Source: Gilliamella bombicola
Lineage (GTDB): Bacteria > Pseudomonadota > Gammaproteobacteria > Enterobacterales > Orbaceae
Direction: 5' to 3'
Assembly (NCBI RefSeq): GCF_900094945.1
Contig: NZ_FMAQ01000001.1
Span: 248,001 to 312,000, forward strand
Length of the DNA: 64,000 nucleotides
Shown: positions 1 through 64,000 of the stretch, piece by piece
How the letters are laid out: the number at the start of each line of letters is the position of its first letter
Position numbering within the stretch: the stretch's first letter is position 1
Program-made: the position numbers and the translations under genes
The notes under the pieces: model-generated
Seen by the model: the letters and a program-made list of their open reading frames with translations, nothing else
What the model was told of the DNA's origin: nothing
The model's database searches: none

Positions 1-2
1 TA

Positions 3-797
3 TCTAATGTTGCCCCTTTATTAGCGCCAATTATTGGTGGATTTATTTTATATTGGTTCAATTGGCAAGCCAATTTCTACACTATAAGCCTAATTGCTTT
101 AACCTGCTTTGGTCTAGTCATCACCTTTATTCCGGAAACACTAGCAAAAACAAAACGTGATAAATTTAGCTTAATTCGCATTTTAAATAATTTCATTACG
201 CTATTCCGCCATAAACAAGTATTAATTTATATGATGATAGGTGCATTTTCTGGTGCGGGATTGTTTTCATTTTTAAGCTTAGGGCCTTTTGTTTATATGA
301 ACCTGCACGGTGTTGCATCAATTAATTTTGGTTACTACTTTGCGTTCAATATCATAGTTATGGTCCTAATGAATACATTAAATAGCCGTTTTGTAAAACA
401 TGTTGGCTCTATTAAAATGATGCGCTTAGGCCTGTCGCTCCAATTTATTATGGCAATAGGACTGATGATCGTCACGTTCTTTAATTTGGGGTTTGCCTAT
501 CTTGTTGCTTGTGTTGCTGGTTATATCGGTTGTATGTCAACCATTGGTGGCAATAGCATGGCAATCATTTTAGACTTTTACCCCCATATTGCAGGCACGG
601 CGTCTTCTCTTGCCGGTACGATTCGATTTGCCGTTGCAGGGGCAATGGGTATATTATTATCAATATTAGTCTCAACGCATACTGCTGCAACTATAACGAT
701 CGACAATACAACAGAATGGCTAATGGTTGGCTCTATGGTGTTATGTAATTTCCTTTCTGTTGGATTATTTTTAAGGATCAAAAACATCAAAAGGTAA
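3..797 (+). CDS. Bcr/CflA-type MFS drug efflux transporter, 3' part
   Basis: The reading frame is open from the first bases of the window to the stop at 795-797, so the 5' end lies outside. The first visible residues (SNVAPLLAPIIGG, then a Trp-rich stretch) match the motif after TM5 of the Bcr/CflA branch of 12-TM drug:H+ antiporters. About six further hydrophobic segments follow, ending in a short basic tail. Inner-membrane location and export of drugs or metabolites are family knowledge; the substrate cannot be read from the sequence. The stop is 5 bp before the next gene, so the two may be co-transcribed. An ATG at 231 is internal, since homology continues upstream of it. Confidence 0.8.
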   Translation, partial: SNVAPLLAPIIGGFILYWFNWQANFYTISLIALTCFGLVITFIPETLAKTKRDKFSLIRILNNFITLFRHKQVLIYMMIGAFSGAGLFSFLSLGPFVYMNLHGVASINFGYYFAFNIIVMVLMNTLNSRFVKHVGSIKMMRLGLSLQFIMAIGLMIVTFFNLGFAYLVACVAGYIGCMSTIGGNSMAIILDFYPHIAGTASSLAGTIRFAVAGAMGILLSILVSTHTAATITIDNTTEWLMVGSMVLCNFLSVGLFLRIKNIKR

Positions 798-802
798 TAG
801 TA

Positions 803-1327
803 ATGATTTATCAACTAGGTAATTTACATCCACAAATTCATCAAAATTGTTTTATCGCAAAATCTGCCGATATTATTGGTGATGTTGTTTTACAAGAAGG
901 TGTCTCTATCTGGTTTAATGCTGTTTTACGGGGTGATATTGCACCGATCAGCATTGGAAAAAATAGTAACGTACAAGATAACTGCACAATACACCTTGAA
1001 ACCGACATCCCTTGCATTGTTGGCGAAAACGTCACTATCGGTCACAACGTCATTCTTCATAGCTGTACGATTGAAGATAATGTACTAATTGGTATGGGCA
1101 GTACAATTCTCAATAACGCTAAAATCGCAAAAAACTGCTTAGTAGGTGCTAATTCACTAGTTACCCATTCGCTTCCTTATGAAGAAGGATGTCTTATTAT
1201 GGGATCACCAGCGAAAATTATCCGCAAATTGACCGAAGCAGAAATCAACGGCAATATAAAAAATGCACAACATTATGTACAAAATGGAAAACGATTTAAC
1301 CAAAATCTAACCCCTGTTAATTCATAA
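803..1327 (+). CDS. yrdA: Gamma-carbonic anhydrase family protein (YrdA-like)
   Basis: A 174-aa left-handed beta-helix (hexapeptide-repeat) protein. The three metal-ligand histidines of the family are present in the contexts TIHLE, IGHNV and ILHSC, in the expected order around residues 70-95, after an Arg-Gly-Asp (RGD) at about residues 44-46. The family forms trimers that bind Zn or Fe between subunits; many YrdA/PaaY members have weak or no measured carbonic anhydrase activity, so the true reaction is uncertain. It starts 5 bp after the MFS gene and is probably in the same transcript. Length is normal for the family. Confidence 0.85.
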   Translation: MIYQLGNLHPQIHQNCFIAKSADIIGDVVLQEGVSIWFNAVLRGDIAPISIGKNSNVQDNCTIHLETDIPCIVGENVTIGHNVILHSCTIEDNVLIGMGSTILNNAKIAKNCLVGANSLVTHSLPYEEGCLIMGSPAKIIRKLTEAEINGNIKNAQHYVQNGKRFNQNLTPVNS

Positions 1328-1439
1328 CAACACTATTGATAATAATAAATGCGGTTTTATCTTTTATTCGCTCTTTGAGAGAGTGCAATTTATGATAAAA
1401 TGCCCACAATTTTAATAGCGACAATGTTTAGGTACGTGT

Positions 1440-4436
1440 TTGAAAAAGCCCAAAATTACAAGAAAACAAATTACAACTCAATTTATTCTATTTATAATAA
1501 TCGGGTTAGCTGTTTGTTTATTTTTATCACAGTACAGTTACGATCCGTCTGATCCTGGTTGGTCTCGTACTGCTTGGCACGATCCTATTAGTAATTTTGG
1601 CGGTTATATTGGCGCATATACCTGCGATATTCTTTTTCAATTTTTAGGTTTTATCGCTTATAGCCTACCTTTCATTGTTATTTTTATTTGTTTACAGTCA
1701 ATTGTCTATTTTTACAAGCATGCTAATGAGCCTATTAACTACTTTAGTCTTTCATTTCGGATTATTGGAGTTTTAGCGTTTATATTTAGTGCTACAGGAT
1801 TTTTTGCTTTAAATATTCGTGATTCTGAACAGTTTGAAGCTGGTGGTTATTTGGGTGCGATAGTCATCGAAAGCCTTTTACCCATTATAAATAACGTTGC
1901 TTTATCATTCATTCTTCTTGGAACTTGCCTAGCCTGTGTCACGTTATTAACTGGATTATCATGGCTCAATCTAATCGAAAAATTAGGTGCTTTTGTCATG
2001 CTTCTACTATTACCGATTAGATGGTTAATTAAATCTCGCCCGACAAATAACTATGAACAACCTGACTCACACCATGAAAAACCGATAATAGAGTCTGATG
2101 AGGAGACAAAATCACCTCAATTTACCATACCGTTTGAAACAAAAAATGATAATTCCCATATCATTCAAACATCAACCGCAATCCCGAGCAATGAAACCTT
2201 CCAAGAGCAGTCTTCAAATACTACGGCATTGACTGACAATGAAGAAATTTTAATCAAAACTACTGCTGAATTAATCGGATCACCGCGCGAAGATGCCCAA
2301 TTACCACCGTCAAGTACAACCTCACAAACAATTGACAACCCGCCTAGGAAAGAACTTGACCCAGACGAAATTCTATCGCGCCTTGAATCGATTATTCAAA
2401 ACATAAATACGGACAAAGCCACACCCGATCAAGAGCAAGCATTGTCTTCATCAATGGAGCAAATAAAACAGGTAATACAAACGCAAAAATCAGCAGAAAA
2501 ATTGTCTTTTGAAGAGCCAGACAAATACACTATTTCTGATGCTCCAAGTAAACCCTTATTTACTTCGGTACATAATGAGCCTGAAATTAAATTCACTCAT
2601 GAACAAACACACATTGAACCAGCTATAGACGTTGCAAAGGTTGAAATAATTGAATCTAAGCAACCATTTATCCAAGAACCAGAGGTTAATACTGACCAAG
2701 CAAATATTGTTAGCATAGCAGACACAGCAGATACAGAAACTGACACAGAAGTAAAAGCAGAATCAGAAGCCAAACAACTGGAATATATTGATACCGAAGC
2801 GCTAAAAAAAGCCAATCCAATCATTGACGACATCTATCCTGAAGAAGATCGTGTTGAAGATGTACAACACTACCATTCCAACGAAAGCGACGAAGAAAGT
2901 TTAATTCATCCATTATTACGACGAAATGATAAACCATTACCTAAACCAACTACACCTTTGCCATCGCTAAACTTGTTAACCGCGCCACCGACAGCGCGAA
3001 TCGAAGTTGATCATGCTGCTTTAAATGCCATGTCTGAACTAATTGAAAAAAGTTTGTCGGATTACCGCGTAAAAGCTAAAGTGGTTGATTATTTACCGGG
3101 ACCTGTAATTACTCGTTTTGAAATTGAACTGGCACCGGGTATTAAAGCCGCACGAATTTCAACGCTAGACCGTGATTTAGCGCGTTCACTATCCATGCCA
3201 TCAGTACGTGTAGTCGAAGTCATTCCGGGTAAACCTTATGTTGGCATCGAATTACCTAATAAAAATCGCCAAACGGTCTACTTTAGGGAGGTCTTAGATA
3301 GTCCTCAATTTAAAGATGCGCCATCACCGCTAACGATAGTATTAGGGAAAGATATCTCTGGACAATCGGTGGTTGCTGATTTGGCGAAGATGCCACATTT
3401 ATTAGTTGCCGGTACGACAGGTTCAGGTAAATCAGTCGGCGTTAATGCAATGATTTTAAGTATTTTATATAAATCGCAACCTGAAGATGTCAGGTTTATA
3501 ATGATTGACCCGAAAATGCTTGAATTATCTATTTACGAAGGGATACCACACTTATTAACCCAAGTAGTAACCGATATGAAAGATGCCGCTAATGCACTAA
3601 ATTGGTGTGTTAATGAAATGGAACGACGCTATCGGCTCATGTCGGCGTTAGGTGTCCGTAATATTGCCGGTTATAACGAAAAAATCAAACTGGCAGAACA
3701 AATGGGCAGGCCTATTCCCGATCCGCTATGGAAACCAACCGATAGCATGGATCTTAACATGCCAACACTAGAAAAATTACCATACATTGTAGTTATGGTT
3801 GATGAGTTTGCCGATCTTATTATGGCTGTTGGCAAGAAAGTAGAAGAGTTAATTGCACGCCTTGCTCAAAAAGCACGGGCGGCTGGTATTCACTTGGTAT
3901 TAGCGACACAGCGCCCGTCAGTTGATGTCATTACCGGCTTAATCAAAGCAAATATTCCAACACGCATTGCCTTTACAGTATCAAGTAAAATTGACTCGCG
4001 TACCATTTTAGATCAAATGGGCGCTGAATCACTACTTGGTATGGGGGATATGCTTTATTTAGCCCCTAATAGTTCCATTCCAATTCGCGTTCACGGTGCC
4101 TTTGTCCGTGATGAAGAAGTGCACGCCGTTGTACAAGATTGGAAAGCACGTGGCACACCAAAATATATCGAAAATGTCACTGTAGCAACCGACGAAAGTG
4201 AAAACGGTAACGCAGATACGTTAGGCGAAGAGCTCGATCCATTATTCGACCAAGTTGTCGCTTTTGTTATTGAAACACGAAGAGCGTCAATTTCTAGCGT
4301 ACAACGCAAATTTAGAATTGGCTATAACCGAGCTGCCCGCATTGTGGAACAAATGGAAGTAGAAGGCATTATTAGCGCCCCAAGCCACAACGGTAATCGA
4401 GAAGTACTTGCAGTATCAACACACAGTGATTATTAA
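1440..4436 (+). CDS. ftsK: DNA translocase FtsK
   Basis: A 998-aa septal DNA pump that couples chromosome dimer resolution to division. Residues ~10-200 hold several hydrophobic segments that anchor it at the septum. Residues ~200-500 are an acidic, Glu/Ser/Thr-rich linker. The RecA-like motor follows, with Walker A GTTGSGKS near residue 658 and a Walker B ending MVDEFADL. The last ~65 residues are the winged-helix gamma domain that reads KOPS and touches XerD. It is shorter than the ~1330-aa E. coli protein because the linker is shorter. No ATG fits the frame; the start is TTG at 1440, with AGG 7 nt upstream. The usual downstream partners lolA and rarA are not here but near 61-63 kb. Confidence 0.95.
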
Positions 4437-4443
4437 TCCTTAT

Positions 4444-4481
4444 AATAAACCAAGCCATTTAAAACAATGGATTGGTTTATT
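4444..4481 (+). terminator. Hairpin after ftsK
   Basis: Inverted repeat just downstream of the ftsK stop, with arms AATAAACCA and TGGTTTATT and partly paired inner bases. There is no clear T-tract, so termination is an inference from position. Confidence 0.4.
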
Positions 4482-4537
4482 ACGCCATTACAACGCACAA
4501 CAGAATAACTATCATCGCCAATAGGTAACAAATAATA

Positions 4538-5440
4538 ATGAACGCTTATTATCAGCAAATAGCATTATTAGAACTAAAACTCAATAATGACTCCAATCGA
4601 TGCTTACCTGCACAATTAGCAACCCAAGCATTAATTAAAGAAATTTGTCTATCACCTAAGCCGGGATTAGTTGACATGAATAACAGTGGCGCCCACCGCG
4701 ACATGGATTTTCAAACCTTTGTCCACAGCATCAGCGCCATTAGTAACTGGTTTGAACGTTTTTATCAATATGGCAAAGCATCCGCTTTACACGATAACAA
4801 ACTATTTTTAGCAGGAATTAGACCGATTGGTATTGAGTGTGAACAAGCCATGTTCCAAGCCACCAACCAAGTCAACACCCATAAAGGCGGCATATTTGCT
4901 TTTGGATTGCTATTGGGTGCAATTGGACGATTAGAACAACTTGCCTTACCCACCCATGCACAAAGCATCTGTGACCAAGTTTCAGCCATTTGCCAAGGTA
5001 TAGTTCAAAGCGAACTACAGCAAAATAACCAAGCTAATTCGATAGGCGAAAAGCTATTTAAACGTCATCACTTATCTGGCGCACGTGGCGAAGCAGAATC
5101 AGGTTATGCAACTGTTCGAAACGTTTCACTACCTATCTATCAAGAAATGCAAAATCACGGTCACGATGAAGAAACTAGCCTATTGCAAGCAATGTTACAT
5201 TTGCTTGCATTTAATCAAGATACCAACTTAGTTGCACGGGGTGGACTTGATGGCTTGGCTTTTGTGCAAGAACAAGCGAAAAAACTCATCAAACAAGGTG
5301 GCATAATCAATCCCAAAGTACGGGAAAATTTGTATCAACTTGATACCGAATTAATAAAACGCAATTTAAGCCCCGGTGGTTCGGCTGATTTAATTGCGAT
5401 CACTTGGTTTTTGTCTCAATATAATAAATACCTTTTCTGA
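4538..5440 (+). CDS. citG: Triphosphoribosyl-dephospho-CoA synthase CitG
   Basis: A 300-aa enzyme that makes 2'-(5''-triphosphoribosyl)-3'-dephospho-CoA from ATP and dephospho-CoA, the precursor of the citrate lyase prosthetic group. The CitG/MdcB signature is clear: SPKPGLVDMNNSGAHRDMDF near residues 46-65, HKGGIFAFGLLLGA around 111-124, ARGGLDGLAFV, and a C-terminal NLSPGGSADLIAITWFL. AGGTAA lies 9 nt before the ATG. It is separated from the other cit genes by the adhesin-like island at 5.4-7.8 kb. Its last codons and stop lie inside a copy of the ~40-bp repeat (5424-5450), so the extreme C-terminus may have been rewritten by that element. Confidence 0.92.
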   Translation: MNAYYQQIALLELKLNNDSNRCLPAQLATQALIKEICLSPKPGLVDMNNSGAHRDMDFQTFVHSISAISNWFERFYQYGKASALHDNKLFLAGIRPIGIECEQAMFQATNQVNTHKGGIFAFGLLLGAIGRLEQLALPTHAQSICDQVSAICQGIVQSELQQNNQANSIGEKLFKRHHLSGARGEAESGYATVRNVSLPIYQEMQNHGHDEETSLLQAMLHLLAFNQDTNLVARGGLDGLAFVQEQAKKLIKQGGIINPKVRENLYQLDTELIKRNLSPGGSADLIAITWFLSQYNKYLF

Positions 5441-5450
5441 CCGATTTTTG
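5424..5450 (+). repeat. Repeat copy R1 (truncated), overlapping the citG stop
   Basis: Shares a continuous 24-bp match (ending CTGACCGATTTTTG) with copy R2 at 5847-5870 and lacks the ATC of the fuller AATAAAATCAATACC start. The citG stop TGA is the TGA of CTGACC. The 3' side can form a GATTTT/AAAATC hairpin around GGGCGG. Confidence 0.75.
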
Positions 5451-5830
5451 GGCGGAAAATCAGGCCTTTTTTGTTTTGGTGAATGAAATGAATTGAGTGC
5501 GGTGGTTTCGGACGTTTTGAGCTTGGGTGGATAAAATAGCTACAGTGACCACGTCCGAGCTAAGGGAATTAGAGCGAATTCCCTTAGCAATCCCGCGCTT
5601 GGCTGCAGAATGTGGCCTACGGCTACCCTCCGCCGTCGCTCGGTCTTGACGCACCGGCTATTATCCGTTCCAGACGGAGAATAGCCTCGCCAAACGTCCT
5701 GTTTGGCGTGCTAACCTCGCTCTGTTGTCGGCACATTCTGACGCCGGAATAAGACAAATAACATAACCATCTTTTTTGGGATGAGTTGTTGTGTTTTTGT
5801 TAGGCGGTTTTTGTTAAAAAATAGCCAGAA
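5451..5830. other. G+C-rich structured non-coding island between direct repeats R1 and R2
   Basis: No convincing gene. The stretch ~5500-5760 is visibly richer in G+C than the rest of the window and is packed with inverted repeats: TCGGACGT/ACGTCCGA (5508-5515 with 5551-5558); a perfect 12-bp pair GCTAAGGGAATT/AATTCCCTTAGC around a 6-nt loop (5559-5588); GGCTATTATCCG/CGGAGAATAGCC with one mismatch and a 7-nt loop (5656-5686); CGCCAAAC/GTTTGGCG (5688-5708); and an outer pair CAGAATGTG/CACATTCTG (5606-5614 with 5732-5740) enclosing the last two. It could be a structured RNA, a non-autonomous mobile element or degraded foreign DNA. Confidence 0.55.
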
Positions 5831-5881
5831 AAACTTTAATAAAATCAATACCTTTTCTGACCGATTTTTGTTTAAAAATCG
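5831..5881 (+). repeat. Repeat copy R2 with terminal hairpin
   Basis: Reads AAACTTTAATAAAATCAATA, then CCTTTTCTGACCGATTTTTG. It is followed directly by a perfect inverted repeat, CGATTTTT-gttt-AAAAATCG (5862-5881). It lies 43 bp past the 3' end of the adhesin-like gene on the other strand and is a direct repeat of R1. Confidence 0.8.
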
Positions 5882-5923
5882 TCCTTTATTTGCACCATCT
5901 TCCCCTTAAGCCGAAGGACTAAA

Positions 5924-7549
5924 CTAAGGTGTGGTACAAACAGCAAGTTCTGTATAAGATTGGCTATGGTCATGGGCATAGACGTAGATTCTGCCATCGT
6001 ACGCACTGGCTCGGCTGACAGGGCCTGATATGTCGCCAGCCCAATAGTAGCTGACAACGAAGCCCGCATCAACGTAATTGTACATGAGTCCCCACTCCGT
6101 GAAAAAACCTGCACCAATGTGACGCTGGTAATAATTACCACCTGAAGATGGCGTAGTACCATCTATACCATGTATACATGAGAACCAACTATTATCTACA
6201 CCACACTTCGCGTTAGTCAAATCATTAACCTTAGGAAGTCGATAACCCAAACGATTACACCAAGATATTTGATTAGATAAAGTCTCCATTTTATTCCTTC
6301 TATTGATAAACCACTGCCTCAACACAAATCCGTACTTCACCTCATTACCGCGATTATCCCTACCCACCAACTCAAAGGTCTGTGGTAAAGAGGGTACGGT
6401 TAGTGAGCTAGGATTACTTGATTGTATTCGAGAGCTATCCGCCTTAGGACCAATGATCGTCACCCGCGTTACATTCTTGGATTTATCAGTAATCCAACTA
6501 TCGGCTTCTATGGGCTGTCCACCTGGCGGGATGAATGTGCCTGAATGTGGTCTTGTCCAACTCACTGTAGCCGTTATCCCACCATGAGAAGCAGAAGACC
6601 ATGTCAACTGACCTCCATCTACTCCCGCTATATCTAAATCAAAATACAAACCATCAGCAGCCGTAGTAGGAAAATTACGACTGTAAGATGACGAACTGGT
6701 TGATTGAACTAAAAAACCCTTCTTCCGGTTCCAAATGTTAGCCGGGCCAGCGTAATGAAGGTCATCGCCATAGGAATAAGAGCCAAATTTCAAATCCGGC
6801 CTTGCGTAACAAATTTTAGGCTGTTGTGAATTCAGGTTGATATAATACACCGCTGAACTACCTCTAAAAATCCTACTATTCGGCACGCCATACTGTGTAG
6901 CTAAGCTGCCTCCAGTACTACTTAATGTTACTTTATAAGGCGCATCACATATATCTAATGTGTCGCTACGACTTACTGTATGGCCATTCTTGTCAGTGAA
7001 ACTTACCGATATACTCCCCGTCGCCGTTATGCCATTTGCACCCTGTCCATCTCCATCATCATCTCCCCAATAATTATATCTAGTGACCAAATCACTTAGA
7101 CTCACTGAATTCACTGATGATGGGATTAACATATCTATATCTCCCAAAGTACTTCCTGCATAAGGTAATCTTATTGGATTTGCTGCACTTGATGTATTAG
7201 TTGATGGCCTGATAACCCGACCATCCTGCAACTTAATAGACAATAAACTATCTGTGGAAGTCGCTTTAATTCGCCCCCCATCAAACGTTAAATACGGTGC
7301 ACTACCTTCAATAACCTTTGATGTATAAGTCGATAACGCATGTGTACTAAACGAACACGGCAATAACAACAACCCCGCAAAGGCCAATGAAAACTTTGAT
7401 AAGGGGGATAAAAGCTTGAATCTCGATGATAACCCAGACGATGGCGCCAAGCTAGATGGTTTCGATAATGAGGATGAAGTCTGTTTCAGACTACGGTGAT
7501 ATTGAAAAAGACTTAGGGCGTAGGTTTGGTTCCATCCATGATAGCGCAT
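5924..7549 (-). CDS. Secreted adhesin-like protein (invasin/Rat-type C-terminal domain)
   Basis: A 541-aa protein. After a long polar, Ser-rich N-terminus (residues 1-~50) comes a signal-like segment FSLAFAGLLLLPCSFSTHALS, then IEGSAPYLTFDGG. A possible Ca-binding stretch WGDDDGDGQG lies near residue 165. The C-terminus (ISWCNRLGYRLPKVNDLTNA ... RRHIGAGFFTEWG-like) resembles the adhesion domain (DUF823) found at the ends of Salmonella RatA/RatB and invasin-like proteins; this family link is from memory. It is paralogous to 46601-48103, and the two share six cysteines in the same contexts. No beta-barrel, LPXTG or lipobox is visible, so surface anchoring is unknown. It interrupts the citrate region between citG and citB and is bracketed by R2 and R3. 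The true start could be internal. Confidence 0.7.
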   Translation of the reverse strand: MRYHGWNQTYALSLFQYHRSLKQTSSSLSKPSSLAPSSGLSSRFKLLSPLSKFSLAFAGLLLLPCSFSTHALSTYTSKVIEGSAPYLTFDGGRIKATSTDSLLSIKLQDGRVIRPSTNTSSAANPIRLPYAGSTLGDIDMLIPSSVNSVSLSDLVTRYNYWGDDDGDGQGANGITATGSISVSFTDKNGHTVSRSDTLDICDAPYKVTLSSTGGSLATQYGVPNSRIFRGSSAVYYINLNSQQPKICYARPDLKFGSYSYGDDLHYAGPANIWNRKKGFLVQSTSSSSYSRNFPTTAADGLYFDLDIAGVDGGQLTWSSASHGGITATVSWTRPHSGTFIPPGGQPIEADSWITDKSKNVTRVTIIGPKADSSRIQSSNPSSLTVPSLPQTFELVGRDNRGNEVKYGFVLRQWFINRRNKMETLSNQISWCNRLGYRLPKVNDLTNAKCGVDNSWFSCIHGIDGTTPSSGGNYYQRHIGAGFFTEWGLMYNYVDAGFVVSYYWAGDISGPVSRASAYDGRIYVYAHDHSQSYTELAVCTTP

Positions 7550-7750
7550 TTCGATTGCCTTGTTAGGTAGTTTTTGTTTTATTGGTGTTTTTTATAATAG
7601 CCAGTTCAATTAACGAACACTTCTTTGCTTTAAAAGCACTTAGACTATAGTCGGTTGAAAAATAATGTACTAGTTTTTTTATTAAAAATTTGTAAGGTTT
7701 TTTAAAGAGTTAAGGTTGAGATTTTTTTGGTGTGTTTTAGGGGGAATAGT

Positions 7751-7780
7751 TTTGGTGGTTTTTTACTAACAACCACCAAA
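7751..7780. other. Perfect 10-bp inverted repeat
   Basis: TTTGGTGGTT and AACCACCAAA around a 10-nt loop, directly before repeat R3, in the ~300-bp gap between the adhesin-like gene and citB. No T-tract follows on either strand, so it is not a typical terminator. The rest of the gap (7550-7750) is AT-rich and presumably carries the promoter of the leftward adhesin-like gene. Confidence 0.6.
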
Positions 7781-7823
7781 TAAAAACTTAAATAAAATCA
7801 ATAGACTTTCTGACCAATTTTTA
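7781..7823 (+). repeat. Repeat copy R3
   Basis: Reads TAAAAACTTAAATAAAATCA, then ATAGACTTTCTGACCAATTT. It is diverged from the consensus (GAC for CCTT). The same AAAAACTTAAATAAAATCAA lead-in is found in copy R5. It lies 27 bp past the 3' end of citB. Confidence 0.75.
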
Positions 7824-7849
7824 TAGATATCATTCCTTTCTTTGAAGGA

Positions 7850-8551
7850 TTACTTCCCTAATCGTCTATATAATCTTTCTGGGCGTCCAATTTTTCCGTG
7901 ATTAAGTTCGACAGTTAATAATTTAATTTGGACACAATATTCTAAATATCGCCTAGCGGTTGTTTTGCTGATATTGGATTTTTCTACGATTTCGTCAACG
8001 GTGAGTGCTTTATCGGTTTGCATAAAGAGATCTTTTACTTTTTGTAATGTGATTTCTTCAATACCTTTTGAGCGGCGATTCATGTTGACAAAGTCTTTGG
8101 TCTGTAAATTAAAAAGTTCGTCAATTTTGCGTTGATTGACGTGTTTTTGTATGCTTTGTCGATATAAAAAGAGCTCAAAACGTTCAAGCGAGTGCTTTAG
8201 CCGTTGGTAAGATACGGGTTTAATTAAATAATCAAATGCACCATAACGGATCGCTTTGCTGCAAGTATCCATGTCGCTCGCTGCAGTAATAAAAATAACA
8301 TAACTGTTTAGGTGGTTATTGATTATGTATTCAAATAATTCTATTCCCTGTCCATCTGGTAAATAGTTATCAAGTAAAATTAAGGTTGGTTTTAGCTTTT
8401 CAACCATTATTTTGGCTTCTTCTAGATTTGATGCGATACCAATGACGTTGACTTTTGTGTCTTTTTGAATAAACTCTGCATTTAATTCGGCTAATATTGG
8501 CTCATCTTCTACAATCAGTACTTTGATGATGTTTTCTTGGAATTCGTTCAT
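7850..8551 (-). CDS. citB: Citrate two-component response regulator CitB/DpiA
   Basis: A 233-aa response regulator. The receiver domain (residues ~10-125) has the acidic pair VEDEP, the phospho-acceptor Asp in LILLDNYLPDG and the switch Lys in DYLIKPVS. The C-terminal ~70 residues form a helix-turn-helix (VDEIVEKSNISKTTARRYLE) typical of the CitB/DcuR group. It would activate citrate uptake and lyase genes when phosphorylated by CitA. The gene follows citA on the minus strand with a gap of 15 bp, and the pair diverges from citS, as expected for the citrate regulon. Length is normal. Confidence 0.9.
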   Translation of the reverse strand: MNEFQENIIKVLIVEDEPILAELNAEFIQKDTKVNVIGIASNLEEAKIMVEKLKPTLILLDNYLPDGQGIELFEYIINNHLNSYVIFITAASDMDTCSKAIRYGAFDYLIKPVSYQRLKHSLERFELFLYRQSIQKHVNQRKIDELFNLQTKDFVNMNRRSKGIEEITLQKVKDLFMQTDKALTVDEIVEKSNISKTTARRYLEYCVQIKLLTVELNHGKIGRPERLYRRLGK

Positions 8552-8566
8552 ACAATTACCTTTCGA

Positions 8567-10156
8567 TTATTTAGGAATAAATACAGAAAAAATTGTTCCA
8601 TATGGGGTATTATCTTCAAATGTAATATAACCATTGGCCTTTTTGATATAGGTTGAAACAAGGTGTAAACCAATGCCATGTTCTTTCCCTTCTTGAGATG
8701 TAACGCCGGGTTCAAAAATGGAATCACGAATATTTTCATCAATACCACAACCTTGATCACTGATCTCAAGTACAATTTCATCTGTTGCATCACTAAGATA
8801 TAAATAAATTGTTTTATTGCCATGATCATTTTTTAAACTGGCATTAAAGGCATTATCAAGCAAATTACCTAAAATTGACATAAATTCTGTTTCGGTGATA
8901 AGTGAAGGTAATGCACTTAATTGGCATGCAGGATCAAATAGTAGATTTAAACCTATTTCATGTGATTTTGCATATTTACCAATTAGTAATCCACATACAG
9001 CTGGTACCTTAAAATGTGCGGAAATAAAATCTAAATTACTTTGATTATCTGCAGAATGTAGCGCGATAAAAGATTGCGCTTCTTCATACCGTTTCATATA
9101 AATTAAACCAGATAACGTTGCCAACCAGTTTAAATGCTCATGCCTTAATGCTCGTAAATTATCAACATATTGTGTCACTTGTGTTAATTGCATACTTAAT
9201 ATATTAATATCATCAAAATTACGAAATGTAATGACCCAACCTTGAGTTTTATCATCAATGACCACACGAACTTTGCTAGCAATGACAATAATGTTGTTGA
9301 AATAACAAATATGATCATGTATGTCTTCAGTTTGATTGTCATTTTTATAAATAAAATCGCTTGATTTAACAAATGTCCTTAAATCATGTTCATGTAATTC
9401 ATCATCACTTATCTGAATATCTAACATTGTACGAGCAGATTGGTTAATATTGATAATTTTATAATTAAGATCAATTGCAATGACCCCTTCAAAAATCGAT
9501 TCCATGATCGACTTTTGGCTTTTCACCAATAATGCAATTGCTTTAGGCTCTAAATTAAACATCTGTTTTTTAATTGCTTTTGAAAAGCAATATGAAAAAA
9601 TAAATAATGCTAAAAACAATAAGGAGCAAAAAAAGATAAATGGTATAAATTGCTTTATATGCAATGCATAAATACCATCAATCATGTAACCGACCGAGAC
9701 TATGCCGATAATTTTACCATGATCGATAATTGGTGCTTTCCCCCTTAATGCTAAACCAAGAGAGCCTTCACTAATGGAGATGCTACTATTACCGTTAAGA
9801 ACCTCTTGATTATCGCCACCAACCATTGGCGAGTATAACGGGCTATTAGCCGTATGAAATAAACGATTAGCATTCGCATCGCCAATAACAATATAACTTG
9901 CGTCGCTTTGTTCAAATATCTCTGTGATTAAATTAGCAATTTTATTTGTATCTTTTTCTTTGACATATTCAATTAAACTTGGTAAAACAGATAACTCTTT
10001 TGCTTGAATTTGCGCCTTTTCGCCCAAACTTCTATATAAGTTCGTTTCGGTGGTGTTCCAAATATAGCTTTGTAACAGCGCAAGAACGATCAATGAAAAA
10101 AACAAAAGCGATAAAAAAAGTTTTGTTGCAAACGATACCTGTAATTTTTTTCGCAT
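8567..10156 (-). CDS. citA: Citrate sensor histidine kinase CitA/DpiB
   Basis: A 529-aa membrane kinase. TM1 is at residues ~10-30. A periplasmic PAS domain follows, with the citrate-contact pattern of CitA: NRLFH (Arg and His) and LRGKAPI (Arg and Lys). TM2 is near residues 175-195, then a cytoplasmic PAS domain, the phospho-acceptor His in RALRHEHLNWLATLSG, and an ATP-binding domain with NLLDNAFNAS, DQGCGID and GIGLHLV. The ligand residues support citrate or a close tricarboxylate rather than a C4-dicarboxylate. It is read upstream of citB and divergently from citS. Confidence 0.9.
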   Translation of the reverse strand: MRKKLQVSFATKLFLSLLFFSLIVLALLQSYIWNTTETNLYRSLGEKAQIQAKELSVLPSLIEYVKEKDTNKIANLITEIFEQSDASYIVIGDANANRLFHTANSPLYSPMVGGDNQEVLNGNSSISISEGSLGLALRGKAPIIDHGKIIGIVSVGYMIDGIYALHIKQFIPFIFFCSLLFLALFIFSYCFSKAIKKQMFNLEPKAIALLVKSQKSIMESIFEGVIAIDLNYKIININQSARTMLDIQISDDELHEHDLRTFVKSSDFIYKNDNQTEDIHDHICYFNNIIVIASKVRVVIDDKTQGWVITFRNFDDINILSMQLTQVTQYVDNLRALRHEHLNWLATLSGLIYMKRYEEAQSFIALHSADNQSNLDFISAHFKVPAVCGLLIGKYAKSHEIGLNLLFDPACQLSALPSLITETEFMSILGNLLDNAFNASLKNDHGNKTIYLYLSDATDEIVLEISDQGCGIDENIRDSIFEPGVTSQEGKEHGIGLHLVSTYIKKANGYITFEDNTPYGTIFSVFIPK

Positions 10157-10246
10157 TCTACATTACTATTCAAATTAAATTGAAATAAGTGTAACACAGC
10201 ATTAAAAAACATATAGCCTTTAAAACCATAAAAACCACAGTTAATT

Positions 10247-10262
10247 TATGATTTATATCACA
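10247..10262 (+). promoter_or_regulatory. CRP/FNR-like site in the citA-citS intergenic region
   Basis: TATGA-TTTATA-TCACA matches the CRP pattern TGTGA-N6-TCACA at 9 of 10 half-site bases. The overlapping TGAT-TTAT-ATCA also matches the FNR core. Either would suit an anaerobic, catabolite-controlled citrate regulon. It lies 76 bp before the citS ATG and 91 bp from the citA start. Confidence 0.5.
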
Positions 10263-10337
10263 AAAATTTCATTAATTTTTTGTAAAGATACGCACCATTA
10301 ATTTTGAATAAATCAAATCATTTTGGAGAAAAAAATA

Positions 10338-11723
10338 ATGGTGAATTTTAACTCATCTGAAAAGGACTATAATGGCAAAAAATCAATCAGTAAGCCCTTT
10401 GAACAAAAGCTAACTGGTTGGCCATATAATTGGTGGCGACTGATGGATAACTATAAAATCGGTGTTATCCCGCTTCCATTATTCATTATTGCTGGCATTC
10501 TTATTTTTGCTGAAGTGGCCGTAACAGGTAAATTACCTAGCGAAATCGTTGTAATGATAGTCGCTTGTGGTTTCTTTGGTTTCTTATGTGGTGAAATTGG
10601 TAAACGCTTACCAATTGTAGGTAAAATGGGCGCAGCAGCAATTTGTGCAACATTTATCCCGTCAGCACTTGTTTATTATGGTATTTTGCCAACACCAATT
10701 GTTGAAGCAACAACAAAATTCTATAAAGATACACATATTCTTTATTTATACATTTGTTGTATCATCGTTGGTAGTATCATGAACATGGATAAAAAAACAC
10801 TTATCCAAGGATTCTTAAAAATTTTCGGACCAATGGTGTGCGGTGAAATCGTTGGTATGTTAGTTGGTGTTGGCGTTGGTTATTTACTAGGTTTAACGCC
10901 GTTTGATACATTCTTTTTCTTAGTTCTACCTATTATGGCTGGTGGTGTTGGTGAAGGTGCTATTCCACTTTCAATCGGTTATGCGGCAATTTTACATATG
11001 AATCAAGGTGAAGCGTTAGGTCGTGTGTTACCAATCGTTATGTTAGGTGGTTTAACTGGTATTATTTGTGGTGGTATTCTTAACCGTATTGGTAAAGCTT
11101 ATCCACACTTAACAGGTAACGGTCGTTTATTACCAGCATCAGCTGACGATGAGGCGACAGATCAAAAAGCTACTAAAACTGAATCTGTCATTGATGTAAC
11201 AACATTTGCATCAGGTGTATTATTAGCTGCGATTCTTTATATGATTGGTATGATCGGTCATAAAGCAACCGGTATTCCTGCTCCAGTGGGTATGCTATTT
11301 GCAGCAGTTTTTGTTAAACTAATTTCAGGTGTTTCACCTAAAGTATTAAGTGGTTCGCAAGTTGTTTATAAATTTTTCCAAACGTCTGTTACCTATCCAA
11401 TTTTATTCGCAGTTGGTGTGGCAATCACGCCTTGGGATAAAATTATTTCTGCCTTTACGTTAACAAATTTGACTGTTATCGTTTGTACAGTGGTAAGTTT
11501 AGTAACAACTGGTTTCTTTGTTGCTAAAAGATTAGGTATGTATCCAGTTGATGCGGCGGTTATCTCTTGTTGTCAAAGTGGTCAAGGCGGAACAGGTGAC
11601 GTTGCTATCTTGACTGCAGCTGAACGTATGGAATTAATGCCATTTGCACAAATTGCAACGCGTATTGGTGGTGCAATCAATGTTTCAGTATCATTACTTA
11701 TTCTCGGCAATTTCTTAGTATAG
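10338..11723 (+). CDS. citS: Na+/citrate symporter CitS (2-hydroxycarboxylate transporter family)
   Basis: A 461-aa inner-membrane carrier of the 2HCT family. The two re-entrant-loop GG motifs are present: MAGGVGEGAIPLS (first half) and SGQGGTGDVAILTA near the C-terminus, the latter followed by the conserved Arg in TRIGGA. About 11 hydrophobic segments are seen. An in-frame TTG at 10323 is possible, but ATG 10338 is preferred because GGAG sits 9 nt upstream of it. It lies divergent from citAB and upstream of the lyase genes, so citrate is the likely substrate; malate carriers of the same family are the main alternative. Confidence 0.9.
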   Translation: MVNFNSSEKDYNGKKSISKPFEQKLTGWPYNWWRLMDNYKIGVIPLPLFIIAGILIFAEVAVTGKLPSEIVVMIVACGFFGFLCGEIGKRLPIVGKMGAAAICATFIPSALVYYGILPTPIVEATTKFYKDTHILYLYICCIIVGSIMNMDKKTLIQGFLKIFGPMVCGEIVGMLVGVGVGYLLGLTPFDTFFFLVLPIMAGGVGEGAIPLSIGYAAILHMNQGEALGRVLPIVMLGGLTGIICGGILNRIGKAYPHLTGNGRLLPASADDEATDQKATKTESVIDVTTFASGVLLAAILYMIGMIGHKATGIPAPVGMLFAAVFVKLISGVSPKVLSGSQVVYKFFQTSVTYPILFAVGVAITPWDKIISAFTLTNLTVIVCTVVSLVTTGFFVAKRLGMYPVDAAVISCCQSGQGGTGDVAILTAAERMELMPFAQIATRIGGAINVSVSLLILGNFLV

Positions 11724-11738
11724 ACTTTACACATTAAA

Positions 11739-11780
11739 GAACAACCTTAGTTTATACTAAGGTTGTTCATTTTTATTTTA
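11739..11780 (+). terminator. Rho-independent terminator after citS
   Basis: Perfect 12-bp stem GAACAACCTTAG/CTAAGGTTGTTC with a 6-nt loop, followed by ATTTTTATTTTA. It separates citS from the downstream lyase operon, or allows partial read-through into it. Confidence 0.85.
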
Positions 11781-11817
11781 TATTTACAATTACACAAACA
11801 GCTTTTAAGGAGTTTTC

Positions 11818-12663
11818 ATGAAGCTTGTCAGTTATCTTGTCTCTGGTAGAGCAAGTTTTGGTCTTCTTACTCACAACGGTATTGTTGATTTAAGAAAAAA
11901 ATTAGACGATAAATACGTTGACTTAAAATCGCTACTTGCCGATGACGAAGGACTAGCTATTGCTAAAACCTATCTTGATGCCGCAAGTGACATTAACGAG
12001 CAAGACATTACTTACTTACCTGTAATCCCAAATCCAAACAAAATTTTATGTGTTGGTATGAATTATGCTGAAAAACGAGCAGAATTTAATGAAACCAGTT
12101 CAGCGCCAACTCTATTTATTCGCTTTCCTGATTCTCAAACAGGAAATAAGACTAATATTATAAAACCAGCTATCACTAATGAATTAGATTATGAAGGCGA
12201 GTTAGCCATTATCATTGGTAAAGCGGGTTTTCGTATTAGCCAAGAAGAAGCTTTATCATATGTGGCAGGATATAGTTGCTATATGGATGGCTCAATCCGC
12301 GATTGGCAGTATACTTGGTTTACCGCAGGTAAAAACTGGCCAAATACAGGTGCATTTGGTCCATGTTTAACTACCGCGGATGAAATTCCAGATCCTAAAG
12401 TTTTAACATTAGCAACTTATTTAAACGGTCAAGAAATGCAACATGATTCAATCAAAAATCTAGTGCATACTGTTCCCGAATTAATTGCTTATATTAGTAC
12501 CTTTACCCATTTGTCACCGGGCGATGTGATTTTGACCGGTTCACCTGGTGGTGTAGGTAAAAAACGTAATCCTCCCGTATTTATGAAAGATGGTGATACA
12601 ATAGAAGTTGAAATTTCTGGAATTGGCCGTTTAACTAATTATGTGGTAGCTGAAAAAAGGTAA
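11818..12663 (+). CDS. Fumarylacetoacetate hydrolase (FAH) family protein, candidate oxaloacetate decarboxylase
   Basis: A 281-aa FAH-fold protein with the metal-site and catalytic region typical of the superfamily: LDYEGELAIIIGK (acidic ligands), a distal SIRDWQYTWFTAGKNW with Asp, Lys and Trp, and LSPGDVILTGSPGGVG near the end. FAH members include acylpyruvases and the soluble oxaloacetate decarboxylases of the FAHD1/Cg1458 type. It lies between citS and citC, 4 bp before citC, where other organisms keep oxaloacetate decarboxylase genes, and no oadGAB is present in the window. Oxaloacetate decarboxylation is therefore a reasoned guess; a hydrolase of another acyl-pyruvate is the alternative. 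AAGGAG precedes the ATG. Confidence 0.8.
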   Translation: MKLVSYLVSGRASFGLLTHNGIVDLRKKLDDKYVDLKSLLADDEGLAIAKTYLDAASDINEQDITYLPVIPNPNKILCVGMNYAEKRAEFNETSSAPTLFIRFPDSQTGNKTNIIKPAITNELDYEGELAIIIGKAGFRISQEEALSYVAGYSCYMDGSIRDWQYTWFTAGKNWPNTGAFGPCLTTADEIPDPKVLTLATYLNGQEMQHDSIKNLVHTVPELIAYISTFTHLSPGDVILTGSPGGVGKKRNPPVFMKDGDTIEVEISGIGRLTNYVVAEKR

Positions 12664-12667
12664 ATTT

Positions 12668-13702
12668 ATGTACGATTCAGTTGATTATACCGTTGTCGAT
12701 ATTTCTAAATCAGATCAAAACTGTCAAGAAATTAAGCAATTATTATCACAATATGATCTTGATTTAGATTCACAAGTTACCATTTTCATGGTAGCTAAAA
12801 TGAGCAACAAAATTATTGCTTGTGCAGGAATTGATCGTAACATTATAAAATGTGTTGCTGTTGATTCTGAATATCGAGGTAATCAACTTAATCTAACATT
12901 AATGGATCACACCATAAAATATGCTAACGAAAATGGCTATTTTCATCTTTTTTTATATACAAAACCTGAAAATATAGATTTTTTTAAAGGATGTGGTTTT
13001 TATCCTCTTGTTGAAATAACAGATCTTGTTGTCCTAATGGAAAATAATCCTGTTGGCATAAAACACTACTGTAAACAACTGCACACACAGCAAAAAGACG
13101 GAAAAAAGATTGGTAGTATTGTGATGAATGCCAATCCTTTTACTAAAGGTCATCAATATCTTGTGCAATACGCTGCCAGTCAATGTGACTGGTTGCATGT
13201 TTTTGTCGTCAATGAAAATGCATCACTATTTTCATTTGATACACGCTTAAAGTTAGTTAAAGATGGCACGAAGCAGATAAACAATGTTACAGTGCATGCA
13301 AGTTCACCTTATATTATATCAAGAGCAACATTTCCTACTTATTTTCTAAAAGATAAGGCAAAAATAGATCGCGCTTATATGGGTATCGATCTCCTTATAT
13401 TCCGAAATTATATTGCGCCAACGCTTAATATAACCCACAGATTCGTTGGAACTGAGCCTTATGATGAAGTTACTAAGGCTTATAATGAAGCAATGCGTTA
13501 TTGGCTAGAGGATAATACTGTCAGCCATTATTCGCCTATTACCGTTGTTGAGGTTGAACGAAAAACTGAAGGAGATACTATCATATCAGCTTCACTGGTA
13601 AGAAAGTTATTGGCTTACAATCAATATGAAGAGATAAAAAAGTTAGTTCCATCAACAACATGGGATTACCTTTCAGCTAATTTAGATAAATTTAAAATTT
13701 AA
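12668..13702 (+). CDS. citC: [Citrate (pro-3S)-lyase] ligase CitC
   Basis: A 344-aa acetate:SH-citrate lyase ligase that acetylates the thiol of the CitD prosthetic group at the cost of ATP. The N-terminal ~120 residues form a GNAT-like domain. The adenylyltransferase half begins with IVMNANPFTKGHQYLV, containing the (H/T)xGH nucleotide motif, and ends with ISASLVRKLL. It is four bases after the FAH gene and 21 bp before citD, within one operon. Length matches the family. Confidence 0.93.
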   Translation: MYDSVDYTVVDISKSDQNCQEIKQLLSQYDLDLDSQVTIFMVAKMSNKIIACAGIDRNIIKCVAVDSEYRGNQLNLTLMDHTIKYANENGYFHLFLYTKPENIDFFKGCGFYPLVEITDLVVLMENNPVGIKHYCKQLHTQQKDGKKIGSIVMNANPFTKGHQYLVQYAASQCDWLHVFVVNENASLFSFDTRLKLVKDGTKQINNVTVHASSPYIISRATFPTYFLKDKAKIDRAYMGIDLLIFRNYIAPTLNITHRFVGTEPYDEVTKAYNEAMRYWLEDNTVSHYSPITVVEVERKTEGDTIISASLVRKLLAYNQYEEIKKLVPSTTWDYLSANLDKFKI

Positions 13703-13723
13703 TACATTTTAAAAGGTAAAAAA

Positions 13724-14014
13724 ATGAAAATACAAAAAGAAGCCATGGCAGGGACTCTCGAATCAAGCGATTTGTTAGTCAAAGTCATGCCTAATACCGG
13801 GGTTGAAATTGTTATTAATAGCGATGTTAATAAACAATTCGGCGATCAAATTCGCGCTGTAGTTGAGCAAACATTACAAGATCTGAACGTAACAGATGGC
13901 TTAATTATTATTGATGATAAAGGCGCTCTTGATTGCGCTATCAAAGCAAGAATTCAATGTGCAGTATTACGTGGCGCAGAAGAAGAAAACTTAGATTGGA
14001 GTAAATTACTATGA
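13724..14014 (+). CDS. citD: Citrate lyase acyl carrier (gamma) subunit CitD
   Basis: A 96-aa acyl carrier protein. The conserved serine of AGTLESSD (residues ~10-17) receives the phosphoribosyl-dephospho-CoA made by CitG and attached by CitX. It overlaps the citE start by 4 bp (ATGA), indicating translational coupling. The size is that of other CitD proteins. Confidence 0.93.
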
Positions 14015-14898
14015 AAAAATTACGTCGAAGTATGTTATTTCTTCCAGGCGCAAACGCGGCAATGTTATCAACATCTTTTGTTTATAAGCCTGATTCAATT
14101 ATGTTTGACCTTGAAGATGCAGTTTCAATTAAAGAAAAAGACTCCGCACGCTTATTGGTAGCACAAACATTGCTCCTTCCTGTTTATAAAGAGCACGGAA
14201 TTGAAACAGTAGTGCGAATTAACGCCCTGAATACTCCATTTGGTTTAAAAGACCTTGAAGCAGTGGTAAGAGCTGGTGTTGATGTAGTACGTTTACCGAT
14301 GACTAACAGTGCTGAAGATATTCATGAGCTAGAGGCACACGTTGCAAGAATTGAAAAAGAGTGTGGCCGTGAAGTAGGTAGTACTAAATTAATGGCCGCA
14401 ATTGAATCCGCTCAAGGCGTTGTTAATGCCGTTTCTATTGCTCAATCTTCCCCACGTTTAATTGGTATTGCACTAGCTGCATTTGACTATCTTGTTGATA
14501 TGCAAACTGAACGTGGCGATGGTACCGAGTTATTTTATGCTCGCTGCGCTGTTTTACATGCTGCGCGTGTAGCTGGCATTGATGCCTTCGATGTGGTGTA
14601 TTCAAATGTTAATGATGATGAAGGTTTCTTAAAAGAAGTTAGCCTAATCAAAAAACTTGGTTATAACGGTAAATCACTTATCAATCCACGACAAATTGAA
14701 CTGTTACACAATGCTTATGCGCCAACAGCCGCTGAAGTTGAAAATGCCCAAAAAGTGGTTGAAGCAGCTGAAGAAGGTGAAAGAAAAGGCCTTGGCGTGA
14801 TTTCTCTAAATGGCAAAATGATTGATGCACCGATTATTGCTCGTGCTAGAAAAGTAATTGAGTTAGCAAAATATTCCGGTGTACGTAAAGAAATTTGA
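14011..14898 (+). CDS. citE: Citrate lyase beta subunit (citryl-ACP lyase) CitE
   Basis: A 295-aa HpcH/HpaI-type TIM barrel that cleaves citryl-ACP to acetyl-ACP and oxaloacetate. It starts [15 protein letters not shown] and carries the metal-binding acidic residues in MFDLEDAV, the Glu of MAAIESA, and the Asp in [14 protein letters not shown]. It overlaps citD by 4 bp and ends 10 bp before the preferred citF start. Confidence 0.94.
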
Positions 14899-14908
14899 TA
14901 GGATTAAA

Positions 14909-16438
14909 ATGATGACTTCTATAAATAAAAAAATTGATGATTTGCTTAAACAGCATCCAGATCTCAAAAATATCACGCCATTTATTGACGCTAACGCTAC
15001 GACTCCTTATTTAAAAGATGAGTCTAAATATACGCGTAAATTGTGTGACTCTATCGAACAAGCAATCCATAAATGTGAATTACGTGATGGTATGACTATT
15101 TCTTTCCATCATGCATTCCGTGAAGGCGATAAAGTTATCAACAAAGTAGTTGAAACGATTAGCAAATTAGGAATTAAAAACCTAACATTGGCATCAAGTT
15201 CCCTATTAAGTTGTAACTCAGCACTTATTCCTCATATTGAATCTGGTGTGATCACTAAAATCTATACATCAGGTTTACGTGGTAAATTGGCTGATGCGAT
15301 TTCACACGGTTTAATGGATAATCCTGTTCATATCCATTCTCATGGTGGACGTGTAAAACTTATTCAAAGCGGTGAAATTAATATTGATATCGCATTTTTA
15401 GCGGTTTCAACTGCCGATGAGCAAGGTAACGCGAATGGTGTATCAGGTAAATCACAATGTGGTGCACTTGGTTATGCTATGGTTGATGCGCAATTTGCGA
15501 AGAAAGTAGTATTACTTACTGAAGATATCGTTGGTTACCCTAACCATCCAGCAAGTATCCGTCAAGATCAAGTCGACTATATTGTGAAAGTTGATGAGGT
15601 TGGCGATCCAACTAAAATTAGTGTCGGTGCTGCTCGTATTACTAGTAACCCTCGTGAACTGATGATTGCACGTTATGCAGCAGATGTTATTGAGTATTCT
15701 GGTTATTTTAAAGATGGTTTTTCTATTCAAACCGGTTCTGGTGCGTCATCAACTGCAGCAACGCGTTTCCTTGAAAATCGTATGCGCGCAAAAAATATTA
15801 CGGCATCATTTGCATTAGGTGGTATTACCGCAAGTATTGTTGATCTTCATGAAAAAGGTTTGGTTAAACGCTTATTAGATACTCAAAGCTTTGATGGCAC
15901 CGCCGGACAATCTTTAGGTAAAAATAAAGATCATATTGAAGTGTCAACCAATGTTTATGCAAACCCTGCATCAAAAGGTGCAAGTGTTGATGAACTTGAT
16001 ATCGTTATTTTAAGTGCCTTAGAAATTGACCTTGATTACAATGTGAATGTATTAACGGGTTCTGATGGCGTTATGCGTGGTGCATCTGGTGGTCACTGTG
16101 ATACTGCCGCTGGTGCAAATTTAACCATTATTGTTGCTCCATTAATCCGTAGCCGAATCCCTACAGTGATTAAGAAAGTCACAACGGTTGTTACACCAGG
16201 TGAAAGTGTCGATGTTCTTGTTACTGACCATGGTATAGCAGTTAATCCTGCTCGTCCTGAAATTGCAGAGCGACTAAAAGCAGCTAATTTGCCAGTCATG
16301 AGCATTGAAGAACTATATCAACGTGCTGTTTCGTTAACTGGAGAACCAAAACCAATCGAATTTAACGATAAAATCGTTGGTGTTGTCCATTTCCGTGATG
16401 GCTCAATCATTGATGTGGTTCGTCAAGTTAAAGACTAA
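14909..16438 (+). CDS. citF: Citrate lyase alpha subunit (citrate:acetyl-ACP transferase) CitF
   Basis: A 509-aa class-II CoA-transferase-like subunit that swaps acetyl for citryl on CitD. Family landmarks include GMTISFHHAFREGD near the start, the Gly-rich QTGSGASSTAATRFL, and GASGGHCDTAAGANL. A GTG at 14879 keeps the frame open, but ATG 14909 is preferred: AGGA lies 6 nt upstream and the N-terminus then resembles known CitF. It is the last gene before a strong terminator. Confidence 0.93.
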   Translation: MMTSINKKIDDLLKQHPDLKNITPFIDANATTPYLKDESKYTRKLCDSIEQAIHKCELRDGMTISFHHAFREGDKVINKVVETISKLGIKNLTLASSSLLSCNSALIPHIESGVITKIYTSGLRGKLADAISHGLMDNPVHIHSHGGRVKLIQSGEINIDIAFLAVSTADEQGNANGVSGKSQCGALGYAMVDAQFAKKVVLLTEDIVGYPNHPASIRQDQVDYIVKVDEVGDPTKISVGAARITSNPRELMIARYAADVIEYSGYFKDGFSIQTGSGASSTAATRFLENRMRAKNITASFALGGITASIVDLHEKGLVKRLLDTQSFDGTAGQSLGKNKDHIEVSTNVYANPASKGASVDELDIVILSALEIDLDYNVNVLTGSDGVMRGASGGHCDTAAGANLTIIVAPLIRSRIPTVIKKVTTVVTPGESVDVLVTDHGIAVNPARPEIAERLKAANLPVMSIEELYQRAVSLTGEPKPIEFNDKIVGVVHFRDGSIIDVVRQVKD

Positions 16439-16448
16439 TTAACCACAG

Positions 16449-16490
16449 ATAGCATGACATTATCAGATGTCATGCTATTTATATCTTTTA
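16449..16490 (+). terminator. Terminator after citF
   Basis: An 11-bp perfect stem ATAGCATGACA/TGTCATGCTAT with an 8-nt loop, then TTTATATCTTTTA. It lies before the preferred citX ATG (16493), so citX may be expressed at a reduced level by read-through or from a weak promoter of its own. Confidence 0.8.
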
Positions 16491-16492
16491 CT

Positions 16493-17050
16493 ATGAATAA
16501 TATATTAATAAAATTCGATGATGGTACGCCAATTACACTTGAACAGATGCTATTGGCTAAAGAAAGACGGGTGCAAAACCAACAAAATGCAATAAATCTT
16601 TACCATTATCCGCTTATTTCGCTAAGTTTAGTTATCCCCGGTCCAATAAAAAATAGTAGTGGTGCAAATCGGTTATTTAAAGAAGCAATCACCGCTATAC
16701 ACAAAGCCTTATCAAAAAATGCAATTCCATTAGTACATGAATCTCATTTTCATAATATCACTGGCTATGAAGCAATTATTTCAGCAAAATGCTCTGCCGA
16801 TACACTAAAACAATGCTGTATTGATATAGAAGACAACCATCCGTTAGGTCGACTATGGGATATTGATGTGATTGATCCAATTACACAACAAAGTATTTCA
16901 CGCGCTAAATTTGATCATCCATCAAGACAATGTTTAATCTGCCAAGATATCGCAAAAATATGTAGTCGAAGTAAAAAACATACTATCGATGAGATTTTTT
17001 CTGCCATTGAAAATAAGATGAAAGACTATTTTGGCGTATCAGTACGTTAA
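16493..17050 (+). CDS. citX: Apo-citrate lyase phosphoribosyl-dephospho-CoA transferase CitX
   Basis: A 185-aa enzyme that transfers the prosthetic group precursor from CitG to apo-CitD. The motifs ISLSLVIPGPIK, NHPLGRLWDIDVID and the C-terminal Cys cluster RQCLICQDIAKICSRSKKH are those of CitX. ATG 16493 is preferred over 16454 because the latter sits inside the citF terminator and the shorter product matches the ~183-aa family length. No good ribosome site is visible. Here citX and citG are separate genes about 11 kb apart, not a citXG fusion. Confidence 0.88.
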   Translation: MNNILIKFDDGTPITLEQMLLAKERRVQNQQNAINLYHYPLISLSLVIPGPIKNSSGANRLFKEAITAIHKALSKNAIPLVHESHFHNITGYEAIISAKCSADTLKQCCIDIEDNHPLGRLWDIDVIDPITQQSISRAKFDHPSRQCLICQDIAKICSRSKKHTIDEIFSAIENKMKDYFGVSVR

Positions 17051-17078
17051 GTTATATCCAAAATATGGCAAGAAGTAA

Positions 17079-17108
17079 GATTAATGAAATAATCATATTT
17101 CATTAATC
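17079..17108. other. Perfect 12-bp inverted repeat between citX and metB
   Basis: GATTAATGAAAT/ATTTCATTAATC with a 6-nt loop, downstream of citX and of the convergent metB. There is no T-tract on the plus strand; it may still end transcription. Confidence 0.45.
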
Positions 17109-17143
17109 CAAACAGCCAAGTATAGATGAGACTTAAGTCTAAA

Positions 17144-18310
17144 TTAGACTTGTTCCAATGCTTGTTCCAAATCTGAAAGTAAATCGGTGATATCTTCTAA
17201 CCCAACAGAAATACGTAATAATTGATCTGAAATCCCCGCCGTTTTTCGTGCTTCAGCACTAATGCCTGAATGTGTCATTGTTGCAGGGTGGCACACAAGG
17301 CTTTCAACTCCACCGAGAGATTGGGCTAAAGTGAAAATATTGAGCGCTTTTAAAAAAGCGGGCATGACATTAGCATCGCCAGCTAATTCAAAACTGAGTA
17401 ACGAACCAAAGCCTTTTTGTTGTTTTTTAGCTATATCATGTCCAAGGTTTGAAAATAAAGATGGATGATAAACGTTGGCGACCTTCGGGTGATTGACTAA
17501 AAACTCTACGACTTTTTGCGCATTATCTTGTTGTAACTGTACTCGAGCGGAAAGTGTACGTAATCCTCGTAACAAGAGATAACTATCAAATGATGAAGTC
17601 ATCGTACCAATATTATTGGCCCACCATAATACATCAGTAAAAAGATTTTGATCTTTAAATACTAAAATACCTGCCAGTAAATCGGAATGACCATTTAAAA
17701 ATTTGGTACAAGAGTGAGTAACAATATCAGCACCAAGTGCTAAAGGTTGTTGTAAAATAGGCGTCATAAAGGTGTTATCAACTAAAACTAACGCCCCAAC
17801 TTTATGAGCTTGCTCTGCAATTTTCTTAATATCTACAACTCGTAATAAAGGGTTGCTTGGTGTTTCAATTAGTACCAGTTTTGGACGTAAACTGAGTGCT
17901 TCTTTTAATGCCTCAGGATCTGACTGATCTACAAATTTAGCTTTAAAATAGCCTCGTTGACTTAAACTATTAAAAAGGCGATAGCTACCTCCATAGCAAT
18001 CATGCGGTGCAACGACTAAATCATTAGGCGTCAATAATGCAACACTGATTAAATGAATCGCTGACATACCGCAATTTGTTAAAATAGCATCAACGCCACC
18101 TTCTAATTTTGCAATCGTTTGCTCAACCAAACGACGGCTAGGGTTTGCTTTTCGACCGTAATCAAACTCCCTTGGCTTAGCAAATTCTTCATAGCGATAA
18201 CAAGTAGATGGTGTGATAACAGGCACGACACTTCCATATTGTTTATCGGTATTTAATCCACCACGAACTGCAATAGTCCCCTGACTTAAATTTTTAGTTT
18301 GAATAGTCAT
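17144..18310 (-). CDS. metB: Cystathionine gamma-synthase MetB
   Basis: A 388-aa PLP enzyme that joins O-succinylhomoserine and cysteine in methionine synthesis. The PLP lysine is in HSCTKFLNGHSDLLAG, with YGRKANPSRR and GGVESLVCHPATMTHS also typical. The ATG at 18310 (GAGG 8 nt upstream) gives the usual length; an upstream ATG at 18367 is less likely. It is divergent from metJ with a MetJ operator between them, as in E. coli. Discrimination from cystathionine gamma-lyase rests on this context. Confidence 0.9.
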   Translation of the reverse strand: MTIQTKNLSQGTIAVRGGLNTDKQYGSVVPVITPSTCYRYEEFAKPREFDYGRKANPSRRLVEQTIAKLEGGVDAILTNCGMSAIHLISVALLTPNDLVVAPHDCYGGSYRLFNSLSQRGYFKAKFVDQSDPEALKEALSLRPKLVLIETPSNPLLRVVDIKKIAEQAHKVGALVLVDNTFMTPILQQPLALGADIVTHSCTKFLNGHSDLLAGILVFKDQNLFTDVLWWANNIGTMTSSFDSYLLLRGLRTLSARVQLQQDNAQKVVEFLVNHPKVANVYHPSLFSNLGHDIAKKQQKGFGSLLSFELAGDANVMPAFLKALNIFTLAQSLGGVESLVCHPATMTHSGISAEARKTAGISDQLLRISVGLEDITDLLSDLEQALEQV

Positions 18311-18374
18311 GATAATGCCCTCAAACAATACTTTTAATATAAAATTAGTCTTGTAAGCATAACACATTAAAAAA

Positions 18375-18406
18375 AGACGTCAACATGTCTAGACGTCTAA
18401 CTGTCT
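18375..18406. promoter_or_regulatory. MetJ operator, four tandem Met boxes
   Basis: Four contiguous 8-bp boxes: AGACGTCA, ACATGTCT, AGACGTCT, AACTGTCT, against the consensus AGACGTCT. The third is perfect. It lies between divergent metB and metJ, so MetJ with S-adenosylmethionine should repress both. Confidence 0.93.
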
Positions 18407-18484
18407 TGGTGTATAGATTGCAGTAATATGAAAAAAACGATAAAATTACCCATATTATTTGTGATGTATTTTTTTTGGTGAACA

Positions 18485-18802
18485 ATGATGGAATGGAATG
18501 GCGAATACATAAGCCCTTATGCAGAGCATGGTAAAAAAAGTGAGCAAGTAAAAAAAATTACAGTGTCAATTCCACTTAAAGTATTGAAAATTTTAACTGA
18601 TGAGCGTACTCGTAGACAAGTGAATAATTTACGCCATGCCACAAATAGTGAATTATTGTGTGAGGCTTTCCTTCATGCTTATACGGGCCAACCTTTACCT
18701 TGTGATGAAGATTTGCAAAAAGACCGTGAAGATGGCATCCCAATGAAAACACAAAAAATGATGCGCAATTTAGGTATCGATCCAGATTTCATTGATGAGT
18801 AA
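18485..18802 (+). CDS. metJ: Methionine repressor MetJ
   Basis: A 105-aa ribbon-helix-helix repressor that binds Met boxes with S-adenosylmethionine as corepressor. The sequence is nearly identical to enterobacterial MetJ through the DNA-binding strand ([20 protein letters not shown]) and helices ([20 protein letters not shown]); only the C-terminus has drifted. It should autoregulate through the operator at 18375-18406. Start and length match E. coli MetJ. Confidence 0.97.
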
Positions 18803-18841
18803 AATTATTGTTTTATCAATATTCACATTTTCTAAAAAAAC

Positions 18842-18866
18842 AAAAAGGCGCATTAAGCGCCTTTTT
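18842..18866. terminator. Bidirectional terminator between metJ and rpmE
   Basis: AAAAAGGCGC/GCGCCTTTTT with a 5-nt loop. The A-run and T-run allow use from both convergent genes. Confidence 0.88.
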
Positions 18867-18886
18867 AGTTATTGCTTATCGCAATA

Positions 18887-19102
18887 TTATTTTTTACCAC
18901 CAACCATAGCAAAACGTTGTTTAAATTTATCTACACGTCCGCCAGTTGCAACATCACGTTGTTTACCTGTATAAAATGGGTGACACTCACCACATACGTC
19001 AAGATGAATATCATGACCAATAGTTGAATGAGTTTTAATCACGTTACCACAAGAGCAAGTTGCATTAATTGCAGTATATTCTGGATGGATACCTTCTTTC
19101 AT
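18887..19102 (-). CDS. rpmE: 50S ribosomal protein L31 (zinc type)
   Basis: A 71-aa L31. It keeps the CxC pair (ATCSCG) and CGECH, the zinc ligands of the C+ form, and the usual HPFYTGKQ motif. Convergent with metJ. The zinc-dependent form is of note because zur is also in the window, but no paralogue lacking cysteines is present here. Confidence 0.95.
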
Positions 19103-19242
19103 AATAAACCTCTAAAGTTTGTTCGTATCGCTATATAAATGGCTAAAAGCAAAATCTATACACCATACGAGTGTTAAAAAACATGATAAGGTTGCGAATT
19201 ATATGCCTTAAAGGTTAAATAATCAAGCCATAAAAAGACAAA

Positions 19243-20295
19243 TTAAACGGGTAATTGCCCTATTGTTACTTGTAATTCAACCTTTTCACCATTCCGCAAT
19301 ACAATAATGGGGACAATCGTACCCGGTTTCAACTCGGCAATTTGATCCATTGTTTCAACAATGGATTTAACTGGCTGATGATTTACCATAATCAAGATAT
19401 CATTAGCTTGTATACCGGCTTGTAATGACGGACCTTCAGCATTAGTTACTAAAATACCTAATACAATTGGCATATCACTTGGATTTTGAGTTGGCGCAAA
19501 TTCTAATCCATCAATACCAATATAACCACGAATAATTTTGCCATCCCGAATCAATTTATTCATAATTTTAACAGCTAAAGCTGTAGGAATCGCAAATCCT
19601 ATTCCTTCAGGAACTTCGTTACCTAGATTTTTTGCAAAGGTAAGAGTGTTAATCCCCATTAGTTCACCTTTGCTATTAACTAATGCTCCCCCTGAATTAC
19701 CATGATTTATTGATGCGTCAGTTTGAATAAAATTTTGTCTTCTGTATGGACTTAACCCATCACGACCCGTTGCACTGATAATACCTTGTGTAATAGTTTG
19801 CCCTATATTGTAAGGATTCCCTATAGCTAAAACAACATCCCCAATCTTTGGTTCACGCCGAGGATTAATAGATATAGTTGGGATGTTAGTTGCTTCAATT
19901 TTTAACACAGCAATATCAACTAGCTTATCAGAACCAACCGAAAGCGCCTCAAAAATTCGCCCATCTTGCAACGCAACAATGATTTGTTCAGCACCATCAA
20001 CAACATGATAATTAGTGATAATATAACCCTGCTCACTCATAATCACGCCTGATCCTAATGGTGTTATAGCACTATCTTGTGACTGCTTAGAAACAGAATT
20101 AATGGAGCGGCTATATATATTAACCACTGCTGGGGCTGCGATTTTAACGGCATCAGAGTAACTCAGCGGATCATCATTGAAAATAGATCTTGGAAAACTA
20201 GATTGTGTTCCATTACGCAAAGATGGAAAAATAGTTAATAATACAAAGGCTAACACTGCACCAATCAATATTGGCCACAAAAATTTTTTAAGCAT
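19243..20295 (-). CDS. degS: Site-1 periplasmic serine protease DegS
   Basis: A 350-aa envelope-stress protease that cleaves RseA to release sigma E. It has an N-terminal membrane anchor (ILIGAVLAFVLLTIF), then the trypsin-like domain with His (ITNYHVVDG), Asp (KLVDIAVLKI) and Ser (NHGNSGGALV), and one C-terminal PDZ domain (GILVTNAEGPSLQAGIQANDIL). The single PDZ and retained anchor separate it from DegQ/DegP. Lies 117 bp downstream of degQ on the same strand. Confidence 0.93.
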   Translation of the reverse strand: MLKKFLWPILIGAVLAFVLLTIFPSLRNGTQSSFPRSIFNDDPLSYSDAVKIAAPAVVNIYSRSINSVSKQSQDSAITPLGSGVIMSEQGYIITNYHVVDGAEQIIVALQDGRIFEALSVGSDKLVDIAVLKIEATNIPTISINPRREPKIGDVVLAIGNPYNIGQTITQGIISATGRDGLSPYRRQNFIQTDASINHGNSGGALVNSKGELMGINTLTFAKNLGNEVPEGIGFAIPTALAVKIMNKLIRDGKIIRGYIGIDGLEFAPTQNPSDMPIVLGILVTNAEGPSLQAGIQANDILIMVNHQPVKSIVETMDQIAELKPGTIVPIIVLRNGEKVELQVTIGQLPV

Positions 20296-20412
20296 TAGTG
20301 TGATTATTCTGGTAGAAAATGATTAGATATGATTTTATCATATCTAATCAAAGGTGAATATGTATGTTTTTCGCCGATAAGGCTATCGGCGAAATTGAAG
20401 CTTAATAAGAAA

Positions 20413-21786
20413 TTAGCGTAAAATTAGATAAATTCGGCTATCACCCCTTATAATATTTAAAGCAATAACTGAAGGTTTACTATCAATCATTTTACGCAAG
20501 TCAGCAATGTTATTGACTCTTTCTTTGTTAACACCTGTAATAAGATCACCTTCTTGTAAGCTTAAGCGAGATGCTGGCGAATTTTTAGCAATGCTTTCAA
20601 TTAATACCCCTTTTTGTCCTTTTACTTCTCCATTACTCAAGTTTGCACCATCAAGAGCGGCATGAAGTGATTTGGCCTCAGTAGACGATTCATCACTATT
20701 TTTCAATTTCACACTAACGGTCATTTGTTTACCATCTCTAATTAAACCTAACTGTACAGTTCGCCCTGCTCCAGTTGTTGCAATTTTTGCTCGTAATTCA
20801 GCAAAACTATCAATGGCCTTACCATCCATCGAAACAATAATATCGCCAGATTTAATTCCTGCAGCTTGTGCGGCTGAATTATCAATAACTTCGCTAACAA
20901 AGGCACCTTTTTGAACATCAACATCAAACGCTTTTGCTATATCTGATGTCAACTCATTACCTTTGATACCAAGCACACCACGTTTTACTTCACCAAATTC
21001 AATCAGCTGTGAAGTTAAACTTTTTACCATATTACTAGGAATAGCAAAGCCAATCCCAACATTACCACCGCTTGGCGCAATAATCGCTGTATTAATTCCA
21101 ACGAGTTCACCTTTTAAATTGACAAGTGCTCCACCAGAATTTCCTTGGTTAATTGATGCATCTGTTTGAATAAAATTTTCAAAACCATTCATATTAAGCC
21201 CACTGCGGGCCAAAGCTGAAATAATCCCCGAAGTAACAGTTTGACCAATACCAAATGGGTTACCAATAGCAACGGCATAATCCCCAACACGCAAATTATC
21301 AGAATCGGCCAATTTAATCGCTGTTAATTTTTTTGCGTCATCAACTTTAAGTAATGCAATATCACTTTGTGGATCTTTACCGATTAGTTTTGCTTTAAAT
21401 TCATGTCCATCATTTAGAACAACTGTAATTTTATCCGCATTATCAATAACATGATTATTGGTAACAATATAGCCCTTTTCGGAATCAATAATCACACCAG
21501 AGCCTTCACCTGTAAACGCTCTTGATTGGTTATCAGGATAACCAAAAAACCGTCTAAATTCTTCCGGCATATTATTTTGCATTTGTGCAGTGCCCTCAAC
21601 TTTAATACTAACAACTGAAGGCAAGACAGTTTCCAGCATAGGGGCTAAACTTGGTTGCTGTGCATTATTATCGGTTGGAATAGAAGGAAAAGAGGCATAA
21701 GCATTCGGAAGTACAGTTAAACTGACACCTACACTTAATGCTAAAATGCTTAACAATTTTTTTTGTTTTTTTAATGAATCAATCAT
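20413..21786 (-). CDS. degQ: Periplasmic serine endoprotease DegQ/DegP
   Basis: A 457-aa HtrA protease-chaperone. It has a signal peptide (residues 1-~31, ending NAYA), the catalytic His in VTNNHVID, Asp in PQSDIALLKV, Ser in NQGNSGGALVN, and two PDZ domains (~255-345 and ~365-455). The order zapG-degQ-degS supports the name degQ over degP, though one protein may serve both roles. GAGAGAG lies upstream of the ATG. Confidence 0.92.
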   Translation of the reverse strand: MIDSLKKQKKLLSILALSVGVSLTVLPNAYASFPSIPTDNNAQQPSLAPMLETVLPSVVSIKVEGTAQMQNNMPEEFRRFFGYPDNQSRAFTGEGSGVIIDSEKGYIVTNNHVIDNADKITVVLNDGHEFKAKLIGKDPQSDIALLKVDDAKKLTAIKLADSDNLRVGDYAVAIGNPFGIGQTVTSGIISALARSGLNMNGFENFIQTDASINQGNSGGALVNLKGELVGINTAIIAPSGGNVGIGFAIPSNMVKSLTSQLIEFGEVKRGVLGIKGNELTSDIAKAFDVDVQKGAFVSEVIDNSAAQAAGIKSGDIIVSMDGKAIDSFAELRAKIATTGAGRTVQLGLIRDGKQMTVSVKLKNSDESSTEAKSLHAALDGANLSNGEVKGQKGVLIESIAKNSPASRLSLQEGDLITGVNKERVNNIADLRKMIDSKPSVIALNIIRGDSRIYLILR

Positions 21787-21867
21787 TTTATAACTCTCTC
21801 TTTTACAAAAAGTTAATCTATATAAAAATGCTTCGTTATTGATGAGCGAAGAATAACAGTATAATAG

Positions 21868-22278
21868 TTAAGACTTATTTTCATCTGCTTTAAATAAACC
21901 AGAAGGATTATCAGAATAATCTCTAGGTTGCTTATCAAATGTAATTTCTTTTTTTTCGACTAAATTCTCGTTAGAATCAGAATCAAAATCCAAAGTTGGG
22001 ACGTTCTCTCTATCCATAAATTGATTAGAATTTTCTGCCATATGTTGATAAAGGCGACGAAACTCTTTAGCCATATTATCCAATATCTCAGCACTGTGAG
22101 AAAAATGTTTAGCTATCATTTGTTTTTGCGCTATTAATTCATCTTTTGTTTGATCTAGTTCTTGTTTAACTTTGGCATATTTACGAGCCTTAGGGCTAAT
22201 AACACTTATAAAAATAGAACCAATAATAAAACCAATTATTAATCCGATTACAAGATAAGTAAGCATATCTTTATCCAT
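21868..22278 (-). CDS. zapG: ZapG/YhcB family division and envelope protein (DUF1043)
   Basis: A 136-aa protein with one N-terminal TM helix (YLVIGLIIGFIIGSIFISV) and a cytoplasmic coiled coil (residues ~30-85), then a disordered, acidic tail. YhcB/ZapG links cell-wall synthesis with division in E. coli. The start is the second of two adjacent ATGs because AGGAG is 6 nt before it. It is next to degQ, as in Enterobacterales. Confidence 0.85.
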   Translation of the reverse strand: MDKDMLTYLVIGLIIGFIIGSIFISVISPKARKYAKVKQELDQTKDELIAQKQMIAKHFSHSAEILDNMAKEFRRLYQHMAENSNQFMDRENVPTLDFDSDSNENLVEKKEITFDKQPRDYSDNPSGLFKADENKS

Positions 22279-22340
22279 CATTCACTCCTTATATCCTTTA
22301 GATATATAATTTTATAAAATTGAAATCCAATTATCAGCAT

Positions 22341-22802
22341 TTATTTTGCATGGTTAGCAAGTTTTATCAATTGTTTTTTTAACTTATCTGGTGCATTTTC
22401 CGCTAATGCATATAAAAACATTGCACTTTTTGGGGTCATAACACTCGAAAGTAAAGATAATTTAGATACCTGACAATGGCACTGTGACAACTTGGTCGAA
22501 ATATTTGGGTTAATCTGATATTGGATAGAAGATAAGGAGGGTAAAATATTTTTCCGTATCTCAGATATTAAATTGCTTTGTTCATATTTTAATCTAGTTA
22601 ACCAGCTCGCAGAACTGACTTCAAGAACAAGCACACCTTGACGATAATTAGCAACCCGACATTGTTGTTTCAATAAAGACGGTAACAGCTCATTGACAAT
22701 ATTGCTTAATTTACTTAATGCAAATGTTCTATCTTTTATCTCAGATAAACACGACTCTTGAGATAAGATTGATGATAACATTTTTGGCTCATTATAACGC
22801 AT
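22341..22802 (-). CDS. dciA: DciA-like protein (DUF721)
   Basis: A 153-aa protein whose middle part (VLVLEVSSASWLTRLKYEQSN, residues ~55-75, followed by a short beta-strand region) fits the DUF721 domain of DciA, the replicative helicase operator found in bacteria that lack DnaC. The C-terminal half is not recognised. Assignment is from the domain pattern only. It lies 60 bp before zapG on the same strand, unlike the secA-linked position seen in other gammaproteobacteria. Confidence 0.6.
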   Translation of the reverse strand: MRYNEPKMLSSILSQESCLSEIKDRTFALSKLSNIVNELLPSLLKQQCRVANYRQGVLVLEVSSASWLTRLKYEQSNLISEIRKNILPSLSSIQYQINPNISTKLSQCHCQVSKLSLLSSVMTPKSAMFLYALAENAPDKLKKQLIKLANHAK

Positions 22803-22951
22803 ATTTTATATTTACTTCCTAATAAAAAATAAGTCAACTAATCCTGTATAAATTAACAACTCAATCTCAATAATTTACCTCATTTCATTAAAAATGTCCT
22901 GTTTAAAAAATATATTTACAGTTTGATAAAGATTTCTTTATTAAAAATAAT

Positions 22952-22987
22952 AAAGATTAACTGCTACATTTTGCAGTTAATCTTTTT
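22952..22987 (-). terminator. Terminator after gntP
   Basis: Perfect 13-bp stem AAAGATTAACTGC/GCAGTTAATCTTT with an 8-nt loop, 15 bp past the gntP stop; reading the minus strand, a T-rich tail follows. Confidence 0.75.
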
Positions 22988-22999
22988 AAGAAAGGACAA

Positions 23000-24343
23000 T
23001 CAAGCAATAATACTTATGATAAGTACAACAGTTAAGCCAACAATTGAATTAACTAATTCTAATAAGCCCCATGTTTTTAAAGTATCTTTAATCGATAAAT
23101 CAAAGTAACCTTTAAATAACCAAAATGAAGCATCATTGATATGAGTTAACGTATTAGAGCCAGCTGCAGTTGCAAGCACGAGTAGTGCAGGGTTAACTCC
23201 ATTCATAACGCCTGTTGTTGGATCAATAACTGCTGCGCCAATGATTCCCGCTGCTGTCATTGCAGAAACAACACCTTGCCCTGTAGCTAAACGAATTAAC
23301 ACTGTAATTAACCATGCCATAATATATGGTGATACGCCCCCTGTTGACATTAATTGTCCAATAACATCACCAATTCCAGTATCAATAATAATTTGTTTTA
23401 GTGCACCACCAGCCCCGATAATTAATACCACCATTGCAATACCTTTTACCGCATTATCAAAAGAATGCATAACCCATTCCATTGAGTGATTAAGTTTTTT
23501 TCCAAATAATATAAATGCGGCGATCATTGCAATAAACATGGCAATTTGAGATGAACCGATAAAATTAAGAACAGAATAAGTAATTGTTCCTTTTTCTAAC
23601 CATATATTTGCTATTGTCGTTGCAATCATAATGTAAGCTGGGATCAAGGGAACAGTAATTGATGTAAAAAAAGAAGGAAGATTATTTTCATCAACAGGAT
23701 TTTCAGATTGTAAAAATTGAGGTGTGGGTCTTTCCAGATTACCTAAAAATTTAGGAAGAATCAGTCCAGCAAAAATGACAGAAGGAATCGCAACAATTAA
23801 CCCATAAATATAGACCATTCCCATATCAGCATTATATGAATTCACTAGTGCAACAGGTCCTGGTTGTGGTGGAAATAAAGAGTGAGCAGTTGTTGCCGCC
23901 GCAACGCCAGGTATAGCTAATTTTAAAAATGGGATTTTAGCCTCTTTGGCTAATGCGATCACCAGCGGTGCTAAAATTATGAATGCCGCTTCATAAAACA
24001 TCGCTAAACCAAATATAAGCCCCATAATAATAATGGCTATTTTTACATATTTAATGCCTAATTTTTTCAATAGCGTTTGAGCAATCTGATGAGCTGCGCC
24101 AGAATCAACCATTAATTTACCAATCACAGCACCAAATACGACAATAATAGCTAATTCGCCAAGTGTTCCACCAAACCCTGATTTAATCGTTTTAAGAATG
24201 CTCAATAAATCCATCCTAGCCATCAAACCGACGAATATTGCAGCAGCTAATAATGCAACCATTGAGTTTATTTTAAAGCGAATATTTAAAACTAACATTA
24301 ATCCTATCCCTAGGATAACCCAAAGAATATTTAAAAGTTCCAT
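23000..24343 (-). CDS. gntP: GntP family gluconate/fructuronate permease
   Basis: A 447-aa transporter, the same length as E. coli GntP, and very close to it through [36 protein letters not shown] and [19 protein letters not shown]. About 12 TM segments. E. coli GntP is a high-affinity gluconate carrier that also takes fructuronate and is controlled by UxuR. Here it follows uxuB (44 bp) and lies opposite a uxuR-type regulator, so fructuronate is the likely physiological substrate. Confidence 0.88.
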
Positions 24344-24387
24344 GAATAAAAACCTCTATTCTTAATTTTATTTTTATTGTTTAAACA

Positions 24388-25863
24388 TTAATTAGATAAA
24401 ACATAATGATTAACTGTTTGTTTTGCACCATTCTGCATTAAAGAAAGATAATACTCAGTAACCTTTTCTTTAAATAATGAACTGGTCGGTAAATCAGAAC
24501 CAAATATATCTTGCAACATAAATAATTGATTAATTCTCTCAATTCCATCTGTACTAGAGTTCACTATTTGTTGTAATTGTTCGCGCATTGGATCACGTAT
24601 ATCTATTGGTTGGTTGTTATCATCTATTCCACCAACATAGCGCATCCAACCAGCAACACCCAGTGCAAGTAATGAGAAATCTGATCCATTTTTAATATGC
24701 CAACGAATGGAATCCAACATTCTTTGAGGTAATTTTTGAGTACCATCCATCGCAATTTGCCATGTTTTATGTTTTAACGATGGATTACTAAAACGTTCAA
24801 TAAGTTTGTCTGCATATTCTTGCAAATTAACATGATCAGGAACGTGAAGTGTTGGTGCTTGTTGTTGCATCATCAATGCTAAAGTTGCTTTTTTATAATT
24901 AACATCATTCATGCAATCATTAATGTGCTCATAACCGGCTAAATAACCTAAGTAGGCTAAAAAAGAATGGCTACCATTTAGCATACGAAGTTTCATCTCT
25001 TCATATGGAACAACATTATCAACAAATTCAGCACCGACTTCATTCCAATTAGGGCGGTTAGTCACAAAATTATCTTCTATAACCCACTGAATAAAAGGTT
25101 CACAAGCAATACCACATGGATCAAACATACCGCCTAATGTATCTTCAATTTCAGTTAATGTTTCGGATGTTGCTGCTGGGACAATACGGTCAACCATAGT
25201 ACATGGGAATGTTGTATTAGACTCAATCCAAGTTGCTAATTGTGGATCTCGAGCGTTAGCTAATCCTAATATTGCTTTTTTTAAGACTAACCCATTTTCA
25301 GGAATATTATCGCATGATAAAGCAGTGAAAGATTTTAATCCTCGTTGCATTCTTCTATAAAGCGCCTCCACAATAACACCTGGGGCAGACATAGGCTTTG
25401 TTGGATTCGCTAAGTCAGCTTTAATTAATGCATTATTTAAATCTAATCCAGCGCCACTAGGTAACATGCAATAACCCTTTTCTGTTACTGTTAATGAAAC
25501 AATTTCAACTACTGGATCAGTCATCTTTTCTAAAATTGCATCTATACCATCTGTTGGTGCTAACAATGATTCTTTTACGCTACCAATAATAAATGCTTCT
25601 TTTGATGTCACACCTTTTTCTAACACAGTATACAAATGGTCTTGTTTACGAATTTCATTAATTAATTCTTCACCACCAACAATATTAACTTCACAAATAC
25701 CCCAATCACTGTTTCCCTTGTTAAGGAGACGATCGGTCAATAACGCTTGATGAGCGCGGTGGAAAGCACCGAATCCCAAATGAACAATTCTTGAGGTTAT
25801 TTTTTGCCGGTCATATAAAGGTCTATGTTTGATTGATTTAGGAAGATTTAATAAATTTAACAT
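24388..25863 (-). CDS. uxuB: Fructuronate reductase UxuB
   Basis: A 491-aa NAD-dependent mannitol dehydrogenase-family enzyme that reduces D-fructuronate to D-mannonate. It shows the nucleotide-binding start RIVHLGFGAFHRAHQA, VDRIVPAAT, and the active-site stretch EEMKLRMLNGSHSFLAYLG with the catalytic Lys. ATG 25863 is chosen because GGTGA lies 6 nt upstream and the length then fits the family; an upstream ATG at 25917 has no ribosome site. First gene of the leftward uxuB-gntP operon. Confidence 0.92.
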   Translation of the reverse strand: MLNLLNLPKSIKHRPLYDRQKITSRIVHLGFGAFHRAHQALLTDRLLNKGNSDWGICEVNIVGGEELINEIRKQDHLYTVLEKGVTSKEAFIIGSVKESLLAPTDGIDAILEKMTDPVVEIVSLTVTEKGYCMLPSGAGLDLNNALIKADLANPTKPMSAPGVIVEALYRRMQRGLKSFTALSCDNIPENGLVLKKAILGLANARDPQLATWIESNTTFPCTMVDRIVPAATSETLTEIEDTLGGMFDPCGIACEPFIQWVIEDNFVTNRPNWNEVGAEFVDNVVPYEEMKLRMLNGSHSFLAYLGYLAGYEHINDCMNDVNYKKATLALMMQQQAPTLHVPDHVNLQEYADKLIERFSNPSLKHKTWQIAMDGTQKLPQRMLDSIRWHIKNGSDFSLLALGVAGWMRYVGGIDDNNQPIDIRDPMREQLQQIVNSSTDGIERINQLFMLQDIFGSDLPTSSLFKEKVTEYYLSLMQNGAKQTVNHYVLSN

Positions 25864-25953
25864 TCTATTCACCGTGATTATCTGTTTAACTACCTTATTG
25901 GTTAGACATATTTCCATTTGTCGGCAAATTTTTCATCCCAATTTTTCTTTTTT

Positions 25954-25969
25954 TGTGATACGAATCACT
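25954..25969. promoter_or_regulatory. CRP-like site upstream of uxuB
   Basis: TGTGA-TACGAA-TCACT matches the CRP consensus TGTGA-N6-TCACA except for the last base. It lies 91 bp upstream of the uxuB start in the uxuB-uxuR intergenic region. Confidence 0.65.
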
Positions 25970-26024
25970 TTTTTTGGTTTATTTTGTATATGATGCTCAA
26001 AAAAAATCTATAATACAAAACCAT

Positions 26025-26038
26025 ATTGGCATTCCAAT
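26025..26038. promoter_or_regulatory. UxuR/ExuR-type operator
   Basis: ATTGGCATTCCAAT differs at two central bases from the palindrome ATTGGTATACCAAT reported for enterobacterial UxuR/ExuR. It lies between the divergent uxuB-gntP operon and the GntR-family regulator gene, and should control both. Confidence 0.65.
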
Positions 26039-26141
26039 TATGAAATTAAATGAATTTATCCCATAATTAACTTATAGTACTTGTAATAATTAGCATATAA
26101 TTATCCTAATTAGACCAAAATTAGAATGAGGATTATAAATA

Positions 26142-26903
26142 ATGCTAACGGTTAATCGGCTATACCAAAAAATTGGTAATGAGCTGAAATCATTATTAAA
26201 AAGTGGCACCTATAAAATTGGTGAGCGGTTACCGCCAGAAAGAGATATTGCAGAAGCGTTCAGTGTAAGTAGAACTGTTGTCCGTGAAGCTCTAATCATG
26301 CTGGAGCTTGAAAATTTAGTCACAGTCAAAAAAGGTTCTGGCGTATATGTAATTGGTTTACCAAATGAAATATTATCAGAAACAGATAAAAAAATTGAAG
26401 AAGAAGATTTTGGTCCTTTTGAACTATTACAAGCTAGACAATTAATTGAAAGTAATATCGCTGCTTTTGCCGCTTCACAAATTGTAAAATCAGATATTAT
26501 TGAATTGAGAGCTATCTTAGAGCAAGAACGACAAATTTTAGAACAGGGTATTTTAGACGATTACAGTGCAGATGAAATGTTTCATATTGCAATAGCAAGA
26601 GCAACCAAAAACTCAATACTTGAAAGTTTGCTAGATGATTTATGGCAAAAACGTTCTGCTAGCAAAATGTGGAATCAATTACACTGTAGAATTACTGATC
26701 ATAGTTATCGAAAAAAATGGCTTTATGATCACGAAAAAATTCTACAAGCATTACAAGTGAAGGATGCAATGGCTGCACGCCATGCTATGTGGCAACATTT
26801 AGAAAATGTTAAGCAAACATTAATGACAGTTTCTGATAGTGAAGATCCAAATTTTGATGGTTATTTATTTGATTCTATTCCTGTTAACATTGTTAACCAA
26901 TAG
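26142..26903 (+). CDS. uxuR: FadR-subfamily GntR regulator, UxuR-like
   Basis: A 253-aa regulator. The N-terminal winged helix (RLPPERDIAEAFSVSRTVVR, residues ~31-50) is followed by an FCD ligand domain with metal-site residues ([42 protein letters not shown]). It is similar to ExuR/UxuR, which respond to hexuronates. It is a paralogue of the regulator at 60485. It lies 79 bp upstream of uxuA and divergent from uxuB, so control of glucuronate/fructuronate genes is inferred from context. Confidence 0.85.
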   Translation: MLTVNRLYQKIGNELKSLLKSGTYKIGERLPPERDIAEAFSVSRTVVREALIMLELENLVTVKKGSGVYVIGLPNEILSETDKKIEEEDFGPFELLQARQLIESNIAAFAASQIVKSDIIELRAILEQERQILEQGILDDYSADEMFHIAIARATKNSILESLLDDLWQKRSASKMWNQLHCRITDHSYRKKWLYDHEKILQALQVKDAMAARHAMWQHLENVKQTLMTVSDSEDPNFDGYLFDSIPVNIVNQ

Positions 26904-26982
26904 ACAACATAAAACTAGCGCTAGTTATAGATCTTTTAATTTCAGAAATAAAATAAATTAAAATTTTTTAAGGAGAATTTAA

Positions 26983-28167
26983 ATGGAACAAACAATGCGT
27001 TGGTTTGGTCCTAGCGATCCAGTATCATTAGATGATATTAAGCAGGCTGGGGCAACAGGAATTGTTACAGCTTTGCATCATATTCCAAATGGCGAAGTAT
27101 GGACAATAGACGAAATTCAAAAACGAAAAAAAATCATAGAAGAAAAAGGTTTAACTTGGTCCGTTGTTGAAAGTATTCCTGTACACGAAGAAATTAAAAC
27201 CCACTCAGGTAATGTTAAACAACATATCACAAATTATCAGCAGTCAATTAGAAATTTAGCTGTTTGTGGAATTGACACTGTTTGTTACAATTTTATGCCA
27301 GTTTTAGATTGGACTCGAACAGATCTTTCTTATGAATTACCTGATGGTTCAAGGGCATTACGGTTTGATCAAGTTGTCTTTGCCGCATTCGATATTTATC
27401 TATTAAAACGACCTAATGCAGAAAAAGATTATTCACAGCAAGATGCCATTTTAGCAAAAACATATTTTGAACAAATGACACAAGCAGATAAAGATAAACT
27501 TGTTGCAAATATCATTGCAGGTTTGCCCGGAGCAGAGGAAGGTTATTCACTTGATCAATTTCGTGCTCATCTCGCAACTTATAATAATATTGATAAAGAA
27601 AAATTACGTGAAAACTATGCCTATTTTTTAAAAGCTATTGTCCCTGTTGCTGAAGAAGTTGGTGTTGTTTTGACGGTTCATCCTGATGATCCTCCGCGCC
27701 CAATTTTAGGCTTACCTCGTATTGTTTCAACCATTGAAGATATGCAATGGATTAAAGATACCGTTGATAGCATTCATAATGGTTTTTGTTTTTGTACTGG
27801 CTCTTATGGTGTTCGTAGCGATAATGATTTAGCAATCATGGCTGAAAAATTTGCCGATCGTGTCCACTTTATTCACTTGAGAGCAACTGTGCGAGAAGAT
27901 AATCCATTATCCTTTCATGAAGGGGACCATTTAGCTGGTGATGTCGATATGTATGCAGTAATTAAAGCATTAATCACTGAAGAAGAACGACGCAAAAAAG
28001 CAGGAGTTAAACGCTCCATACCTGTTCGACCAGATCATGGGCATCAAATGTTAGATGATCTTAGAAAGAAAACCAATCCAGGTTATTCTGCAATTGGTCG
28101 TTTAAGAGGTTTAGCTGAAATTCGCGGGGTTGAATATGCAATAAAGCGTGCTTTTTTCAATAAGTAA
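26983..28167 (+). CDS. uxuA: Mannonate dehydratase UxuA
   Basis: A 394-aa enolate-forming dehydratase that converts D-mannonate to 2-keto-3-deoxy-D-gluconate. It starts [20 protein letters not shown] and contains the metal-binding [24 protein letters not shown] and DHGHQM regions. AAGGAG precedes the ATG. It is separated from uxuB here, on the opposite strand behind the regulator, unlike the uxuAB operon of E. coli. Confidence 0.95.
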
Positions 28168-28217
28168 AACTAAATTAATCAATTGTAATAAATACATTCC
28201 CAAATCCTAACAATTTC

Positions 28218-28243
28218 AATGCCCTTTTAAGGGCATTTTTATT
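28218..28243 (+). terminator. Terminator after uxuA
   Basis: AATGCCCTT-tt-AAGGGCATT followed by TTTATTT. The rest of the 28168-28472 gap is AT-rich and shows no gene; it must hold the promoter of the DUF3597 gene. Confidence 0.88.
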
Positions 28244-28472
28244 TAAGACGAAAATAATATAACTCAAAATTTAAAATTACTCATTTATAACCACAATTAA
28301 TTTAATATTATAAAAGTAGTTAATATGATTAACATTTTTGTAAATACTGTTCAGTAATACATAAAATGCTATTAAATTATAATCACTTTGACATTTCCAA
28401 TTTCGGGGAGTTATATATAAGTTAGTGTATGCATCTAAATAGTTCAACAATAAAAACAGTGGAGAGTGTAAT

Positions 28473-28904
28473 ATGGGTATCTTAAATAACATTTTTTCTA
28501 AAGTATTTCCTAGCGCTCAAGCAGCAGTAGATCATGCAGTTGATGTGGTGAAAGATAAAGTTGAGAATATAACTGGATCAGCCAAAGATACAGTATCAAA
28601 TGGTTCAGAACAAATTAAAGAAAAGGTAGAACAAAGCGTATCTGCAGCTAATGTTGATGTCACCTCTATCCTTGATAATTTAGCTAAAAAGCATCCAGAA
28701 GTACTCAATTGGAAAACGTCTATCGTTGATCTATTGAAATTATTAGGTATGGACAGTAGTTTAGATGCACGTAAAAAATTAGCACAAGAACTAAATTATA
28801 CTGGTAGCACTGATGACACTGCAGCAATGAATACATGGCTAATTAAAGAAGTCATGAAGAAAATAGCAGAAAAAGGTGGTAATGTCACTCACCTATTTTC
28901 TTAA
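28473..28904 (+). CDS. DUF3597 family protein
   Basis: A 143-aa protein of the DUF3597 family. A short N-terminal helix (MGILNNIFSKVFPS) is followed by a Ser/Lys/Glu-rich amphipathic region (~18-65) and the conserved C-terminal domain (VTSILDNLAKKHPEVLNWKT, then VDLLKLLGMDSSLDARKKLA and a YTGSTDDTAAMNTWL stretch). The C-terminal part resembles the LysM-lacking DUF3597 domain of unknown function. GGAG precedes the ATG. It is a stand-alone gene with its own terminator. Function unknown. Confidence 0.8.
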   Translation: MGILNNIFSKVFPSAQAAVDHAVDVVKDKVENITGSAKDTVSNGSEQIKEKVEQSVSAANVDVTSILDNLAKKHPEVLNWKTSIVDLLKLLGMDSSLDARKKLAQELNYTGSTDDTAAMNTWLIKEVMKKIAEKGGNVTHLFS

Positions 28905-28926
28905 CCTAATAGATTAAAGTAATTAC

Positions 28927-28956
28927 AATCCACCCAATTTTGGGTGGATTTTTTAT
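28927..28956 (+). terminator. Terminator after the DUF3597 gene
   Basis: AATCCACCCA/TGGGTGGATT with a 4-nt loop, then TTTTAT. Also close enough to serve the convergent pth gene. Confidence 0.88.
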
Positions 28957-29003
28957 ACAAGCCACTGCGTTTTTTATTAGTGTTTTTTGATTCACTAAAT
29001 AAA

Positions 29004-29588
29004 CTAAGCTTTAAAAGAGTGTAACTGATTCATTGCAGCTTCGACACTTTGCGATAATAAAATATCAGTACAACGCACTGATTCATTAATAACTTGATCA
29101 ATCAAATCTTGTTCAGGTCTAGAGGGTTTGTTAAGAACATAGCCAACAACTTTATTTTTATCACCAGGATGACCGATACCAATCCTTAACCGATAAAAAT
29201 TTAAATTATTACCTAATTTGCTAGCAATATCTTTTAACCCATTATGCCCACCATGACTACCACCAAACTTAAGTTTAGCTATACCGGGATTCAAGTCCAG
29301 TTCATCATGAGCAATTAATATTTCTTCTGGCTTTATTTGGTAAAATGTTGCCATAGCTTGCACCGCTTTACCACTTAAATTCATAAATGTAGTTGGAACT
29401 AATAAACGCACATCATGACCTGCAATATTGATTCGTGATGTGTAACCAAAAAATTTTGGTTCATTTTTTAATGATTGATTATAACGCTGAGCCAATTGTT
29501 CAACAAACCATGCACCTGCGTTGTGCCTTGTTGCTGCATATTCATTTCCGGGATTGGCAAGACCTACTATCAGTTTTATCGTTGTCAT
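29004..29588 (-). CDS. pth: Peptidyl-tRNA hydrolase Pth
   Basis: A 194-aa enzyme that recycles peptidyl-tRNA. The catalytic His is in [14 protein letters not shown], with the substrate Asn in GLANPGNEY and Asp in AHDELDL; the [13 protein letters not shown] motif is intact. It follows prs on the minus strand with a hairpin between them, as in many gammaproteobacteria. Confidence 0.95.
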
Positions 29589-29620
29589 AATATTTTTATT
29601 GTCACTGATTTTATTGTGAA

Positions 29621-29642
29621 AAATGCCCCAAAAGGGGCATTT
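29621..29642. terminator. Hairpin between prs and pth
   Basis: AAATGCCCC/GGGGCATTT with a 4-nt loop, 20 bp past the prs stop. The tail is only moderately T-rich, so it could attenuate rather than end transcription into pth. Confidence 0.6.
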
Positions 29643-29661
29643 AACTCAATGATAAAATAGA

Positions 29662-30609
29662 TTATTGATGGAACATAGCTGAAATCGATTCTTCATTACT
29701 GATTCGACGAATTGCTTCAGCAAGCATACCTGACAAAGTTAATTGGCGAACATTTTTCAATGCTTTTACTTCAGTCGTTAATGGAATTGTGTCACAAACA
29801 ACGATTTCATCAATAGTGCAGTTTTTTATATTACTTACTGCTTTACCTGAAAAAATTGGATGCGTTGCATAAGCAAACACTCTTTTTGCACCTCGTGCTT
29901 TTAAGGCATCAGCTGCTTTACAAAGTGTTCCTGCTGTATCAATCATATCATCAACTAAAATACAATCTCTATCAGCAACATCGCCAATTATATTCATCAC
30001 TTCAGCTTCATTTGCACGTTGACGGCGTTTATCAATAATAGCCATATCAGTATCATTAAGTAGTTTAGCTATCGCGCGAGCACGCACCACACCACCAATA
30101 TCTGGAGATACCACAATCGGACGTTCAAAATCACGTTGCAACATATCTTCTAAAATTACTGGGCTAGCAAATACATTATCAACAGGCACATCAAAAAAAC
30201 CTTGGATTTGTTCAGCATGAAGATCAACGGTTAATACCCTATCAACACCAACTGTTGATAAAAAATCAGCGACAACTTTAGCGGTAATAGGTACACGAGC
30301 CGAACGAACTCGACGATCTTGTCTTGCATAACCAAAATAAGGAATAACCGCAGTAATACGACCTGCAGATGCACGACGCATTGCATCGATCATGACCAGC
30401 AATTCCATTAAATTATCATTGGTTGGAGCACAAGTTGATTGAATAATAAAAACATCTTCACCACGGACATTTTCATTGATTTGGACATTAACTTCACCAT
30501 CACTAAAACGGCTTACAACAATGTCACCAAGAGAAGTATAAAGACGATTAGCTATACGCTTTGCTAGTTCGGGTGTGGCATTACCAGCAAAAAGCTTCAT
30601 ATCAGGCAC
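29662..30609 (-). CDS. prs: Ribose-phosphate pyrophosphokinase Prs
   Basis: A 315-aa PRPP synthase. The catalytic flexible loop with [18 protein letters not shown], the metal-site region [18 protein letters not shown] and the PRPP loop [12 protein letters not shown] are all present. It supplies PRPP for nucleotide, His and Trp synthesis. Length and sequence are of the normal class I form. Confidence 0.97.
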
Positions 30610-30870
30610 GAGAAATCCTCAAGCATGTTATCATGATTACTTATACGTAATCGGTTAAATCGGAGTGACAATTATATAATCATTTACAGATTATGCTCAA
30701 CCACATTATAAAAATTTATTAAAAATATTTTGTATATATAGTAATAATAGATAAAAAAATAAGTAGATAATATGTTTTTTGAAGTGAATTAAAAATCGGT
30801 TAAACTATTACTTATTATTAGTCATAGTGAATAATAAATTTCAACAATTCTTAAACAAAAAGACAACGTA

Positions 30871-31575
30871 ATGAATGAACAATTAATTACCAATCAAATT
30901 GAAGATATAAAATCCAAAAGAGCTATTCGCAGCTTTGTTTTAAGGCAAGGTCGCTTAACCAAAGGTCAACAGCAAGCTTTAGTCAACTTATGGCCAGTGT
31001 ATGGTATTGACTACAATGCAAACTCAAAGGTGAGTTTCGATACAGACAAACCATTAGTATTAGAAATCGGTTTTGGCATGGGCGCTTCATTAGTTGAAAT
31101 GGCAAAACATGCTCAAAATAAAAATTTTCTAGGTATTGAGGTACACAAACCAGGTGTAGGCGCTTGTTTAATGGCGATTGAAGAAAACCAAATAACTAAC
31201 TTAAAAGTCATGTGCCACGATGCAGTTGAAGTGCTAGTTAATATGATTGCAAATCATTCGTTGGACAAAGTGCAAATTTTTTTCCCTGATCCATGGCATA
31301 AAGCAAGACATAATAAACGTAGAATTATTCAACCAGAATTTGTACAGTTAATTCGTCAAAAATTAAAATCCAGCGGCATTTTGCATCTCGCAACAGATTG
31401 GCAACACTATGCAGAACATATGCTTGAAGTATTGACCCAAGCTGAAGGGTTCGAAAATTTATCTCCAACGGGTGATTATATCCCTAGACCAGATGATAGA
31501 CCAATTACTAAATTTGAAAAACGAGGTCAAAATTTAGGTCATGGCGTTTGGGATCTTCAATTTGTAAACAAATAA
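30871..31575 (+). CDS. trmB: tRNA (guanine-N7-)-methyltransferase TrmB
   Basis: A 234-aa SAM-dependent enzyme that makes m7G46 in tRNA. The SAM motif is [14 protein letters not shown] near residue 65, the catalytic and tRNA-binding motif is [15 protein letters not shown], and the C-terminal [14 protein letters not shown] is typical. It is followed 18 bp later by the nitroreductase gene. Confidence 0.95.
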
Positions 31576-31593
31576 TCATACTAAGAAGCCACT

Positions 31594-32319
31594 ATGAAAA
31601 ATGAAACCATTAATCTACTTTGTCGACACCGCTCTATTCGTGCTTATAAAACTACTAGTTTAACTCAAGAACAAATAGCGTCTATAGTTCGATCAGCACA
31701 GTCAGCTTCTAGTTCTAATTTTATTCAATGCTCGACAATTATTCGTATTACAGATCCTCAAAAACGTGAAAAACTAGCTCATTATGCTGGTGATCAAAAA
31801 TATGTTAACCAAGCCCCTGAGTTTTGGGTGTTTTGTGCCGATTTTAATCGGCATTTTCAAATTGAGCCAACACTCAATCTTGGCAAAGCAGAGCAGTTAT
31901 TATTGGGTTGTGTTGATACAGCAATTATGGCTCAAAATGCAGTAACTGCGGCTGAGTCCTTAGGACTTGGTGCTGTGTATATTGGTGGACTACGCAATAA
32001 TCTTGATAAAGTAACCCAATTACTTGAGTTGCCCAAATATGTTCTTCCTCTTTTTGGGCTTTGCCTTGGTTACCCCGATCATAATCCAGAAATAAAACCA
32101 AGATTACCTAAAGAGCTTCTCTTTTTTGAAAACCAATATCAACCACTTGATCATGCAACTTTAGCAAAATATGATACCCAAATAGGTGATTACTATCAAA
32201 ACCGTAGTACTAATCAAAAAACTGGTGGGTGGAGTGATAAAATTGCAAATACAATAAATAATGAACAACGTGATTTTATTTTAGATTATTTACATAAACA
32301 AGGATGGATCACAAAATGA
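31594..32319 (+). CDS. nfsA: Oxygen-insensitive NADPH nitroreductase NfsA-like
   Basis: A 241-aa flavoprotein of the NfsA/FRP family (usual length ~240). The FMN-binding HRSIRAYK at the start, SASSSNFIQCS, a central DTAIMAQNAVTAAESLGLGA and the YIGGLRN/PLFGLCLGYP motifs fit. It would reduce nitroaromatics and quinones with NADPH. Its stop overlaps the start of the next gene (ATGA). Confidence 0.85.
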   Translation: MKNETINLLCRHRSIRAYKTTSLTQEQIASIVRSAQSASSSNFIQCSTIIRITDPQKREKLAHYAGDQKYVNQAPEFWVFCADFNRHFQIEPTLNLGKAEQLLLGCVDTAIMAQNAVTAAESLGLGAVYIGGLRNNLDKVTQLLELPKYVLPLFGLCLGYPDHNPEIKPRLPKELLFFENQYQPLDHATLAKYDTQIGDYYQNRSTNQKTGGWSDKIANTINNEQRDFILDYLHKQGWITK

Positions 32320-33479
32320 AAAACAACCATTACCGATTAGATAAAGTCGTTATACTTAGCCGCCATGGTATTCGTACACCTTTACAAAATACACTCGAAT
32401 TTCTTGAGCAAGCAACACCTTTTAAATGGCCTACATGGCAACACCCTTATGGCTATTTAACAACACGAGGAGGAGCTTTAGAAGTTTATTTTGGCCACTA
32501 TCTATCACAATGGCTTGAGAACCACGGCATTAAACCTTCGGTAACTATGCCAGAGGTATTTGTTTATGCTAATAGCTTACAAAGAACGGTGGCTACCGCA
32601 CAATTTATTATAGCTGGTGCTTATGCTGGTTATGATATTACGGTTAACCACAAATATCCAATCGAAAAAATGGATCCTATTTTTGATCCAAGCCTAAGGG
32701 ATGATTCCCCAGAACTAAAACAAGCGGTATTAAGTGATATTGAAGAAACAAATAAAGCAGAAGCCATCTTTAAAAATTTAGCACCTGCTTATGAAATTTT
32801 ATCAGATATTTTAGATTATCGTCACTCAACACTATATGCTCAATATCAATGCCCACTAGCTGATATCCCGATTAAGCTTCATTTTAAGAAAAATGAAGAA
32901 CCAGCACTGCTTGGTGCATTAGCCATAGGTGCATCTGCGGTTGATGCATTTTTATTACAATATTATTCCGCATTCCCTCAAGAACAAATTGCATGGGGCA
33001 GGATAAACGACTTAGCACAGTGGCAACAAATAGTTGAAATTCGGAATCAATACGTTAATTTAATATGCCATACTAAAACATTAGCCAAACATTCTGCTAC
33101 ACTCATCATCAACACCATAAGCGATCTTATGCAACAACAGAATAAAGTCAATCTACTCGTGGGACACGACAGTACAATTGCATCGTTGTTAGGAGCATTA
33201 AATTTTGAATCTTACCAACTTCCAAATCAATTTGAAACTACACCAATTGGCGGAAAACTGGCTTTACAGCGTTTTCAACATTCATCCACGGGCGAATATT
33301 TCTTTAAAGCCGAATATATTTATCAAAGCTTTGAGCAACTTTATAACGGACAAGCACTTGATGCCAATAACCCACCTGAGCATTTTCAACTTAAATTGAA
33401 AGATGCACCATTAAACAGTGATGGATTTTATACTTGGAAAGATTTTGAAAAACGGCTTAACATTTACCAAGCAAAGTGA
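32316..33479 (+). CDS. Histidine-type acid phosphatase (Agp/AppA family), apparently without signal peptide
   Basis: A 387-aa histidine acid phosphatase of the branch containing glucose-1-phosphatase and phytase. The phosphate-binding RHGIRTPL is near residue 20 and the proton-donor motif is GHDSTIASLLGAL (HD, where HDTN is usual). Family members are periplasmic, but here the start has only ~10 polar residues before the first strand (LDKVVILSRHG), with no hydrophobic core, so the product looks cytoplasmic unless the start is misplaced. ATG 32316 overlaps the nfsA stop; ATG 32304 adds four residues and changes nothing. The substrate is unknown. Confidence 0.75.
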   Translation: MKNNHYRLDKVVILSRHGIRTPLQNTLEFLEQATPFKWPTWQHPYGYLTTRGGALEVYFGHYLSQWLENHGIKPSVTMPEVFVYANSLQRTVATAQFIIAGAYAGYDITVNHKYPIEKMDPIFDPSLRDDSPELKQAVLSDIEETNKAEAIFKNLAPAYEILSDILDYRHSTLYAQYQCPLADIPIKLHFKKNEEPALLGALAIGASAVDAFLLQYYSAFPQEQIAWGRINDLAQWQQIVEIRNQYVNLICHTKTLAKHSATLIINTISDLMQQQNKVNLLVGHDSTIASLLGALNFESYQLPNQFETTPIGGKLALQRFQHSSTGEYFFKAEYIYQSFEQLYNGQALDANNPPEHFQLKLKDAPLNSDGFYTWKDFEKRLNIYQAK

Positions 33480-33728
33480 ATACAACCGTAAAAAGTTATT
33501 ATTTTGCTATTCTATTTACGTCCATATTTTTAAGTCTAATGTATGTTAAAATAGATTTTTGAAGGAGCATATCTAGTTCTTAGCTTGATCGTATTTAATT
33601 TTACGCTGATTTATTCCTTCATATTATCAAAGCGTAAGCCATAGGACAGATAGATATATCAAAACAGTGAATATACTGAAAATTAACAGAAGATCACTAT
33701 AATTATTATAATTAGATGTAGGTTTATT

Positions 33729-34745
33729 ATGAAAATATTAGTAACTGGTGGCTGTGGATATATAGGAAGTCACACCTGTGTACAATTAATTCAATCAGGT
33801 TATACCCCAATAGTGATTGATAATTTATTCAATAGCAAAGTATCAGTATTAGATAGAATACAGAAAATCACCGGAAAAAAAGTTGATTTTTATCAAGGTG
33901 ATGTTTGTGATGCACAATTATTAAAAAAAATATTTGCAGAACATAGCATTAGTGCAATTATTCATTTCGCAGGACTCAAAGCGGTAGGTGAATCAGTACA
34001 TAAACCCCTTGAATATTATGAAAATAATGTTTATGGCAGTATTGTACTTATGAAAGCAATGCGCAATGCAGGGGTCAAACAGTTAGTATTTAGCTCATCA
34101 GCAACAGTTTATGGTGAACTAGCACCCGTCCCTTATGTGGAAACCTTACCGCAAGGTCTACCAACTAGTCCATATGGTAAAAGTAAGTTAATGGTCGAGC
34201 AATGTATCATGGATTTAGCTGTTGCGGAACCTGATTGGTCATTAACGTTACTTCGTTATTTTAATCCTGTTGGTGCTCATCCAAGTGGTTTAATGGGCGA
34301 AGATCCGCTCGGAATTCCCAACAATCTTATGCCATATATTACACAAGTTGCAGTCGGCAAACGGGAATCATTAGCCGTTTTTGGTAAAGACTATCCAACG
34401 ACAGATGGCACATGTGTTCGTGATTTTATACATGTTGTTGATTTAGCCGATGGACATATTGCCGCACTTAAAGCTGATCATAATAAAACTGGCGTACATA
34501 TTTATAACTTAGGTTCCGGTGTTGGCTACAGTGTGTTACAAGTCATCAATGCTTTTGAAAAAGCCTCAGGAAAACCACTTAATTGGCACTTTGCACCAAG
34601 ACGCGCTGGCGATTTACCCGCATTTTGGGCTGATGCAAAAAAAGCTGAACAAAAATTAGGGTGGAAAACAAAATTAACACTTGATGACATGGTAAAAGAC
34701 TCGTGGAATTGGCAATCAAAGAACCCACAAGGTTATCCTGATTAA
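33729..34745 (+). CDS. galE: UDP-glucose 4-epimerase GalE
   Basis: A 338-aa short-chain dehydrogenase-like epimerase of UDP-glucose and UDP-galactose. The NAD motif GGCGYIGSH is at residues ~7-15, the catalytic YGKSK lies near 149-153, and SSSATVYG precedes it. It is a single gene, not in a gal operon, so a role in surface polysaccharide precursor supply is as likely as galactose use. Confidence 0.94.
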   Translation: MKILVTGGCGYIGSHTCVQLIQSGYTPIVIDNLFNSKVSVLDRIQKITGKKVDFYQGDVCDAQLLKKIFAEHSISAIIHFAGLKAVGESVHKPLEYYENNVYGSIVLMKAMRNAGVKQLVFSSSATVYGELAPVPYVETLPQGLPTSPYGKSKLMVEQCIMDLAVAEPDWSLTLLRYFNPVGAHPSGLMGEDPLGIPNNLMPYITQVAVGKRESLAVFGKDYPTTDGTCVRDFIHVVDLADGHIAALKADHNKTGVHIYNLGSGVGYSVLQVINAFEKASGKPLNWHFAPRRAGDLPAFWADAKKAEQKLGWKTKLTLDDMVKDSWNWQSKNPQGYPD

Positions 34746-34803
34746 CTGATACCAATCAATAACCTCAACACCCAAAAAGTAAAATGGTTAAGTTTAACCT
34801 CGT

Positions 34804-34838
34804 TATCCCCATTAACTAACCAATGGGGATAGTTTCTT
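34804..34838 (+). terminator. Terminator after galE
   Basis: TATCCCCATT/AATGGGGATA with an 8-nt loop, then GTTTCTT. A smaller perfect palindrome (GGTTAA-gt-TTAACC, 34786-34799) lies just before. From here to ~35120 the sequence is AT-rich with no gene that I can support. Confidence 0.75.
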
Positions 34839-35128
34839 CATATTGAGCGAAATGACTTGGGTAAGGTCAAAAAGAAATGTTTGTATTTGATAACAATTTT
34901 ACTGTATTAATAAAGATCTTTTAAATACACTAACATATATAGCTAAATAGCTTACTTACAATCTAAACAAATATATAACAACCAAACTACTTACCAATTT
35001 ATTATAAATTAAGTCATTTAACTCACTACGCTATCGTAGATCAATAAAACCTAGTTTTTTATATTTATATAACCAGTATAATTGAACCAAAGAATTTTGT
35101 AGCGTTAAACTAACAATCCAAAGAAAAA

Positions 35129-35156
35129 TTAGGTATGATACAGCCATCATACCTAA
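35129..35156. promoter_or_regulatory. Perfect 11-bp inverted repeat just before coaD
   Basis: TTAGGTATGAT/ATCATACCTAA with a 6-nt loop, ending 15 bp before the coaD ATG. It could be a 5'-UTR hairpin affecting translation, or an operator. No T-tract follows, so it is unlikely to be a terminator. Confidence 0.5.
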
Positions 35157-35171
35157 TGGATAATATGAAAT

Positions 35172-35660
35172 ATGAAAAGCAAAGCCTTGACAGCTATTTT
35201 TCCGGGCACTTTTGATCCCATTACTAATGGTCATATCGATCTTGTTACTCGTGCGTCGTTATTGTTTCCTCGATTAATCGTTGCTATTGCACAAAACCCT
35301 AACAAAAAAACACTGTTTACATTAGAAGAGCGCGTCAACTTAGCTTCAACTGCTGTTGAACATCTACTCAATGTTGAAGTTATCGGTTTTAATAATTTAA
35401 TGGCCAACTTTGCGCAAACGCACAATGCCACTGTTATCGTTCGTGGAGTACGCACCACACATGATTTTGAATATGAAAGGCAACTTGCTGAAATGAATCG
35501 TGCGTTAAAATCTGATTTAGACACTATCTTTTTGATGCCATCTATTGCAATGGGTTTTATTTCATCGACAATCGTAAAAGACGTCGCCTATCATGGTGGT
35601 GATATTACAAATTTAGTACCACTGCATGTCAAAACAGAATTATTAAAACGCTTAACATAA
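35172..35660 (+). CDS. coaD: Phosphopantetheine adenylyltransferase CoaD
   Basis: A 162-aa nucleotidyltransferase of CoA synthesis (4'-phosphopantetheine to dephospho-CoA). The ATP motif PGTFDPITNGHIDLV is at the start and ISSTIVKDVA near residue 127. It lies 10 bp before rlmD. Its product, dephospho-CoA, is also the substrate of CitG, but there is no genetic link here. Confidence 0.95.
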   Translation: MKSKALTAIFPGTFDPITNGHIDLVTRASLLFPRLIVAIAQNPNKKTLFTLEERVNLASTAVEHLLNVEVIGFNNLMANFAQTHNATVIVRGVRTTHDFEYERQLAEMNRALKSDLDTIFLMPSIAMGFISSTIVKDVAYHGGDITNLVPLHVKTELLKRLT

Positions 35661-35670
35661 ATAAACGTCT

Positions 35671-37008
35671 ATGGTTAATTTTTATACTCCACAGAAAAAA
35701 AAGTACATACCACAAAAATTGACAGTAACAGTCTCATCCTTAGATGCTTTTGGACAAGGCGTTGCCAATCATAAGGGTAAAACAATTTTTGTTAAATCTG
35801 CCTTGCCTGATGAAACCGTTGATATTGAACTAACTGAAAATAAAAAAAATTACGCTAAAGCCAAAGTCATTCGATATCATAATCAAAGCAAAGAGCGTGT
35901 AAAACCACAATGTGAATACTATGAAAAATGCGGTGGTTGTGAATTACAACATATGGCGCCTCATCTGCAACAACAAGCAAAGTTTGATTCATTAATCAAA
36001 CTATTACAAAAAGAAACAGGACAACCCTTAGCCAATATTCTTCAACATTCGGCCCAAATTATTGCTGATCAACCTTACCACTATCGTCGAAGAGCAAGAC
36101 TTTCGATCAATATTGTTAGAGGTGAGTTAGTCATTGGATTTCGCCAAGCCGAATCAAATCAGATAACTAATATTAAGCATTGCCCAGTATTAGTTGTTGA
36201 ATTAGATTCCTTGCTAGTGCCTTTACAAGACGTACTAAATCGCATAAAACAAAAAAAAGCACTTGGCCATATTGAATTAATTTCAGTTGATAGTGGTATT
36301 ATTATCGTTTTAAGGCACACCATTCCCTTAAATGATCATGATGTTAAATTGTTAAAAACATTCGCTGAAGATAACAATATTTCACTTTATTTTCACGGAA
36401 AAGATTTAGTGCATATTGCCGGTAGCACTGAACATTTTTATTTGCTTAATCATTTAAAATTAACGTTTAGCCCTCTCGATTTTATTCAAGTAAATTGTAA
36501 AATTAACCAAAAAATGATAGCGCAAACGCTTGATTGGCTAGCATTAAAGCCAACTGACCAAGTTTTAGATCTCTTTTGTGGCATGGGTAATTTTTCATTA
36601 CCTATGGCAACATTATGCAAAACTGTAACAGGCGTTGAAGGTATTGATGCACTGGTTGAAAAAGCAAAATTTAACACTATATTAAATAATAATGAGATTT
36701 GTGCTGAAACCAATTTTTTAACTAGCAACTTAGACGATAACCAACAATTTTCAATATGGAGCCAATCGCGATTTAATAAAGTACTATTAGATCCAGCAAG
36801 AGCTGGTGCGTTAAATGCAACGATAGAAATAGTAAAATTAGCTCCGTCAAAAATCGTTTATATATCGTGTAATCCTGCAACTCTAGCTCGAGATAGCAAA
36901 CAACTTATCAAAGCTGGATATCAAATTAATAAAGTTGCTATTTTAGATATGTTTCCACAAACCAAACACATTGAATCAATGTTGTTGTTAACGAAATCAG
37001 GAACATAA
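35671..37008 (+). CDS. rlmD: 23S rRNA (uracil(1939)-C(5))-methyltransferase RlmD
   Basis: A 445-aa enzyme with an N-terminal TRAM domain, a [4Fe-4S] cluster site (CEYYEKCGGCELQHM plus a later Cys), and a C-terminal SAM domain with LDLFCGMGNFSLPMA, DPARAGA and the nucleophile Cys in YISCNPATLARD. It is 3 bp upstream of relA, the conserved gammaproteobacterial order. Confidence 0.94.
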   Translation: MVNFYTPQKKKYIPQKLTVTVSSLDAFGQGVANHKGKTIFVKSALPDETVDIELTENKKNYAKAKVIRYHNQSKERVKPQCEYYEKCGGCELQHMAPHLQQQAKFDSLIKLLQKETGQPLANILQHSAQIIADQPYHYRRRARLSINIVRGELVIGFRQAESNQITNIKHCPVLVVELDSLLVPLQDVLNRIKQKKALGHIELISVDSGIIIVLRHTIPLNDHDVKLLKTFAEDNNISLYFHGKDLVHIAGSTEHFYLLNHLKLTFSPLDFIQVNCKINQKMIAQTLDWLALKPTDQVLDLFCGMGNFSLPMATLCKTVTGVEGIDALVEKAKFNTILNNNEICAETNFLTSNLDDNQQFSIWSQSRFNKVLLDPARAGALNATIEIVKLAPSKIVYISCNPATLARDSKQLIKAGYQINKVAILDMFPQTKHIESMLLLTKSGT

Positions 37009-37011
37009 ATT

Positions 37012-39264
37012 ATGGTATCGATTAGAGGCGCACACCAACATAGCGAAAAGCATTATTCTCTTACCCAATTTGATGTTGAACAATGGATAAAACAAGAATT
37101 ATTATTAACCAACCCTGCATCTTATAAAAAATTTAGAGATGTTTTAGATTTTTGTTTTGAAAACAGCGCTGGCGCACCAGAGCAGATCCATTGTTTCCAA
37201 AATGCAATAGAAATGGTTGAGATTTTATCGACACTTAATATGGATATTAATAGTTTATGCGCCGCTTTGTTGCTTCCTTTTGTCGATACAAAAATAATTC
37301 GTCGAGAAGATATTCCTGAAGATTTCGATCGTGAAATTTCTCATATCATTTCTAGCATTGTCAGAATGAAAGAAATTCGCCAACTACGAGCGATCCGTAA
37401 CGGCAGTGCCACTACCGAACAAATTGATAGTATTCGTCGCATGTTACTGGCAATGGTCAATGACTTCCGAAGTGTAGTCATTAAATTGGCAGAACGCATT
37501 ACCTATTTGCGTAATTTAATCAATGCCCCCCAAGAAGAACAAGTACTTGCTGCTAAAGAATGTTTTAATATTTATGCACCTTTAGCCAATCGCTTAGGAA
37601 TAGGCCAATTAAAATGGGAATTGGAAGATTTTTGCTTCCGCTATCTACATCCTGATGAATACCGCTTTATTGCTAAAAAATTACAAGAAAAGCGATTAGA
37701 TCGGGAATTATATATCAACCAATTTGTTAGCCATTTGCAAGAGCTAATGGACAAAGATCATGTTCGTGCAGAGGTTTATGGTCGTCCTAAACATATTTAC
37801 AGCATATGGCGAAAAATGGAACGTAAACACCTTGAGTTTGAAGAGCTATATGATATCCGAGCTGTACGTATTATTAGTGATAGTATTGAAGATTGTTATA
37901 ATGCATTAGGCATTGTTCACAGCCATTACAAACATATCGCCAAAGAATTTGACGATTATGTTGCTAATCCTAAACCAAATGGTTACCAATCTATCCATAC
38001 TGTTGTTTATGGACCACAAGATAAAACCATCGAAATTCAAATCCGAACTGAACAAATGCACAATGATGCAGAACTCGGTGTTGCCGCTCATTGGAAGTAT
38101 AAAGAAGGCAGTACCGACAAAATGACCGCTTACGATCAGCGAATATCTTGGTTGCGCAAATTATTAACATGGCAACAAGAAATGTCCGAAAGTGGCGAAA
38201 TTCAAGAAGCTGTTCGTAGCCAGATTTTTGATGACCGAGTTTATGTTTTTACACCAAAAGGCGATGTTGTTGATTTACCAGCAGGATCGACGCCTCTTGA
38301 TTTTGCTTATCATATCCATAGTGATGTTGGGCATCGTTGTATTGGCGCTAAAATAAGCGGGCGAATTGTACCATTTACCTACCATTTAAAAATGGGCGAT
38401 CAAGTTGAAGTCATTACCCAAAAACAACCAAATCCAAGTCGCGATTGGTTAAATCCTAATACAGGATTTGTTAACAGTAGCCGTGCAAGAGCAAAAATTC
38501 AAGCTTGGTTTAAAAAACAAGATCGACATAAAAATATCGCCGCCGGACAACAAATTTTAGAGCACGAGCTGGAATCTTTAAATATTAATATAAAAAGCGT
38601 TGAAAAGATCTTAATTAATAAATATAACGCCCATTCGTTTGACGAGGTACTAGCTGGTATTGGGAGTGGTGATGTAAGGATTAATCAATTAGTTAATTTC
38701 ATAAATGCACAATTTAATAAACCAACAGCAGAAGAAGAAGACGAAGCCGTATTAAAGCAGATTGCCCAAAAATCAAATATACAAACCAAAAATACGAATA
38801 AAACCAGCAATAAAAAAGGCTGTGAAATTATTATTGAAGGTGTTGGTAACTTAATGTACACCATTGCAAACTGCTGCCGCCCTATTCCTGGTGATCCCAT
38901 TACTGGTTTTGTTACCCAAGGACGAGGTATCTCAATTCATCGCTCTGATTGTGAACAATTACAAGAACTTAAAAATCACGCTCCCGAACGAATTACTCAT
39001 GCTATTTGGAGCAATAGTACCAACTCAAGCTACACCATGGTTGTACAAATTATTGCCAATGATCGAAGTGGTTTATTGCGAGATATTACTACGATTTTGG
39101 CTAATGAAAAGGTTAATGTCCTTGGTCTAATTAGTCGCTCTGATATGAAGCAACAGTTAGCGACTATTGAGGTCGATATGGAAATTTTTGATCAGGACTC
39201 GTTAAATCGAGTGCTCAACAAAATAAAACAACTACCTGACGTTATTGAAGCTAAACGTTTTTAA
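37012..39264 (+). CDS. relA: (p)ppGpp synthetase RelA
   Basis: A 750-aa ribosome-associated stringent factor. The N-terminal pseudo-hydrolase region lacks the HD pair, as in RelA and unlike SpoT. The synthetase domain has GRPKHIYSIWRKME and NPKPNGYQSIHTVV. TGS (VYVFTPKGDVVDLPAG), a Zn-finger region (ANCCRPIPGDPITGFVTQGR) and a C-terminal ACT domain follow in order. Length matches E. coli RelA (744 aa). Confidence 0.96.
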   Translation: MVSIRGAHQHSEKHYSLTQFDVEQWIKQELLLTNPASYKKFRDVLDFCFENSAGAPEQIHCFQNAIEMVEILSTLNMDINSLCAALLLPFVDTKIIRREDIPEDFDREISHIISSIVRMKEIRQLRAIRNGSATTEQIDSIRRMLLAMVNDFRSVVIKLAERITYLRNLINAPQEEQVLAAKECFNIYAPLANRLGIGQLKWELEDFCFRYLHPDEYRFIAKKLQEKRLDRELYINQFVSHLQELMDKDHVRAEVYGRPKHIYSIWRKMERKHLEFEELYDIRAVRIISDSIEDCYNALGIVHSHYKHIAKEFDDYVANPKPNGYQSIHTVVYGPQDKTIEIQIRTEQMHNDAELGVAAHWKYKEGSTDKMTAYDQRISWLRKLLTWQQEMSESGEIQEAVRSQIFDDRVYVFTPKGDVVDLPAGSTPLDFAYHIHSDVGHRCIGAKISGRIVPFTYHLKMGDQVEVITQKQPNPSRDWLNPNTGFVNSSRARAKIQAWFKKQDRHKNIAAGQQILEHELESLNINIKSVEKILINKYNAHSFDEVLAGIGSGDVRINQLVNFINAQFNKPTAEEEDEAVLKQIAQKSNIQTKNTNKTSNKKGCEIIIEGVGNLMYTIANCCRPIPGDPITGFVTQGRGISIHRSDCEQLQELKNHAPERITHAIWSNSTNSSYTMVVQIIANDRSGLLRDITTILANEKVNVLGLISRSDMKQQLATIEVDMEIFDQDSLNRVLNKIKQLPDVIEAKRF

Positions 39265-39333
39265 GGTTAATTAACGTATTAAATTGCTACTTTTTAATTT
39301 TAGTGGCAAATTTAATCAAAAAAAATTAACCTT
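39263..39333. terminator. Inverted repeat between convergent relA and folA
   Basis: AAGGTTAATT and AATTAACCTT overlap the two stop codons and enclose an imperfect inner hairpin (arms around TTGCTACT and AGTGGCAA). A shared terminator is likely from position. Confidence 0.4.
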
Positions 39334-39836
39334 TATGGTTTTCTCTCTAAAACTTCAAATTGATATAAATAACCATTTTTATCATCGGGTTGATGGCTTT
39401 CCTGATGAATGACTTGCCATTGGTCAGACAAATAATCAGGAAAATAAGTATCACCTTGTAGTTCTGCATCTATATGAGTCAAATAAAGCCGATCAACTAA
39501 AGGTAACGCCTGTTGATAAATATTACCACCACCAATAATAAACGCTTCATCAACATGCCGCGTTTGAGCTAACAATATAGCTTCCTCGATCGATTGTACC
39601 CAACTTACATGCGGAATTGTGTGAGATCCTATTACTGCTTGTCTTGAAATAATAATATTGTGGCGGTTAGGTAATGGGCGCCCAATAGACTCAAATGTTT
39701 TTCGTCCCATAATAACAGGTTTATTAATCGTGTTTTTTTTAAACCAAGCTAAATCCGCAGGTAAATGCCAAGGCATTTGGTTATTTAAACCAATAACACG
39801 ATTATGCGCCATCGCCACAATAATACTTAAAACCAT
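39333..39836 (-). CDS. folA: Dihydrofolate reductase FolA
   Basis: A 167-aa DHFR. It begins MVLSIIVAMAHNRVIGLNNQ, has MPWHLPADLAWFKKNT (active-site Asp) and VIMGRKTFESIGRPLPNR, and GGGNIYQQAL near residue 100. ATG 39836 is chosen because AAAGGA is 7 nt upstream; a longer frame starts at 39854. It ends convergent with relA. Confidence 0.95.
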   Translation of the reverse strand: MVLSIIVAMAHNRVIGLNNQMPWHLPADLAWFKKNTINKPVIMGRKTFESIGRPLPNRHNIIISRQAVIGSHTIPHVSWVQSIEEAILLAQTRHVDEAFIIGGGNIYQQALPLVDRLYLTHIDAELQGDTYFPDYLSDQWQVIHQESHQPDDKNGYLYQFEVLERKP

Positions 39837-39858
39837 TTTTGTTCCTTTATACATTTAT

Positions 39859-40923
39859 TTATACATAACCTAAAGATTTAATACGGTTATTTACATTTTC
39901 AGGAAACACCGTCTGACTCCAAAGTCGTTCACTTAAAGAAAGTAACGACTCTTTTTGACCTGCAACAATCCAATTAGCTAGTGCTGTCGCCACATCAGGA
40001 TAAATTATTGTTTTTGGAGAAGGTAAATCAAGCCAATACTTAAGTTTGATACAGTTTAAATTTTCCATAACCGTTGCCATATCAAGAGATTGCAGACATT
40101 GTGCATTATAAATTTGCTCAAACTGTCCTGAAACAGGCTTAGTCAGAATCTTTTTACCTAGTGCTAAGGCTTCTGAAATTAAGGCAAAACCTGTATTTGA
40201 AATAATACCAGAGCAACTAATTAAAGCGTGGGTAAAACTATCCCGTCCAAGCGGTTGCAAAGATACATTGCTATATTTAGAAGGCTGTTTGATATCAGGA
40301 TGAAAACAAATAAAATCTTGATTCTGAAATTGTTTTAACATAGCAATGATTTCATCTAGGCCTTCAAACGGCAAATAAACCACAACATTACCATCTTCTG
40401 TTGGCGTAGTTTGGAATGTATCAACCATTGGTGGTAATAATTTATGCCCAAAATGGAACCAATGTAAACCAATCGGCTTTGTAACAGGTGCATAATATTT
40501 CATAATGACATTAGCCATCATTCCATATTCTTTAGGTTTAAGATATTGACACACCGCCTGATTGCTTATCCCTAAGCACTCTCGATGCTGATGATGCGCT
40601 GCCCAAGCGCTTACTGGTTCAAAATCACTAATAATGCAATCATACTTTGATAAATCAAGCTCACGTACATCTTTAATTAGCCGAAATGCTCGTATTCGTT
40701 GTACAGTCTTACGAAAATTAATTTTACCATTAAGCGTTGCAAAAGAGACTCCTCGATAAGTTTTATAATCTCCAAAAGCTTGCATATCAAAATAGTCTTT
40801 AGGGTCTCGTCCACTAAAAATATAATCAACATCAGCACCAGCTATTTTCAGAGCTTTAGCTAATGTTCTACAACGACTGACATGGCCATTACCAGTTCCT
40901 TGAACACCAAAGAGAATTTTCAT
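39859..40923 (-). CDS. Glycosyltransferase-like protein of the MJ1255/VC2487 family
   Basis: A 354-aa protein with GT-B features: a Gly-rich N-terminus MKILFGVQGTGNGHVSRCRT and a C-terminal donor-site stretch ISNTGFALISEALALGKKIL. It fits the uncharacterised MJ1255/VC2487 family. The acceptor and sugar are unknown. ATG 40923 is preferred to the TTG at 40941. It lies 22 bp upstream of folA on the same strand and may share its transcript. Confidence 0.72.
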   Translation of the reverse strand: MKILFGVQGTGNGHVSRCRTLAKALKIAGADVDYIFSGRDPKDYFDMQAFGDYKTYRGVSFATLNGKINFRKTVQRIRAFRLIKDVRELDLSKYDCIISDFEPVSAWAAHHQHRECLGISNQAVCQYLKPKEYGMMANVIMKYYAPVTKPIGLHWFHFGHKLLPPMVDTFQTTPTEDGNVVVYLPFEGLDEIIAMLKQFQNQDFICFHPDIKQPSKYSNVSLQPLGRDSFTHALISCSGIISNTGFALISEALALGKKILTKPVSGQFEQIYNAQCLQSLDMATVMENLNCIKLKYWLDLPSPKTIIYPDVATALANWIVAGQKESLLSLSERLWSQTVFPENVNNRIKSLGYV

Positions 40924-41061
40924 ATCTTTATGATTCGTCAATTTAAGTTATGCAAATATAATAGCAGAACAGCTCATTATTATGTCAATTATTTTGTATG
41001 ACTAAATAAAGTTATTACATTAATCAATTATCATTATTTAACAAATCAATTTAGCCTTAAA

Positions 41062-41202
41062 CTAACACAAAATAACGTGAGTTTGTTTTTCTAATTCAGC
41101 AACTTGAATGGGATCTGCCATATCATTAGTAATGAGCGCTGTTATTTCACACCAATCACAAATCTTATATAAACTTTTACGACTGAATTTAGTATAGTTC
41201 GA
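41062..41202 (-). pseudogene. DeoR-family regulator remnant, C-terminal end only
   Basis: 47 codons on the minus strand. The translation reads NYTKFSRKSLYKICDW, then EITALITNDMADP and QVAELEKQTHVILC before a stop, which is the C-terminal end of a DeoR-type sugar regulator. An in-frame stop (41203-41205) and the adjoining EIIA remnant cut it off; the helix-turn-helix half is gone. It was too short to appear as an ordinary gene. Confidence 0.65.
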
Positions 41203-41417
41203 CTAAAGGCATTGTATTTAGGCAAATGGAAAATGCTGACTTAATGGTAACTTGCCATTTAATCTTTAATTTGGCGTTATCAACTAGTAATCAACATTTA
41301 TCGATACTTAGAAAACTATTTACTTTATTTCAGAACGAAACTTTTATTACCCAGTGTCAGCATTTAAGTTGTCAACAAGCCGAAGAATTGATTGCTCAGC
41401 AATTAAATACGAAATGA
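41193..41417 (+). pseudogene. PTS EIIA (fructose/mannitol type) remnant
   Basis: About 74 codons, of which the last 63 follow an ATG at 41226. The stretch NQHLSILRKLFTLFQNETFI followed by CQQAEELIAQQL fits the C-terminal end of a PTS EIIA type-2 domain. The phosphorylated His region and the rest of the domain are missing and no ribosome site is seen. Its 5' end touches the DeoR remnant, suggesting a deletion that fused two parts of a former sugar locus. Confidence 0.55.
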
Positions 41418-41551
41418 ATTTAAATCTTGGTAAAGTTTTATTGGAAAATAAATAACAATAATTTGCTAATAAAAATAAAATGTTAAGTTAACTAATGGCA
41501 TATTTTTATCTCGGCAATAGTTCAGGCTATTGCCCTTATTAAGGAAAAAAA

Positions 41552-42091
41552 ATGCAATCACAATTAATCATTGACGAATTAAATCGTTTGGTTAAAACAT
41601 TAACGGAACAAAATATTACGAACTTGATACAAAAAATACAACAACATAATCGTATTTTTGTTTATGGTACAGGGCGATCAGGCCTTATGCTAAAAGCTTT
41701 AGCAATGAGGCTTATGCAACTTGGGCTAAATGCCTTTGTCGTAGGCGAAACGACAACACCATCCACAAAACAGGGCGATTTATTAATTGTAGCATCGGCG
41801 TCGGGAGAAACAAACACTGTCAATATGATAGCAGAATCTGCACTAAAGCAAGCTATTGATCTTGCTATTATCTGTGCATCACCTAATTCTACACTAGCAA
41901 AAATTCAGACTCCTGATATTATTTTGCAATCTGGCAATAAATATTCCACATCACAAATAAGCCAACAACCACTAGGGAGTCTTTTTGAACAAATGTTACT
42001 TGTCATCTTTGACACAGTCATTCTTACCATGAGCAATCAACAAAAAGACAGTAATGATGATATGGCACATCGCCATGCAAGTTTAGAATAA
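41552..42091 (+). CDS. SIS-domain sugar isomerase, 6-phospho-3-hexuloisomerase-like
   Basis: A 179-aa SIS-domain protein. The phosphosugar loop (VYGTGRSGLMLKALAMRLMQ) and VASASGETNTV, followed by QQPLGSLFEQMLLVIFDTVI, fit the HxlB (PHI) family, which interconverts hexulose 6-phosphate and fructose 6-phosphate. AAGGA precedes the ATG. It sits beside the DeoR and EIIA remnants, so it may be the surviving enzyme of a degraded PTS locus; no hexulose-phosphate synthase is nearby, so its present substrate is unclear. Confidence 0.75.
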   Translation: MQSQLIIDELNRLVKTLTEQNITNLIQKIQQHNRIFVYGTGRSGLMLKALAMRLMQLGLNAFVVGETTTPSTKQGDLLIVASASGETNTVNMIAESALKQAIDLAIICASPNSTLAKIQTPDIILQSGNKYSTSQISQQPLGSLFEQMLLVIFDTVILTMSNQQKDSNDDMAHRHASLE

Positions 42092-42110
42092 TGCCTAACT
42101 GATTTGATTT

Positions 42111-42145
42111 AAAGCCACTTATTTTTCAAAAAAAGTGGCATTTAC
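42111..42145 (+). terminator. Terminator after the SIS-domain gene
   Basis: GCCACTT/AAGTGGC with a T- and A-rich 12-nt loop, between the isomerase gene and secM. The tail is short (ATTTAC). Confidence 0.55.
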
Positions 42146-42305
42146 AAAAAAATCAAATAATTATAACCGTACTAGTTTAATGTCCATATTACTTAATATC
42201 CCTCTAAAAAGCTTATTTTATTCATATGTAAATTAAAATAATAAAAAATTACCATTTGTAATAATTGTTTTTCATTTGAGTAAAAAATGCTAACATAACA
42301 CCGTT

Positions 42306-42647
42306 ATGACAATGATCAACTATTGGCAAAAACTCAGCAAACGCTTAATTATTAAAACCGCTTTATCACACTTATTATTAGGTGCAATTGCTGCTGGATT
42401 CAGTTTATATCAACAAGAAGCGCTACCTTTAGAAGCTTCTGTCTCGCAAATTGGGATTATTGCAATTTCATCCATTGTACAAGACCACCAAGAAGCAGAT
42501 CAAAAAAAATCACAAACGATACCGCATTCACAAAAACAATGCATTGCAGCGCTCTTTATCACACCCAACGATATTGAACTTTCATCCAAAGTGATTCGAC
42601 TATCTCCAGATAATGGCATAAGGGCTGGTCCCAAAGCTACCGCTTAA
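42306..42647 (+). CDS. secM: SecM-like secretion monitor with C-terminal arrest motif
   Basis: A 113-aa protein directly upstream of secA. A basic N-terminus and hydrophobic segment (KTALSHLLLGAIAAGFSLY) make a signal sequence. The C-terminus ends SSKVIRLSPDNGIRAGPKATA-like, keeping the GIRAGP core of the SecM stall sequence. The upstream Phe and Trp-Ile of the E. coli motif FxxxxWIxxxxGIRAGP are replaced by Ser and Arg-Leu. It is shorter than the 170-aa E. coli protein. By analogy, ribosome stalling relieved by export should tune secA translation. Confidence 0.85.
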   Translation: MTMINYWQKLSKRLIIKTALSHLLLGAIAAGFSLYQQEALPLEASVSQIGIIAISSIVQDHQEADQKKSQTIPHSQKQCIAALFITPNDIELSSKVIRLSPDNGIRAGPKATA

Positions 42648-42678
42648 TGCATTTATAACTCAAATAAAACTAATTTTT

Positions 42679-42700
42679 ATATAAGGTTAATTCCTTATAT
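42679..42700 (+). promoter_or_regulatory. Hairpin in the secM-secA intergenic region
   Basis: ATATAAGG/CCTTATAT, 6-nt loop, 25 nt before the secA ATG. In E. coli a secM-secA helix hides the secA ribosome site until SecM stalls the ribosome. Here the AAGAAGAG site (42711-42718) is outside this stem, so a longer pairing would be needed. Confidence 0.5.
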
Positions 42701-42725
42701 CCGCATTGAAAAGAAGAGAAAAGTT

Positions 42726-45455
42726 ATGTTATTAAAATTATTAACAAAAGTATTTGGTAGCCGTAATGAACGCGTTTTAAAAAGCATGCGCAAGCGAGTT
42801 GAAAACATTAATGCACTCGAACCAGCCATGGAAGCATTAACTAATGATGAACTAAAAGCAAAAACCACCGAATTTAAACAAAAAATTGCTGCTGGAACCC
42901 AATTAGATGATATATTGGAAGAAGCTTTCGCGGTAGTACGTGAAGCGAGTAAGCGTGTATTTGGCATGCGTCATTTTGATGTACAGTTAATTGGTGGTAT
43001 GGTACTCAATGAACGTTGTATTGCCGAAATGCGTACCGGTGAAGGTAAAACCTTAACAGCAACATTACCAGCCTACTTAAACGCATTAACCGGTAAAGGC
43101 GTGCACATTATTACAGTTAATGATTACTTAGCACAGCGAGATGCTGAAAATAACCGCCCTTTATTTGAATTTTTAGGCTTAACCGTTGGGATCAACCTGC
43201 CAAATATGCCCGCACATATAAAACGCGAGGCTTACAATGCTGATATCACCTACGGTACGAATAATGAATATGGCTTCGATTATCTACGCGATAATATGGT
43301 ATTTAACAAAGATGCCCGAGTACAACGTCCATTGCATTACGCTTTAGTCGACGAAGTCGACTCAATTTTAATTGATGAAGCAAGAACACCACTGATTATT
43401 TCAGGTCAAGCCGAAGATAGTTCTGACAGATATATTAGTGTTGATAAGATTATTCCTTATTTAACCAGTCAAGAAAAAGAAGACTCTGATCAATTCCAAG
43501 GGGATGGAGACTTCTCCATTGATGAAAAATCACGCCAAGTTAATTTAACTGAACGTGGATTAGTAAAAGTTGAAGAATTACTTATTAAACAAGGCATCAT
43601 GAAAGGTGATGAATCACTTTACGCACCGAGTAATATCGTATTAATGCATCACGTTAACGCCGCATTGCGAGCTCACCACCTCTTCCATCGTGACGTTGAT
43701 TATATTGTTAAAGATAATGAAATTATCATCGTTGACGAACATACTGGTAGAACAATGGACGGGCGACGTTGGTCTGATGGTTTACACCAAGCAGTTGAGG
43801 CAAAAGAGCACGTTAAAATCCAAAATGAAAACCAAACGCTTGCATCAATCACTTTCCAAAACTATTTCCGTTTATACGAGAAATTAGCAGGCATGACGGG
43901 CACAGCCGACACAGAAGCATTTGAATTTAATCAAATTTATGGTTTAGATACGATTGTTATTCCAACTAATCGTCCAATGCAACGAAAAGATCAATCTGAC
44001 CTTGTCTATATGACCGAAAAAGAAAAGATCAACGCAATTGTGGCGGATGTACAAGAATGTGTAAAACGCGGTCAACCAGTTTTAGTTGGGACAGCATCAA
44101 TTGAAAAATCAGAGCTTGTTTCGCAAGCATTTAAAAAAGCCGGTATTAAACACAATGTTTTAAACGCCAAATTCCATGCTCAAGAAGCTGAAATTATTGC
44201 TAATGCTGGTAGCAAAGGCGCTGTGACTATTGCTACTAATATGGCGGGGCGTGGTACCGATATAATGCTAGGTGGAAACTGGCAAAGCGAAATAGCAAAA
44301 ATAGAAAACCCAACTCCAGAAGATATCGAAAAAGCAAAACAAGCTTGGCAAGCAAAACACGAAGAAGTGATTGCATTGGGAGGGCTGTACATTTTAGGTA
44401 CAGAGCGTCATGAATCACGTCGTATCGACAACCAGTTACGTGGTCGTGCAGGTCGTCAAGGTGACCCAGGTGCTTCACGTTTTTACCTATCACTTGAAGA
44501 TCCATTGATGCGAATCTTCGCCTCTGAACGTGTAGGTAACATGATGCGTAAACTAGGCATGAAAGAAGGTGAAGCTATTGAACATCCATGGGTAACTAAA
44601 GCCATTGCCAACGCTCAAAAGAAAGTGGAAAGTCGCAATTTCGATATACGTAAACAACTTCTAGAATATGATGATGTTGCTAACGATCAACGTAAAGTTA
44701 TTTATCGTGAACGAAACGGCTTACTGGATAATACCGACATAAAAGATACTATTGATTCAATCCGAAACGATGTATTTAATACGCTAATTGACCAATATAT
44801 CCCACCACAATCAATTGAAGAAATGTGGGATATTCCGGGACTGGAATCGGCGCTAAAAACAGACTTTGACTTAGATTTACCAATAGCAAAATGGTTAGAT
44901 GAAGAACAAAATCTACATGAAGAAACACTGCGCGAACGTATTTTACAAATGGCACAAGACAGATATTTAGAAAAAGAAAACACTGCTGGTGCTGAAGCAT
45001 TTAGACACTTTGAAAAAAGTGTCATGCTACAAACACTTGATACGCTTTGGAAAGAACATTTAGCTTCAATGGATTATTTACGTCAGGGTATTCACCTACG
45101 TGGTTACGCGCAAAAAGATCCAAAACAAGAATATAAGCGAGAATCATTTAATATGTTTGCCAGCATGTTAGAATCATTAAAATATGATGTTATTGGTATT
45201 CTAAGCCGTGTACAAATTCGCTCGCAAGAAGAAGTAGACGAAGCCGAACGCCAACGCCTTGCCGAAATGGAAAAATTAATGGCTAAGCAGCAAGCTAATC
45301 ATGAATCACTAGCCGGTATGAGTGGTGAAAGTGAAGCGCAGCCAACTGGTGCACCACAACCAATGGTACGCTCACAATCCAAAGTAGGACGCAACGATCC
45401 ATGTCCTTGTGGTTCAGGTAAAAAATATAAACATTGTCATGGTGCTGTTAATTAA
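42726..45455 (+). CDS. secA: Preprotein translocase ATPase SecA
   Basis: A 909-aa motor of the Sec pathway. Walker [13 protein letters not shown] is near residue 103 and [18 protein letters not shown] marks the helicase motif II region. The C-terminus carries the zinc/SecB-binding tail ([16 protein letters not shown]). Length is normal. It follows the secM-like gene and precedes mutT, as in Enterobacterales. Confidence 0.97.
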
Positions 45456-45491
45456 GACAAAAATTTAGTATTATCAAATAAATTGATGTTT

Positions 45492-45550
45492 AAATCACCG
45501 CTTAAAGTCGGTGATTTAATAAAAAGGGAAAGCTTCTACTTTCCCTAAAT
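45492..45550 (+). terminator. Tandem hairpins between secA and mutT
   Basis: Two stems: AAATCACCG/CGGTGATTT (45492-45517) and GGGAAAG/CTTTCCC (45526-45545), the second followed by TAAATTT. At least one is likely to end or reduce transcription into mutT. Confidence 0.65.
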
Positions 45551-45572
45551 TTACAGATAAACAGACAGGATT

Positions 45573-45977
45573 ATGAAAAAACATACTGAAATTGCTGTAG
45601 GTATTATTCGTTCACAAAATTGTCAAATTTTTATCACCCAACGCGGCGAAGATTCCCATCTTGCCGGTTTTTGGGAGTTTCCGGGTGGGAAAATTGAGAA
45701 CGGTGAAACCCCATATCAAACCTTACTACGCGAAATTGCCGAAGAAGTCGACATTCACATCCATCAAGCCCAATTCTTAAAAGTCTTTAAACACAGTTAT
45801 GAAGATCGCGACATCACCATCCATGCTTATTTAGTCGAAGAATGGGATGGCGTTCCTTTTGCTAAAGAAGGACAACCAAGTCGTTGGGTTGACCAAGAAG
45901 ATCTCAATGCTGACGAATTCCCAGACGCCAATAGGCCAATTATTGAGATGCTAAAGAACTTAGATAAGCAAATTTAA
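45573..45977 (+). CDS. mutT: 8-oxo-dGTP diphosphatase MutT
   Basis: A 134-aa Nudix hydrolase that removes oxidised dGTP. The Nudix box is GGKIENGETPYQTLLREIAE plus EVDI (residues ~36-59). AGGA precedes the ATG. The position after secA supports mutT rather than another Nudix enzyme. Confidence 0.92.
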   Translation: MKKHTEIAVGIIRSQNCQIFITQRGEDSHLAGFWEFPGGKIENGETPYQTLLREIAEEVDIHIHQAQFLKVFKHSYEDRDITIHAYLVEEWDGVPFAKEGQPSRWVDQEDLNADEFPDANRPIIEMLKNLDKQI

Positions 45978-46000
45978 TGCTTTTATTTTTATAAAAAAAC

Positions 46001-46034
46001 AAATAAAATCAATATCTTTTCTGACCACTTTTTG
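46001..46034 (+). repeat. Repeat copy R4
   Basis: Reads AAATAAAATCAATATC, then TTTTCTGACCACTTTTTG. It begins 24 bp after the mutT stop and is a direct repeat of R5. Confidence 0.75.
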
Positions 46035-46146
46035 CAAGCTAAATAGCTGTTATTAGGGGCTCTATTCATGATTTTATGGGGTTGTTAGCTATCAATATCT
46101 TGCCTAGGTGTATAACCGCTTGATTTTACTTGAGAACGTCAAAATA

Positions 46147-46192
46147 AAAACTTAAATAAAATCAATACCTTTTCTGACCACTTTTTAAGTGG
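46147..46192 (+). repeat. Repeat copy R5 with terminal hairpin
   Basis: Reads AAAAACTTAAATAAAATCAA, then TACCTTTTCTGACCACTTTT. It ends in a perfect hairpin CCACTT-ttt-AAGTGG (46178-46192). The stem bases differ from R2 but remain paired. Confidence 0.8.
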
Positions 46193-46295
46193 CAACTAGT
46201 CCTCTTTTAACAAAAAAGCAACTCACAGAAAAAACACCCAAGGTTATTTGGATTGTATCGTCTCAGAGTCAGATATGCCGACAGCAAAGCAGATT

Positions 46296-46323
46296 AATAC
46301 GCCAAACAAATGTTTGGCGTATT
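46296..46323. other. Perfect 13-bp inverted repeat
   Basis: AATACGCCAAACA and TGTTTGGCGTATT around a 2-nt spacer. The arms include CGCCAAAC/GTTTGGCG, identical to the hairpin at 5688-5708 beside the other adhesin-like gene. ATTATTT follows, so a terminator role is possible. Confidence 0.7.
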
Positions 46324-46375
46324 ATTATTTATCAGGAACAATTTGAACATCATAGCAAAAAGAAAATGGCCTTGA

Positions 46376-46597
46376 AGAGACAAGCATAAGGATGATACGA
46401 TTAGCGTAACCGCATACTTACATTACGCAGCCAATGACACCTTCAGCATCGTCTGCCGAGAGGTGCTTTTGGGGCTTTCAGTCATTAAAGCGCAAGGCTG
46501 GCAAGCCAGCCCCGCTCGGCTCCGCAACTCAGGGGCTTGTTTCTTTGTTATATTACTCTCTATTGGATTCATAAGCGTCCCCACGCATAAAGATTAA
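46376..46597 (+). other. Open, start-less reading frame in a G+C-richer stretch
   Basis: 74 codons are open without an ATG, GTG or TTG near the beginning and stop 3 bp before the end of the adhesin-like gene on the other strand. The translation contains AANDTFSIVCREVLLGLSV and WQASPARLRNSGACFFVILL, which looks protein-like (a hydrophobic C-terminal segment). It may be the tail of a lost gene. The same stretch holds a GGCTGG/CCAGCC hairpin. I do not recognise the family. Confidence 0.3.
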
Positions 46598-46600
46598 GAA

Positions 46601-48103
46601 CTAAGGCGTTATGCAAACAGCTGGATGTTTGCCGGACTTGTATCTGGCGACGTAACCATTCCTCGTGTTGACATCAAAATAATTGTCAGATATCACATCA
46701 CTCGTCCAGTAGCCAGTGAAAGGCATGAAGCCAGCATCGGGGTAACTGTTCATATCACCCCACTCAGTGAAAAAGCCTGCACCTATTCGACGCTGAAAAT
46801 GCTTAGCACCTGACGACGGCGTGGCGCCATCAACTCCTAAACATGGAAAATCCGGACCCACACCACATTTCGCATTGGTTAAATCCTTTATCCTAGGCAG
46901 ACGATAGCCCAAACTACTACACCATTGTATTTGACCTGGAACTGTATCTATTATATCACTTCGATTGACGAACCACTGCCTCAACTTAAATCCATACTTG
47001 ACCACCACATTACCTTGACTATCCTTACCCTCTAACTCAAAAACCTGTGGTAAACTAGGTCTACTAAGTGGACTAGGATTATCTGATTGTATTTGAGTGC
47101 TATCTGCCCTAGGACCACTTAACTGAACACGAGCGAAAACTTCTCTCATATCAGGGGTTTCATTAGGAATTACCATTGTTACGGTAGCCGTTATGCCACT
47201 ACGCGTGACTGGAGCCCACTTCAACTTACTTACATCATTCCCACCACCTGCAGCTAAATAAAAATACAACCCATCAGCACCCGTAGTAGGAAAATTAAGT
47301 CCATAAGATGAAGAACTTGTTGACTGAACCAAAAAACCCTCATAAGTATTCCATATACCAGCAACGTTAGCCGAAACGCCAAGATATGGCCTTGCATAAC
47401 AAACTCTAGGCTGATTCAAATTGATATAATACGTCTTTTCCTGAGCATCAAGATAAGAAGCACGAGGCACCCCATACCGTGTTATTAAACTATGCCTTGT
47501 ACTACTTAATATTACCTCATAAGGACCCTTACATACATCCACTGTATCACTACGATTTACTGTACGACCATACTTATCACGAATATACATAAATATACTT
47601 CCGTCCGCTGTTACACCATAAGTACCTTGACCATCCCCATCATCATCCCCCCAATTACCTTGAGCAATTAAGTCTCTAAAACTCATGGTATTTTTCCCCG
47701 ATGGCACCAACGTGTGTATATCATCAAAAGTACTTATATTCCTTACCAGCATTGGATTTGTTCTACTTGAGGTATCGGATGAAGGGGTGACCCTCGCTCC
47801 ATCTGGCAACGTGATGGCCAATACATCATTTATTGTCGCCCTAGTTCGTCCCCCATCAAACGTCAAATACGGCGCACTACCCTCAATAGCACTTGTGGTT
47901 TTCGCCGATAAAGCCTGCGAATCAAACGAATACGGCAATAACAACAACGCAAAGGCTAACGGTGATGATGATTTCGCTAAGTTCCGTGATGAAAATAAGT
48001 ATTGCATCTGTTTTTGACGACATAGGTAATTAAGCAAATTTAATATATAGGCTTGGCAAACCTGAGGTTTAATACCAAAAATGATACTGAAACAATTCTT
48101 CAT
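46601..48103 (-). CDS. Secreted adhesin-like protein, paralogue of 5924-7549
   Basis: A 500-aa protein with the same plan as its paralogue: signal-like segment SPLAFALLLLPYSFDSQALS (residues ~46-66), then IEGSAPYLTFDGGRTRA, WGDDDGDGQG, RVCYARPYL, and a C-terminal domain with RQWFVNR, IQWCSSLGYRLPRIKDLTNA, RRIGAGFFTEWGDM. Six Cys occupy the same contexts in both, suggesting three disulfides. Residues 1-~32 are an extra leader; an internal Met at ~33 (MQYLFSSRN) may be the true start. The adhesion-domain link (DUF823, RatA/RatB) is from memory. Repeats R4 and R5 lie downstream of its 3' end. The region upstream (48104-48479) shows only AT-rich DNA and promoters. Confidence 0.7.
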   Translation of the reverse strand: MKNCFSIIFGIKPQVCQAYILNLLNYLCRQKQMQYLFSSRNLAKSSSPLAFALLLLPYSFDSQALSAKTTSAIEGSAPYLTFDGGRTRATINDVLAITLPDGARVTPSSDTSSRTNPMLVRNISTFDDIHTLVPSGKNTMSFRDLIAQGNWGDDDGDGQGTYGVTADGSIFMYIRDKYGRTVNRSDTVDVCKGPYEVILSSTRHSLITRYGVPRASYLDAQEKTYYINLNQPRVCYARPYLGVSANVAGIWNTYEGFLVQSTSSSSYGLNFPTTGADGLYFYLAAGGGNDVSKLKWAPVTRSGITATVTMVIPNETPDMREVFARVQLSGPRADSTQIQSDNPSPLSRPSLPQVFELEGKDSQGNVVVKYGFKLRQWFVNRSDIIDTVPGQIQWCSSLGYRLPRIKDLTNAKCGVGPDFPCLGVDGATPSSGAKHFQRRIGAGFFTEWGDMNSYPDAGFMPFTGYWTSDVISDNYFDVNTRNGYVARYKSGKHPAVCITP

Positions 48104-48381
48104 AATGTCTTACCTGTCAAGTAGCTTTTGAATTTTATTTTCAATAGTTTTATATTGGTTTTATACTCTATTTGAGTAGTTTTTCTTTCAAAGTATAACT
48201 AGTTAAAAACAGATAACCACTTTTTTTTATTAAAGTTTTGTAATGTTTTGTTAGTTTTAGTATTGAAACTTTAGTTGGAAAAACTTTTAGGTGCGTGTAA
48301 ACAAATATTATACATTAGTTAACAATTGATGGAACAAAAATCGATTAAACGTATCTATTTTTAAACAAACTGATTATTCTC

Positions 48382-48411
48382 TTGAAAGTAAAAAATTAAA
48401 AAGTATATAAT
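48382..48411 (+). promoter_or_regulatory. Sigma-70-type promoter before the DUF4177 gene
   Basis: TTGAAA, 18-bp spacer, TATAAT. The start point would be near 48418, giving a ~60-nt leader that contains GGAG far from the ATG. Confidence 0.6.
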
Positions 48412-48479
48412 GCCGTCCCATTTTTGGAGTGACTTATTATTAAAAATAATGATTTATTAAAAGCTAATGAATTAATTAT

Positions 48480-48695
48480 ATGAAAGAATATAAGGTTATT
48501 GTTTTTCAAGAAGGAACTTTGTCTTCGTTACTTTTGGGTAACGCTAATGTTAATGAGGTTAAATTTACTGAAGCCTTAAATAAGAATGCAGAACAAGGTT
48601 GGCGAGTTGTTACCATGGAAAAAGACATACGTCGCTTATTTTTATTTTGGAAAAGAGAAGCTTATTTAGTGGTACTTGAACGAGAACGAAACTAA
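48480..48695 (+). CDS. DUF4177 family small protein
   Basis: A 71-aa protein fitting DUF4177: MKEYKVIVFQEG, a central KFTEALNKNAEQGWRVVTME and a basic, aromatic LFWKREAYLVVLERER end. The family is widespread and of unknown function. No ribosome site lies close to the ATG; a GGAG is 51 nt upstream, and a short open frame ends across the ATG (ATATGA), hinting at coupling. Confidence 0.8.
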   Translation: MKEYKVIVFQEGTLSSLLLGNANVNEVKFTEALNKNAEQGWRVVTMEKDIRRLFLFWKREAYLVVLERERN

Positions 48696-48894
48696 ATAAA
48701 ACTGAATTTGCTTATCTATTTTTACATATAATTGTCTAACAAAGTAAAAATAGATAAGGAATGTCTGATAGTTAGATTAGGAATCAATACAGTTTTCACT
48801 CTCCCCTAAATAAACTCAACTTAATCCCCATACACAAAGTAATATCGCCTATTTTTTATAATTAAATATAAATTTCAATATAAGAAGCTAAAAA

Positions 48895-49278
48895 CTAGGA
48901 TGTACGCTGCAATCTTTGCTCGGCCAAGGCAAGGAAAATGATGCCAATAATAATACATAACGCACCTAATAACCGAGTAATGGTAATTTGTTCATTAAAA
49001 ACAATAACAGATACCAGCATAACTGTAACCACTTGTAAATGAGAAGCCGCAAACGCAGGACCTACTGGTGCTTTTTTTAATAATACCATCCAAGTAATAA
49101 AAGCCCCTGTATAGCCCAGCATAACTAAGTAAGCCCAACCATAAGTAAAAATTCGGACTAACCAATCAAAACTAGCTTCAAAAGGCAAGGCTGATAGTGC
49201 GGTTAATTTAAAACTAGTTTGCCCAAAGGTGTCAAAAAATAGCAATAAAATAAAACCGATGATATAAAATTTTTTCAT
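48895..49278 (-). CDS. Small EamA/DMT-superfamily membrane protein, second of a pair
   Basis: A 127-aa protein with four hydrophobic segments and a short basic tail, the half-size form of the EamA/DMT fold (like SMR or ArnE/ArnF). Its ATG overlaps the stop of the partner gene (TAATG), so the two are coupled and probably form a heterodimer. The C-terminal EQITITRLLGALCIIIGIIF is the EamA signature. The substrate is unknown; drug, polyamine or lipid-linked substrates are all possible for the superfamily. Confidence 0.7.
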   Translation of the reverse strand: MKKFYIIGFILLLFFDTFGQTSFKLTALSALPFEASFDWLVRIFTYGWAYLVMLGYTGAFITWMVLLKKAPVGPAFAASHLQVVTVMLVSVIVFNEQITITRLLGALCIIIGIIFLALAEQRLQRTS

Positions 49279-49643
49279 TAAGTTAGCCCCACTAATACTA
49301 CGCCAGTCGTGATAAAAAATATTCCTACGATTCGGAATAAAGTAAGGTGTTCTTTAAATAAGATCCGTCCAGCTAACATCACTGTGATAATATTAAAGGA
49401 TCCCAATAAAATGCCTGCCGATAATGGCACTTGACTTAAAAATGCCAACCAAAAAATAAACCCAAGAAAGTAAGCACCAAAGCCGATCCAAAGCCAGAAA
49501 TTTCCAAATAATTTTTGCCAATAGCATAAGCCTTGCTTTTTTGGAGATGTGATCGCCGCATACTTGAACGCAATTTGCCCAACGGTGTCGCAAACAATAT
49601 TTATTAACCAAAGAACGATAATTAAGGTTGACACTGCTGACAA
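49278..49643 (-). CDS. Small EamA/DMT-superfamily membrane protein, first of a pair
   Basis: A 121-aa four-TM protein, related to its downstream neighbour (shared DTxGQxxFK near the N-terminus and KEHLTLFRIVGIFFITTGVV near the end). Its start overlaps the 3' end of zur by 22 bp, so the pair is read from the same transcript as zur or is coupled to it. Confidence 0.7.
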   Translation of the reverse strand: MSAVSTLIIVLWLINIVCDTVGQIAFKYAAITSPKKQGLCYWQKLFGNFWLWIGFGAYFLGFIFWLAFLSQVPLSAGILLGSFNIITVMLAGRILFKEHLTLFRIVGIFFITTGVVLVGLT

Positions 49644-50056
49644 AGTCCATGTATTTCAAGCACGCTGTGCTTTATTAAAAATTGATTTTGGTGCGCAAGT
49701 TGTTTTAGCTGTTCTTCGATTTGCTCAGAGTGTTTTTCAATAATTTGTTGGCATTTATCGCAAATCAATAAAATTGATATATGTTCTGGGTCTTGAAAAT
49801 GTGGGCAAATAATATAGCTATTCGAAGATTCCACTTTGTGGATAAAGCCTTGCTCAAGTAGAAATTCAAGCGCACGATAAATTGTTGGCGGTTTAGCTTG
49901 TGGTTCGCTGACTTTAAGTAGATCAAGAAGATCATACGCACTCATTGCTCTATTAGCCGTTAACATGATGTCTAAGACAGTTCGACGTTGCGTTGTCAGT
50001 TTAATACCACGTTTTTTGCATAAAGTTTCAATTTTTTCAATTAGCATATTATGCAT
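49622..50056 (-). CDS. zur: Zinc uptake regulator Zur (Fur family)
   Basis: A 144-aa Fur-family repressor. The N-terminal winged helix has KLTTQRRTVLDIML and KPPTIYRALEFL. The dimer domain carries CDKCQQIIEKH and a C-terminal CQQC, the structural zinc cysteines. The short N-terminus, lack of the Fur HHDH-type block, and HGLCQQC end favour Zur over Fur. AAAGGA precedes the ATG. No Zur box could be identified confidently in the window. Confidence 0.82.
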   Translation of the reverse strand: MHNMLIEKIETLCKKRGIKLTTQRRTVLDIMLTANRAMSAYDLLDLLKVSEPQAKPPTIYRALEFLLEQGFIHKVESSNSYIICPHFQDPEHISILLICDKCQQIIEKHSEQIEEQLKQLAHQNQFLIKHSVLEIHGLCQQCQP

Positions 50057-50072
50057 TTGGTTTCCTTTGCCT

Positions 50073-50351
50073 TTAGTGATGATTTTTTTGTGTCGCTTTT
50101 TTTCGTCTTATTTCTTTAGGATCATTGATTAAAGGGCGGTATAGTTCAATACGATCACCATTTTTAACCAATTCATTAAGATTACAACGCTTTCCATAAA
50201 TGCCAATTAAATGCTCATCTAATTTTATTTGGCATATCGTTAAGATATTGGATTTTGTAATTGCTTGCAAGACATTCGTTTGTTCGTCAACATTGCAATC
50301 AATGACTGTGGAGTTATTCGGTAACGCATAAACAACTTGAATATTAATCAT
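50073..50351 (-). CDS. rnfH: RnfH/RatB family ubiquitin-fold protein
   Basis: A 92-aa beta-grasp protein (INIQVVYALPNNSTVIDCNV at the start; KNGDRIELYRPLINDPKEIR near the end). The ATG at 50351 overlaps the ratA stop (ATGATTAA), giving translational coupling; a longer frame begins at 50387. The ratA-ratB pair next to smpB is conserved in gammaproteobacteria. Whether it acts as an antitoxin is not settled. Confidence 0.85.
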   Translation of the reverse strand: MINIQVVYALPNNSTVIDCNVDEQTNVLQAITKSNILTICQIKLDEHLIGIYGKRCNLNELVKNGDRIELYRPLINDPKEIRRKKATQKNHH

Positions 50352-50781
50352 CTTGATAAATCTGCCTTGCTCGTTTTGAAAACGCATTAACCATACCAGT
50401 CATGACTTCTTTAAAAACGGGGGTAAAAGTCATACCTAATAATTTATTTTTGAACTCAAAATTTAAAGTCAAACTAATTTTACTTTTGTTTTCAGCAATT
50501 TCAACAAATTGCCATCGCCCCGATAACTGTTTAAATGGACCATCTAAAAGTCTCATATCAATTGAATTAGGTTCATTGATTTGATTTAATGTAGTGAACG
50601 ATTTTTTAAAACCAAACTTTTCAACCTCAATAAATGCAGCAATAGTATTATCTTGTTTTCTAATAATACCAGTTGCTATACAATCAGGGACAAATTCTGG
50701 GTATTTTTCAATATCATTGACTAAAGCAAACATTTGCTCGATTGAATAAGGTTCGATAACTTCGTGAAAAACATGTGCCAT
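50344..50781 (-). CDS. ratA: RatA family toxin / START-domain protein
   Basis: A 145-aa COQ10-like (START fold) protein. PYSIEQMFALVNDIEKYPEF and LLDGPFKQLSGRW match RatA, which in E. coli binds 50S subunits and blocks 70S formation; homologues also bind ubiquinone. ATG 50781 aligns with the known start; an upstream frame from 50814 is not needed. It is divergent from smpB. Confidence 0.88.
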   Translation of the reverse strand: MAHVFHEVIEPYSIEQMFALVNDIEKYPEFVPDCIATGIIRKQDNTIAAFIEVEKFGFKKSFTTLNQINEPNSIDMRLLDGPFKQLSGRWQFVEIAENKSKISLTLNFEFKNKLLGMTFTPVFKEVMTGMVNAFSKRARQIYQDD

Positions 50782-50847
50782 AATAATAAAATAAAAAAGT
50801 AAAATTAGTAGCATATAATATCACGTAACTCTATAATAACGCACATT

Positions 50848-51330
50848 ATGACTAAGAAAAAATCACACAAGCCAGGTTCGGCAACTATTGCATTAAATAA
50901 ACGAGCACGCCATGAGTACTTCATTGAAGAAGAAATCGAGGCGGGCTTATCCCTGCAAGGCTGGGAAGTGAAATCACTGCGAGCAGGCAAGGCCAATATT
51001 AGTGATAGCTATGTTCTACTCAAAGACGGTGAAGCATGGCTATTTGGGGCAACCATTACACCACTAAATGTCGCCTCGACGCATGTTATTTGCGAACCAA
51101 TGCGTAATCGCAAGTTACTACTAAATGAGCGAGAGCTCAATTCATTATTTGGTCAAATTAATCGCCAAGGTTATACCGTTGTTGCCCTTTCTTTATATTG
51201 GAAGAACGCATGGGCAAAAGTAAAAATTGGTGTTGCCAAAGGGAAGAAAGAATACGACAAACGCACTGATATTAAAGAACGTCAATGGCAAGTTGATAAA
51301 GCACGCATTATGAAAAACGCAAATCGATAG
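50848..51330 (+). CDS. smpB: SsrA-binding protein SmpB
   Basis: A 160-aa trans-translation factor. [39 protein letters not shown] and the basic tail [20 protein letters not shown] are diagnostic. It is divergent from ratA. The tmRNA gene that often lies downstream was not seen in 51331-51454. Confidence 0.96.
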
Positions 51331-51416
51331 CGGCTTTACTTTATACTGTTTTTTCAATGTGGCTAAAAAGCATCTAACTACTAACAACTATTCATATTTT
51401 AATTGTTGCTATAAAA

Positions 51417-51444
51417 AAATAACCGCTACAAAGCGGTTATTTTT
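51417..51444. terminator. Bidirectional terminator between smpB and the GH28 gene
   Basis: AAATAACCGC/GCGGTTATTT with a 6-nt loop; A-run and T-run on either side serve both convergent genes. Confidence 0.88.
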
Positions 51445-51454
51445 GGCGATAATA

Positions 51455-52777
51455 TTAAACCGTAAGACTTACTAATTTACCATCTTGTTTGACAAATGAT
51501 TGATTAACATAAACGTTCGTACTGTTTCTAATATTCAGTGGTTCGCTAACGATATTATCAATAATTACATTGTTAAATAAAATGCTATCTGCGTTTTCAA
51601 TAAAAAATCCTTTTCCTGCTTCAGGTTTGACATCTTTAAACATGTCAACTTCCCCCGCTTGAGCATTAACTTGCATTGATATCCGGATATTATCAAACGA
51701 AATATTAGATATTGGTGATTCAGGAATACCATATAAAAATCCGGCATAAGCTCGGACATTTTTCGCAATAATATTAGAAAAACTGATATTATTACATGCT
51801 GGTGTTGATTCATTAACTTGTAATGCCTCTTTATTCCAAACAATAGGATCATTACCTTTAGGCCCACAATAGTAATAGTAGTTCATGACAAATGCTGACA
51901 GTACTTCGTCCATAACAATATTGCTAAAAGTAATATCCGAAATTATTCCACCTCGACCCCGGCGAGTTTTAAATCTAACTCCACGATCGGTTTTTTGAAA
52001 CACACAATTAGTAATAGTCACATTCCTAATACAGCCACTCATTTCACTACCTAACACTACGGCTCCGTGACCATGAATCATATTACAATTAGTAATTAAA
52101 ATGTTTTCACAAGGGCTTTTTTCAGCTGTTTCTTCTGTACCTGCTTTAATCGCAATACAATCATCCCCCACGTCAATATAACAATTTGATATTCTAACAT
52201 TACGACAAGATTCTGGGTTAATTCCATCTGTATTTGGTGAGTCAGCAGGATTTAAAATCGATACATTATCTATAACCACATTATTTGATTCCATTGGATG
52301 TACCGTCCAGCTTGGTGATTGAGTTAAAAATAGTTTTTCAATAGTTACTCGTTCACAAAAATCAAATCCAATCAGATAAGGTCTTGGATATTTAAGGCTA
52401 CTACGCTCATTACGGAAAATATGCCACCATTTTTGACCATTACCATCGATTGTACCGCCACCAGTGATAATCACATTTTCAATATTTTTTCCATATATAC
52501 ATGGCATGTATATATCTTGTTTTACGCCTTCCCAACGCGAATTAACAATAGGATAATCATTTGAATTATTAGAAAATAGTAAAGTTGCACCTTGCTCAAT
52601 AACAAAAGTTAAATTGCTACAGAATTGAATTGCCCCTGTATAATAAATGCCTGAAGGAACAACGACTGTTCCTCCACCTAACTTTTTAATATGCTGTATT
52701 GCTTTTTCAAAAGCAATGGTATTCATTGATTTCCCATCACCAATAGCGCCAAAATCTATTACTGATACTGTTGTCAT
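51455..52777 (-). CDS. GH28 polygalacturonase-family enzyme, no signal peptide
   Basis: A 440-aa beta-helix glycosidase. The GH28 catalytic set is present: NTDG near residue 181, DD in DVGDDCIAIK near 204, GHG near 231 and RFK near 263. The N-terminus (TTVSVIDFGAIGDGKSMNT) has no signal peptide, so it should act in the cytoplasm on short oligogalacturonides, as an exo-enzyme releasing galacturonate. AGGA precedes the ATG. Last gene of the exuT-uxaCBA-transporter operon, directly behind the GPH transporter. Confidence 0.88.
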   Translation of the reverse strand: MTTVSVIDFGAIGDGKSMNTIAFEKAIQHIKKLGGGTVVVPSGIYYTGAIQFCSNLTFVIEQGATLLFSNNSNDYPIVNSRWEGVKQDIYMPCIYGKNIENVIITGGGTIDGNGQKWWHIFRNERSSLKYPRPYLIGFDFCERVTIEKLFLTQSPSWTVHPMESNNVVIDNVSILNPADSPNTDGINPESCRNVRISNCYIDVGDDCIAIKAGTEETAEKSPCENILITNCNMIHGHGAVVLGSEMSGCIRNVTITNCVFQKTDRGVRFKTRRGRGGIISDITFSNIVMDEVLSAFVMNYYYYCGPKGNDPIVWNKEALQVNESTPACNNISFSNIIAKNVRAYAGFLYGIPESPISNISFDNIRISMQVNAQAGEVDMFKDVKPEAGKGFFIENADSILFNNVIIDNIVSEPLNIRNSTNVYVNQSFVKQDGKLVSLTV

Positions 52778-52906
52778 TATTTTTCCTTACTGTTTTATAA
52801 ACGGTAATTAAATAATTTTTATTTACCGTTTATTAATTAACGAATAAATAACAGAATTTGCAATAATTAATCCTGATAATTTATTTAATATAATTCTATT
52901 TTGTCG

Positions 52907-54409
52907 TTACACTTTTTGTTTAAAACCAATATTGTTATTACCAAAGCATTTTTCATAAGCAATACCTGATAATTCTTCGACTACTTTTTTGGTTTCAGGG
53001 GTAACATCTTCCATTTTTCCACCTTGTCGAATACGTGCAACTTCATTAATAATGACTGAATGTGTAGCATGATCAAGTTTCATTCTCCACGCAAAGAAAC
53101 AACCGATCAATGCCATGCCAATAACACCATAAATAATAATGCCATTAATAGCATCAATGGCACTTTGCGGCTGTACATGTGATTTTGATTCAAATCCATA
53201 AGCACTTAATATAATACCGAGTATAAATACAATAGATGCGCGAACTAATTTTCCTGCCATTGTCATCGCGCCAGCATAAACACCTTCACGGCGTCGATTC
53301 GTCACTACTTCATCAACGTCAGCAAGGAAGACATAAACACTCCACGGAATGTAATAAACACCGCCAGTTCCTAAACCAAACCAAATGGTAATACCAATAA
53401 CAATCCAAGTCGCCTGAGGAAGATTAAAATAGTAGATGCCGACATAACCAATCATTGATGAAACAACAATCAGTAACGCAATAATGAACGGTTTTTTAAA
53501 TCCTTTTTTAGCACAATACATCATAAAGAAAGCAGTTGAAAATAATTGACAAATACTACTCAAAGAGTTCATTGAGGCAACAAATGATCGTGGTTCACCT
53601 AAGCTAAATACGATAAAATAAGTAAATACAGCAGTAAATAACCATTCGGCACCAAAACCAAACAAATACATTCCTAAATGAGTTCTAAAAGTTTTAATAC
53701 GGAAGGTCGAAAATATATCAATAAAAAGTTTTTTGATTGCTTCAAAAAAGCTATGTACATGTTCATCTTTAACTTGCTCTTTTGGTTTTTCCCAACTGTT
53801 ACAATAGAGCAAAATTAACGCCGACATCATAATCGCAGCATAAGTAATACCAGTTAACAAAAACGGAGTTGCTGACTCTTTGCTATAAAAGTAAAAGAAA
53901 ACCCCCGGTATTGCAGCACCTAAGAAATTAGCTACTTTACCAAACATTGCTTTTGAACCAGTTAAATAAGTACGCTGAGAAAAATTAGAAGTCATTTCAA
54001 CAGGTAAGGTATTAAATGGGATCATAATACTGGTATAAATGATTTCAAATAGAATATATGTAATAAGGTAATACCAAAATCCCATTCCATTAATCCATAA
54101 CATTGGGTAAATCGTCATCAATGGAATACCCATTAGGATAAAAAATCGACGCCTCCCAAAACGTTGACCTATTTTAGTTTGATAAAAATTGTCGGTAATA
54201 AAGCCCATTAATGGGTTCAAGATTACATCCAAATAAGTCGCAATAGAGAAAATTACTGCGGCTTGAACAACGGTTAACCCACAAAATGTAGTATAAAAAT
54301 AGAGTAACCATGCACCACTAATTGCAAGCGCACCACTACCAATTAAATTACCACTTCCGTAGGAAAATCTTACTAACCATGTGATTTTTCTATCTTTATT
54401 ATTTTCCAT
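52907..54409 (-). CDS. GPH-family sugar transporter, likely for oligogalacturonides
   Basis: A 500-aa member of the glycoside-pentoside-hexuronide:cation symporter family. It has about 12 TM segments and the conserved DVILNPLMGFITDN and FGRRRFFILMGIP motifs after TM2. The position between uxaA and a cytoplasmic GH28 enzyme suggests a TogT/OgtA-like carrier of galacturonate oligomers; a monomer or other glycoside carrier is the alternative. AGGA precedes the ATG. Confidence 0.78.
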   Translation of the reverse strand: MENNKDRKITWLVRFSYGSGNLIGSGALAISGAWLLYFYTTFCGLTVVQAAVIFSIATYLDVILNPLMGFITDNFYQTKIGQRFGRRRFFILMGIPLMTIYPMLWINGMGFWYYLITYILFEIIYTSIMIPFNTLPVEMTSNFSQRTYLTGSKAMFGKVANFLGAAIPGVFFYFYSKESATPFLLTGITYAAIMMSALILLYCNSWEKPKEQVKDEHVHSFFEAIKKLFIDIFSTFRIKTFRTHLGMYLFGFGAEWLFTAVFTYFIVFSLGEPRSFVASMNSLSSICQLFSTAFFMMYCAKKGFKKPFIIALLIVVSSMIGYVGIYYFNLPQATWIVIGITIWFGLGTGGVYYIPWSVYVFLADVDEVVTNRRREGVYAGAMTMAGKLVRASIVFILGIILSAYGFESKSHVQPQSAIDAINGIIIYGVIGMALIGCFFAWRMKLDHATHSVIINEVARIRQGGKMEDVTPETKKVVEELSGIAYEKCFGNNNIGFKQKV

Positions 54410-54502
54410 AATATGATTCCTATATTATTTATAAAAAAAAGCCTCCTGCATTAAGTAAAAGTGACTTAATGACATCATTAACTAATAAATGAATAATTAT
54501 TT

Positions 54503-56002
54503 TTAGAGAGTTACGCCACTTTTTAAAATGGCCAAATTTCTGAAATTATTTTTTTCGTTGCATGTTTTCTTTCCGTTAGCAATAAGAACGATATGCTCAA
54601 TGAATTCTGTTAATAGTGATTGCATTGAAACTCCATGGATAAGTTTTCCTGCATCAAAATCAATCCAATTCACTTTTTTTTCTGCTAATTGACTATTAGT
54701 AGAAATTTTGACAGTAGGTACAACTCCACCATAAGGCGTTCCTCTACCTGTTGTAAATAACACCATATGGCACCCTGCTGCAGATAAAGCACCTGTCGCA
54801 ACCGCATCATTTCCTGGAGCACTGAGCAAATTAAGTCCTTGTTTTGTTAACATTTGCCCATATTTAAGAACATCTATAACTTCACTTCCACCAGCTTTTT
54901 GAGTACAGCCGAGTGATTTTTCTTCTAGTGTGGTGATACCGCCAGCTTTATTTCCTGGTGAGGGGTTTTCATAAATAGGTTGATTATTTGAAATAAAATA
55001 TTGCTTAAAATCATTAATCATATGCACTGTTTTATCAAAGGTCGACTCATCAACACAATGCGACATTAAAATATTTTCAGCACCAAACATTTCTGGCACT
55101 TCAGTGAGTACACTGGTTCCACCATGTGAAATAACGTAATCAGAAAATAACCCAAGCATTGGGTTGGCGGTAATACCAGAAAAACCATCCGAACCACCGC
55201 ACTCTAAACCAAATTTCAATTCACTTAATCGACCTAATTCACGCTTATCATTTTTCATAATAGCGTAAAGTTCTCTTAGGTGACTTAAAGCTGATTCAAC
55301 TTCATCTGTTTCTTGTTGCGCAATAAGGAATCTGACTCGAGATTCATCATATTCACCCAAATCATCTTTGAACTCAGATATTTGGTTATTTTCACAACCC
55401 AGTCCAATCACTAACACTGCTCCAGCATTAGGATGTTTGACTAAATCTTGTAAAATAATTTTGGTATTTTTATGATCTTGTCCTAATTGAGAACATCCAT
55501 AAGGATGCTCAAGCACGGTAATACCATCAATTTCTAATTGATTATTTAACTCATCACAAAACTGTTTAACAATTTGTTGTGCTATACCATTAATACATGT
55601 CACAGTCGGTATAATCCAAAGTTCATTACGAATACCTACTTGACCATTTTTACGACGGTAAATCTGCACTTCCTTGTCTGGTATTTCGTGTAATGAATCA
55701 TTTTTAGACAAATGTGGATGATACTGATAATCATCAATATCATTCAAATTGGTTTTCAAATTTTGTGAATGGATATGTTCACCAGCTTTAATTGAGCAAG
55801 TTGCATGCCCGATAGGCAAACCATATTTAATAATATTTTCACCTTGCTCAAGATCTTTAAGAGCAAATTTATGCCCTTGTTTGATAGATTGTTGTAGATC
55901 AATATGGTGACCATCGACCACAATATTGGCTTCGTGTGCTTCCAAATCTGATAATGCTATACCAACATTATCTTTGTTATTTATTTTTATAAATTTAATC
56001 AT
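54503..56002 (-). CDS. uxaA: Altronate dehydratase UxaA
   Basis: A 499-aa iron-dependent dehydratase converting D-altronate to 2-keto-3-deoxy-D-gluconate. The N-terminal SAF-like region has GHKFALKDLEQGENIIKYGL; the main domain holds GFSGITANPMLGL and the Cys-rich sites HPYGCSQLGQDH and ECGGSDGFSG. ATG 56002 gives a start like E. coli UxaA; a longer frame extends to 56059 into uxaB. It is separated from uxaB by 13 bp and may be coupled. Confidence 0.9.
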   Translation of the reverse strand: MIKFIKINNKDNVGIALSDLEAHEANIVVDGHHIDLQQSIKQGHKFALKDLEQGENIIKYGLPIGHATCSIKAGEHIHSQNLKTNLNDIDDYQYHPHLSKNDSLHEIPDKEVQIYRRKNGQVGIRNELWIIPTVTCINGIAQQIVKQFCDELNNQLEIDGITVLEHPYGCSQLGQDHKNTKIILQDLVKHPNAGAVLVIGLGCENNQISEFKDDLGEYDESRVRFLIAQQETDEVESALSHLRELYAIMKNDKRELGRLSELKFGLECGGSDGFSGITANPMLGLFSDYVISHGGTSVLTEVPEMFGAENILMSHCVDESTFDKTVHMINDFKQYFISNNQPIYENPSPGNKAGGITTLEEKSLGCTQKAGGSEVIDVLKYGQMLTKQGLNLLSAPGNDAVATGALSAAGCHMVLFTTGRGTPYGGVVPTVKISTNSQLAEKKVNWIDFDAGKLIHGVSMQSLLTEFIEHIVLIANGKKTCNEKNNFRNLAILKSGVTL

Positions 56003-56015
56003 CACATCGCTCATT

Positions 56016-57479
56016 CTATTTACCACTAATACCACATTGTTCAATCGCAGAGCGTACACCTTTTTCGATGATGACAGCTAAATACTGAGTTATTGTTTCC
56101 GCTAATTGAGGAATACTTAGTAAATTATGCTCCCAATGAGTATCGTCACTTAATATAGTGTTAACTAAATCAGCAAAGGTTCCTCGACCTTCAGCAATTT
56201 TCATCCATCCAGAACGAAAACGCTCTAACCAAATGGCATCATCTTGTAATGAGTAATTTTGTTCATTACGAATACCTCGATATAAAGCGATTAAAGCCGC
56301 AAAAGAAAAGACTAAATGTTTAGGTAATACACCTTTCTCTTTTTGATAAGCAAGTAATTGTGGAAGAATCCGAGTTTTGAATTTTGTCATGCTATTTAAA
56401 GCTATCGACATTAATTGATGTTCAATAAATGGATTTTTAAAACGGCTAATCACGGACTCCGCAAAATCCACTAATTCTTGATGAGGTAAATCTAAAACAG
56501 GGATAATCTCATCAAAAATCGTATCTTTAATATAAGATAAGATTTGAGGGTCATTCATTGACTCACCCACAGTATCAATCCCGGCAAGATAAGCAACAGG
56601 TACTAATGCAGTATGTGCACCATTTAAAATAGCTACTTTTCGCTCTTTATATGGTTTAATATCATCAACAATTTTGATATTCATATTGCACTTATCTAGG
56701 CAGAGTTTTTCAGCTAACCATTGAGGTCCTTGAATAACAAATAAATAGAAGTACTCAGCAGTATCGATGAAATTATCTTTATACCCTAATTCGGCTTCTA
56801 GTTCGGTTATTTGTGCTTTTGGATAACCGGGCACAATTCTGTCGACTAATGTTGAACAAAATAAGTTATCATTTTCGATCCATGAAATAAATTTATCTGA
56901 TAACTGCCATTGTTGAGCATAGTTAAGTACTAATTTTTTAAGTGCATCGCCATTATAATCAATTAATTCACAAGGAATTATAATTAACCCGCTTTCTTTA
57001 CTACCAGAAAAATGTAAAAATCTCTCATGTAAAAAAGCAGTTAGTTTAGCGGGATAGCTAATAGCAGGCTTATCAGTGATTTTATCGCTTTCAACATAAC
57101 TGATGCCTGCTTCGGTAGTGTTAGAAAAAATAAATTGAATATTCGGATCTTTAGCCAATTCAAGATATTGATCATACTGAGTATAAACATTTATCTCATC
57201 ATTGACTGAACGTATCATCCTAAATTCTTTTACTGCTTCATTATGTTCATTTAAACCACGAATCAGTGTAGTATATAATCCATCTTGAGTATTTAACGAT
57301 GGTGGAAAGTCTGTATTTAATGGGCGAACAACAACAACGCCAGCATCAAGATCTGTTTTTTCGTTAAGGATGTCTAATTGCCAATCTAAAAATGCACGTA
57401 AAAAATTACCTTCGCCAAACTGAACAACACGTGTAGTATATTTTGCGCTGGGAAAGTCTTTTCTGTTTAATGTCTTCAT
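56016..57479 (-). CDS. uxaB: Tagaturonate reductase UxaB (altronate oxidoreductase)
   Basis: A 487-aa mannitol dehydrogenase-family enzyme reducing D-tagaturonate to D-altronate. The start [20 protein letters not shown] and [13 protein letters not shown] are nearly those of E. coli; the catalytic region is [23 protein letters not shown] 57479 is chosen by homology over ATG 57485 and GTG 57488. It is between uxaC (23 bp) and uxaA. Confidence 0.94.
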
Positions 57480-57502
57480 GAGCATCACTCTTTTTTAACT
57501 AG

Positions 57503-58915
57503 TTAACTTAATTCAATACCAAAATAGTTTTTAGCATTATCAAAACTAATATTTTTGACCATTTGACCTAATAACTCGATATCACGAGGGGCTTCGCCAT
57601 CTTCAACCCAACGGCCAATCATGCGACATAAAATGCGCCTAAAATATTCGTGCCGAGTATAAGAAAGAAAACTACGGCTATCAGTTAACATACCGACAAA
57701 ACGACTTAATAAACCAAGTTGCGCAAGTTGAGTCATTTGACGAATCATGCCGTCTTTCTGATCATTAAACCACCATCCTGAACCAAATTGCATTTTTCCG
57801 CGAATACCTTCTCCCTGAAAATTACCTATCATCGTACCTAGAATTTCATTATCAGATGGATTTAAACAATAGAGTATTGTTTTAGGTAATGCATTTTGTT
57901 TTGCTTGTGCATCTAACAAACGAGATAGTGGCTGAGCAATTGGTGAATCATTAATCGAATCAAAGCCCACATCAGGTCCCATCAAATTAAACATTTTCGA
58001 ATTATTGTTACGCAATGCACCAATATGATACTGCTGTATCCAACCGCGTTTGTGATATTCACCACCTAAAAAGATAAGTACTGCCGTTTTAAATTGTGCT
58101 GTTTCTTTAGCACTCAACATAGCACCCGACAATCGTTTAGTTAAGATAGTATCTAACTCTTGTTCTGAGGCTTCTTCATAAACAACAGTATCTAATGCAT
58201 GGTCAGACACTTTACAACCATGTTGCTCAAAATGATCCATTCTTTTTGATAACGCTTGGCAAAGTACGTGAAAGCTTGATATTGTCATATCTGCAGCCGC
58301 AGATAATTTCTCTAAGTAAGCAACAAAAAATTCAGAGTCAATATTAAACGCTTTGTCGGGGCGCCAACTTGGTAACACTTTAATATCAAATGAGCTATCT
58401 TGTGCAATCGTTTTATGATGAACTAAATCATCAATCGGATCATCAGTAGTACCGACCATTTTGACGTTCATTTTTTTCATAATGCTACGGGCTGAAAAAG
58501 CTTTAGTTTCTAGCATTGCATTACATTTATTCCAAATCACTTCAGCAGTTGATGGAGATAATAAAATATTATCAATACCAAATGGTCGACGAAGCTCTAA
58601 ATGAGTCCAATGATATAGAGGGTTGCCTATGGTATGTGGTACGGTTTCAGCCCAAGCTTTAAATTTTTCAAAGTCATCTACGTCAGTACCAGTACAAAAT
58701 TTTTCAGCAACACCATTAGTACGCATCGCACGCCATTTATAATGATCACCTTTTAACCAGATGTCATACAGGTTTTTAAATTGATAATCTTGAGCAATTT
58801 GTTCAGGTGGTAAATGACAGTGGTAATCAAAAATCGGCTGTTCAGCAGCATAATTATGATAAAGCTGACGAGAAAATTCTGTGTCTAGTAAAAAATCTTC
58901 AGTTAAAAAAAACAT
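57503..58915 (-). CDS. uxaC: Glucuronate/galacturonate isomerase UxaC
   Basis: A 470-aa amidohydrolase-fold isomerase of glucuronate to fructuronate and galacturonate to tagaturonate. The metal-site [13 protein letters not shown] near residue 30, [14 protein letters not shown], and the C-terminal [20 protein letters not shown] are typical. ATG 58915 is preferred because GGAGAAG directly precedes it and the length then equals E. coli UxaC. It serves both hexuronate branches in this window. Confidence 0.95.
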
Positions 58916-58985
58916 TTTCTTCTCCATAATGTAGTATTAACTATTTAATTACATAGGTTAATATCATATGTAATCAAATTAATTA

Positions 58986-60248
58986 TTATTCATTTGTTGT
59001 CGGTGTTTTTAAAATTGTCCATACTGCAACAGCAGCTAAAAGATCAAGACAAGTTAAAATGATAAATAGTGGGCTAAAGCCAACAGTATCAGCAAGTGCG
59101 CCAACAATTAACGCAAAAATTGTACTTGCTAACCACGCCGCCATACCTGTAAAGCCATTTGCTGTCGCTACTTCATTTCGGCCAAAAACATCTGATGATA
59201 AGGTAATTAAAGCACCTGATAATGTCTGATGAGCAAAGCCTCCAATACAGAATAAAAATATAGCGACATAAGGACTTGAGAATAAACCAATTAAACCTGG
59301 TGCTATCATCAATACTGCCCCGACAGTAACCACCCATTTACGAGAGTTAATCAAACTAACATTAAAACGTTTTTGAAAAAATGGAGACATATACCCACCA
59401 AGCACACACCCAATATCAGCAAATAACATTGGCATCCAAGCAAATATTGCTATTTGTTTTAAGTCAAAACCATAGGCAGTAAACATAAATAAAGGGATCC
59501 AAGCGTTAAACGTCCCCCAAGCTGGTTCAGCTAAAAATCTTGGCAATGCAATACCCCAAAAACGTCGACTGGAAAGGATTTTACTAGCTGGTAATTTTTC
59601 AGTGTTGGAAGTTTGATGACTAGCCTCTTGACCAGATAAAATATATTTTTTTTCCTCTTCAGATAAATATTTTTGTTTAGTTGGATGACGATAAAGTATG
59701 AACCAAAAAATCCCCCAAATAAAACTTAATAAGCCACATAAAACAAATGCCCATTGCCAACTATGGAACCAAATAGCCCATGCAACTAATGGAGGAGCAA
59801 TCATAGCACCTAATGACGAACCCAAATTAAACCAACCAACCGCAATTGATCTTTCTTTTGCGGGAAACCATTCACTAGTTGCTTTTAAGCCAGCAGGAAT
59901 CATAGCAGCTTCAGTTGCACCCACCGCACCACGTGCAAATGCTAGCCCAACCCAACTGCCTGAAAATGCAGTGCTAATACAAAATACAGACCATAATAAA
60001 GCAAAAACGGCATAACCTAGCCGTGTACCTAATAGATCTAAAATATATCCTGCAACAGGCTGCATGATAGTATAACAAGCTGAATATGCCGCGACGACAT
60101 ACGAATATTGTTGAGTTGTCAGACCCATTACTTCATTCAAAACAGGAGCAGCAACAGCTATAGAATTTCGTGTAAGATAACCTAATATTGTTCCTATGGT
60201 TACTAACGCTATCATATACCATCTTAAGTTTTTAATTGTTTTATACAT
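58986..60248 (-). CDS. exuT: Hexuronate MFS transporter ExuT
   Basis: A 420-aa MFS carrier of the anion:cation symporter group. The start KNLRWYMIALVTIGTILGYL TRN is close to E. coli ExuT, with 12 predicted TM segments and a cytoplasmic loop near residues 190-220. Galacturonate and glucuronate are the expected substrates. GGAG lies 7 nt before the ATG. It is the first gene of the leftward exuT-uxaC-uxaB-uxaA-GPH-GH28 operon. Confidence 0.92.
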   Translation of the reverse strand: MYKTIKNLRWYMIALVTIGTILGYLTRNSIAVAAPVLNEVMGLTTQQYSYVVAAYSACYTIMQPVAGYILDLLGTRLGYAVFALLWSVFCISTAFSGSWVGLAFARGAVGATEAAMIPAGLKATSEWFPAKERSIAVGWFNLGSSLGAMIAPPLVAWAIWFHSWQWAFVLCGLLSFIWGIFWFILYRHPTKQKYLSEEEKKYILSGQEASHQTSNTEKLPASKILSSRRFWGIALPRFLAEPAWGTFNAWIPLFMFTAYGFDLKQIAIFAWMPMLFADIGCVLGGYMSPFFQKRFNVSLINSRKWVVTVGAVLMIAPGLIGLFSSPYVAIFLFCIGGFAHQTLSGALITLSSDVFGRNEVATANGFTGMAAWLASTIFALIVGALADTVGFSPLFIILTCLDLLAAVAVWTILKTPTTNE

Positions 60249-60289
60249 ATTAATACTCCAAGTATGCTTATATCTTGGCTCATATTAAC

Positions 60290-60320
60290 ATGTATGACAA
60301 CTAAAAAAGTTGACATACAT
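60290..60320. promoter_or_regulatory. Long inverted repeat in the exuT-exuR intergenic region, possible operator
   Basis: ATGTATGACAAC and GTTGACATACAT around a 7-nt centre, one mismatch in 12. It lies ~45 bp before the exuT start. It does not match the ATTGGTATACCAAT pattern. A CRP-like half-site pair (TTGA-N6-TCACA) overlaps its right end. Confidence 0.5.
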
Positions 60321-60351
60321 CACATAATTAAAACTCATAAATTATATGACA

Positions 60352-60370
60352 AACTTACCATTTGTAAGTT
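60352..60370. promoter_or_regulatory. Short palindrome before exuR, possible operator
   Basis: AACTTAC-CATTT-GTAAGTT, perfect 7-bp arms. The compact size and position, ~115 bp before the exuR start, suit a GntR-family dimer. Confidence 0.45.
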
Positions 60371-60484
60371 ATCTTTGATGAATGGTCTCTTAAATTGAAA
60401 AAAATAGAACAATATTATTTAATTCCACACGATTAGATGTTATTTTACAATGATGAGCAATTTAGGAATTATGTAAAAGTTACC

Positions 60485-61264
60485 ATGACTCAGGAACAAA
60501 ACGAATATCAACGACTTTATCAAATTATTGCAACCGAATTAAAAAAAAGAATTATTAATGGTACTTACCCAGTTGGTAGCAAATTACCGTCAGAAAGATT
60601 AATTTGTGAGGAACTAGAAGTTAGTCGCTCAGTTGTAAGAGAAGCAATTATTATGCTTGAAGTTGAAGGTTTTGTTGATGCACGAAAAGGATCTGGTATT
60701 CATGTTATTGCCAATAGTTTACAATCCAATATTTTAACATCTTCACCCGGTTTAAATTTTTCTACCACTGGGCCATTTGAACTACTGCAAGCTCGTCAAC
60801 TAATAGAAAGCAATATTGCAGAATTTGCCGCAACTCAAATTACTAAAGATGATATCGTTAAACTATTAGAAATCCAACATAATGCAAAAAAAGAAGATCA
60901 CTATCGTGATTCGAATTGGGACTTAAAATTCCATACTCAAATCGCTATGATAACTCGTAATACAGCTTTAACTACCATTGTTCAAGAAACATGGCGACAA
61001 AGAACATTAAACCCTTTATGGAAAAAACTTCATGAGCATGTTCAACAACAAGATATTGAAAGTTGGTGGGAAGAACACGACAAAATTTTAGAAGCTCTCA
61101 TTAATCGAGATCCTAAAGCTGCTAAATTAGCTATGTGGCAACACTTAGAAAATACGAAAAAAATGCTATTTGATGCCATAAGCGAGGATTTTGAGACTAA
61201 ACGCGATCATTATCTATTCTCTGATAATCCAGTTGTCAGCATTAATGAAGATAACTACGAGTAA
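60485..61264 (+). CDS. exuR: FadR-subfamily GntR regulator ExuR
   Basis: A 259-aa regulator (E. coli ExuR is 258). The winged helix ([20 protein letters not shown]) and the following [20 protein letters not shown] are almost those of ExuR, with an FCD ligand domain behind. ATG 60485 is chosen by length and homology; the frame is open from ATG 60437, and neither has a good ribosome site. It is divergent from exuT and should repress the galacturonate operon until hexuronate binds. Paralogue of 26142-26903. Confidence 0.88.
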
Positions 61265-61325
61265 ATACTTTTTCATCAGACAAGATAAAAAAAACACTAA
61301 CAATAAAATTGTCAAACTAAATTAA

Positions 61326-61357
61326 TTGGCGTTATTTTATATACCAAATAACGCCAA
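61326..61357. terminator. Bidirectional terminator between exuR and lolA
   Basis: TTGGCGTTATTT/AAATAACGCCAA, 8-nt loop, with an AT-rich tail on both sides. It separates convergent exuR and lolA. Confidence 0.75.
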
Positions 61358-61393
61358 CATAATAATTTTTTACATAAAAAATATTATAAAACT

Positions 61394-61987
61394 CTAGCGT
61401 TGATCATCAATAGTCACACCAGCTGGTGGTGTAAACTTGAACTTGTCTAATGATACTTTACCTAATTTTTGTCGAGACAAATCATAAAAACTACGTTGGC
61501 CATCTTCTTCAATGATAGTGAAATTTGAAATCATACCTGTAGGTAATACAGAAATAATAAAATCTTGATTAGACCCATCCGTCGGTTTAAGTGTAAATGA
61601 GTCTTGCTTGCGAGTCACTTGATAAACATCCCAAATTGGATTGTGGCTATCAGTAATAAGTAACATTAAACGATTATCAACCGCTTTTTTTAAATCCATT
61701 ACGCTTACTTGCTCAACCGCTGGCGTATACACCCACATATTTTTTCCATCAGAAATAATTGAAGTTTCATCTGGCTCATTCATTGTCCAATTAAAATAGT
61801 AAGGCCTATTAACCCATAAATCTCCTTTACCGTCCTGCACAGGTTGATTGTCTTCAGTTTTCACATTTTGAGAAAAACTGGCATAAAATCCTTCAATTTT
61901 ATCTAAACGTTGTTGTAATACTTCTTTATCGCCAGCCCATACTGATAAGCTCGCCAATAACCCGATTAACAATAAACACTTCTTCAT
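61394..61987 (-). CDS. lolA: Outer-membrane lipoprotein carrier protein LolA
   Basis: A 197-aa periplasmic chaperone that carries lipoproteins from LolCDE to LolB. The signal peptide is residues 1-~18 (KKCLLLIGLLASLSVWA). The mature part has LDKIEGFYASFSQNV and GDLWVNRPYYFNW, the start of the hydrophobic-cavity sheet. ATG 61987 (AGGA 7 nt upstream) is preferred over TTG 61993. It is divergent from rarA, whereas in E. coli lolA and rarA run in the same direction after ftsK. Confidence 0.93.
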   Translation of the reverse strand: MKKCLLLIGLLASLSVWAGDKEVLQQRLDKIEGFYASFSQNVKTEDNQPVQDGKGDLWVNRPYYFNWTMNEPDETSIISDGKNMWVYTPAVEQVSVMDLKKAVDNRLMLLITDSHNPIWDVYQVTRKQDSFTLKPTDGSNQDFIISVLPTGMISNFTIIEEDGQRSFYDLSRQKLGKVSLDKFKFTPPAGVTIDDQR

Positions 61988-62157
61988 GCCCAATCCTTAC
62001 TTTTCATCTAATAACTTAAACAAAGTCTAATAACTAAATTAGTTCAAAATATTACCGTTTTTATGCTAATGGGAAAAGATATTTTCTTTTCTTTTTTCAC
62101 TTATTAAATAACGAGTATATAATAGTTTCAATTTGTCAATTTGGATAATGACCTTCC

Positions 62158-63504
62158 ATGCCAAGTATGTCTTTTGAATTTACCACTGATGAGTTTAAAC
62201 CGTTAGCAGCAAGAATGCGTCCTAGGACCTTATCTGAATATATAGGGCAATCGCATTTGCTAGATGAAAGCAAGCCATTACCAAAGGCCATTGAAGCTGG
62301 TAATTTGCACTCAATGATTCTTTGGGGGCCACCAGGTACCGGTAAAACAACATTAGCAGAAATCATTGCTCACCATGCGAATGCAAAAGTTGAACGAGTG
62401 TCTGCCGTTACATCCGGTATAAAAGACATTCGCGAAGCGATTGAACGAGCTAAAATTAATCAACAAGCTGGCATTCGCACTATTTTATTTGTTGACGAAG
62501 TTCATCGCTTTAACAAAAGCCAACAAGATGCATTTTTACCGTATGTTGAAAACGGCACCATAACATTTATTGGCGCTACGACCGAAAATCCATCATTCGA
62601 ACTCAATTCCGCCTTACTATCGCGCGCACGAGTTTATCTGCTTAAATCATTAACCAACTACGACATTGAACAGATTTTACAACAGGCAATGGACGATCCC
62701 GACCGTGGTTACGGTAACCGAAATATTCTGCTGCCCGAAGAAACCAAAAAACAGATTGCTGAATTTGTAGGAGGTGATGCAAGGCGTGCGCTTAATACAC
62801 TTGAGCTATTGGTTGACATGTCCGATGGTCAAGATCTATCCCCTGAACTACTCAAGGAGGTAATGGGTGAACGCAGCGCTAGGTTTGATAACCAAGGTGA
62901 CCGTTTTTATGATTTAATTTCAGCTGTCCACAAATCGATTCGAGGCTCAGCACCCGATGCTGCACTTTATTGGTATGCTAGGATTATCTCGGCCGGTGGC
63001 GATCCCCTTTATGTCGCTCGTCGGTTATTAGCTATCGCCTCAGAAGATGTCGGCAATGCCGATCCAAGAGCGATGCAAGTGGCACTAGCAGCATGGGACT
63101 GTTTTACCCGAGTTGGTCCAGCTGAAGGAGAACGAGCAATTGCACAAGCTATTATCTACCTTGCTTGCGCCCCAAAAAGCAATGCGGTTTACCTTGCTTT
63201 TAAACAAGCAATGGCCGATGCACAATCTAAACCAGATTATGATGTTCCAGAACACTTACGTAACGCACCAACTAATTTAATGCAAAAACTAGGCTACGGT
63301 GCCGAATATCGCTATGCCCACGACGAGCCAAATGCTTTTGCCGCAGGTGAAAATTACTTTCCTCAAGAAATGGCAGACACAAAATACTACCACCCCACAA
63401 CACGTGGTGCAGAAAAAAATTACACAGATAAATTAGCATGGCTAGATGCACAAAACCAAGCGAGTTTAATTCAACGCTATAAGTCTAAAAAAAATCAAGT
63501 TTAA
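62158..63504 (+). CDS. rarA: Replication-associated recombination ATPase RarA
   Basis: A 448-aa clamp-loader-like AAA+ protein. Walker A is [12 protein letters not shown] near residue 61, Walker B is [10 protein letters not shown], sensor 1 is GATTENPS, and the C-terminal MgsA domain ([32 protein letters not shown]) is intact. It acts at stalled replication forks and is known to interact with SSB. Upstream of it the intergenic region is shared with lolA. Confidence 0.95.
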
Positions 63505-63556
63505 TTTCATACTTTTACATATCCATCCAACCAATCAACTAAAATTTGATCAATTA

Positions 63557-63577
63557 GATATCTTTAAAAAAGATATC
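63557..63577. terminator. Inverted repeat after rarA
   Basis: GATATCTTT-aaa-AAAGATATC, ending in ATTTG. A weak terminator candidate. Confidence 0.4.
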
Positions 63578-63620
63578 ATTTGACTAGTTATCATGGCCTA
63601 ATCTAAAATCGCCAACTTTT

Positions 63621-63659
63621 AAAAGTAGTCATCATTTTATGATGACTTTTAATTTTTTT
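63621..63659 (+). terminator. Terminator between rarA and the last gene
   Basis: GTCATCA/TGATGAC with a 5-nt loop, flanked by AAAA and TTTT and followed by AATTTTTTT. Confidence 0.75.
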
Positions 63660-63692
63660 AGGATAAAAAAAATAATGAAAAGGAGTTCAAAC

Positions 63693-64000
63693 ATGAATCA
63701 AGTAATAATAAAAAAACATTTAAAATCGGTGATATACACCACAATATTATCGCAATTTTCCGAAATAAGTCATGCAAGTCTTAGCGTTCACACAACTCAA
63801 GCTATTCACGGGATACACCCATCTCTATCTCCAATAATTGAGCAGAGTATCGATGATTTAAATTTATTTGGTTTGAGTGTAAATAACAAAAATTATTATG
63901 GAGATGAAGTAAAATATTTACCCATTCAGCATCACTACCCTTTCAAAAATACAATTAATGCAGCGCCAATAAAACAACCGAATAATAATGAGTACTTTGA
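63693..64000 (+). CDS. Secreted protein, 5' part (third adhesin-like family member?)
   Basis: About 102 codons are open to the window edge; the 3' end is outside. AGGAG lies 7 nt before the ATG. The start KKHLKSVIYTTILSQFSEISHA is a weak signal-peptide-like stretch. The next residues, SLSVHTTQAIHGIHPSL, line up with ALSAKTTSAIEGSAPYL just after the signal segment of the 46601-48103 protein (shared LS, TT, AI, G, P, L), so the protein may be a more distant member of that family. No further domain can be read. Function unknown. Confidence 0.6.
   Translation, partial: MNQVIIKKHLKSVIYTTILSQFSEISHASLSVHTTQAIHGIHPSLSPIIEQSIDDLNLFGLSVNNKNYYGDEVKYLPIQHHYPFKNTINAAPIKQPNNNEYF

Follow-up and report, generated by a model that had tools for sequence, protein, structure and literature searches.

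One lineage of citrate-lyase operons consistently includes a gene of the FAH superfamily, whose product probably handles the oxaloacetate (OAA) that citrate lyase makes. OAA is very likely its substrate; for decarboxylation as its main reaction we would give roughly even odds. A further-reaching reading, to which we assign a probability of about 0.4, is that these loci form an undescribed class of citrate operon in which an FAH protein with a KxxE/R signature, its catalytic His replaced by Lys, would carry out soluble, metal-dependent OAA decarboxylation. The class would have arisen apart from CitM and the Na+ pump, and would have relatives in tartrate-dehydratase operons. Full-text searches of open-licence PMC papers for FAH in citrate operons gave none whose listed title or opening abstract lines deal with a bacterial citrate operon. 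If the decarboxylase reading is right, a missing step of citrate fermentation is filled in Gilliamella of the bee gut as well as in many Enterobacterales, citrate operons become sortable by the fate of OAA, and the K86/R102 signature offers a way to probe how FAH proteins choose between tautomerising, decarboxylating and hydrolysing. If the enzyme were merely a tautomerase, it would still be a pathway-bound one.

In the window (the whole 64-kb stretch of Gilliamella bombicola DNA that was analysed), the gene order is 2HCT transporter, FAH, citC, citD, citE, citF, citX (Table 1), with DpiB/DpiA-type regulator genes lying upstream and divergent from the cit cluster. The earlier note had placed an FAH-superfamily gene between 'citS' and citC, 4 bp before the latter, and both the open reading frame and Pfam agree: the frame has an ATG start with 'aaggag' upstream of it, and the protein contains an FAA_hydrolase domain (PF01557; 198 bits, E 1.5e-58, cut-off 23.9). 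Among the matches listed, the closest named FAH loci are four Gilliamella records with 88-93% FAH identity. The transporter falls below the cut-offs of both NCBIfam models, TIGR00783 (ccs; 413 bits against 549) and the CitS equivalog (212 against 600), so 'citS' is an unsafe name and Na+ coupling only putative; its frame begins with TTG in the ORF list, and an internal ATG is possibly the true start. A 541-aa ORF (5924-7549) between citG and the response-regulator gene has no Pfam match; several relatives, L037, L038 and L043 among them, have citG near dpiA.

Table 1. Features of the citrate-lyase locus in the window (window coordinates).
Feature	Position	Strand	Remarks
citG, triphosphoribosyl-dephospho-CoA synthase	4538..5440	+	TIGR03125 above cut-off; away from main cluster
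DpiA/CitB-type response regulator	7850..8551	-	Response_reg + HTH_64; NCBIfam DpiA 213 bits, below cut-off of 264
DpiB/CitA-type sensor kinase	8567..10156	-	NCBIfam DpiB 485 bits, below cut-off of 656
2HCT-family transporter ('citS')	10323..11723	+	PF03390, E 4.7e-138
Terminator-like hairpin	11739..11768	+	13-pair stem, T-rich tail; between citS and FAH
FAH gene, KxxE-type FAH-fold protein	11818..12663	+	281 aa; proposed OAA-handling enzyme
Codon of K86 (FAHD1 H30 position)	12073..12075	+	K in 51/58 rows of A2, 50/51 of A3
Codon of R102 (FAHD1 K47 position)	12121..12123	+	R in 52/58 rows of A2, 51/51 of A3
citC, citrate lyase ligase	12668..13702	+	TIGR00124 above cut-off
citD, acyl carrier protein	13724..14014	+	TIGR01608 above cut-off
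citE, beta subunit	14011..14898	+	TIGR01588 above cut-off
citF, alpha subunit	14879..16438	+	TIGR01584 above cut-off
citX, holo-ACP synthase	16454..17050	+	TIGR03124 above cut-off

Since the terminator-like hairpin parts the transporter gene from FAH, we group FAH with citCDEFX. An alignment of 25 distinct rows, representing 26 of the 30 host-family loci, has standard pairs in 98.5% of 271 pair cells, and just one pair has changed on both of its sides, so that the hairpin is conserved with little covariation. The same gap in many enterobacterial loci is just ~20-30 bp and holds no hairpin; the coupling of FAH to the transporter thus differs between these and the Gilliamella-family loci.

Within the host family, 39 of 44 genomes carry citF, and a cit-type FAH (at least 64% identity) accompanies it in 38 of the 39, the exception (G034) being 86% complete; none of the five citF-less genomes, two of them less than 75% complete, has one. 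The order citS-FAH-citC-citD recurs in all 30 host-family loci fetched, the window's own included. Across the host order, citF is present in 66 of 394 genomes. Outside the host family our citF survey covered 34 genomes with 38 loci, every one of which was fetched: 10 contain FAH, 25 contain CitT and 4 contain genes of the Na+-pump OAA decarboxylase (OAD). All 10 loci with FAH also carry a gene of the 2HCT or PrpF type, and OAD genes are absent from them, while the 28 FAH-less loci include 23 with CitT and 4 with OAD genes. FAH and CitT occur together in two of the 38 loci, and one locus at a contig end lacks FAH, OAD and CitT alike. The co-occurrence survey proposed in the earlier note therefore yielded a near-perfect linkage of FAH to its operon lineage, but no significant exclusion between FAH and OAD: OAD genes are found in 0 of 10 FAH loci versus 4 of 28 FAH-less ones (p 0.56), and Tolumonas has both. 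Setting FAH-or-OAD against CitT in the 38 loci gives p 4e-7 as a simple count ignoring kinship, a value we do not lean on because the CitF tree offers one independent pair. Three CitT loci of family code f3 (L060, L064 and L065) have a malic-enzyme match just past citT, a possible OAA/malate route, and these matches keep the loci from falling strictly into three kinds. OAD_beta is found elsewhere in the genome in 9 of 12 CitT-type genomes of the same family.

On the CitF tree of 97 rows, one clade of 67 has FAH in all, and the other 30 rows lack it except Tolumonas (L153); the FAH label needs one change. Many of the 67 clade rows were fetched via FAH, and an FAH-blind set from outside the host family falls in the clade in 10 of 10 cases. 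With one change, the tight linkage amounts to a single evolutionary event, and co-inheritance alone could then give it, FAH being a passenger of the operon with no citrate role. We regard this as very improbable, given how FAH has been kept in the citF-bearing genomes of the host family and given its relatives elsewhere. An alignment (A1) of 19 rows with 53-74% identity to the window protein has invariant active-site residues, and a scan for relatives with it, at one genome per species, gave at least 567 relatives, of which we kept the best 80. Citrate-lyase loci, defined by at least two of citC, D, E and F within 9 kb, make up 46 of these best 80; citC follows FAH in 45 of them, a 2HCT gene is present in 40 and a PrpF-type gene in 5, and the one PrpF representative scanned lies above the cut-off of a 4-oxalomesaconate tautomerase model. 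OAD genes occur in one of the 46 (L153 of Tolumonas osonensis, a 2HCT gene followed by oadA-oadB-FAH) and a malic enzyme is nearby in one (Martelella, L157). Other relatives adjoin tartrate dehydratase or OAD genes, again at odds with a mere passenger.

We looked for exits for OAA in G000, the genome that contains the window (2.32 Mb, 100% complete). As the earlier note had claimed, the cluster holds no oad or malic-enzyme-type decarboxylase: references for oadA, oadB, malic enzyme and citT had no tblastn match within the 64-kb window, the E. coli CitT search being made in the window only and at E 1e-5. The check for oadGAB elsewhere came out the same way, with no match anywhere in G000 to the profiles OAD_beta (PF03977) and PYC_OADA (PF02436), nor to those of the malic domain (PF00390) and PEPCK_ATP (PF01293); as a positive control, each of the four profiles was run on 14 other genomes and matched in between 2 and 13 of them. 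PEP-mutase-type OAD, the OAD side activity of RraA-type proteins, and Ldh_2-type and quinone-linked malate dehydrogenases lie outside the gap so defined. The sole Ldh_1_N (PF00056) gene, considered as a malate dehydrogenase, is an L-lactate dehydrogenase above NCBIfam cut-offs, and a separate YcgM/OAT1 ortholog is ruled out, there being just one PF01557 match genome-wide. Because the searched routes are without a match, G000 must have some other outlet for the OAA that citrate lyase releases, and the operon offers FAH as the candidate. A PEP carboxylase match is present, so citrate lyase is not required as the sole source of OAA; four citF-bearing genomes of the host family (G001, G002, G028 and G029) have no PEP carboxylase match, and there citrate lyase may supply it. 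Sibling genomes of the host family have a malic-domain match in 11 of 17 searched, a full PEPCK in 1 of 17 (G028) and OAD_beta in 1 of 16 (G013). In FAH-bearing genomes outside the family, malic-enzyme and PEPCK matches were found in all seven searched and OAD_beta somewhere in two. These matches count against the decarboxylase reading.

Published work on the genus describes citrate lyase in all of 95 Gilliamella genomes and reports OAA-to-fumarate genes in none (PMC11325843); in our own survey two genomes of that genus group, both complete (G006 and G011), lack citF. In bees colonised by Gilliamella, gut citrate is reported to be depleted while acetate, lactate and pyruvate rise, lactate and pyruvate being handed on to Snodgrassella (PMC11343714). 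Citrate is described as consumed by several bee-gut members (PMC5726620), and some Orbaceae isolates with citrate lyase genes are reported to give no citrate reaction in a kit (PMC11434166), a point against the decarboxylase reading.

The AlphaFold2 model of the window protein has a mean pLDDT of 94.2, and its best Foldseek matches are 6j57 (E 4e-31) and YisK, with Cg1458 (4dbh, E 2e-23) and FAHD1 lower. In an alignment of 58 chosen rows (A2), E89, E126, E128, D157, R161 and Q164 do not vary, and 57 of the rows have K172; a further alignment (A3) has 51 rows. E126, E128 and D157 match the metal ligands E, E and D of the FAH superfamily, and Q164 and K172 the Gln and Lys of the FAHD OAA site (Q109 and K123). 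The His-Glu dyad (FAHD1 H30/E33) is broken, E89 being kept and His replaced by K86. His stands at the H30 position in seven A2 rows (E. coli YcgM, five Orbaceae paralogs and L177); at the K47 position 52 rows have Arg and six have Lys, the six being the His rows minus L177. Both His and Lys are present in all seven sequences of solved structure that were aligned across the two positions (the second domain of 1gtt, 6j57, YisK 8sky, YcgM 1nr9, 3s52, 3v77 and mouse FAHD1 6sbi). As aligned, then, the KxxE/R subfamily keeps most OAA-site residues and has exchanged the His of the dyad and the Lys of the relay. With the dyad His gone, we file the protein as an FAH-superfamily member and not as FAHD1/YcgM-type, though it may still work alike. 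To our knowledge, no activity is known for any KxxE member.

In FAHD1, H30 and E33 are described as holding water, and K123 and Q109 as acting in tautomerisation and decarboxylation (PMC7115867, PMC8398924); a D102-K47-K123 proton relay has been proposed (PMC7115867; PMC8398924 has K43 for K47). H30, E33, D102 and R106 are listed as critical for the FAHD1 decarboxylase (PMC4534308), so that Lys at the H30 position counts against decarboxylation. As a decarboxylase, a soluble, divalent-metal-dependent FAH enzyme would take over OAA from citrate lyase and convert it to pyruvate and CO2, and citrate would go to acetate and pyruvate without a Na+ pump. Judging from the residues, OAA would chelate the metal bound by E126, E128 and D157, while Q164 and K172 would orient it and move protons, as proposed for Q109 and K123 of FAHD1. 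K86 would replace the water-activating His with loss of hydrolase chemistry, and may bind the C4 carboxylate or serve as an acid/base at C3. The energetics drawn in the earlier note, with no Na+ gradient made, also rest on a Na+-coupled CitS, itself putative. Cg1458 is described as a soluble OAA decarboxylase of the same fold (PMC4534308), and a high Km is reported for the soluble OAD of C. glutamicum (PMC8100219).

The idea put forward in the earlier note, that FAH is the OAA decarboxylase of citrate fermentation, draws support from the searched routes that have no match in G000, from the operon linkage, from the OAA-site residues and from citrate depletion in bees (PMC11343714); it is weakened by the two active-site substitutions and by the measured FAHD proteins, which are mainly tautomerases. 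Ten of these have been measured, all are reported to be OAA tautomerases, and their decarboxylase activity is ~2x10^4-fold lower on average; YisK has a tautomerase kcat of 237 per second and a decarboxylase activity of 0.064 U/mg, a ~6x10^3-fold gap (PMC10825186). A review of FAHD1 disputes that its decarboxylase activity is minor (PMC12176266). YisK is nearer to the window protein (144 bits) than is Cg1458 (97 bits). The protein could be a dedicated OAA keto-enol tautomerase that keeps keto-OAA available to whichever enzyme follows (OAD, aspartate aminotransferase, MDH or citrate synthase), CO2 being retained.

Several gene neighbourhoods would be accounted for by such a tautomerase. Besides the oadA-oadB-FAH of Tolumonas osonensis, there are two arrangements in Formivibrio citricus, oadB-FAH-oadA in L168 and citrate synthase-oadA-FAH in L162; malic enzyme-FAH-citCDEFXG is found in Azospirillum thermophilum, and in Oleisolibacter FAH directly follows a malic enzyme near a contig end. 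A candidate OadG in L168 (9594-9962) has no NCBIfam or Pfam match. The Tolumonas and Formivibrio arrangements contradict FAH as a general replacement for the Na+ pump, as had been suggested in the earlier note. A tautomerase would explain these and the maeB-FAH pairs, as well as ttdAB-FAH, where the dehydratase should yield enol-OAA. The co-occurrence of FAH and OAD favours tautomerisation but is not decisive, since Enterococcus faecalis is described with a membrane OAD and soluble CitM in one locus (PMC6193673). Weighing against a tautomerase, G000 would be left without an OAA sink among those searched, although transamination remains; citrate lyase would be expected to release keto-OAA in any case; a role in protecting SDH misfits a genus reported to be without most TCA genes (PMC11325843); and both signature residues are unlike those of the three aligned tautomerases YcgM, YisK and FAHD1. 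A decarboxylase is favoured by the gap seen across G000 and by the way citrate loci sort. We therefore prefer, at even odds overall, a soluble OAA decarboxylase to a dedicated tautomerase, which we consider a real but lesser possibility, and leave a small share to all else.

Most of that share goes to an enzyme that hydrolyses or cleaves some other 2-oxo acid (an acylpyruvate, a diketo sugar acid or similar) as a side-product or repair enzyme, which we think unlikely. The best NCBIfam match of FAH is a diketo-deoxyrhamnonate hydrolase model, at 158 bits against a cut-off of 500. The 34 non-citrate loci among the best 80 lie by ttdAB-like (4), LeuCD-like (3) or DapA-like genes (6) or by none of these (21); three of the 21 (L122, L123 and L154) are near citrate transporter or regulator genes and L162 is near oadA, and the remaining 17, such as L180 with its M55 D-aminopeptidase gene, have no recognised OAA context. 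Hydrolysis is disfavoured because the dyad's water-activating His has become Lys, and another substrate by the tight linkage of FAH to one citrate-lyase lineage.

Compared with known proteins, the window protein is like Cg1458/Odx of Corynebacterium glutamicum in its FAH fold and essential Gln (Q109 of FAHD1, here Q164), whose mutation in Cg1458 is reported to have almost abolished activity (PMC8398924), but the sequence match is weaker than that to YisK or HpcE. The OAT1 tautomerases (YcgM, YisK, FAHD1 and FAHD2) share the fold, the metal ligands and the site Gln and Lys, YcgM being 31% identical and YisK among the top structural matches; the window subfamily differs in having K86 and R102 at the H30 and K47 positions and in being tied to the citrate-lyase operon. 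Compared with known operons, the type I cluster of lactic acid bacteria would share its role and the 2HCT transporter (PMC6193673). Its soluble CitM, however, is of the malic-enzyme family, unrelated to FAH and with no PF00390 counterpart in G000, and its regulator is different. The type II cluster of Klebsiella and Vibrio, with membrane OAD, is described as sharing citAB, the transporter and the citrate lyase genes (PMC6193673); it has oad, whereas the window locus has FAH and oad is absent from window and genome, Tolumonas (L153) having both. The citCDEFXG-citT cluster of E. coli shares the citrate lyase genes and dpiAB but has the CitT antiporter and neither FAH nor OAD. The FAH-bearing cluster is thus of neither type I, type II nor the E. 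coli CitT type. The earlier note's statement that known clusters carry oadGAB or a malic-type enzyme is right in that such types exist, but the E. coli cluster has neither. A Klebsiella aerogenes record has citAB-cimH-FAH-citCDEF.

FAH proteins with Lys at the dyad position (K-type) also adjoin ttdA/ttdB-like genes and an MFS-like ORF, in L047, L048, L148, L173, L176 and L179. The ttd-like pair of L179 scores above tartrate-dehydratase cut-offs, the other five are 59-100% identical to it, and the ttdA match of L148 is split in two pieces. These neighbourhoods suggest that the same enzyme step may serve in tartrate use. In the FAH tree, the two copies from Formivibrio cluster with those from the ttd side, away from the citrate copies; its root is unreliable because the outgroup branches are very long, and we use it for grouping only.

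Other K-type FAH genes are found near DapA-like and MFS transporter genes (L115, L128, L155, L161, L167 and L168, the pair of L168 having been scanned), several of them with a LacI-like ORF recognised by eye. In L180 and L182 the FAH gene adjoins an M55 D-aminopeptidase gene (scanned in L180) and ABC-transporter-like ORFs, with no visible link to OAA. In L033, L144 and L159 its neighbours are an MFS transporter gene and a pair of LeuCD-like hydro-lyase genes. L033 is the Klebsiella pneumoniae IncHI1B plasmid NZ_MZ690485.1, where a LysR regulator is annotated, and 18 of the 20 plasmid matches listed are K. pneumoniae copies, at 60.3% identity.
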